Assembly (NCBI GenBank): GCA_031264075.1
Contig: JAISEO010000089.1
Span: forward strand, 1-32,289
DNA: 32,289 nucleotides
Source: Coriobacteriales bacterium
Lineage (GTDB): Bacteria > Actinomycetota > Coriobacteriia > Coriobacteriales > UBA8131
Direction of reading: 5' to 3'
Under the pieces are notes generated by a model. The model was not told where the DNA came from. It did no database searches and worked only from the letters and a program-made list of their open reading frames with translations. Both the position numbers and the translations under genes were made by a program. Below, piece by piece: positions 1 through 32,289 of this stretch (the first letter of the stretch is position 1; every line of letters begins with the position of its first letter).

Positions 1-115
1 CCTCAGGTCTGTTTGTGCGCGTGATGCCACTACTTGCGGTAATGGCGTCATGCGTACGGGCAGAGCTGAGACAAACTGGCCGAAAGATGGTGTGCAATGA
101 TTAATCATCGCTTCC
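1..115 (+). repeat. Truncated copy of a long palindromic, RNA-like repeat
   Basis: This stretch aligns over its whole length, at roughly 80% by eye, with the reverse complement of 13290-13404; the window edge cuts off the outer 5' arm. The apical part folds on the + strand: bases 22-34 pair with 48-60 around a TTGCGG-containing loop, and the helix continues outward with CAGGTCTG against the strand containing CAGAGCTG. Of 29 apical pairing positions, 27 pair (6 as G:U). The terminal core ATGATTAATCAT (97-108) contains the start codon of the next gene. Whether it is a mobile miniature repeat or a cis-acting leader RNA cannot be decided from sequence alone. Confidence 0.7.
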
Positions 116-870
116 TTAACATCTTCGACCGGCTCGCCCTGCCCTTACTTGTCACAGGCGGTGTGCTCGTTACCGTGGCCTTTGTCCTCGCCTTTACGGT
201 GGCTCCCCTGGTGTCCGGCGACGCGGTTGCCGAGGGATTTTTGGAGATAGACGGTCGCTACGTCACCAACAAGCTGCTGCTCTCACAGAAGATATTCTAC
301 TTTCACATGCCCGTGGCCGTGGTGAGCATGGCGGCGCTGCTGTTTACAGCCGTCTACAGCATTCTCTTTCTCAGGACCCGCGAAGGCAGATACGACCTGC
401 GTGCCCGTCTCGCCACGGAGATCTCTCTCGTCTTTGTGCTCATGACCATGGTGTCAGGAGAACTCTGGGAGCGCTATGAATGGGGCGTCTGGTGGACCTG
501 GGAGCCGCGGCTCACCACGTACTTCATACTCCTGCTCCTCGTGCTGGGGTATTTTATCGTGCGCAGCGCGGTGAGTGACCCCGAGCGACAGGCGGTGTAC
601 AGCTCGGTTCTGGGTATCATCGTGTTCATCGACGTGCCCATCTGTTTTATGGTAACGCGGCTGATTCCTTCGGGCCTGCACCCTGTCATCCTGCGCACGG
701 ACTCCGGCCTGCCTCCGCCCATGCTCATCCCCCTGCTCATGGCGCTCGTAGGATTTGCCTGCCTGGCCTTTGCGCTCTATCGTCAGCGCCTGCGTGCCGA
801 ACAGCTGCGCGAGCGGGTCGAGGCCCTTAAAAACCAACTCGACGAAGCAACAGACTCCAGAAGGGATTGA
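97..870 (+). CDS. ccmC: CcmC-like haem-handling membrane protein (cytochrome c biogenesis, System I)
   Basis: The 257-aa protein has about six hydrophobic segments and the tryptophan-rich haem-handling motif WGVWWTWEPRLTTYF near residue 128, which matches the CcmC/CcmF/CcsA 'WWD' domain. In CcmC this motif presents haem for attachment to the chaperone CcmE at the outer face of the membrane. The usual aspartate at the end of the motif is glutamate here. Histidines in periplasmic-side loops (FYFHMP near residue 70, SGLHPV near 195) fit the expected haem ligands. The charged tail (residues 228-257) resembles a short coiled coil. ATG 97 is the only in-frame start before an upstream stop at 67-69; it lies inside the palindromic repeat and has only a weak ribosome binding site. 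The ccmD-like gene follows directly. Confidence 0.82.
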   Translation: MINHRFLNIFDRLALPLLVTGGVLVTVAFVLAFTVAPLVSGDAVAEGFLEIDGRYVTNKLLLSQKIFYFHMPVAVVSMAALLFTAVYSILFLRTREGRYDLRARLATEISLVFVLMTMVSGELWERYEWGVWWTWEPRLTTYFILLLLVLGYFIVRSAVSDPERQAVYSSVLGIIVFIDVPICFMVTRLIPSGLHPVILRTDSGLPPPMLIPLLMALVGFACLAFALYRQRLRAEQLRERVEALKNQLDEATDSRRD

Positions 871-872
871 CC

Positions 873-1079
873 ATGGATCCGATTCAAGCAGAGATATATT
901 CCACGGTACTCACCGCCGCCCCCTACGTGATCGCAGCCTACGCGCTAATGTGGCTCGTGCTTCTCGTCTATATACTCTTTGTGAGCCGGAGCCTCAAAAA
1001 GACGGAGCAGCAGCTGGCCGCACTGGAAGAGGCCATGGGCCAAGGGGAGAACGGGGAGAACGGGGAGAACAGGCCCTAG
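873..1079 (+). CDS. CcmD-like small membrane protein
   Basis: A 68-aa protein with one hydrophobic helix (about residues 16-36), a basic stretch (SRSLKK) and a charged amphipathic tail ending in a GENGENGEN repeat. The position right after ccmC and the single-helix design match CcmD, which in System I helps release holo-CcmE from the CcmABC complex. I chose ATG 873 because AAGGGA at 861-866 lies 6 nt upstream; the in-frame TTG at 867 would sit on that site. The GEN repeat comes from a tandem GGGGAGAAC nonamer and probably varies in length between strains. Sequence alone is weak evidence for so small a protein; the context carries the call. Confidence 0.65.
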   Translation: MDPIQAEIYSTVLTAAPYVIAAYALMWLVLLVYILFVSRSLKKTEQQLAALEEAMGQGENGENGENRP

Positions 1080-1120
1080 GCCCCGTAGCTCTGCCGCCTT
1101 GCTGCCCAAAGTTGTAGTAT

Positions 1121-1168
1121 ATTTGTCCTATGGAAGTGATGATTAATCATTGCTTCCCTATGACAAAT
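1121..1168 (+). promoter_or_regulatory. 48-bp imperfect palindrome centred on ATGATTAATCAT
   Basis: The two 24-nt arms match at 20 of 24 positions around a centre at 1144.5. The outer parts are ATTTGTC and GACAAAT, the middle parts GGAAG and CTTCC, and the core is the perfect 12-mer ATGATTAATCAT (1139-1150). As + strand RNA, 22 of 24 positions pair, two of them as G:U. It lies directly upstream of the NrfD-like gene and could be a dimeric regulator site or a transcript hairpin. The TTGTC-C/A-TA outer boxes also occur twice upstream of the molybdoenzyme operon. Confidence 0.6.
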
Positions 1169-1203
1169 CCCCGCAGGATTGGTTGCAAGGATTGGCCTTG
1201 AGG

Positions 1204-2127
1204 ATGGTAAGCACGCTCGTCATAGGGTATCTCTTTCTCGGTGGTGCTGGTGCCGGTGCACTGCTGACACTCACTGTGCTTGAGCTGCGCTCTCCCGAGG
1301 CCTCCCTGCCGACGCAGGCCTCTCGCGCCAGAGCACCGGGGCGCAGGCCCTACTGCCCTCAGCCGGCATATCGTCGCTTCTTCGCGCCGGGGTTTCAGAT
1401 GAGCTGTGTCTCCCTCGTTGTCAGCAGCCTCTGTCTCGTCTTTGATACGGGAAGAATAGACCGTGCGCTGCTCCTCTTTACGCATCCGTCCCTCAGCTAT
1501 CTCACCCTGGGGGCCTTTTCGCTCGTTGCTGCCCTGCTCTGTGCAACGGTGATGGCAGTGCTCTGGTCCCTTCCCGCGCTCTGCCCTCCCCGACCCCTGG
1601 TGCGTGCCGCTGAAGCCCTGGGCATCCTCAGCTCCGTCGTGCTCATCGGCTATACCGGACTGCTGTTTTTCAGCATCGGCACCGGCACACTGCTGGGCAG
1701 CGTGTTCATACCTGCTATCTTCATCCTCAGTTCGCTCAGCTGTGGCGTAGCCCTGCTGTTTCTGGCAGGCGGCATCAGGGGAAGCATCGGTGGGTTTGCC
1801 TCGGTCTTCCACGGTCTTATCAGAGCGGACACGGTGCTGCTCGTGTTGGAAGTGCTTGCGCTCACCCTGCTGTTTCTCCTCGCCGCTGGTGATGTCCACG
1901 CTGCCGGCGCGGCAGAGCCTCTGCTCCAGGGCAGCCAGGCGCCGGTCTTTTGGATTATCATTGTTGGCTCGGGCCTGCTCGTGCCTCTCGTACTGGAGAA
2001 CCTGCGGGCCTTACGACGGAGCAGCACGATTGTTCCCCTGTCTGTTCTCGTGCTTGTGGGTGGGCTTGCCCTGCGCTGGAGTCTTATCCAGATTGGTCTA
2101 CCGGCAAACTTTGCAGGAACGATGTAG
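1204..2127 (+). CDS. NrfD/PsrC-like integral membrane protein
   Basis: About 307 aa with eight or more hydrophobic segments. The N-terminal VIGYLFLGGAGAGALLTL is the characteristic first helix of NrfD/PsrC/DmsC-type proteins, which bind menaquinol or quinone and pass electrons to a partner ferredoxin-like subunit. The C-terminal LALRWSLIQIG also fits the family. A longer reading from TTG 1150 would start inside the 48-bp palindrome; ATG 1204, preceded by TTGAGG, places the first helix right at the N-terminus as usual for the family. No Fe-S partner lies beside it in this window; it follows ccmCD, so it may serve a cytochrome-c-dependent reductase encoded further left (inference). Confidence 0.7.
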   Translation: MVSTLVIGYLFLGGAGAGALLTLTVLELRSPEASLPTQASRARAPGRRPYCPQPAYRRFFAPGFQMSCVSLVVSSLCLVFDTGRIDRALLLFTHPSLSYLTLGAFSLVAALLCATVMAVLWSLPALCPPRPLVRAAEALGILSSVVLIGYTGLLFFSIGTGTLLGSVFIPAIFILSSLSCGVALLFLAGGIRGSIGGFASVFHGLIRADTVLLVLEVLALTLLFLLAAGDVHAAGAAEPLLQGSQAPVFWIIIVGSGLLVPLVLENLRALRRSSTIVPLSVLVLVGGLALRWSLIQIGLPANFAGTM

Positions 2128-2193
2128 ATGAGTGGCAGGCAGCACACAGGCACAGGTGATACCCGTTGACCGACGGAAGCGAGGGTGATGTAC

Positions 2194-2634
2194 ATGATTC
2201 TTTTTGAAGTGGACAGCGCGAGTGACGTGCCTCTGTGGGTGCAGCTGCGTCGGCGTCTGGTGTTCCTCATAAACACGGGGCATTATGAGCCGGGCGATCA
2301 GCTGCCTACCGTGAGGGCTCTGGCTTCGGAGCTTTCCATCAACTATAACACCGTCAACAAGGCCTATCTCAGCATGGTGCACGATGGCTACCTCACCTCA
2401 ACACGGGGGCGAGGCGTGTTTGTGTGCGAGATAGCGGGCACAGAGGACGAGTCGGAACTGGAGGCCGATGGCCTGCTTGATGAGTTCATAGAGCAATGCC
2501 ACGGTTTGGGCCTGAGTTCCTGGGGCGTGCGCAAGATACTGGCAAAACGCCTGCGCGCCCTGGATGCCGAGCGAGATGAGCTGGCTGGCCTGCTTCGACC
2601 GGCGCTGAGCCTGCACAAAGAAAGGGTCGGATAA
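2194..2634 (+). CDS. GntR-family (YtrA-type) transcriptional regulator
   Basis: A 146-aa protein with an N-terminal winged helix-turn-helix: the segments PLWVQLRRRLVFLINTG, PGDQLPTVRALASELSI and NYNTVNKAYLSMVHDGYL are the canonical GntR DNA-binding pattern (about residues 12-75), followed by the wing GRGVFV. The C-terminal part is only about 65 residues and helical, as in the short YtrA subfamily, which lacks a large ligand domain. ATG 2194 is preferred because GAGGG (2181-2185) lies 8 nt upstream; GTG 2185 and ATG 2188 are also in frame. The stop is 2 nt before the slipin gene, so the two are surely co-transcribed and the regulator may be autogenous. Confidence 0.85.
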   Translation: MILFEVDSASDVPLWVQLRRRLVFLINTGHYEPGDQLPTVRALASELSINYNTVNKAYLSMVHDGYLTSTRGRGVFVCEIAGTEDESELEADGLLDEFIEQCHGLGLSSWGVRKILAKRLRALDAERDELAGLLRPALSLHKERVG

Positions 2635-2636
2635 GC

Positions 2637-3602
2637 ATGAGCAAGCAGAACCACACACGCAGACAGAAGGCGGATAGACACCCCTCTCGTGCCAGGAAGC
2701 TGGCCGTAAGCCCCGACACCTCCGTGAGCGACAGTTCCGAAGTGGCAAGCCGTGCCGGTGCCGTGGTATTTCTGCTTGCCGTCTCAGTGCTGGCCTTTGG
2801 CGTGGTCTGTGGCCTTTGGCTCGTGACGCTGCACAGCGTCACGGTCTTTACCCTGCTTACGGCGCTCGTGGCAACGCTCCTGGTGTCATCTACCCTGCAC
2901 ATTGCCCAACAGTGGGAACGCGTCGTCATCCTGCGTCTGGGGCGTTTCTCCCGCGTGGCTGGCCCGGGTTTCTATTGTACGCTGCCCCTGCTGGAGTCCG
3001 GTGCCGCGCGGGTGGATACCCGTATTCGTACCACGTCCTTTGGTGCCGAGGAGACCCTCACCGCCGATCTTGTTCCCCTTGATGTTGATGCCGTGCTGTT
3101 CTGGCATGTCTGGGATGCCAAACTGGCCTGTCTCGAGGTGGAAGATTTTGTCCGGGCCATCTCCCTGGCTGCCCAAACCGCGCTCAGGGATGCCATCGGC
3201 CGGGCCAGTGTTGCTCAGGTTGCCATACGCAGGCAGCAGCTGGACAGAGAGCTGGCGGCAATCCTTAACGAGAAGGTGGCGCCCTGGGGTATCACCATCC
3301 TGAGCGTTGAGGTACGCGACATACTCGTGCCCAGGGAGCTCCAGGATCTGATGAGCATCGAGGCCCAGGCTGAGCAGCACAAGAAGGCACGCATCATCCT
3401 CATGGAGGCCGAACAGGACATCTCAGAGATGCTGGCAGAGATGGATGGTACCTATGCAGAACACAGCCGCGCCCTGCAACTCCGCATGATGCACCTCCTC
3501 TACGAAAGCGTGAAGGATACCGGCGGCACGGTAGTCATCCCCTCAGACTTCTCCGAGGTCTTCAAGGACATCGACGCAAAGGATCTGGGCAAGCTGCTGT
3601 AG
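2637..3602 (+). CDS. SPFH/band 7 family protein (slipin/stomatin-like)
   Basis: 321 aa. A basic 35-residue N-terminus is followed by two hydrophobic segments (about residues 42-85) and then an SPFH domain recognised by QQWERVVILRLGRFSRVAGPG, RVDTRIRTTSF, AVLFWHVWD and ALRDAIGRA. The segment after it (SIEAQAEQHKKARIILMEAEQ, about residue 240) is the helical oligomerisation region typical of slipins and stomatins, which build ring-like scaffolds in membrane microdomains. The N-terminal extension is longer than in most bacterial slipins. Start ATG lies 2 nt after the GntR stop, implying coupled expression. A role in membrane-stress response controlled by the regulator is likely but inferred. Confidence 0.85.
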   Translation: MSKQNHTRRQKADRHPSRARKLAVSPDTSVSDSSEVASRAGAVVFLLAVSVLAFGVVCGLWLVTLHSVTVFTLLTALVATLLVSSTLHIAQQWERVVILRLGRFSRVAGPGFYCTLPLLESGAARVDTRIRTTSFGAEETLTADLVPLDVDAVLFWHVWDAKLACLEVEDFVRAISLAAQTALRDAIGRASVAQVAIRRQQLDRELAAILNEKVAPWGITILSVEVRDILVPRELQDLMSIEAQAEQHKKARIILMEAEQDISEMLAEMDGTYAEHSRALQLRMMHLLYESVKDTGGTVVIPSDFSEVFKDIDAKDLGKLL

Positions 3603-3634
3603 TCGAAGAACATACAGAAGGGCACTGACAGCAC

Positions 3635-3669
3635 GGGGACCTAAAAGCGGACGGTTCATGTATGTCCCC
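3635..3669. terminator. GGGGAC/GTCCCC hairpin after the slipin gene
   Basis: GGGGAC at 3635-3640 and GTCCCC at 3664-3669 form a 6-bp stem with a 23-nt loop, starting 32 nt after the slipin stop and followed by TTATCCCTCTC. It could be a weak terminator. The arrangement GGGGAC...GACGGTTCATG...GTCCCC also resembles dispersed REP-type hairpins seen in many genomes; that resemblance is from memory and unchecked. Confidence 0.4.
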
Positions 3670-3709
3670 TTATCCCTCTCAAATCCTGCCGAGCGCGAAA
3701 AGTAACAGT

Positions 3710-3737
3710 TTGGACATTCACAGAATTGTCATATGAT
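3710..3737 (+). promoter_or_regulatory. Candidate sigma-70-type promoter of the molybdoenzyme operon
   Basis: TTGGAC (3710-3715) and TATGAT (3732-3737) are separated by 16 bp; transcription would begin near 3744, leaving a leader of about 90 nt. A second, weaker pair further down, TTGATT (3743-3748) and TACACT (3767-3772, spacer 18), is also possible. Both overlap the operator-like palindromes. Confidence 0.45.
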
Positions 3738-3761
3738 ATTCCTTGATTGTCATAGGACAAT
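3725..3761 (+). promoter_or_regulatory. Tandem operator-like palindromes (ATTGTC-N4-GACAAT type)
   Basis: The downstream site ATTGTCATAGGACAAT (3746-3761) is a near-perfect palindrome. The upstream site ATTGTCATATGATATT begins 21 bp earlier, at 3725, sharing the left half-site and a degenerate right half. The 21-bp offset is two helical turns, so two dimers would sit on one DNA face. The flanks add another inverted repeat, CAGAATTGTC (3721-3730) and GACAATTCTG (3756-3765). Position over the -10 and start region suggests repression, but an activator site for the second promoter is possible. Confidence 0.55.
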
Positions 3762-3782
3762 TCTGCTACACTGGCCGCATAC

Positions 3783-3798
3783 AGAGTTGGCCAACTCT
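3783..3798 (+). promoter_or_regulatory. Perfect 16-bp palindrome AGAGTTGGCCAACTCT
   Basis: The sequence equals its own reverse complement over all 16 positions. It lies 38 bp before the catalytic-subunit start and downstream of the likely transcription start, so it could be a second operator or a leader hairpin (8-bp arms with no loop favours a DNA site). Confidence 0.5.
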
Positions 3799-3836
3799 CC
3801 TTATCCTGCTCAAAGCACATCACAAAAGGAGGAAGA

Positions 3837-6284
3837 ATGTCCAGAGGATTGTCCCGACGCCAGTTTATCAAAGCTGGCGCGGCCACCGCTGCCCTGGCTG
3901 GTGCAGGCACAGCCGGCATGCTCAAATTTGATCATTGGCTCACGAGCGCGCATGCCGAATCAGAAGGTGGCGCGGAACGTATCGCCTACACCTTTCACCA
4001 GGAACACTGCGGGGGACGGTGTTCGCTTAAATGCACGGTCAGAGACGGACGGCTCTGTCTCATCGAACCCAACGACAGTCTTGCCCAGGAGCGCAACCGG
4101 GTTCTCTGTCTCAAGGGCCTCTCCGAGGTCCAGCACGTCTACAGCGCCGACCGCATCCAGACACCGATGAAACGCGTCGGAGAGCGAGGAGAAGGGGAGT
4201 TTGTTGCCATAAGCTGGGATGAGGCGCTCGAAACCATAGCCACCACCGTCAAGGAGCTGCAAGCGAGCTACGGCAAAAACAGCATCCTCTGCCGCCTGTC
4301 CGGTGAGAACAACGGCGTGGGCTATCAGTACCATTACATCGCCGATCTGCTCGGTGCCCAGACAGGCGGCGCCAATGGCCAGGACATAGGCATAGGCAAC
4401 GGGCTCGACCAATCCTTTGGCTATGTGCCCGGCTCCTGGGTGGGCGTCTACTTTGGCATCGCCACCAGCGAACCGCGCGACTGGGTCAACTCACGCACCA
4501 TCCTGAATGTCGGCAGCAACTTTCTGGAGTCTTCCCTGGCCCAGTGTCGCTGTTTCTTTGACGCAAAGGACGCGGGAGCCTATACCATCACCGTGGATCC
4601 GCACTTTACCACGACCGCGTCCAAGTCGGACAGATGGGTGCCCATCAATCCCGGAACCGACAGTGCCCTGCTGCTCGCGATGATAGGCATTGTGCTGGAC
4701 AAGGGCTGGTACGATGAGCAGTGGCTCAAGGCCCACACCTCCTTTCCCTTTTTGGTGGGTGAAGACGGCGCACTCCTTCGTGAACACGCCGCCCGCCCCG
4801 ATGCCGAAGAAGCGGAGACCATGGAGGATAATCCCTGGATGGTCTGGGACTCAAAGAGCAACACGGCCAGACCCGCAACCGCCGAGGACATCGAGGCCGC
4901 GCTGGAGGGCAGCTACACCATCAATGGCAGGTCCTACCGCACGGTCTTCAGCCGGTTGCTCGAACAACAGAAGCGCTATACCCCAAGCTGGGCGGAGGAA
5001 ATCACCGGCATCGAGGCTCAGGTAATCCATGAGATAACCGAGCAGTATGCCACCGCCGGTCCTGCGGCGCTCGGATTTGGCTGGGGAGGCTCCGACAAGT
5101 TCAACAACGCCGACATCCTGGGCCATGCCGCCGCGGTGCTTGTTGCCCTCACGGGCAATATAGGTATCCCGGGTGGCAGTGTCGGTAGTTATGTGGGCTG
5201 GTGGGCCGGGCCCATCATCAGCTTTGGCTCCTGGCAGCTGCCGGAGGAGATCGCCCAGTCCGAGCCGGAACTCGCCGGTATCTACGACTATCCGGTCAAA
5301 CCCAACAACGTCCACGCCTACTTCTCCTTTGGCGACAAGCTCACGCAGGAGAGCGCCAACTTCACCAAAAAGATCGAGTGGCTCAAGTCGCTGGACTTTA
5401 TCGTGTACTGCGACATCGTCGCGTCCTCCGGCTCACAGTGGGCCGACATCCTCCTGCCGGCAAGCTCCAAGTTTGAGGCCGAGCACGAGATACAGAATAT
5501 CTGCTGCGCCAATGGCCTGGTGCTCACCAACGAGAAGATTCTCGACCCGCTCTTTGAGAGCAAGCCGGATTTCTGGATAGAGAACGCCCTAGGTGAGGCG
5601 CTGGGATACGGGGAGTACCTGCCCAAAACGCCCAGGGAACGCATCGAGGCCATGCTGGACCCGGAGGTGGACGAGCGGCTCGCGGGCATAACCTACGAGC
5701 GGCTGCTGGCCAGCAGCGGTGGCCTGCCCATCACCGGCGTGGACACCACCGTGCCGCGCTGCGCCTTTACGGATCACCGGTTCTTTACTCCCTCGGGCCG
5801 CATGGAGGTCTATTACGAGAATCTGGTGTCCTTTGACCAGGAACTCCCCCAGTGGGAGCCTCCGCTTGAGGTCTACGCGGAAAACGAGCTGCGCGAACTC
5901 TACCCGCTGCAACTGGCCAATATGCGCACGCGCTTTCATATCCACAATCAATTCTGTGACGCAACCTGGATACGGCAGTTCAAGGAGCCACGCATAGAGC
6001 TTGCCCCGCAGGACTTTGCGGCCCGTGGTCTCAGCGAGGGCGAGATAGTCGAGGTTTTCAATGACCGCGGCAGCTTTGCCGTCAAGGCACTGGCCAACGA
6101 ATGTGTGCGACCGGGCTCGGTGCGCGTGGTGGAGGGCAACTGGACCAAGTTCATGGAACAGGGCAACCTGCAAAACCTCACCAACGACGAGCTTATCGAG
6201 CGAGGTGCTGTGCTGCCTGCAGGTGCCGTCATATCCTTCAACGACACGCTTGTAGAAGTACGGAAGAGAGGAGGCGCAGCATGA
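3837..6284 (+). CDS. Molybdopterin-dependent oxidoreductase, catalytic subunit (DMSO reductase family, DmsA-like)
   Basis: 815 aa. The N-terminus SRRQFIKAGAATAALAGAG is a twin-arginine (Tat) signal with likely cleavage after AHA (residue 40), placing the enzyme outside the membrane. A [4Fe-4S] site follows: Cys58, Cys62, Cys66 (CGGRCSLKC) and Cys91 (CLKG). Next comes the DmsA-like stretch VYSADRIQTPMKRVGERGEG. The middle carries bis-MGD-binding signatures (VGSNFLES, VDPHFTTTASKSDRWVPINPGTD, GFGWGGSDKFNN), and the C-terminal beta-barrel (LYPLQLANMRTRFHIHNQF onward) binds the second pterin. The residue ligating Mo was not assigned. The substrate cannot be read from sequence; S- or N-oxides or other organic acceptors are candidates. 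A strong AAGGAGG (3826-3832) precedes ATG 3837. The stop overlaps the next gene by 4 nt. Confidence 0.9.
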   Translation: MSRGLSRRQFIKAGAATAALAGAGTAGMLKFDHWLTSAHAESEGGAERIAYTFHQEHCGGRCSLKCTVRDGRLCLIEPNDSLAQERNRVLCLKGLSEVQHVYSADRIQTPMKRVGERGEGEFVAISWDEALETIATTVKELQASYGKNSILCRLSGENNGVGYQYHYIADLLGAQTGGANGQDIGIGNGLDQSFGYVPGSWVGVYFGIATSEPRDWVNSRTILNVGSNFLESSLAQCRCFFDAKDAGAYTITVDPHFTTTASKSDRWVPINPGTDSALLLAMIGIVLDKGWYDEQWLKAHTSFPFLVGEDGALLREHAARPDAEEAETMEDNPWMVWDSKSNTARPATAEDIEAALEGSYTINGRSYRTVFSRLLEQQKRYTPSWAEEITGIEAQVIHEITEQYATAGPAALGFGWGGSDKFNNADILGHAAAVLVALTGNIGIPGGSVGSYVGWWAGPIISFGSWQLPEEIAQSEPELAGIYDYPVKPNNVHAYFSFGDKLTQESANFTKKIEWLKSLDFIVYCDIVASSGSQWADILLPASSKFEAEHEIQNICCANGLVLTNEKILDPLFESKPDFWIENALGEALGYGEYLPKTPRERIEAMLDPEVDERLAGITYERLLASSGGLPITGVDTTVPRCAFTDHRFFTPSGRMEVYYENLVSFDQELPQWEPPLEVYAENELRELYPLQLANMRTRFHIHNQFCDATWIRQFKEPRIELAPQDFAARGLSEGEIVEVFNDRGSFAVKALANECVRPGSVRVVEGNWTKFMEQGNLQNLTNDELIERGAVLPAGAVISFNDTLVEVRKRGGAA

Positions 6285-6898
6285 CAAGACTCGCCATTGC
6301 CATAAGCCAGGAGCGTTGCACCGGTTGTCAGACCTGTGTCAACGCCTGCAAGATGGAGAACAACGTGCCCATGGGCATGCTCTGGAACCGCGTCATCACC
6401 GTAGGCACCGACGTCATGGACGGCGCGGTGGGCAGCTACCCCAACCTCAGTAAAGAGTATCTCCCCCTGGCCTGTCAACACTGCGAGAACCCTGCCTGCA
6501 TGGCGGTCTGTCCGGTGGGCGCCACCTATAAGGATGAGAAGGGCCGCGTGCTCATCAACTACGACCTCTGTATCGGCTGCCGCATCTGCATGGCCGCCTG
6601 CCCCTACAACGCCCGTTGCTTCAACTGGGAAGAACCCGTGCGCGATCCGGACTTCAACTATGGACACAGGGATGTGCCGGTACGGCCTCGGGGAGTCACC
6701 GAAAAATGCACGCTCTGCAAGGAACGCACCGACGCCGACCTTGAACCGATGTGTGTGGTGTGCTGCCCCACGCGGGCCCGCACCTACGGTGACCTCGACG
6801 ACCCTGAGAGCGAGATCTCAAAGCTCATTCGCGAGAAGCACGCCTACCAACTGCTGCCCGAGCGGGGTACCAACCCGCAAGTCCATTACTACAAATGA
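6281..6898 (+). CDS. 4Fe-4S ferredoxin-type electron-transfer subunit (DmsB-like)
   Basis: 205 aa. Four cysteine groups are visible: CTGCQTCVNAC (Cys13, 16, 19, 23), CQHCENPACMAVCP, CIGCRICMAACP and CTLC with CVVCCP. These can hold four [4Fe-4S] clusters, as in DmsB/PsrB/NrfC. The protein passes electrons from the membrane anchor to the catalytic subunit and is presumably exported with it by hitchhiking on the Tat signal, since it has none itself. The last group contains an extra cysteine (CVVCCP). ATG 6281 overlaps the upstream stop as ATGA, so translation is coupled and 1:1 assembly favoured. The open frame extends further upstream, but only inside the catalytic gene. Confidence 0.92.
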   Translation: MTRLAIAISQERCTGCQTCVNACKMENNVPMGMLWNRVITVGTDVMDGAVGSYPNLSKEYLPLACQHCENPACMAVCPVGATYKDEKGRVLINYDLCIGCRICMAACPYNARCFNWEEPVRDPDFNYGHRDVPVRPRGVTEKCTLCKERTDADLEPMCVVCCPTRARTYGDLDDPESEISKLIREKHAYQLLPERGTNPQVHYYK

Positions 6899-6914
6899 AG
6901 GGAGAGGACGTATC

Positions 6915-8186
6915 ATGCAAAAAGCCTCCACTAAAAGAATGTCCCTGCTCATCGTCTGTGCCCTGCTCACTGCCACAGGAGTTGGCGTATGGATCTACCA
7001 GATCACGCAGGGCCTGGCCATTACCGGTATGAACAACGGTAGCTCCTGGGGCCTGTACATCGCCTGCTTCATGTTCTTTGTAGGGTTGTCGGCCGGCGGC
7101 CTTATCGTGGCTTCTTCCGCCTCGGTCTTTGGTGTCAGGGACTTCAAGAAGGTCTCCCGGCCGGCCGTGCTGCTCTCGACGGTCTGCATCATCGCCGCGG
7201 CCGCCTTCATCCTCATAGACCTCGGTGGCATACAGCGCGTCTTCAACCTCATCATCCACCCCAACCTCACGTCTCCCCTGATGTGGGACGTCATCGTCAT
7301 CTCGGTCTACCTGCTCATCAACCTCGTCTATCTGGTGCTGCTCAGAAAGCCGGACGAACAGCGCAGTGCGCGGGCCTTGGCTATCACCTCCCGCTTTGCG
7401 CTGCCCGTCGCTATTCTCGTTCACAGCGTTACCGCATGGATATTTGGCCTTGAGATTGCCAAGGCTGGCTGGTATTCCGCCATTATGGCACCGCTGTTTG
7501 TTTCGTCCGCGCTCGATTCCGGGCTGGCGCTGCTGCTCGTCGTGCTCGTCGTGCTCAACGCCGCGCGTCTCTTTGAAACCAGCAGAAAGCTCATCGCCTC
7601 GCTCGCGGGGCTTCTGGCGGTCTTCATAGCCGTTGATGCCTTCATGGTGCTGAGCGAGATTATTACCATGGCCTACCCTGGCGCACCGGAGGAAGCCTTT
7701 GTCCTCGCAGAGCTTACCCGCGGAACCATGGCACCCTGGTTCTGGTTTCAGGTTATCGGCGGGCTTGTCGTACCCTTCCTGCTTCTCGTGTTCTCCCGGC
7801 TTCGCGAAAAGACCCCCGTGGTGGTAGTGGCCTCAACGCTCGTCGTGCTCGGCGTGTTCTGCAAGCGCATCTGGCTCCTGCTCACCTCGTTTATCGAGTT
7901 CAATGTCTCGGGAGCGCCCGGCCTTGCCTTTGGAAGGGCCGAACGCACGGCAACCGAGACCTGGACGCTCGTGGGCACCTATTCCCCCACCTGGGCGGAA
8001 CTGCTCATCACCCTGGGCGTTCTGGCGCTGGCTGTGCTTGTCTACACGCTCCTGGCGCCGAGGCTGTTTGGCACCCTCCCAACTCACGCGTTGCACGACG
8101 ATGACAGCACGGAGCGTCACGCACGCGCCGATGTCCTGCTGGATGGGCCGCAAGCAGCTGCCGGAACCCAAGCCGAGGTCGGGTAG
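6915..8186 (+). CDS. NrfD/PsrC-family membrane anchor subunit
   Basis: 423 aa with about ten hydrophobic segments. Segments such as WGLYIACFMFFVGLSAGGLI, MWDVIVISVYLLINLVYLVL and SVTAWIFGLEIAKAGWYSAI are typical of NrfD/PsrC proteins, including the WG...G..AGG first-core helix and the conserved histidine-serine-tryptophan region. It should oxidise menaquinol and hand electrons to the Fe-S subunit. The start ATG is preceded by GGGAGAGGA, 16 nt after the Fe-S gene. The last 40 residues are hydrophilic, probably a cytoplasmic tail. It is clearly different from the NrfD-like protein at 1204-2127, which is shorter and lies in another operon. Confidence 0.88.
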   Translation: MQKASTKRMSLLIVCALLTATGVGVWIYQITQGLAITGMNNGSSWGLYIACFMFFVGLSAGGLIVASSASVFGVRDFKKVSRPAVLLSTVCIIAAAAFILIDLGGIQRVFNLIIHPNLTSPLMWDVIVISVYLLINLVYLVLLRKPDEQRSARALAITSRFALPVAILVHSVTAWIFGLEIAKAGWYSAIMAPLFVSSALDSGLALLLVVLVVLNAARLFETSRKLIASLAGLLAVFIAVDAFMVLSEIITMAYPGAPEEAFVLAELTRGTMAPWFWFQVIGGLVVPFLLLVFSRLREKTPVVVVASTLVVLGVFCKRIWLLLTSFIEFNVSGAPGLAFGRAERTATETWTLVGTYSPTWAELLITLGVLALAVLVYTLLAPRLFGTLPTHALHDDDSTERHARADVLLDGPQAAAGTQAEVG

Positions 8187-8192
8187 CCCAGC

Positions 8193-9134
8193 ATGTCCAT
8201 GGACTGGAACAACATCTGGCAGAGCTACAGCAGACTGTACAGCTTCTTTGGCAACAGCCTGTTGAGCATCATGACTCCGGAGACCTCTGTTGGCCTGGAT
8301 CCCGCCTTTTGGCGGGGCTTTCCTCTGGAGGGGGAGGCCAACAGCCACCTGGCCGCCGGACTGTCCGGTCTCATCGCCTGCACCGAACACCTGGGCGAGC
8401 TTGACCCGGATACGGCGCTTGAACGCGTGGGCGTGGAATACACCCGCCTGTTCCTTGGCCCCGGCAAACCTGCGGCACCCCCGTGGGAGACGCTCTATCG
8501 CGAGGGTGGCACCGTGCTCTTTGGCGAGCCGACCAGAAAGATGCGGCAGCTCTTCGCCGAGGAAGGCCTCCGGGCGAGCGCCGACAGCCATCAGTTTGAG
8601 GATCACCTCGGCTTTGAGCTTCTGTATCTGGGGGTGAGGAGTGCCCTGTTTGCGGACAGCCCTCCCCCGCCGGATACCGTGGCTCAGACGCTCGCGTTCA
8701 TCAGAGAGCATCCCCTGGGCTTTATCGGCGAGCTGCACGCTCAGGCAGCAAGCGCAGGCGTCATCGGCTACTACCCCGCGCTCCTCGAGCTTATCTGGGG
8801 CTTTCTCATCCTGAACGTTGAACTCCTGGAGGAATGGCAGGGGGACGGGGGACGGGGGACGGGGCCCTCTTTAACAGCGTGGGACAGCAGGGACGGGGCT
8901 GGTGTCCCACCGGTTTTACCGTGTAGGCACTCTTCTTCTGTGATCGGTGAAGGTGGGACGCCAGCCCCGTCCCTGCTGTCCCAGAAGAATGGAAGGATCC
9001 GTCTCTGCAAGAAACAGTCTCCGCGTAATGGTATGATGTCTTGTCATGCCAAAGACTTTGAAAGCATCCCTCCTGATCGGATTCGCGGGCGCCCTGTACG
9101 GCGTGATGCTGACGGTCATGCAGATTGCAAATAA
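8193..9134 (+). CDS. TorD/DmsD-like redox-enzyme chaperone with repeat-encoded C-terminal extension
   Basis: The first 216 or so residues are a TorD-family chaperone: EYTRLFLGPGKPAAPPWETLY (residues 82-102) and FEDHLGFELLYLG (about 135-147) are the conserved patches. TorD proteins bind the Tat signal of their partner and hold it for Mo-cofactor insertion; the partner here is surely the catalytic subunit of the same operon. The family is normally about 200-220 aa, but this frame runs to 313 aa. After EEWQ (residue 216, near 8840) the sequence is encoded by GGGGGAC tandem units and a dispersed inverted repeat, then runs 89 nt into the EamA gene in another frame. The native stop was probably lost when the repeat inserted. 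A sequencing error could also explain it. Confidence 0.85.
   Translation: MSMDWNNIWQSYSRLYSFFGNSLLSIMTPETSVGLDPAFWRGFPLEGEANSHLAAGLSGLIACTEHLGELDPDTALERVGVEYTRLFLGPGKPAAPPWETLYREGGTVLFGEPTRKMRQLFAEEGLRASADSHQFEDHLGFELLYLGVRSALFADSPPPPDTVAQTLAFIREHPLGFIGELHAQAASAGVIGYYPALLELIWGFLILNVELLEEWQGDGGRGTGPSLTAWDSRDGAGVPPVLPCRHSSSVIGEGGTPAPSLLSQKNGRIRLCKKQSPRNGMMSCHAKDFESIPPDRIRGRPVRRDADGHADCK
8838..8982. repeat. GGGAC-type dispersed inverted repeat, copy A
   Basis: Three tandem GGGGGAC units (about 8840-8862) precede a long inverted repeat with arms at 8881-8911 and 8952-8982. The arms match at 30 of 31 positions, starting GGGACAGCAGGGACGGGG; the single difference is a U:G pair on the + strand. The loop is 40 nt. 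The same arm sequence recurs at 10794-10827. This is a stable cruciform or transcript hairpin between the TorD core and the EamA gene. Confidence 0.8.
9032..9037 (+). promoter_or_regulatory. TATGAT -10 box giving a possibly leaderless EamA transcript
   Basis: TATGAT ends 8 nt before ATG 9046, and no ribosome binding site is visible upstream of that start. A transcript beginning about 7 nt after the box would start at or near the ATG. No good -35 element is seen; CTGCAA at 9005-9010 is too far away (21 bp). Confidence 0.35.
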
Positions 9135-9945
9135 TCACGGCTATCTGCGCGTTGACCTCATGGCATGCCAGTTCCTGTTCTCCGCGGCCGTCTTCTTCGT
9201 CGCCATCCTCGTTAAGTATCGAAGCGTGCGCCTGAAGGGCACACAGCGGTTGAAGCTGCTGCTCATCGGGCTCTTTGGCTTTGGGACGAACTTCTGCATG
9301 TACGAGACGGTCGCCCTCTCCAGTTCCTCCTTTGCGGTGACCATGCTCTTCCAATACATATGGATGGGCATAGTCTTCGATGCCCTGGTGACGAAGAAGG
9401 TGCCCCCCTGGTATATGATACTCGCCGTGGTGCTGGTGTTTGTGGGAACACCCCTGGCCGCCGGCCTGTTTGACGCCGAGCACAGCATCAATCCCCTGAG
9501 TTTGTTGACGGGGCTCGGGGCCTCGACCTCGTATACGGGCATGCTCTGGACCTCCGCGAGGCTGGAGACCAAGGTCTCGCCGGTTATCCGCACCTTCTAT
9601 TTCTCCGCCGCCCAGGCCTCCGTCGCGATTCTGATAGCGCCGCAGACCTTCATCGTCTCCGTCATCGATCCGGGGGTGTGGCTCTACGCCATCCCGCTCG
9701 GACTCACCACGGCAGTTGTTCCCACCTTTCTCGTCATGAGGAACGCGCCCAAGGTGCCCGTGGGCATCACCACGATCATGACCGGCATGGAACTGCCCTC
9801 CACCATCGTGCTCAGCGCGCTCGTGTTGCAGCAGGCGCACAGTGCCGTGGTCGTTGTAGGCGTTGTGTTGATCTGCCTGGGCATCGTCGTCGCCAACAAA
9901 GACGGCATAGACGAACTGCGCAGGCCCCGGCAGTCAAGGGGGTAA
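9046..9945 (+). CDS. EamA/DMT-superfamily transporter
   Basis: 299 aa with about ten hydrophobic helices in two halves of five, the layout of EamA-domain drug/metabolite transporters. Segments include SLLIGFAGALYGVMLTVMQI at the N-terminus, ETVALSSSSFAVTMLFQYIW in helix 3-4 and PLGLTTAVVPTFLVMRNAPK in the second half. Such proteins export or import small metabolites across the inner membrane; the substrate cannot be deduced. It has its own apparent -10 box and no ribosome binding site. The repeat separates it from the molybdoenzyme operon, so it may not belong to that pathway. It ends 15 nt from the convergent mazF stop. Confidence 0.85.
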   Translation: MPKTLKASLLIGFAGALYGVMLTVMQIANNHGYLRVDLMACQFLFSAAVFFVAILVKYRSVRLKGTQRLKLLLIGLFGFGTNFCMYETVALSSSSFAVTMLFQYIWMGIVFDALVTKKVPPWYMILAVVLVFVGTPLAAGLFDAEHSINPLSLLTGLGASTSYTGMLWTSARLETKVSPVIRTFYFSAAQASVAILIAPQTFIVSVIDPGVWLYAIPLGLTTAVVPTFLVMRNAPKVPVGITTIMTGMELPSTIVLSALVLQQAHSAVVVVGVVLICLGIVVANKDGIDELRRPRQSRG

Positions 9946-9960
9946 GCAGACCCAGCCCGA

Positions 9961-10314
9961 CTACGACAGGCCAACAACTGTTGCAACGCGAATCATGACT
10001 TCTTCCATTGTCAAATCGTCCAGTATCCCGGTAAGTTTAAGCGCCCCTTGTTGCTCACGAGCACCAAGATCAATGGCACGAAGCGCCTCACACTGAACAT
10101 AGCCCCGCACAGGATTTCCGTCTCGGATGCGGACGTGTAGCGGATAGTGGTTATTCGTTGAGGTAATCGGTGCGACCAGAGTAAGGGCAGACATATTGTT
10201 GATACGCCAGGGACTGATAACCACGGCATAATGCCTACCAGCGGGTTCATGGCATTTTGATGGGTCGAAATTGATGCTGATAATGTCTCCCTGCTCACAG
10301 ATCACCCTGACCAC
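9961..10314 (-). CDS. mazF: MazF/PemK-like mRNA interferase toxin
   Basis: 117 aa. GDIISINFDPSKCHEPAGRH followed by YAVVISP and LTLVAPITS is the canonical MazF/PemK beta-barrel core; members cut mRNA at short sequence motifs when free of antitoxin. The frame begins at GTG 10314, overlapping mazE by 13 nt. GTG 10305 would give a 4-nt GTGA overlap and an N-terminus (ICEQGDIISINFDP) closer to typical family starts, so the true start may be there. Expression should be coupled to mazE. No truncation is visible, so the toxin is probably intact. Confidence 0.88.
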   Translation of the reverse strand: MVRVICEQGDIISINFDPSKCHEPAGRHYAVVISPWRINNMSALTLVAPITSTNNHYPLHVRIRDGNPVRGYVQCEALRAIDLGAREQQGALKLTGILDDLTMEEVMIRVATVVGLS

Positions 10315-10589
10315 GCATCCAATTCTTTGCCCATCAAGTCATCATTTGGCCAGGCGTCGCGGTTGTCAAGGCGGCCACCTTCATAACCCTTAAAAAGTTC
10401 TTCAAAAGTAACAAGCCTTGAAGGGATGGTTCGCCTATGGGCTTTACTACGGGGAACGATCTCCAAATGTCCGCTTTGGTTGACCTCAACTTCAATCAGA
10501 TCACCTTGTTTGAGTCCAACCAGCCGTAGTTTTTCTTTGGGCAACCTTACGGCACAGCTGTTTCCCCACTGTGCAATTGGCGTAGACAT
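10302..10589 (-). CDS. mazE: MazE-like antitoxin (AbrB/SpoVT fold)
   Basis: 95 aa. STPIAQWGNSCAVRLPKEKL followed by GDLIEVEVNQSGHLEIVP is the MazE DNA-binding swapped-hairpin domain (residues 1-48); the acidic, disordered tail (RLDNRDAWPNDD) is where MazE wraps around MazF. ATG 10589 is preferred over longer readings because AGGA at 10596-10599 lies 6 nt upstream and the family normally begins right before this motif. The open frame extends 80 codons further into the GGGAC repeat and is not expected to be translated. MazE-MazF normally represses its own promoter. Confidence 0.87.
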   Translation of the reverse strand: MSTPIAQWGNSCAVRLPKEKLRLVGLKQGDLIEVEVNQSGHLEIVPRSKAHRRTIPSRLVTFEELFKGYEGGRLDNRDAWPNDDLMGKELDAWSG

Positions 10590-10635
10590 TGGCATTCCTA
10601 TCGTTCGCAGTTTCGTTTCTACAGTTTCTACTTGT

Positions 10636-10664
10636 AGTATATACATTAGAGTCTTGCCGTGCAA
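10636..10664 (-). promoter_or_regulatory. mazEF promoter
   Basis: On the minus strand, TTGCAC (10659-10664) and TATACT (10636-10641) are separated by exactly 17 bp; the start would be near 10629, about 40 nt before mazE. Downstream on the same strand are the direct repeat GTAGAAAC-T-GTAGAAAC and the inverted CTAC-AA-GTAG, plausible sites for MazE-MazF autoregulation. Confidence 0.6.
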
Positions 10665-10683
10665 GGCATCAGCACATTGGGAC

Positions 10684-10829
10684 AGTGGGGAGTGGGTGGG
10701 GAGTGGGGACGGGGCTACTGTCCCACTCTTACAGGGATATTTCCGAAAGACTTGCATATCCGGCAGGTCTTTCTTCTTTTTTGCGTCGAAACCGGTGGGA
10801 CACCAGCCCCGTCCCTGCTGTCCCACCAA
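10684..10829. repeat. GGGAC-type dispersed inverted repeat, copy B
   Basis: The left side holds imperfect tandem GTGGGGA units and then GGGGACGGGGCTACTGTCCCAC. The right side (10794-10827) is nearly identical to the right arm of copy A and folds on itself, with GGTGGGAC at its start and GTCCCACC at its end. The intervening 70 nt differ from copy A. It ends just before the acyl-CoA ligase stop codon, so on the minus strand it may act as a terminator hairpin and separate the ligase from mazEF. Confidence 0.75.
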
Positions 10830-12524
10830 CTAGGCAGACGCACGCTCCTCTACCAGCTCCGCGGCCAGCTCGCGGAGTTTGAATTTCTGCACCTTCTTGG
10901 AGGTGGTCTCGGGGAACTCGTCCACGAAGAAGACGTGTTTGGGCACCTTGTAGCGGGCCATCTGCTTGATCATCGTCTCGCGGATGCCTTCCTCGCTGAG
11001 GGTGAAGCCCTCGCGTTGCTTGACAAAGGCCACGACGATCTCACCGTACTTCTCGTCGGGCGCTCCTACCACCTGGGCATCCAGCACACCGGGTATCGAG
11101 AGCATGAAGTTCTCCACCTCGAGCGGGTAGATGTTCTCGCCGCCGCGGATTATCATGTCCTTGATGCGGCCGGTGATGCTGTAGTAGCCGTCCTCATCAT
11201 AGGAGCCCAGGTCGCCCGAGTGCAAGAAGCCGTCCGCGTCGATGGCCTTCTCCGTGGCCTCAGGCATTTTGTAGTAGCCCTTCATGACGTTATAGCCCTT
11301 GCAGCAGATCTCGCCCTTCTCGCCGGGGCCGCAGAGGTGGCCGTCTTCCGGGTCGATGACGCGCACCTCCACGGGCGGATGCTTGCGTCCCACCGTATGC
11401 TGCTTATGCCAGTCATCGTCGTCGGCACGGGTCTGGGTAAACACCGGGCTGGTCTCGGTGAGGCCGTAACAGTTGGTCATCTCGGTCATGTGCATGCGTT
11501 CCATGGCCTCCCGCGTCACCTCCGGTGGCACGGCGGCGCCCGCGATGATGCCGGTACGGAGGCTCGCGAGGTCAAACTCCTCAAACAGCGGATGATTGAG
11601 CTCGGCGATGTACATCGTGGGCACACCGTAGAGCGCTGTGGCGCGCTCCTTGCTCACCGCCTCCAGCACCATGAGCGCGTCAAACTCCTCTACCACCACC
11701 ATCGTCGCGCGGTGGGTCAACACGGCCATCACGCCCAGCACACAGCCAAAGCAGTGGAAGAAGGGCACGGGCAGGCACACACGGTCAGCTGCCGCGAGCC
11801 TCTGGTTCTCGCCGATATAGAAGCCGTTGTTGAGGATGTTGCGGTGCGTGAGCATGACCCCCTTGGGAAAGCCCGTCGTGCCGCTCGTATACTGCATGTT
11901 GACCACAGCGTTGTTGTCGAACTGCTCGGATGACGCAACCAGGACCTCGTCAGGCGTATGCGAGCCGAGGAGCAGCAACTCCGGCACGGTGAAGAAGCCG
12001 CGGTGCTTCTCCGGCCCCATATACACGAGGTTCTTGAGATACGGAAACTCCGGCGTGGTGAGATGGCCGCGCTCACAGCTGGCCGCCTCGGGGATGAGCT
12101 CGCGGATTATCTTGATATAGTCCACATCGCGCCAGGCGTCGATGATACACAGCGTGCACATATCGCTCTGCTTGAGCACGTAGTCGAGCTCGTGGCTCTT
12201 ATAGGCCGGGTTCATCGTTACGAGCACGATGCCCACCTTGGCCGTGGCAAACATGAAGGTGAGCCAGTCGGGGATATTGCGCGCCCAGACCCCGAGGTGA
12301 TCGCCCGGTTTCATGCCGATGGCCAAGAGACCCTTGGCGAGGTTGTCGGTGCGGATGTCAAAGTCCCGGTAGGTCCAGCGGAGCTGGCGGTCGGGGTAGA
12401 CGATGAACTCGTGGTCGGGTTCAACGGCTACCTGAGCCCTGAAATACGCACCGATGGTAGCTTCGCTGTGCAAGGGGTAATCCGGGCTCCCTGGTACAGG
12501 AGCCACAGCAGTGTTCTCAGTCAT
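10830..12524 (-). CDS. AMP-binding acyl-CoA ligase (fatty acyl-CoA synthetase-like)
   Basis: 564 aa, the usual length for this family. The P-loop-like adenylation motif [18 protein letters not shown] lies near residue 213, followed by VPFFHCFGC, the [10 protein letters not shown] core motif, and [10 protein letters not shown]...[22 protein letters not shown], which holds the catalytic-loop hinge. The C-terminal lysine motif is present near [13 protein letters not shown]. The enzyme activates a carboxylic acid as the acyl-AMP and transfers it to CoA in the cytoplasm. The chain length or aromatic nature of the substrate is not readable. It starts 9 nt after the XRE-cupin gene, so the two form an operon, and the regulator probably senses the substrate or product. 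Confidence 0.92.
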
Positions 12525-12533
12525 GGGAGCCTC

Positions 12534-13175
12534 CTAAACGGGAGTATAGACGCAGGCGACGAACCGGGCTGGCTGGCCCCTGTGCGAGCGCACCTGATGC
12601 GGAACGATGGAGTCGTAATAGAGCGAGTCGCCCGGCTCCAGCACGTAGAGGTCCTTGCCGTAGGCTATCTCCAGCGGCCCTTCCAGCGCGTAGAGCCACT
12701 CCTCGCCCTCATGGGCGCTCAGCGTGTGCTCCAACTCCGCGGAGGGCTCCAGCGTGATGAAGAAGGGCTCCATATGACGCGAGGCCTTGCCTTCGGCCAG
12801 GGCCGCAAAGCTCAACTCGCCGGCATCGCTGTGGGTCTCGAGGCCCTTGAGCCGGGTGGTATTCCTATAGTCGCTGGCTCGGGTAAACACGGGGCCGAGG
12901 TTCTCATCGTCGTCGAGCAGGGTGCCGAGGCGTACGCCCAGGGCCCGGGTTATCTTGATGAGGGGAGCGAGGGAGGGAGCCAGCGCGCCGGCCTCCAGGT
13001 CGTGGATGACGGCCACCTCGCAGCCACAACGCTCAGCAAGCGCTTCGGGCGACAGCAGCAGAGCCTCCCTGAGTTCCGTTATTTTGGCGCCAATGCTGGC
13101 ACCTTCCGCTCCTGTGTCCGTGCTGGCCGTGGCGGAAGCCGCCGTGGCCTGCGTGGACTCTTCAGTCGTGCTCAT
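12534..13175 (-). CDS. XRE-family regulator with C-terminal cupin domain
   Basis: 213 aa. A low-complexity Thr/Ala/Ser stretch (residues 1-28) leads into a helix-turn-helix (IGAKITELREALLLSPEALA...VAVIHDLEAGALAPSL, about 29-85) and then a cupin_2 barrel (SAHEGEEWLYALEGPLEIAY...LEPGDSLYYDSIVPHQVRSH, about 140-213). The cupin binds a small ligand, often a carboxylate, and modulates DNA binding. Metal-type residues are present (the His and Glu of HEGEEW, and the His of PHQV). ATG 13175 is chosen because AGGCAGGTG lies upstream at suitable spacing; the frame is open further but without family similarity. Pairing with an acyl-CoA ligase suggests control of that gene. Confidence 0.88.
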   Translation of the reverse strand: MSTTEESTQATAASATASTDTGAEGASIGAKITELREALLLSPEALAERCGCEVAVIHDLEAGALAPSLAPLIKITRALGVRLGTLLDDDENLGPVFTRASDYRNTTRLKGLETHSDAGELSFAALAEGKASRHMEPFFITLEPSAELEHTLSAHEGEEWLYALEGPLEIAYGKDLYVLEPGDSLYYDSIVPHQVRSHRGQPARFVACVYTPV

Positions 13176-13258
13176 AACTATCACCTGCCTTGAGATCTCG
13201 ACCCATCCCTGGGTGCCTGTCCAGCTGCCAGCCCTGTGCCCGCAGCCTGTCTGCCGTC

Positions 13259-13278
13259 TGCTCGCAAGCTCGCGAGCA
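13259..13278. other. Small hairpin TGCTCGC/GCGAGCA in the XRE-cupin leader
   Basis: A perfect 7-bp stem (13259-13265 with 13272-13278) with a 6-nt loop lies between the long palindromic repeat and the regulator start. There is no U-tract after it in either direction, so it is not a standard terminator. It may be part of a structured leader or an operator. Confidence 0.4.
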
Positions 13279-13289
13279 AACGCAACTAA

Positions 13290-13450
13290 GGGAGACAATG
13301 ATCAATCATTGCACACCATCTTTCGGCCAGTTTGCACCAGCTCTGCCCGTGTGTATGACGCCATTACGCAAGTAGTGGCATCATACACCCGAATAGACCT
13401 GGCACAAACTGACTCGAAATCTGGCGCACAAGCATTAATCATTGTCTCCC
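13290..13450 (-). repeat. 161-bp full-length palindromic element, likely structured RNA on the minus strand
   Basis: Both ends read GGGAGACAATGAT inward, and the whole 161 bp folds back on itself with a short apical loop at TTGCG. Read on the minus strand, about 70 of 78 arm positions pair. Ten of those are G:U, whereas the + strand would turn these ten into A:C mismatches and rescue only two. A direct TAA flanks the element on each side (13287-13289, 13451-13453), as a short target duplication might. The partner copy at 1-115 preserves the fold with compensatory changes. On the minus strand the element ends 115 nt upstream of the XRE-cupin gene. It is an ERIC- or MITE-like element in form; I do not recognise its family. 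Confidence 0.8.
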
Positions 13451-13580
13451 TAATTCTACAACAGCTTTGCCGTGCAGGGGGCGTGAATTTACTGTGGTGA
13501 ATCGGAGTGTTGTTCTCACGGGCCAGACTTCGGACAGATCGGACGCGAAACATCAGACAAAGGATACCTTGGCGCCTCCC

Positions 13581-14732
13581 TCAGGCCTCATACGGCGGAT
13601 AGCTGTTGCCGAGCATCTCCCGTATCTCCTCTTCGGTGACGTTGTCCACCCAGTACACTACCTCGTAGAACTCCTTGGCAACCTTTACCATGTCTACGTC
13701 GTAGCGCTCGGGATACAGCATGTTGGCTATCCACTGCAGGCCCAGGAAACGGTTGACTGCCGGAGGCCGGTCCAGCCAGGCAAAGGGGTTCTCGGGCATG
13801 GTATAGACGCGTCCGGTCTTGACGGCCGTGATGGGTGCCCAGTTCTGATTGGTGCGAATGATGTTCTCCGAGCCGCCGCGGAACTCCTCGCTCCAGGCTA
13901 TTATCACCTCGGGATTCCAGGCCAGCACCTGTTCGAGCGAGACATCCGACATGCCGTAGGCCGTGCCTTCCACGTCGGCGACGATGTGAGCCCCTGCCAC
14001 GATGAACACCAGTGCGTGCTGGGCCGTGCTCGGTTCTGTCTGCAGACCCAGCGGCCCCTCGGCATAGTAGAGGTTTATCTTCTCTTCCTCGGGTATGTCG
14101 GACACTGCCTCTGTTACGCGGGCCAGTATGTCTTCGAGGTAGGCCGCAATTTCCTCGCCGCGCTGCTCGCGACCCATGCACTGGCCCAGCAGACGGTAGG
14201 CGTTGGAGACAACCTCAAAGGATCCGTCGATAAGTACCACCGGGATACCCGTGGCCTCCTGCAGCTCCTCCGCCTCCGAGCGATTCTGCTCGGTGAGCGC
14301 CACGGCACTGATGGAGAAGACTATCTGTATGCGCTGTTTGAGCAGCATCTCCCGGTCTATCCTGCCGCTCTCGCCGCTCAGCGTGCCCATGTTGGGCAGG
14401 TTCTCAATGCCAGCCGGCAGGTATTTCATCTTGTCGGGGCCGATGGTGGACGCGATGCCACCGAGGAGTTCGGGCGCCATCGAGAAGCAGTAAATCTGCG
14501 CCAGCGCGGAGGTAAAGTAGACCCGCTCCAGCCGGTCCGGCGTGGGGATGACGAGCTCTCTGCCCGTGTCGTCGATGATGGTCTGTTCGCCGAGTATGGC
14601 GGCGTCTGCGCCCACCTTGAGGGAATCGCATCCCGCGAGGTTGGCGAGCGTTGCGCCGGCGGCCAGTGTGACGGTACAGGCCGAGGCAAACTGGATGAAC
14701 GATCTGCGCGACATATCGCGATGTATTGTCAT
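13581..14732 (-). CDS. ABC-transporter solute-binding lipoprotein (TroA/BtuF/FhuD-type fold)
   Basis: 383 aa. The N-terminus has a twin-arginine motif (SRRSFIQFA) and a lipobox ending ANLAGC (Cys about 35), so it is probably a Tat-exported lipoprotein anchored outside the membrane. The rest fits periplasmic binding proteins of the iron-siderophore/haem/cobalamin class: IIDDTGRELVIPTPDRLERVYF is the typical first strand-loop, DREMLLKQRIQIVFSI and LEQVLAWNPEVIIAW are the paired 'L..L.P.lii' segments, and TGRVYTMPENPFAWLDRPPA is the second-lobe binding loop. No ATP-binding or permease gene is adjacent in the window. Start ATG 14732 follows AAGGAAAG. Confidence 0.85.
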   Translation of the reverse strand: MTIHRDMSRRSFIQFASACTVTLAAGATLANLAGCDSLKVGADAAILGEQTIIDDTGRELVIPTPDRLERVYFTSALAQIYCFSMAPELLGGIASTIGPDKMKYLPAGIENLPNMGTLSGESGRIDREMLLKQRIQIVFSISAVALTEQNRSEAEELQEATGIPVVLIDGSFEVVSNAYRLLGQCMGREQRGEEIAAYLEDILARVTEAVSDIPEEEKINLYYAEGPLGLQTEPSTAQHALVFIVAGAHIVADVEGTAYGMSDVSLEQVLAWNPEVIIAWSEEFRGGSENIIRTNQNWAPITAVKTGRVYTMPENPFAWLDRPPAVNRFLGLQWIANMLYPERYDVDMVKVAKEFYEVVYWVDNVTEEEIREMLGNSYPPYEA

Positions 14733-14935
14733 ATATTCCGACTCTTTCCTTCTTGGTGCGCCAGGGCACCGATCCTTCTCTGTCGTCCCTGGATAGCCTT
14801 ATTTTACCATCTCCTCTGTTTCAGGACTGGATTGCCGGTAGCACTGACAGAGAGGGGCTGAACCTCCGCCATGAGGCGGGGTGCCGGGCTTCCTCTGGGG
14901 CTTTCCGTGGTGTTTCCCAGAAGCGCAGGGCTTGC
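14733..14935 (-). other. Non-coding leader of the solute-binding gene, hairpin-rich
   Basis: No gene fits here. On the minus strand it can form several hairpins: CCGCC/GGCGG with a 4-nt loop (around 14864-14880), TCTGGG/CCCAGA (around 14893-14923), and CCAGGG (14761-14766) with CCCTGG (14787-14792). A weak -10-like TAAAAT lies at 14801-14806. It doubles as the 3' flank of the upstream surface operon. I tested cobalamin-type consensus boxes by eye and found no convincing match. Confidence 0.4.
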
Positions 14936-17722
14936 CTATGACATGTAGACCGCCCTCAGGGCCTCTTGCAGACTGTCCGGCACCGCGCTGCTCCCGCCCA
15001 GTATGTGCACACGCTTGATGACGCTCTTGTGTTGTGCGACGAAGGCATCCAGGGCATAGCGTCCAGTTCCGTCTGGGGTTTCGGCCATCAGCAGCAGTAC
15101 CGTGCCTATCTTGCTGGCAAAGGCACCGCCCGAGAGCGCGTCGGCATAGTTCAATCCGGTGGCAACCGCCAGGTTGTTGAAGCCCAGCACGCCGTTGCTG
15201 TGCAGGACGGAGTACTCCGCCACGGCCACGCTGGTCTCGTAGCGGGTCTGGCCGGCGATACGATACGAGGACAGGCCGATCTGCGCGAGCTGCTGTTCCA
15301 CCACCTGCGGCACCGCGGCATCGCCGCCAATCAGCAGGACCTCGGTAAAGCCACCGGTGCTCAGTGCCTCGAGCGTGTCCGCGTTAAGCCCAACTCCCTG
15401 CCGGGAGAGGAAGATGGGTGCATTGATGGCATGGCTCAAGGGCGACACACTGAGTGCGTCGGCAAAGCCGTCTCCACTGGCCACCACGGCAACCGTGCTC
15501 CAGTGCTCCGTGTTGCCCGCCGCGATCCTTCCCTCCTGGTATATCTCGAGCGCGGTCTCAACGCGGCCCTCACCGGCGAGGCGCCTGACGGTCTTGCCGC
15601 TGAACACGGCACGCAGGCTGTCCTCCACCTGCTGCGAGAGAGCGGCCGTGCCACCCACGAGATAGATGGTATCCGGATTGAGACTCGCGATGCTTGCCTG
15701 CGTCACGGAGGACAGCTCACCCGAATCGCTCAGGATGATGGGGGCGTCGTTGATGCCGGCCAGACCCGCCGCGGCCAGCGCATCGGGAAAGGCCCAGGCG
15801 GTGGCCACGATGACGGTATCGGTGTCTGTGCTCGAGAAGGCGGAATTGTTTACCGCGGCCGAGGTCTCGACGCGTCCTTCTCCGGCGAGTCGGGTGGGCT
15901 CCTGTGGGAGCACGGGAGTATTCGGCTCGTTGCCTCCATTGCCTCCGTTGCCACCATTACCTCCGTTGCCCCCGTTACCTCCATTGCCTCCGTTATCTCC
16001 GTTGCCCCCGTTGCTCCCGCCTTCCTCCTTCTTGGGCACGTAGGTCCCGGGCTTCTGCGCCGCGGTAAAGGTGCGGTAGGCCACGGTGAGGGCCGTTGCG
16101 GCTTCAAGGATGTCCTCATCGCTGATATCCATGAGCTCAACCACGGCTGCGCTGGGAATCATCTGGCTGGGCGCACCATCACCACCGCTCTCCTCGCCAT
16201 CGCCGTCGCTCTCCGCACCGTCGTCATCACCCTCCCCGTCATCGTCATCGCTCTCGGCCTCCTCGTCATCGCTCTCAACCACCGCGCGTGCCACGGCGAG
16301 GGCGGCCATATAGTCATCGAGCACCCGCTGGGTAACCCACGGCTTGCCTTTGATCACCTCGCTTCCGTCAACGCTCACCGTAATGGCTTCGGCGGCGGTT
16401 TCGGCGGCGTCAACGCTGGCAGCAAGCCCCTCCGGGGTGAGGGTCAGGCCCAGGTCAAACTCCCCTGCAAAGTCGTTGTAGCCATAGAGGTAGCGGTCGC
16501 TCCCTACCGAGACGATATGGGTGCCTATGCTGCCTTCCCTGTCACTCTTCGGAACAAAGAGGTACAGGGTGTTGTCCGTGTCCGGTACCCAGTTGTTGGG
16601 GGTAAAGCTGATATTCTCGACATACTGGGTGCGGTAGAGATTGCCCGTGTAGAGGGGCTCGTTCGCGTCGTCAACCGTGACGCTGACGGGCTGAGAGTCC
16701 TTATACGCGGAGGCATCAAAACGCAGGAGGGCAAGGGGGTCGTCAGCGAGGTTCTTGATGGTGGACTTGATGGTGCGCGGGGTGATGAGATCGTCGTAGC
16801 TCGTAAGCCCCCAGACGTTGCTTTGGCCGTCGATGGGGTTATTGGTATTCTTGCCGGCCACCGTCTTGATGGAGCCGCCTGAGACGATGAGCTCACCCTG
16901 TTCAGCGTTGGTACTGCTGCCAAAGGCAGGGCCCTCCCAGTCGCTGAAGAGGTAGAGTTGTCCGCCGGTAACGTGGACCCTGCCCGCCGTGCCCTGCTTG
17001 CTTCCGCCGATGGCGGCCCCGTGGGCATTGGCCTCGACGAAGAGCGTGCCGCCGCTGATGGTGATGTCGTTGGCGATCTGGCTGGTGTGGTCGTTGCCGA
17101 TGACCGCGCCGACCTTTGAACCCTTGAAGAACCAGTTGCCGCCGACGAAGTGCATCTCGCCACTCCGCTCGCCGCCGTTGCTGCCGACGGCACAACCCTC
17201 GCGGTGCTTGTAGATATAGAACTTGGAGTCGGGGTCGCCGTCAAAGGTCGCCTCTGCATTGGGCCCGACCCGGATGACCGCCTGGGACTCCATGACTCCA
17301 TCGCCGTCGAGCAGATTGGTGCCCTTGCTGTACAGCCTTCCCTCGCCCAGAAACTCGATGGCATTGATATTCTGGTTGTTATTGTTTATCCATATATCCT
17401 GCAAACACAAGGTTGCGCCTTTGCCCACACGGATCGTCAGTCCACTGTAATAGCTCTTGTCCTGGTAAGAGACACCTCTGCCGATGATGGTGACATCGAC
17501 GTTATCGCCGAGTGTTATCGTGCCGGAAACAGCGGGAGCCAAGTGATAGGTGTCTCCGTTTTCTTCAACATATGCCGCATCGATTACCACGCCTCCCCAA
17601 AGAACGTCGTCGGCATACGCCTCACTCGCGGCAAACGCGGGCACGAGGGCGCAGGCGAGCACGAGCGAAAGGAGCAGTCTCGCGAATCTGCTGGTGAAGG
17701 TTGTGGTGTGAGTTGCTTTCAT
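14936..17722 (-). CDS. Secreted surface protein: parallel-beta-like domain, acidic and Gly/Asn linkers, three CWB2 repeats
   Basis: 928 aa. A signal peptide (residues 1 to about 37, ending SEAYA) precedes about 300 residues of short repeated strands with glycine turns (GVSYQDKSYYSGLTIRVGKG, ISGGTLFVEANAHGAAIGGS, VSGGSIKTVAG). These resemble right-handed beta-helix or carbohydrate-binding surface domains. Then come a helical segment, a very acidic tract (near residues 485-515), a (N-G-G)n linker (near 568-598), and three CWB2 modules from about 609 (RLAGEGRVETS, RLAGEGRVETA, RIAGQTRYETS). CWB2 modules anchor proteins noncovalently to secondary wall polymers. GGAGGAA inside the preceding gene provides the ribosome binding site, and only 2 nt separate the genes. 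Ligand unknown. Confidence 0.87.
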   Translation of the reverse strand: MKATHTTTFTSRFARLLLSLVLACALVPAFAASEAYADDVLWGGVVIDAAYVEENGDTYHLAPAVSGTITLGDNVDVTIIGRGVSYQDKSYYSGLTIRVGKGATLCLQDIWINNNNQNINAIEFLGEGRLYSKGTNLLDGDGVMESQAVIRVGPNAEATFDGDPDSKFYIYKHREGCAVGSNGGERSGEMHFVGGNWFFKGSKVGAVIGNDHTSQIANDITISGGTLFVEANAHGAAIGGSKQGTAGRVHVTGGQLYLFSDWEGPAFGSSTNAEQGELIVSGGSIKTVAGKNTNNPIDGQSNVWGLTSYDDLITPRTIKSTIKNLADDPLALLRFDASAYKDSQPVSVTVDDANEPLYTGNLYRTQYVENISFTPNNWVPDTDNTLYLFVPKSDREGSIGTHIVSVGSDRYLYGYNDFAGEFDLGLTLTPEGLAASVDAAETAAEAITVSVDGSEVIKGKPWVTQRVLDDYMAALAVARAVVESDDEEAESDDDDGEGDDDGAESDGDGEESGGDGAPSQMIPSAAVVELMDISDEDILEAATALTVAYRTFTAAQKPGTYVPKKEEGGSNGGNGDNGGNGGNGGNGGNGGNGGNGGNEPNTPVLPQEPTRLAGEGRVETSAAVNNSAFSSTDTDTVIVATAWAFPDALAAAGLAGINDAPIILSDSGELSSVTQASIASLNPDTIYLVGGTAALSQQVEDSLRAVFSGKTVRRLAGEGRVETALEIYQEGRIAAGNTEHWSTVAVVASGDGFADALSVSPLSHAINAPIFLSRQGVGLNADTLEALSTGGFTEVLLIGGDAAVPQVVEQQLAQIGLSSYRIAGQTRYETSVAVAEYSVLHSNGVLGFNNLAVATGLNYADALSGGAFASKIGTVLLLMAETPDGTGRYALDAFVAQHKSVIKRVHILGGSSAVPDSLQEALRAVYMS
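15930..16019 (-). repeat. Ten tandem 9-bp units encoding an Asn-Gly-Gly linker
   Basis: Variants of TTGCCTCCA/G on the + strand repeat about ten times in frame and encode NGDNGG followed by NGG repeats in the surface protein just before the CWB2 anchor. Being a multiple of three, slippage would change linker length without shifting the frame. Confidence 0.85.
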
Positions 17723-17724
17723 GC

Positions 17725-18513
17725 TTATTCCTCCGTTGTCTCTGTGGTCGCCTCTGGGCTGCCTTCTGTGGTGCCCTCCTCGGCACCTGCTACGCTGAAT
17801 ACCTCTATATCTGCCAACTCGCGGAGCCTGCCCATGTAGGTGGCGAGCTTATCGGCGGGATCCTCCAGGTCTGCCAGGTCGGGATAACTGTCATCGATAA
17901 CGCTTTGGAGCTGCTGGTAGAAGAGTGCCGTCTTGGTCTCGTCGCGGTACTGCGCCTCGCTGTAGCCCATCCGCTCCAGGGCGGCAAGCCAGTCCTTCTC
18001 GGAGGCATAGCCTCGCTTGATGTCGGCGAGAGCCGCCTTAACGTCCTCATCGGTGATGATGATGCCGTTTTCGAGCGCGGCCTGGTGTATCAGGGCATCG
18101 TCGATGAGTTCGCCCAGCACTCGCTCACGGTAGCTGGCAATACTGTAACCGCTGGCGAGCAGCCAGTCCGCCCACTCCTCATCGGAGGCAAGCGAAGGGT
18201 CGCCCGCACGGGTCTGGGCAATCCTCAGATCTATCTCCGAGTCCCGTATCTCCGTGCTGTTGACCGTGGCAGCCACAAGGTCCTCTGCCTCTTCACCCAC
18301 GGCCAGGCCCTCGGCGCCTGCCTGAGCGTCGGACGCGTCGTTTGAACAGGCGGGAAGCACCAGCAGCGCCAGCAGCAGACTGAGCAGCAGGGCCAGAGAC
18401 AGCAACAGCCCTGCCGCGGCGCCCGGTTTTCCCGCAAACCAGCGCGCTGCTGCCCGCGGTGCCGCGTGCGGTATGCCTCGGCCGGGCTCAGACGGCCTGT
18501 GCAACAGGGCCAT
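17725..18513 (-). CDS. Lipoprotein with SurA N-terminal-like chaperone domain
   Basis: 262 aa from ATG 18513 (ATG 18519 is also possible); AAAGG about 9 nt upstream supports 18513. The start overlaps the end of the 1650-aa gene by 26 nt. A basic N-terminus and long hydrophobic helix end in the lipobox LPACSND (Cys about 56). The mature part (VNSTEIRDSEIDLRIAQTRA, then helices around LIDDALIHQAALENGIIITDEDVKAALADIK) matches the SurA_N/PrsA-type substrate-binding domain. There is no parvulin proline-isomerase domain; the tail is a short Thr/Glu/Gly stretch. Set among three huge exported proteins in one operon, it is likely a dedicated extracytoplasmic folding factor (inference). Confidence 0.78.
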   Translation of the reverse strand: MALLHRPSEPGRGIPHAAPRAAARWFAGKPGAAAGLLLSLALLLSLLLALLVLPACSNDASDAQAGAEGLAVGEEAEDLVAATVNSTEIRDSEIDLRIAQTRAGDPSLASDEEWADWLLASGYSIASYRERVLGELIDDALIHQAALENGIIITDEDVKAALADIKRGYASEKDWLAALERMGYSEAQYRDETKTALFYQQLQSVIDDSYPDLADLEDPADKLATYMGRLRELADIEVFSVAGAEEGTTEGSPEATTETTEE

Positions 18514-21500
18514 GCCCATCCGCCTTTCCGGTCTTCTTCGTGCCGCCTCGGGCCGCGACAAAGTAGCGATACCGATAGATGCCACCGACAACCAGGGCCA
18601 CCAGGGCCAGAGACAGGGCCGACAGGGCCACTGCCGTGAGCGGCTCCGGTGAGCTGTTGTCAATGACTTCCGTGTCCGAGCCTATGGCAAACACCACGTA
18701 CTGGCCGCCGCTGCCGCCGCCGCCTACCTCGCCGCCCGCGACGACATCGGTGCCGAGCTCCTGCTCTGTACCGTCAAAACTGAGGCCGATGGCATTGGCC
18801 GTACCGCGCTGGCCACCCTCGCGCAGGCTGTTGCCCGGGCCGGACCCGAGCCCCACGCCGGTGCCCGTGCCGCCGCCGCCGCCTCCGCCGGTGCCGATTG
18901 AGCGGCCGACGCCGAGCTGCACGAGGCCGCTGTAGTTGCCCTGGCCGGATACGAAGGCCTGGGTTGTGGCGGTGGACTTGCGCACGGTCAGGGCGTAGTC
19001 CTCACCCTCCGCGAGCCTCTGGGCATTCTGCCGGTCCAGCAGGGTGAGGTCGGAGCGCGTTCCCGCGTCATCCACGGTAACCGAGCCGGAGATGTCACAC
19101 CGCGCGAGCGGTGCCTGCAGGATGTTGAAGCTGGCCAGAGCCTCGCCGGTGTAGATGTCCCTGCCGCGCACCACCACCTGGGCCGGGGCCCCGTCGCGCT
19201 TGGCATTGGCATTGACGTTATTGCGGTAGAGGAGGATATAGTCCGCGCCCTCCCGCGCGACGGTCGTCTGGCCCCTGAAGGTGATGGTGACCCGTACCTG
19301 AGGGGTCTTGGGCGCACCGTCGTAGACATAGCTGTTGGCGCCCAGGAACTGTATGTCCATGACCTGCGCGCTGTCGAGGAAGCCGGTGATGTTGAAGTAG
19401 ACATTGTTCTGCCCGGCATAGTCGTTGATGCCTATGAGATGGATGGAGGCCGTGCCCTGCCTCCGGTTGTTGGCATAGCCGTCGCCGTATATGCCCACCG
19501 AGCTGTCAAACACATAGTCCAGGTCCAGACGGAGCACCGTACCGCCGGGCATGGTGAGCACGGGCACGGGTTTGATGTAGGCTCCGGTGTAGTCGTAACT
19601 CGCCTCCACTCCGCTCACGCGGGCCTGGGAGAGGTCGTAGCCGCCGTAGGCGTAGTAGGAATCGGTGGTGCGGGAGGCGAGCGAGTAACCCGGCTCGTAG
19701 CGCCAGGCCCGGTTGCTGCCCAGATACGGCGCGCGGCCGAGTGCAACGAGATCCTCGCACACCAGGGCGAAACTCATATACCGGCCTTCGTTGAAGTCGG
19801 CGACGGTGCGATAGAAGGTGATGGTGAAGTACTGGTAGTAGTTGCGGCCGTACTCGTTGTAGGTGGTAAAATCGCCGCCTCCCGATTGGATGAAGTTGGT
19901 GACGGTGGAAGACTTCTTGCTACGGAAGACGACCTGCGTGAGAACGCCCATATGCTCGCGATCGCGGTAGAGGTTAAAGGCGTTATTGCCAAAGGTCACG
20001 CTGCTGGCATTGCCGTTGAAGGTTATGGAGCTCACAGCGCTACAGTTCTGGTAGGCACGCTCGCCCACCCGCTCAAGGCTCACGGGCAGTTCGATGCTGC
20101 CCAGATTGTAGCAAAGGAGGAAGGCACCGTTGCCGATAGAGCGCACAGGGCCGGGCAGCGCAATGGCCCGCAACTCTAGGCAACGCTCGAAGGCGGAATC
20201 GCCTATCTGGGTGAGCTGTGAGGGGAGGTTCACAGAGACGAGCAGCCCGCAGCTGGCAAAGGCCGCGACAGGCAGCACGCTCAGCCTCGAGCCGTTGGCA
20301 AACTGTGCCGACTTCAGGGCGCTACAGTTGGCAAAGGCGTAGTCGCCCATGCTTGCCACGGCGGCAGGCACCGTAATGCTCGCCAGTCTCTGGCAGAAGG
20401 CAAAGGCATAGGTACCCAGGGAGGTAATCGAAGAGCTCAGGGAGATGCCGGTGATGTACTGGCACGATTCAAACCGCGTACTGGCGCCAAAGGCATAGTC
20501 CGTCAGCGCTATCACCTGGTAGCTGTTCTCCTCCATGTCGCTCACCTGCGGCGGAATGACGGGCACGCCCTTGATGGACTGATGGATGGCCGGGGCCCCG
20601 TTAACGCCGAGCCCCACGGCGACCGTGCCGGTATGGGCCTCCTCGTCCAGGCTCAGTATCTTGAACCAGCAGTCTGTCGTAGTGATATCCGGGTTTTCCC
20701 GTATCGTAATGGGCGCCTTGAAGCCGATGCCGTCGGCAAAGACCACACAGGAGTCCGCCAGCGGGATGTCGCCGCCAAAGCCCTCCTCGTAGGCCCAGCC
20801 AAAACCGAGCGCGAGAGGCGGCACCGGGCCGCCGGAGCGCACATCGCTCTCCGCGAGCCGGTCGAGCAGCGCCCGCTGCTTTACGACGAGCGTGGCCGCG
20901 CGGTTGTTGATGTCGCGGTCGTGCTTGCTGTCGTAGTAGACCACCGTGTAGTAGACCGTGGGATTGGACACGCCAAAGCTGAGATTGGCCTTCTTGCCGC
21001 CAAACACGACGAGCCTGATGTTGGAACAGCCGAAGAACAGGCCGTTGTCAACTATCTTGGAAGCATCGGAGGCAAAGTAGATATTGGTGAGGTTGGTGCA
21101 GCGCGCAAAGGCGCCCGCACCCATGCTCGTCACGCTCTTGGGGATGGTGATGGTTACGAAGCGCGAGCAATCCTGGAAAGCACCCGCGCCCAGGGCCGTG
21201 ACGGTGTAGTACAGCACATCGGGGCCGCTCACCTGCTCGGGCACGGTTATCGCGCCCATCGTCGTAGCAGCTATCGCGGGCGCCGCCACGGTGACGGTAC
21301 CGGGCCGGGTACCGTCGGCCCTGGCCGTGACCGTATAGCTGACCGGCACCTGCTCGACGGTATTGGCCGTAAAGCTGGCACCCACCGTAAGCGGGGCCGT
21401 AGCCGCCTGGGCATAGGCATAGAAGGAGTCCGTCATCTCCGCACTGAGCGAGTAGGGCTCCCCCACGGACTTCTCCTCATAGATCCAGCGCTGGTCGCTC

Positions 21501-23440
21501 GGCGGTGCGGGGATGGAGCCCAGGTAGATGCTGCTGCCCGTGGCGGTCTCCGGCACCGAGTTGGCCCTGAGGATGAACTGGGTGCGCGGCGAGACAGCGG
21601 GGTCCAGCGCGTCCGCCCTGGTGTTGTAGAAGGCGATGGTGTAGTACACCGTGGGCAGCGAGGCGAAGAAGTTGAGGGTCTTGGACTTCTTGCCCATGTA
21701 GACGACCGCGCTGATGCTGTCACAGAGCGCGAAGGTCGAGGACAGCGAGCTGAGCCGGGAGGCGTCGCCCCTGAAGACAACCGTGCGGAGCGCGAGGCAT
21801 TCCTGAAAGCTCGAAGAGCCCAGAGAGGTGGTGGAGCGGGGCACCTGGAGGGTCACGAGGCTTGTGCAGCCCTGAAAGGCGGAGTTTCCTATCGAGCGTA
21901 TGCTGTTGGGCAGGTTGATGGAATACAGGCGTGGGCATTCCTGAAAGAGGGAGGCCTGGATGTTCATCATCTGGGAGCTGGCGTCAAAGTCCACTTGCGC
22001 GAGCTGCAAACACTGCATGAATACCGCCGAGCCCAGATAGGTGAGGGTGGCGGGAATAGAGACGGAGGTCAGGCCGCTGTACCAGAAGCAGTAGGTCTCG
22101 ATGCTTCTGAGAGAGGCAGGAAACTCGATGCCCTCCAGGGCTGTGCAGTAGGCAAAGCCCATGCTGGGGAGTTCGGCAATGACGCAGTTGCTCTCAAAGC
22201 CCACGTAGTTGAGGCTTCCACACCGGGAGAAGGCGTTGTTGCCCAGCGTACGCAGACTCCGGGGGATGAGGAACTCAATGAGACCGCTCTCAGAAAATGC
22301 CGATGAGCCTATTGAGCTGACAGGACCGGCGAGACTCACCGTGCGCAGCTTAAGACACCGGGAGAAGGCGTAACTGCCGATGGTGGTTATCTGACTGGGC
22401 AGTGCCACCGCGCCGGTGAGGCCGGTCGCAGCGAACATGGAGTCGGTTATGACCGTGAACCCGCCACCCTCAGGGATACTCACCGAGGCCAGCTTTATCG
22501 AAGATTCGAAGACGGAACTCCCCACCACAGAGACGGATCGGGGAAAGACGAACTCCTCCAGGGTGTTGAGCCGGGAAAAGGCGTAGCTCCCTATGATACT
22601 GATGCCCTCCGCCACATTGACGACAGAGACACTGTAGGGTTTTACATCCAGGCCGCTTATCATCGGGTAGAAGGCAAAGTCGGCGACGGCGGTGACCTTA
22701 TAGATGAGGCCCTGGTACTCCACGCTCTCGGGGATACTGATGGTTCCCGTAAAGCTGGGCGTGACCGTGTAGTCGGGGCTGTCGTAGGGGAGCGAGCGGC
22801 CCGTGCCAACCTGTACGGTGTTGGAACCGGTTATCTGGTAGAGCACGCTGATGCCCTCGTCCGAATTGTCACGAAAGGTGTCGCCCGTGGCAAGCGGCGC
22901 TACGACGGGCTCCTCGGAAGTGGGGTTCTCGGCCCACCCAGCTTCCTCGGCCCGGGCGATGGCCTCGGCGAGTGAGGTCTTTACGAGCTCTCCCCTGCGG
23001 CCCTGCTCTGCCTCGACACCGCTGGTCCCGGTGGAGGGCTCCGTGTCGGGAGAAGCTCCGTCCGCTTCCTCCTCGCCTTCGGGCACACGCGCATCCTCGT
23101 CGGACGCGCCATTGTCTTCCGTAGCGGGGGTATCGGGCTCAGGCGAGTCGGTGTCGGCAGGAGCTGGTGGGGTTTCGCCCTCCGGCGCGGGGCTGGCCTC
23201 GTCCTGTCCGGTCTCCCACGTGGCGCTCTCGCCTATCTCACCAAAGGCAGAGCCGGTACCGTCAGGAGCGCTGCTCGCGGAGGCCGGCGTATGGGCCTTC
23301 TGGGAGGGCGCCGTGCCCTGGGTACTCGAACTGCCCTGGCCGCCCTGGCCACTCTGGGCAAAGGCCGGCGTCACCAGCAGGCCGCTTATCAGTACCACGG
23401 AGAGCAGCACGCTCAGACAACGGGAGAGGCAGTTCTTCAT
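18488..23440 (-). CDS. 1650-aa BspA-type leucine-rich-repeat surface protein with C-terminal membrane anchor
   Basis: A signal peptide (1-28, ending PAFA) is followed by a Pro/Glu/Ser-rich acidic linker to about residue 150. Three LRR_5 arrays follow with the 'IGSYAFSxCxxLxxVxLP' pattern, for example ITTIGSYAFSRCLKLRTVSL. Each array is introduced by a conserved preamble and closed by a connector (YYTIAFYNT near 601, YYTVVYYDS near 832, YFTITFYRT near 1206) that ends in W-x-YE and DSxYAY. Near the C-terminus there is an Ig/MBG-like segment (FLGANSYVYDGAPKTPQVRV), a Gly-rich spacer, and a membrane helix (ALSALSLALVALVVGGIY) with a basic tail. No LPXTG motif is present. GGGAGGTG precedes the start, which overlaps the upstream stop as ATGA. 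Such proteins often mediate adhesion. Confidence 0.9.
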   Translation of the reverse strand: MKNCLSRCLSVLLSVVLISGLLVTPAFAQSGQGGQGSSSTQGTAPSQKAHTPASASSAPDGTGSAFGEIGESATWETGQDEASPAPEGETPPAPADTDSPEPDTPATEDNGASDEDARVPEGEEEADGASPDTEPSTGTSGVEAEQGRRGELVKTSLAEAIARAEEAGWAENPTSEEPVVAPLATGDTFRDNSDEGISVLYQITGSNTVQVGTGRSLPYDSPDYTVTPSFTGTISIPESVEYQGLIYKVTAVADFAFYPMISGLDVKPYSVSVVNVAEGISIIGSYAFSRLNTLEEFVFPRSVSVVGSSVFESSIKLASVSIPEGGGFTVITDSMFAATGLTGAVALPSQITTIGSYAFSRCLKLRTVSLAGPVSSIGSSAFSESGLIEFLIPRSLRTLGNNAFSRCGSLNYVGFESNCVIAELPSMGFAYCTALEGIEFPASLRSIETYCFWYSGLTSVSIPATLTYLGSAVFMQCLQLAQVDFDASSQMMNIQASLFQECPRLYSINLPNSIRSIGNSAFQGCTSLVTLQVPRSTTSLGSSSFQECLALRTVVFRGDASRLSSLSSTFALCDSISAVVYMGKKSKTLNFFASLPTVYYTIAFYNTRADALDPAVSPRTQFILRANSVPETATGSSIYLGSIPAPPSDQRWIYEEKSVGEPYSLSAEMTDSFYAYAQAATAPLTVGASFTANTVEQVPVSYTVTARADGTRPGTVTVAAPAIAATTMGAITVPEQVSGPDVLYYTVTALGAGAFQDCSRFVTITIPKSVTSMGAGAFARCTNLTNIYFASDASKIVDNGLFFGCSNIRLVVFGGKKANLSFGVSNPTVYYTVVYYDSKHDRDINNRAATLVVKQRALLDRLAESDVRSGGPVPPLALGFGWAYEEGFGGDIPLADSCVVFADGIGFKAPITIRENPDITTTDCWFKILSLDEEAHTGTVAVGLGVNGAPAIHQSIKGVPVIPPQVSDMEENSYQVIALTDYAFGASTRFESCQYITGISLSSSITSLGTYAFAFCQRLASITVPAAVASMGDYAFANCSALKSAQFANGSRLSVLPVAAFASCGLLVSVNLPSQLTQIGDSAFERCLELRAIALPGPVRSIGNGAFLLCYNLGSIELPVSLERVGERAYQNCSAVSSITFNGNASSVTFGNNAFNLYRDREHMGVLTQVVFRSKKSSTVTNFIQSGGGDFTTYNEYGRNYYQYFTITFYRTVADFNEGRYMSFALVCEDLVALGRAPYLGSNRAWRYEPGYSLASRTTDSYYAYGGYDLSQARVSGVEASYDYTGAYIKPVPVLTMPGGTVLRLDLDYVFDSSVGIYGDGYANNRRQGTASIHLIGINDYAGQNNVYFNITGFLDSAQVMDIQFLGANSYVYDGAPKTPQVRVTITFRGQTTVAREGADYILLYRNNVNANAKRDGAPAQVVVRGRDIYTGEALASFNILQAPLARCDISGSVTVDDAGTRSDLTLLDRQNAQRLAEGEDYALTVRKSTATTQAFVSGQGNYSGLVQLGVGRSIGTGGGGGGGTGTGVGLGSGPGNSLREGGQRGTANAIGLSFDGTEQELGTDVVAGGEVGGGGSGGQYVVFAIGSDTEVIDNSSPEPLTAVALSALSLALVALVVGGIYRYRYFVAARGGTKKTGKADGHGPVAQAV

Positions 23441-26400
23441 CGCAGCACCTCCCTGCTCCAGCCGAGGGTGTCGGTGGCCTGCGTGCGCAGAGCCGTGGGC
23501 ACCGCGCCTTCACCCCCGAGGAAGCGGAGCAGCTGGATGGCATCCTTCTGCTCGTCGAGGAGGGCATAGGTGCTGGTATCCTCGGGATCCGCCAGGATGA
23601 GGGGTGCTCCGTGCCTGCCCAGAAGCACACCTCCGGCAAGCGCGTCAGGAAAGTTCTGGCCGGTGGCAATGCCCACGCCGTGGGCCTGCATGGGGGTAGT
23701 GGCCAGCGCGTAACGGGCGATGGCGAGCGAGGTGCTATAGCGGTTCTCCCCGCTCAGGCGCTCGACGTTTTCGGGGCCCAGCACCTGCGCGAGGGAGGCC
23801 ACGACGCCGTCGCTCAGCGCGCTCGTGCCGCCTACGACGATGGCTCGCCGGAATCCCTGGCGCGCGATCTCATCCAGGGCGGCGCTGCTGAGTGTGTCGC
23901 TCTCGCTGAGCAGGATGGGAGAGCGGGTGTGGGCGGCATAGGGCGATATGGACAGCGCATCGGGGAAGCTCGCCCCGGACGCGACGATTACCGTGTCGCT
24001 CCATCCGCCGGCAAGCGAGCCATAGTACAGCACCTCGAGTGAGGTGGAGTAGCGATTCATGTCGGACACGCGCGCGACGCTCATGCTGCCGTAGAGCTCG
24101 GCCAGCCGCGCGGCCACGCTGTCCGAGACAGCGCTCTCGCCGCCGACGATGATGGTCTGGAAGAAGGGGCTGTTGGCAGAGAGCGCGAGGAGGGCCTGTT
24201 CGGCGTCCGCGGTGAGGGTCTCGGACTCTGTGAGCACGATGGGGTAGTCCAGCACGCCGGCAAGCGCCGTGGCCGAAAGCGCATCAGGAAAGCTCACCCC
24301 CGAGACGATGATGGCGCCGTTGCTGCCCTGCGGGTAGGCGTCGAGGGCTATCTGCACGGCGGTCTGGTAGCGGTACTCCCCCGCATAGGACTGTGCGCGC
24401 AGTATCTTGAACGGCACCTCCAGGTCTCCGCTGTACGAGGCCATACCGCTGCAGATGATGTAGCCCATACCCGACTCAACATTGTCGCGGTAGCTGAGTT
24501 CGTAGTCCCTGTCCTTGATGAGCAGGCGTCCGTCGCTGTCGTGCAGCACAGGCTCGGGACGAATCTCAGAGCCGTTGTACAGGTAGTTGGGCTCAAGGCC
24601 GCTCGCCGTGATGGTGTCCATCTTGAAGGAGGCCGAGAGCACGGTAATGCGGGTGATACCCGAGAAGAACTGCAACTCCAGGGGGGTGCGCATGACGAGA
24701 TCGCTCGGGGTCTGCCCAAAGAGCAGCTGCACCGCCCGGGCCATGTCCGGCCTCGCGCTGGGGGCGGGCTCAGGGGTCAGGTCGTCCTTGCTCAGCTGCT
24801 TATGGATGGCGCTGAGAGCCAGCGACGGCTCCACGGGCTGTCCGTCATCGGTGACGCTGTAGCCGGCGTAGGGGTAGTAGCTGAGGGGCTGGCCGTAGAG
24901 CTCGTACCAGGAGATGGATTTGGTGGTAGCCGAGTCGGCCGTATTGAAGATGAGCGTGTCGCCCTGCTCAAAGCGCAGCCCGTAGCGCGCGAAGAGCGTA
25001 GTGAGGGGTATGGTCTGGGGCACCGTGGCGATATAGCAACTGCCAAAGGCCGTCCAGTAGCTGTAGTGGAAGCTGCGCGTTGAGGCCAGTGCGCGAAGCT
25101 GGTCCAAGTTGAAGCTGGCCACCTCGGTGGTAAGCCCGGTGGCGGATTGACGGGCCAGGCTCAGCTGATAGGCGGGCGTTACGGAGAAGCGCACCACCTC
25201 GCCCGGCATGACAAAGCTTGTCTGGTAGGCGGCGGTGCTCTGGAGGACCTTTCCGCTCGTGGCACCCGTCATGGTAAGCAGGGTAGCGCTCACCGCACCG
25301 CGCTGGGTGAGGGTCACGGCAACCGTGTCGCCATAGCGTGCCTCACTCACCGGCTCTCCGTCAACGCTGAGTGCCAGCTCAAAGGCACCGTCCACGCCGG
25401 AGGTATCCAGGCTGTAGGTGACCCGCTGCTTAACAGCCGTGCCGGAGTCGCGCAGGGGCTCAGACGGCACAAAGCTGTAGGCCCACTCAAAATGCTCCTC
25501 CGCCGCCGGGATGGCACCGGCGTAGATCTGTTCGGAGTCGGGCTTGAGACCTTTGAGCACCGTTCCTTCCCGCACACAGACGTAACTGCTGCGGACAAGG
25601 GCCGCGAGCGCGTCCGCGTTGTCGTAGTAGGAGACGGTGAGGTAGTTCACCGGAGAGGCGTCGGAGAAGGCAAGCTCGGCGTGCCCGCTCGCGTAGACGA
25701 TATCCGTGATGTTGGGCGTGTTCTCAAAGGCATCCCGCGTGCCCACCAGGGCGGACACGTCGCTGTCAAAGACGATGCGCGTCAGGGCCGGGCAGTTGGC
25801 AAAGCAGTAGTCGTCTATGAGCGTGAGGCGCGCCGCCGCGTCGGTGGTAGAAGCGGGCGCTGCGGCGTGCAGCGGGAGTGCGTCTTCAGCTTCCCCGACA
25901 ACTCCGGCGTCTCCGGCAAGCCCCAGGGTTCCCGCACTGGGCAGCTCGAGGGGATCGATGCCGCCAAAGACGACCTCAGCAAGCGAGGCACAGCTATTGA
26001 AGGCCCGCTTTCCCAGGGTCTCCAGGCCAAACGGCAACTTGATGGAGCGGAGCCCGCTCTGCTCGAAGGCGGCGGTTTGCAGTGCCGTGAGTGAGGCGGG
26101 CAGTTCTATGCCTTGCAGTGCCGTGGTGCCGGCGAGAGCCGACGCCCCGATGCTCGTGAGCGTGGAGTCCGCGGCAAAGCGCACCAAGGCCAGGGTGCTA
26201 CAGTTGAGGAAGGCCGCCTGGTCGAGCGTGCTCACCGTAGCAGGCAGCTCTATGCCGGTGAGGGCGCAGGCATCGCCCTTCACCGTGGAGCCAAAGGCAA
26301 AGCTGCCGACAGCGGATACCGTGTAGTCCACGCCGTCCGAGGCATGGATGGTGGCAGGGATGACGAGCGTGCCCGTGAGCGCGGGGTTAACGGCCGGCGA

Positions 26401-29400
26401 ACCGTCCACCGCGGTACCCACCCGCACGAAGCCCGTAGGCTCCTCGTCCTCGTCAAGCAGCACATCAAAGGTGCAGGAAACAGGGGTCTCCGTGACGCCG
26501 CCCCCACTCCCCGTGCGCAGCACGACGTCGGCGGTGACGGAATTGTCGTTTATCACCCGCTGGTAGGCGTAGAGCGAGTCAACCATCGTCAGGTCGTCTC
26601 CCATGACGCGCGACTCGTAGCGCCACTCATGGTCCACGGCAAGCGGAGGCAGCTCGTCGCTCTTTGCGTAGCCGGTAATGCCGCCGAAAAACTCGATGGC
26701 CGAGGGGGAGAAGATATAGCTCCCCTGCTTGAGTATGACTCGCGCGAGCAGGATGCCGTCCTTGAAATCATCCAGAGAATCGTAGTAGCGCACGGTGTAG
26801 TACCGGGTGAGCGTGGCGGTGTTGGGCCCGAAGCTGTTGAAGCTGCCCTTCTTGCTGCCGAAGACCACGGTGGTGAGCAGGTCGCAGTTGAGGAAGGCGT
26901 CACGGCCCACCTTGGTCTGGGAGAGGTCGTTATCCAATACCAGGGTTGCGAGGTTGCTGGTCTGTGTGTCGGTCTTGACGTTTTCGTAGGCAAAGGCGAA
27001 GATGCCGATGCTCGTGACGGTGGAAGGCACCACCATGCCCGTGATGCCCATGCAGCGGTAGAAGGCGTAGTCGCTTATCCGGGCCACCTCATAGCTGAGG
27101 CCGTCGGGGTCGGGGTCGCGCACCGTGGCAGGCAGGGCCACGACGCCCTGGGTGTTTGCGGCCACGGCGGGGATGCTCCGGGAGTCAAGGCCCACCTGAA
27201 CCGTGGCAGGGACCTGGTCGTCGCCGATGGACAGTACGCGGTAGCTGACGGTGGCGCCGTTGGGCTCCACCGCGGTAAAGTCGTTGCCCGCAAGGTAGGA
27301 CGAGATGGTGTAGACGCCCCGCACCTCGCCGCTGTAGCCACCCAGGGCCGCGGCGCTCGCGGTAACCCGTATGCGGCCGCGCGTCGTAATGTCGTTGCTG
27401 GCCTGCCAGTCGCCGGCCCCATCCTGGCGCTCAAAGCTCGCGGTGTAGTGGGTGTCGAGGACGAGCACCTCCCCCGCAGGCGAGACGAGCGCACCCCTTT
27501 CCGAGCGCAGAGGCTCAATGGCGGCGCCGGTGTAGCGGTAGCCATCGCTGAACTGGAAGCGGGCCCAGGCAAGGTCGTAGTAGTCTATCTGCCGGGCCAC
27601 CGCGTTAGTGGAGCCCGTGAGATTGCTGTTCATGGGCGGGCTGTCCTCGAACTCCCAGAAATTCGCGGCCCCGGGCCAGGCGGGCACGGCTCCGCTGAAT
27701 ACGGCACCCGTGGGAATGAGCGTGCTGGTGACGGAGGAGAGCTTCGTGCTCTCCCTGACAACGGCCTGCCCGAGCGATGTGCCGGCCGCGAGCGCGGCGT
27801 CGCTTGCATAGAAGGTGACGCGATAGTAGAAGTCCGTAGCGCTAATTACCGTGTTGAACAGCGAACGCACCGCCGTGCTCGACTCGGCCATGAACACCAC
27901 GGTGGTGATGTTATAGCTGGCATTGAAGGAGTAGTCGAAGAGCATCTGGGTAACGTCGCCCTCAAAGATGACCGTGGAGAGACTGGAGCAGCTGCTGAAG
28001 GCATTGGCACCCACGTCAAGCACCCCGCGGGGAAGCGTGATGCGCGTGAGCCCGGAACCCGCGAGGGCCAGGCGGCCGATACTCGTGACCGTGGAGGGGA
28101 TGGTAAGCGTCTTGAGTGCGGTGCAGCCGTTGAAGGCGTATTCGGGGATGCTCGTAATGCCCTCCTCCAGTATGACCTCGGAGAGCAGGGTGCAGCCACT
28201 GAACGCGCTGGTCCAACTCACGAGACCACCCGGCAGCCGCACCTTCTGGATACGGGAACTGGAGAAGAAACCACTACCGATGCTCCGCAGGGTGGAGGGC
28301 AGGACAATATCCTGGAGCGAAGAGCCGCTGAACCAATAGCCGTTGGAGGGCAGCGCCGTTATACCCTCGGGAAAGGTGAGGGTACGGAGGTTACTGTTGT
28401 AGGCGAAGATATACGAGCCGCAGGTGCTGGGCTCGAGCGAGACGGGAAGCGTCAGCCTCTGCAGGTTGGTCATATACGCAAAGGCATAGCTGCCGATGGT
28501 GGTGACGCTGTCAGGGATGACAACCTCGGTGAGATTGACACAGACCGGACGCGTGGTGCTGTTGGAGCTGGTATTGCCAAAGGCGTACTGCGAGATGGCC
28601 GTAACCTTGTACACGACCCCGCCGTAGTTGATGGTGGAGGGGATGACGAGCGTTCCCGCGGCGGTGGTAGCCACGGCCGTATCAGCCATGCCGGCACTGT
28701 AGACGGTAACCGTCTCCTCACCCAGGACGGCGCTCGTAATCTGGAACTGGCAGTCGATGATGCCCTCCGTGCCGCTCTGTGCGATGAGCGTGATGGGCTT
28801 CTTGAAGACGTAGCCGTTGGCCGCCGGCAGGATGTTGATGGTAAAGGCGATGGTCTGCAGGGTATTGGCATAGCGACCCTGGCCCGTGAGTACGCAGCGC
28901 AGGCTTCCCGGCTCGGAGACATCGGTGGTAGCGCCCCAGTTACCCTGGCGGTCAAGACGCAGGAATCCCACGGTGTAGTCCGTGCCCTCGGTGAGCACGC
29001 CACCCATGGGCCCACAGATGATGACCTCGGCCAGGTTGATGACGGGCCTGTTGGCATACTCGAAGACCTGGCCCGGCAACAGCCCGTAGACAATGGCATC
29101 GTCGATGGTATAGGCATCGTTGGTCTGCTTGGCGTAGGCAGAGAGGGAGTCGTTGAGCGAGGAGCGCAGCATCGTGGGCATGTCGAGGACCGGCAGACCG
29201 TTCTTTACCAGGTTATAGTTCCAGGTGGGCGCGTACCAGTGCCCGTCGTCTGTGACCCACGTAGGATAGGCCGGCACCGCACCGGACCAGATGGCACCCG
29301 CAAAGGCGCCCGTAGTCCGCTCCGCCAGATTGGGCAGAATAGCGAGCGGTACGTCGTCGCGGATGGTTATCCTCCCGAGTATTCCCTGCGTCGTGTCCAC

Positions 29401-31269
29401 CACCTTATCATCATTGTAGAAGGTGACGGTGTACCAGCAGGTGGGCTTGCTGGGGAAGAGGTTGGTGATGCTCTCCTTCTTGGCCTTGTAGACGACGTTC
29501 TTGAGCGCAGTCGTGCTGACGAACACATTGACGCCAAAGCCGATGGAGGACGCGTTGCCCTCAAACACCACCGTGTCGAGGTTGGAGCAGGTAGCAAAGG
29601 CCAGGCTGCCTATGCCGGTCATGCTCGTGGGAAGCGTTATCCTGGTTATACGGCAGGCGCCAGCGTTCTTCTCATCCGTGTAGCCAAAGGCGCTGTTGGC
29701 GATGCTGAAGGGGGTGAAGGCGTTGCCGTACACGTCAAGCAGGGCCGGGATGGTAAGCTCGCCCACCGCGCTCGTGGAGATGGCCCTGCCAAACGGAACG
29801 GGATCCTTGACGACGATGACGCGGCCGCTCGCGCTCCCCGTCCACTCGGCGAGCTGGAAGAAGCAGGGGATGCTGCTCTTGGTACCGTCGGCATAGACAA
29901 AGGGCACGTTGGTCTGGAAGGGCGTCTTCGTCGTGATGGCAATCGTGAAGTTCGTGGCGATGCTGCCGTGGAAATCGCCCGTGCCGGTGGCCACCACCCG
30001 CACCGTGCCCGGCGCGATAAGGTCGCCCGTGGCCTGCCACGTGCCCGAGCCCTCCGCCTGGCGATAATAGCTCATCACGAAATGCCGGGGGTGGTTCTCC
30101 GTATCGCTCTTCTTCTCACCGTAATGGGTCATGAAGCCCAGGCTACAGGTGAGCTGGGGGCGAAAGTCAACGGGGCTGCCGGTAAAGTCCATGTCCGCTA
30201 TGGCAAAGCTGCCGGTGGAGAGGTCCCTGAAGTCCGACCAGGTCGCATAGGCCGTATGCGAGTTATCGAGCCCGGTGTCCATGTACTTGCCCTCTACGTC
30301 AGACATCCAGAGGTTGCAGCCCTGGGGCAACACGGGAATGGTGCCGCGGTAGACCAGGCTCGGATCCAGCGCATCGTCAATCTTGTAGAGCGGCACGCCA
30401 TGCCTGATAAGCGCACTGCCCAGGGGGGCCTCCTGCGCGTCCCGCGCGGCGAGGCTGGCATAGAAGCGTATCGTGTAGTAGAAGGCGGGTACAGCCAGGT
30501 TCTCTCCGTTGTAGAGGCCCTCCTGGTTTGCCATACGGGCCCCATGGTACAGCACGGTCCGGATGTCCATGGCGCCGCCGGTAAAGACGTAGTTGCCGCA
30601 GACGGGCGCGTCTCCGAGGAACTCCACGCTTCTGAGTCCGGTGCAGCGGCAGAAGGCGTAGGTCTTCATCTCGACGACCGACGCGGGAATAACAAGCTCG
30701 GAGAGGCCCGTACAGTAATAGAAGGCGCGCTCGCCGATTACCTCCAGGCCTTCCGGCAAGGCCAGGCTCGTGAGCCCGTTGTTGTAGGCGAAGGCCCGGG
30801 TGCCTATCTGGGTAAGCGTACTGGGCAGAATAACCGAAGTGAGTTGTGTGCAGGAGACGTCGGTGGAATCGCCGCCAAAGGCAAAATTGCCTATCTGGGT
30901 GACGGTGTAGGACTCGCCACTGTAGTCGACAATCGAAGGGATGGTGATGCTACCCCTGGTGGTGAGGGCCACGGCCCTGCCGCCGAGCAGGGTGTTGTCG
31001 CCTATGACCGTCAGCGTGCCGTCGGGCAGCACCCGGTAGCGGCAGCTTACCTGGCTCACGTTCCCGTCAGACGAGGTGAGCGTGATAGGGGCAGTGATGC
31101 TGAAACCCTGCGGCAATGGTTCGGCAAAGGCGGTAGAATTGAGGCCGGTAAGGCCCAGGCTTACACCCATCACGAGCAGGCCTATCAGGAATATCAGGGA
31201 CAGCACTACGACCCTCAAGAGCCTTTTGGCGCTCAGGAGCTTTTCTACATCAGGCCTGACTACCAGCAT
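23437..31269 (-). CDS. 2610-aa giant BspA-type LRR surface protein with three CWB2 repeats
   Basis: An N-terminal basic segment and long hydrophobic helix end in STAFAE (cleavage near 49). Five LRR_5 blocks follow, with repeats such as SVTTIGSYAFAYMTNLQRLT, closed by connectors near residues 266 (YYTIRFYAS), 613 (YTVTFYNDD), 1150 (YYRVTFYAS), 1492 (YYTVRYYDS) and 1877 (YLTVSYYDN). Several connectors are followed by Ig-like 'G.DY' modules. Residues about 2035-2160 form a different domain (FNLDQLRALA, IPLTTLFARYGL, ISWYELYGQPLSYYPY) that I cannot name. The C-terminus from about 2290 carries three CWB2 modules (YAGEYRYQTAV, VSDMNRYSTSL, LSGENRYSTSL) for wall anchoring. The start has AGAGG 6 nt upstream and a strong promoter 240 bp away. 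First gene of the surface operon. Confidence 0.92.
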   Translation of the reverse strand: MLVVRPDVEKLLSAKRLLRVVVLSLIFLIGLLVMGVSLGLTGLNSTAFAEPLPQGFSITAPITLTSSDGNVSQVSCRYRVLPDGTLTVIGDNTLLGGRAVALTTRGSITIPSIVDYSGESYTVTQIGNFAFGGDSTDVSCTQLTSVILPSTLTQIGTRAFAYNNGLTSLALPEGLEVIGERAFYYCTGLSELVIPASVVEMKTYAFCRCTGLRSVEFLGDAPVCGNYVFTGGAMDIRTVLYHGARMANQEGLYNGENLAVPAFYYTIRFYASLAARDAQEAPLGSALIRHGVPLYKIDDALDPSLVYRGTIPVLPQGCNLWMSDVEGKYMDTGLDNSHTAYATWSDFRDLSTGSFAIADMDFTGSPVDFRPQLTCSLGFMTHYGEKKSDTENHPRHFVMSYYRQAEGSGTWQATGDLIAPGTVRVVATGTGDFHGSIATNFTIAITTKTPFQTNVPFVYADGTKSSIPCFFQLAEWTGSASGRVIVVKDPVPFGRAISTSAVGELTIPALLDVYGNAFTPFSIANSAFGYTDEKNAGACRITRITLPTSMTGIGSLAFATCSNLDTVVFEGNASSIGFGVNVFVSTTALKNVVYKAKKESITNLFPSKPTCWYTVTFYNDDKVVDTTQGILGRITIRDDVPLAILPNLAERTTGAFAGAIWSGAVPAYPTWVTDDGHWYAPTWNYNLVKNGLPVLDMPTMLRSSLNDSLSAYAKQTNDAYTIDDAIVYGLLPGQVFEYANRPVINLAEVIICGPMGGVLTEGTDYTVGFLRLDRQGNWGATTDVSEPGSLRCVLTGQGRYANTLQTIAFTINILPAANGYVFKKPITLIAQSGTEGIIDCQFQITSAVLGEETVTVYSAGMADTAVATTAAGTLVIPSTINYGGVVYKVTAISQYAFGNTSSNSTTRPVCVNLTEVVIPDSVTTIGSYAFAYMTNLQRLTLPVSLEPSTCGSYIFAYNSNLRTLTFPEGITALPSNGYWFSGSSLQDIVLPSTLRSIGSGFFSSSRIQKVRLPGGLVSWTSAFSGCTLLSEVILEEGITSIPEYAFNGCTALKTLTIPSTVTSIGRLALAGSGLTRITLPRGVLDVGANAFSSCSSLSTVIFEGDVTQMLFDYSFNASYNITTVVFMAESSTAVRSLFNTVISATDFYYRVTFYASDAALAAGTSLGQAVVRESTKLSSVTSTLIPTGAVFSGAVPAWPGAANFWEFEDSPPMNSNLTGSTNAVARQIDYYDLAWARFQFSDGYRYTGAAIEPLRSERGALVSPAGEVLVLDTHYTASFERQDGAGDWQASNDITTRGRIRVTASAAALGGYSGEVRGVYTISSYLAGNDFTAVEPNGATVSYRVLSIGDDQVPATVQVGLDSRSIPAVAANTQGVVALPATVRDPDPDGLSYEVARISDYAFYRCMGITGMVVPSTVTSIGIFAFAYENVKTDTQTSNLATLVLDNDLSQTKVGRDAFLNCDLLTTVVFGSKKGSFNSFGPNTATLTRYYTVRYYDSLDDFKDGILLARVILKQGSYIFSPSAIEFFGGITGYAKSDELPPLAVDHEWRYESRVMGDDLTMVDSLYAYQRVINDNSVTADVVLRTGSGGGVTETPVSCTFDVLLDEDEEPTGFVRVGTAVDGSPAVNPALTGTLVIPATIHASDGVDYTVSAVGSFAFGSTVKGDACALTGIELPATVSTLDQAAFLNCSTLALVRFAADSTLTSIGASALAGTTALQGIELPASLTALQTAAFEQSGLRSIKLPFGLETLGKRAFNSCASLAEVVFGGIDPLELPSAGTLGLAGDAGVVGEAEDALPLHAAAPASTTDAAARLTLIDDYCFANCPALTRIVFDSDVSALVGTRDAFENTPNITDIVYASGHAELAFSDASPVNYLTVSYYDNADALAALVRSSYVCVREGTVLKGLKPDSEQIYAGAIPAAEEHFEWAYSFVPSEPLRDSGTAVKQRVTYSLDTSGVDGAFELALSVDGEPVSEARYGDTVAVTLTQRGAVSATLLTMTGATSGKVLQSTAAYQTSFVMPGEVVRFSVTPAYQLSLARQSATGLTTEVASFNLDQLRALASTRSFHYSYWTAFGSCYIATVPQTIPLTTLFARYGLRFEQGDTLIFNTADSATTKSISWYELYGQPLSYYPYAGYSVTDDGQPVEPSLALSAIHKQLSKDDLTPEPAPSARPDMARAVQLLFGQTPSDLVMRTPLELQFFSGITRITVLSASFKMDTITASGLEPNYLYNGSEIRPEPVLHDSDGRLLIKDRDYELSYRDNVESGMGYIICSGMASYSGDLEVPFKILRAQSYAGEYRYQTAVQIALDAYPQGSNGAIIVSGVSFPDALSATALAGVLDYPIVLTESETLTADAEQALLALSANSPFFQTIIVGGESAVSDSVAARLAELYGSMSVARVSDMNRYSTSLEVLYYGSLAGGWSDTVIVASGASFPDALSISPYAAHTRSPILLSESDTLSSAALDEIARQGFRRAIVVGGTSALSDGVVASLAQVLGPENVERLSGENRYSTSLAIARYALATTPMQAHGVGIATGQNFPDALAGGVLLGRHGAPLILADPEDTSTYALLDEQKDAIQLLRFLGGEGAVPTALRTQATDTLGWSREVLR

Positions 31270-31504
31270 ATCTTGCCTCTATCCTGCTTCAACCTTGCCT
31301 CAACCGCACCTCTCAGAAAGTAGCTACCAGAAACAACTACCAGAAACAGGCATCTGGGTAAACGCCTGTAAAACCCTGCACCGCCTACTGTGAGGTTTCA
31401 ACGTTCCGGTAGTGCCGGAGGCATGGCTACTACGTGCTCACAACCAAAAAAGATTCCCTTTTCTTCTCCCAGGAGAAATTTCTCAGATTCGAATATTCTA
31501 GCCA
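31270..31504 (-). other. Long 5' leader of the surface operon with a tandem 13-bp repeat
   Basis: From the predicted start near 31504 to the first codon there are about 235 nt without a gene. Two adjacent 13-mers (31323-31335 and 31336-31348) differ only in the first base and contain CTACCAGAAACA on the + strand. Hairpins include TCCGG/CCGGA (31405-31419) and the perfect palindrome GAGAAATTTCTC (31473-31484). No riboswitch family was recognised. Confidence 0.5.
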
Positions 31505-31510
31505 AAGAAA

Positions 31511-31539
31511 ACTATAGTTAAAGAAGGCAGAACTGTCAA
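31511..31539 (-). promoter_or_regulatory. Near-consensus sigma-70 promoter of the surface operon
   Basis: On the minus strand, a perfect -35 TTGACA (31534-31539) is followed after exactly 17 bp by TATAGT (31511-31516), one base from the consensus TATAAT. It points at the 2610-aa gene. This is the strongest promoter seen in the window and implies high or tightly repressed expression. Confidence 0.75.
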
Positions 31540-31574
31540 TACGTAGAAAGAGCGGATCCACTCTATTCTTACTG

Positions 31575-31594
31575 GAAGTGCAACGTTGCACTTC
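31575..31594. promoter_or_regulatory. Perfect 20-bp palindrome upstream of the surface-operon promoter
   Basis: GAAGTGCAACGTTGCACTTC equals its own reverse complement over 20 bp with no spacer. It is centred about 48 bp upstream of the -35 box of the minus-strand promoter, a location suited to an activator or repressor dimer. No regulator gene is adjacent. Confidence 0.55.
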
Positions 31595-31683
31595 GGGCGA
31601 GAATCAACCTTCATGGCTGCATGCGTACCGCCTGTTTCCCTTGCTTCCCTGTCGTGTGTTGTCGTTGAGTGTTGATGTCCCCA

Positions 31684-31695
31684 ATGACTAATCAT
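31684..31695. promoter_or_regulatory. Solitary copy of the ATGAYTAATCAT core
   Basis: ATGACTAATCAT, within CAATGACTAATCATCGCT, differs at one base from the end of the repeat at 1-115. It lies in a gene-free region and is followed 15 bp later by a direct repeat of AATCATCG (31690-31697, 31705-31712). It may be a decayed repeat end or a stand-alone binding site. Confidence 0.4.
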
Positions 31696-31757
31696 CGCTA
31701 TGGCAATCATCGATGCATCTGGGGAATGAGAGGTGACGCAAGAGTCAGGATGTAAGG

Positions 31758-31795
31758 AAAGCCCATACATGCGTTATCCAACGCTGTTGGGCTTT
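31758..31795. terminator. Hairpin after the CdiA-C-like frame
   Basis: AAAGCCCA (31758-31765) pairs with TGGGCTTT (31788-31795), and inside it GCGTT pairs with AACGC around an ATCC loop. It lies 24 nt beyond the minus-strand stop at 31819. The following sequence is only moderately T-rich, so termination is plausible but not certain. Confidence 0.5.
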
Positions 31796-31818
31796 CGATG
31801 TCTCTTATACTAGCAGGT

Positions 31819-32193
31819 TTATCGAGAAAATTCAACGACAATCTTGTCTTTCCTGATGAGAAGCAGGCGCTGTATGGATGCAGTCATCGCGAACTGTCTT
31901 TGTAGCTCGCCAGTTATCCTATTGCTGTGAATTTTTGAACGCCGAGCATCGAAGACTATGCAACGAGACTGCTTGAGAGCTGAACTTAAGGTGTGCTGGA
32001 TATTTCTCTTTCCCTTACCGGTCGGGCTCTTGATTTCCCAGATGGTGCCCTTTATAAGTATATCTGCTGATTTGGAGTTGACAATCCGCCTCAAGAACTC
32101 GACATCTGCCTGAAAATACTCGGAAAGGATCGCTGCTGCGCTGATCTCGTGCGGCCACGGGTAAGGACTTATATTATCCCAACAAAAATAAAA
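31819..32193 (-). pseudogene. CdiA C-terminal tRNase-like domain lacking a normal start codon
   Basis: The frame is open from 32193 and reads ISPYPWPHEISAAAILSEYF, then FLRRIVNSKSADILIKGTIW, EIKSPTGKGKRNIQHTLSSA, CIVFDARR and IQRLLLIRKDKIVVEFSR. This matches the small CdiA-C-terminal nuclease family, with the KSADILIKGTIWEIKSPTG core holding the predicted catalytic Asp-Glu-Lys. There is no ATG or GTG in frame; the only standard start, TTG 32094, would remove the conserved PWPHE helix and has no ribosome binding site. A minus-strand terminator sits immediately upstream. It is probably a 5'-truncated remnant, although a rare start codon is possible. Base composition is lower in GC than its neighbours, suggesting transfer. 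Confidence 0.6.
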
Positions 32194-32204
32194 TCAGAAC
32201 AATA

Positions 32205-32228
32205 GGGAGGCTCAGGCTCAAACCTCCC
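32205..32228 (-). terminator. Rho-independent terminator
   Basis: On the minus strand, GGGAGG and CCTCCC form a 6-bp stem with a 12-nt loop, followed by the T-rich run TATTGTTCTGATTTTATTTT. It begins 11 nt after the stop of the partial gene at the right edge and fits termination of that gene. Confidence 0.7.
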
Positions 32229-32239
32229 GTTATAGCGGC

Positions 32240-32289
32240 TTAGGGCTTTTGAAATGTTTTGATTTTATCTTTTGCTACTGATCTCCTTA
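32240..32289 (-). CDS. C-terminal end of a gene entering from the right edge (partial)
   Basis: The minus-strand frame ends RRSVAKDKIKTFQKP and a TAA stop at 32240-32242; the rest lies outside the window. The lysine-rich end and the terminator directly after it suggest a real gene, but 15 residues cannot identify it. It is AT-rich like the adjacent CdiA-C fragment. Confidence 0.4.
   Translation of the reverse strand, partial: RRSVAKDKIKTFQKP

Follow-up and report, generated by a model that had tools for sequence, protein, structure and literature searches.

A dispersed palindrome of Coriobacteriales is probably a non-autonomous IS5-type MITE with a core kept as a hairpin on one fixed strand

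The palindrome at positions 13290-13450 of the window (the whole stretch of 32,289 nucleotides from a Coriobacteriales draft genome that we analysed) is one copy of a dispersed repeat and no private leader of the adjacent XRE-cupin operon. We consider it very probably a non-autonomous IS5-type MITE that is moved in trans, with a core kept as a covarying hairpin on one fixed strand and a polarity that stems from the element's own life. According to this explanation, an IS5-family transposase supplied in trans would move the element, and the polarity would arise from a step of its life at which the strand in question is present as a folded single strand. This step may involve either a single-stranded DNA hairpin during transposition or replication or an RNA encoded by the element itself, options between which we divide our expectation about evenly. 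The window copy needs no role in the regulation of the XRE-cupin gene, and a cis role there is unlikely.

The window element sits between two genes of the same direction, both on the minus strand, and the annotated features are listed here with their strand (a dot where none applies) and the basis of each assignment.

1..118 (+): another copy of the element, truncated at the contig end (own-genome match C14:4-118; sequence)
1132..1157 (.): remnant with terminal repeats only (GGAAGTGATGATTAATCATTGCTTCC) and the core lost, between CTAT direct repeats (pattern match at 1142-1160; sequence)
12534..13175 (-): XRE HTH and cupin regulator gene, the downstream neighbour, with its ATG at 13175 (Pfam HTH_31/HTH_3, Cupin_2; sequence)
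13286..13289 (.): left target-site duplication CTAA (sequence; family-wide test of direct 4-mers)
13290..13449 (-): hairpin MITE copy, for which the family's folding ("CTTGCGG") strand is minus (folds, 33 own-genome matches, family alignment)
13290..13306 (+): left terminal inverted repeat GGGAGACAATGATCAAT (end motif shared with IS5-family elements of G010)
13304..13437 (-): conserved core of the hairpin, in which the stems covary, with a G.A tandem mismatch, a bulged A and the apex CACTACTTGCGTAATG (covariance-model match, 1.0e-40; pair counts)
13434..13449 (-): right terminal inverted repeat, GGAGACAATGATTAAT in minus-strand reading (pattern match at 13434-13452)
13450..13453 (.): right target-site duplication CTAA (sequence; family-wide test of direct 4-mers)
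13581..14732 (-): periplasmic-binding-protein gene (Peripla_BP_2), the upstream neighbour (Pfam)

Elsewhere in the window, two very long and unassigned minus-strand open reading frames (23437-31269 and 18488-23440; 2610 and 1650 codons) adjoin a gene for a CWB2 cell-wall-binding protein.

Folded as RNA, the minus strand of 13290-13450 pairs over its entire length at -113.3 kcal/mol (z -17.6 relative to dinucleotide shuffles), in agreement with an earlier sequence-only reading of this DNA, and the plus strand reaches only -81.0 kcal/mol (z -10.5). That reading had also counted 10 G:U pairs for the minus strand and only 2 for the plus strand. An alignment of arm versus arm that favours neither strand reproduced these numbers for the window copy (row L001) among 61 matched positions, with 4 gap columns and 7 other mismatches, close to the 8 mismatches given before. 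For a single copy, this 10:2 split is weak evidence when taken alone (two-sided binomial approximately 0.04).

A dispersed family with IS5-type ends

Searching the own genome of the window, a draft of 2.18 Mb in 105 contigs, gave 33 matches that correspond to around 30 places, since one is the palindrome matching itself and about a dozen are cut by contig ends. Five relatives of the same family, which like all relatives named here are Coriobacteriales metagenome-assembled genomes in draft state, contain 13-22 matches each. Beyond these, a covariance model of the core detected matches in 14 genomes of one family among 301 searched genomes of the order, with only a fragment elsewhere. No description of the element was found in the open-access literature. 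At three loci of the own genome, the same nested insertion is found within the element, yet beside different genes, which means that the marked element was copied. A repeat distinct from the element, GC-rich and resembling GGGGCCCCCGCAAAACTC...GAGTTTTGTGGGG, lies nested at one place in it and was copied along at L011, L022 and L030 in the own genome and at L064, L066 and L067 in G022.

The copies end in GGARRC...GYYTCC within a directly repeated CTAG-like tetramer. Because CTAG is its own inverse and a duplication of it looks the same as a longer inverted repeat, the tetramers other than CTAG are the ones that matter: CTAA/CTAA flanks the window copy and L044, CAAG/CAAG flanks L008, and TTAG/TTAG was also seen, next to CTAG/CTAG at many copies. 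Of 56 copies, 14 have direct 4-mers at their flanks compared to 7.0 expected from shuffled right flanks (2 of 2000 shuffles as high), and 20 have direct 3-mers compared to 10.5 expected (none of 2000 shuffles as high); perfect direct repeats are missing from many copies. The TAA flanks noted in the sequence-only reading are thus a true repeat, but are better seen as part of a 4-bp direct repeat CTAA around a 160-bp element. Similarly, the mobile origin suggested there holds for a MITE, but the type is IS5/CWAG rather than ERIC/TA: a TA duplication of the ERIC type is ruled out by the CAAG/CAAG, TTAG/TTAG and CTAA/CTAA flanks. An apparent 8-bp duplication at L008 was also discarded, being accounted for by a CAAGGGTCAAGGG repeat already present at the target.

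CWAG is the target of IS5-family elements, and elements of this kind with matching ends are present in the relative G010. A 1.1-kb element on its contig C96 has the ends CTAG|GGAAGCACCGATTAAT...ATTAAATCGGTGGTTCC|CTAG and holds an IS5-family transposase gene (NF033581, 2.8e-61) that is probably truncated at its start. On contig C1, a gene for a 401-amino-acid IS5-family transposase (3.3e-78) lies beside a CTAG|GGAGACGCTGATTTAATC end, the one end of that element that was located. The hairpin element itself has 160 bp with no transposase gene inside, and the search of the own genome's draft assembly detected no IS5-family transposase; repeated insertion sequences are often lost from draft genomes. 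We classify the element as an IS5-type MITE because of its IS5-like ends and duplication, the matching IS5 elements, the copying of marked elements and the existence of solo terminal repeats. One such 26-bp coreless palindrome of terminal repeats is the remnant at 1132-1157, and similar solo repeats occur in L117, L132, L133 and L135; perhaps they arose from slippage deletion of the hairpin.

Comparison of the fetched loci and a search for the window flanks in four congeners revealed no precise empty site at the DNA level, but shared sites and rearrangements were seen. Copies in different genera lie between or next to the same genes in two cases (L034 in G010 and L038 in G020; L050 in G003 and L068 in G022), which suggests either ancient insertions common to both genomes or a site that was used more than once. 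The two flanks of L048 in G003 adjoin two different G000 copies, L003 and L009, as if genomes had been rearranged by recombination between copies.

With respect to host genes, around two dozen copies share just the stop codon with the 3' end of a gene, this codon being the junction's TAG, while others lie in frame inside genes, where the element is read on either strand. One case is the [FeFe]-hydrogenase at L062, whose alignment with PDB entry 8a6t breaks off at residue 509 and resumes at residue 568, whereas the solved chain runs on directly from 458 to 462; 55 residues have therefore been inserted in the L062 protein, and PDB [FeFe]-hydrogenases are without this insert. Similar inserts are found in a CoA-enzyme activase between FFCE and LGC (L040), in AMMECR1 (L067), in CcmF (L066) and in a Na+/H+ exchanger (L045). 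In the AMMECR1 gene, it is the composite of the element and the nested GC-rich repeat that lies in frame. The tRNA nucleotidyltransferase at L033 (G022) carries an in-frame insert together with a second hairpin element, so that two hairpins are read through, and these fall between GGCVRDALCG and GDWDIATSATPEQV in the conserved active-site region. All in-gene copies with clean ends have 161 nt, which together with the 4-bp duplication makes 165 nt or 55 codons. This length rule fits the kept reading frame.

A covarying core with a fixed strand polarity

Covariation across homologous copies, which the sequence-only reading had named as a check on its hairpin, proved to be strong: 48 of 58 core pairs show changes on both sides, and the covariation score of 0.443 compares to 0.198 after shuffling and 0.08-0.11 with partners slid. 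Several non-canonical sites on the CTTGCGG strand are near-invariant, comprising a GC/TG internal loop, a tandem G.A and a C.A below the apex (alignment columns 21-22, 33-34 and 79). The window copy lacks one G of the conserved apex CTTGCGGTAATG. A comparison with Rfam, the other check named before, gave no matching family, with zero matches in the window at gathering score. Conservation for the sake of an element-encoded peptide of 43-47 residues on the folding strand was also considered and rejected, since only part of the family has the two overlapping frames open, and no frame stays open across all of it.

The same core occurs with other terminal repeats, which are AGGGCACTTCTA in G007 and G012. 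In G004, the core has TAGTACACTGCGTCA ends and an unrelated outer stem, with GGCAAGGCGG...GGCACTACTTGCGGTAATGCC...TTACGCAGC kept. Five copies (L101, L103, L104, L105 and L056) carry an unrelated hairpin in place of the inner half, which is GGTAGCACTAAATC...GATTTAGTGCTACC in three of them, and retain the outer core motifs. We tentatively entertain the idea that the core is mobile independently of its terminal repeats. It might encode a strand-specific folded nucleic acid needed for spread (a trans-acting RNA or a single-stranded DNA substrate) and have been captured by MITE families with GGGARRC, GGGCACYTCTA and TAGTACACTGCGTCA ends, with IS5-type transposition by the 161+4 rule allowing harmless insertion at stop codons and in frame within genes.

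The G:U excess seen in the window copy persists in a larger set and is always on the same strand. All 63 near-full-length copies have more G:U pairs on the CTTGCGG strand (598:138 in total), and among 40 further copies, mostly from other genomes, the count is 239:118 with 35 copies above and 2 below; for every one of these 40, a profile built on sequence only gave the same orientation. Because the copies are related, new changes weigh more than this standing bias. On a tree, Watson-Crick pairs of the core changed 107 times to G:U and 37 times to A.C, compared to 15 and 11 times in the terminal repeats, but these event counts are inflated since the copies share ancestry and recombine. Mutations private to a single copy are safer for this reason, and in the core they are split 55 to 23 in favor of G:U, some 3.6 standard deviations from 1:1; the terminal repeats, with 4:3, offer too small a sample for a verdict. 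In 60 of 60 copies, the folding strand forms the more stable structure of the two strands, whether RNA or DNA parameters are used, so that energies cannot tell selection on RNA from selection on single-stranded DNA.

Host genes were called from codon usage with a simple gene finder. Among copies whose two flanking genes share a direction, 22 have the CTTGCGG strand in sense and 22 in antisense orientation. Copies of both orientations carry the same bias (9.7 G:U pairs per sense and 9.8 per antisense copy), and the polarity therefore belongs to the element, as single-stranded DNA or as its own RNA, and not to a host transcript. Private mutations even lean more strongly towards G:U over A.C when the copy is antisense (23:5) than when it is sense (14:12), which is the reverse of what selection on host transcripts predicts. 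Selection on an RNA hairpin, as proposed in the sequence-only reading, thus stands insofar as the bias is real, strand-consistent and recurrent, but single-stranded DNA is equally possible, and the attribution of the bias to the transcript of the XRE-cupin/acyl-CoA ligase operon is not supported.

Explanations of the strand polarity

A hairpin of the XRE-cupin leader, transcribed by the host from the minus strand, regulating or processing the operon in cis and keeping its G:U pairs by selection, would be in line with the far more stable minus-strand fold and with both neighbours lying on the minus strand, where read-through would yield minus-strand RNA. We nevertheless regard this explanation as very improbable, given the equal bias in copies antisense to genes (22:22) and the dispersed nature of the element; furthermore, the XRE-cupin gene is present in the related genome G004, where the match stops short of the element, and the window copy has lost a base of the conserved apex. 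Hardly more credible, and if anything less so, is that the bias is a by-product of open reading frames in translated copies. There are copies inside genes, and the strand opposite to the fold is fully open in 37 of 60 copies compared to 19.6 expected, but fewer copies than expected are open on the folding strand (9 versus 13.7), and restoring the 586 G:U pairs by G-to-A changes would create a stop in only 53 cases and by U-to-C changes in none, on which grounds stop-codon avoidance was rejected as the cause of the bias. Inheritance by all copies of a lopsided G:U set from the first element is improbable to a lesser degree: the copies share descent and several of the G:U columns are of old date (26/147, 62/108), but both the core tree changes and the private mutations lean the same way, and the bias is also found in divergent subfamilies.

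Two other explanations carry more weight, and we see each as a serious if minority possibility. If each copy or a master copy were transcribed from within the element into a trans-acting RNA, selection would act on the folded RNA. The G:U-tolerant covariation and the near-invariant tandem G.A, bulged A and apex C.A, as in structured RNAs, would fit well, as would the independence from host orientation, but no promoter-like site was found in the window copy, there is no Rfam family, and the same polarity is obtained with DNA parameters. The latter point speaks instead for a single-stranded DNA hairpin in mobility or replication with one strand as the substrate, as for IS200/IS605, REP/RAYT or attC, because the top, folding strand is then also the more stable one; such a hairpin would bring the two ends of the element together and would fit a polarity that is fixed and independent of host transcription. 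Against it stand the ends of the element, which are those of IS5-family DDE transposases, and these enzymes act on double-stranded ends. In addition, Y1 transposases were not found in the copy-rich G003, G005, G007, G009, G012 and G022, all of them incomplete drafts, but are present in G001 and G002, where no copy of the element was found.

Relation to known mobile palindromes

Bacterial MITEs with long hairpins have been reviewed before and include RUP/IS630, Correia/NEMIS, ERIC and YPAL (PMC2229807). The element shares with them a length of about 100-200 bp, terminal inverted repeats, a long and stable stem-loop, dispersed copies, ends in common with an insertion sequence and, for some, in-frame fusions. 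It differs from them by its IS5-type ends and a CWAG-like 4-bp duplication instead of TA, by a core that is kept on one strand whatever the orientation, and by the combination of this core with different terminal repeats. From ERIC in particular, with its TA duplication, it is set apart by duplications such as CAAG/CAAG in L008. Compared to IS5-family insertion sequences (NCBIfam NF033581), the terminal repeats and the CTAG duplication match the transposase-bearing copies in G010, but a transposase gene is absent from the hairpin element, whose palindromic interior is unrelated. Repeated palindromes with a strand-specific hairpin are also a feature of REP/RAYT systems, though our element exceeds the 20-40 bp REPs four- to eightfold in length and has ends and a duplication of IS5 type; a partnership with RAYT was discarded, as there is no co-occurrence with Y1 transposases (none in six copy-rich draft genomes, present in two congeners without copies).

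The palindromic elements of Rickettsia and Wolbachia (RPE and WPE; PMC2229807, PMC10969869, PMC3767692) resemble ours in how they invade proteins, being palindromes of 100-150 bp of which some lie in frame in conserved protein genes with the frame intact. Unlike them, our element has Coriobacteriales as hosts, and most of its copies are intergenic or at stop codons. Another difference is that transposase-type ends and a target duplication can be identified here, whereas the target duplication of RPEs was marked as unknown in a 2007 review (PMC2229807). MITEs with hairpins and in-frame fusions were thus already known (PMC2229807, PMC10969869; RPE in PMC3767692). What is new is the Coriobacteriales family itself, together with IS5-type ends on a palindrome that invades proteins, a length rule of 161+4, terminal repeats that are exchanged around a conserved core, and the polarity of the strand. 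The mobility of protein-invading palindromes such as RPEs has been an open question, and here a look-alike in another phylum carries identifiable transposase ends and a target duplication. The polarity of the core, common to about 100 copies in both orientations, is moreover a quantitative sign of selection on a single-stranded form of a MITE.
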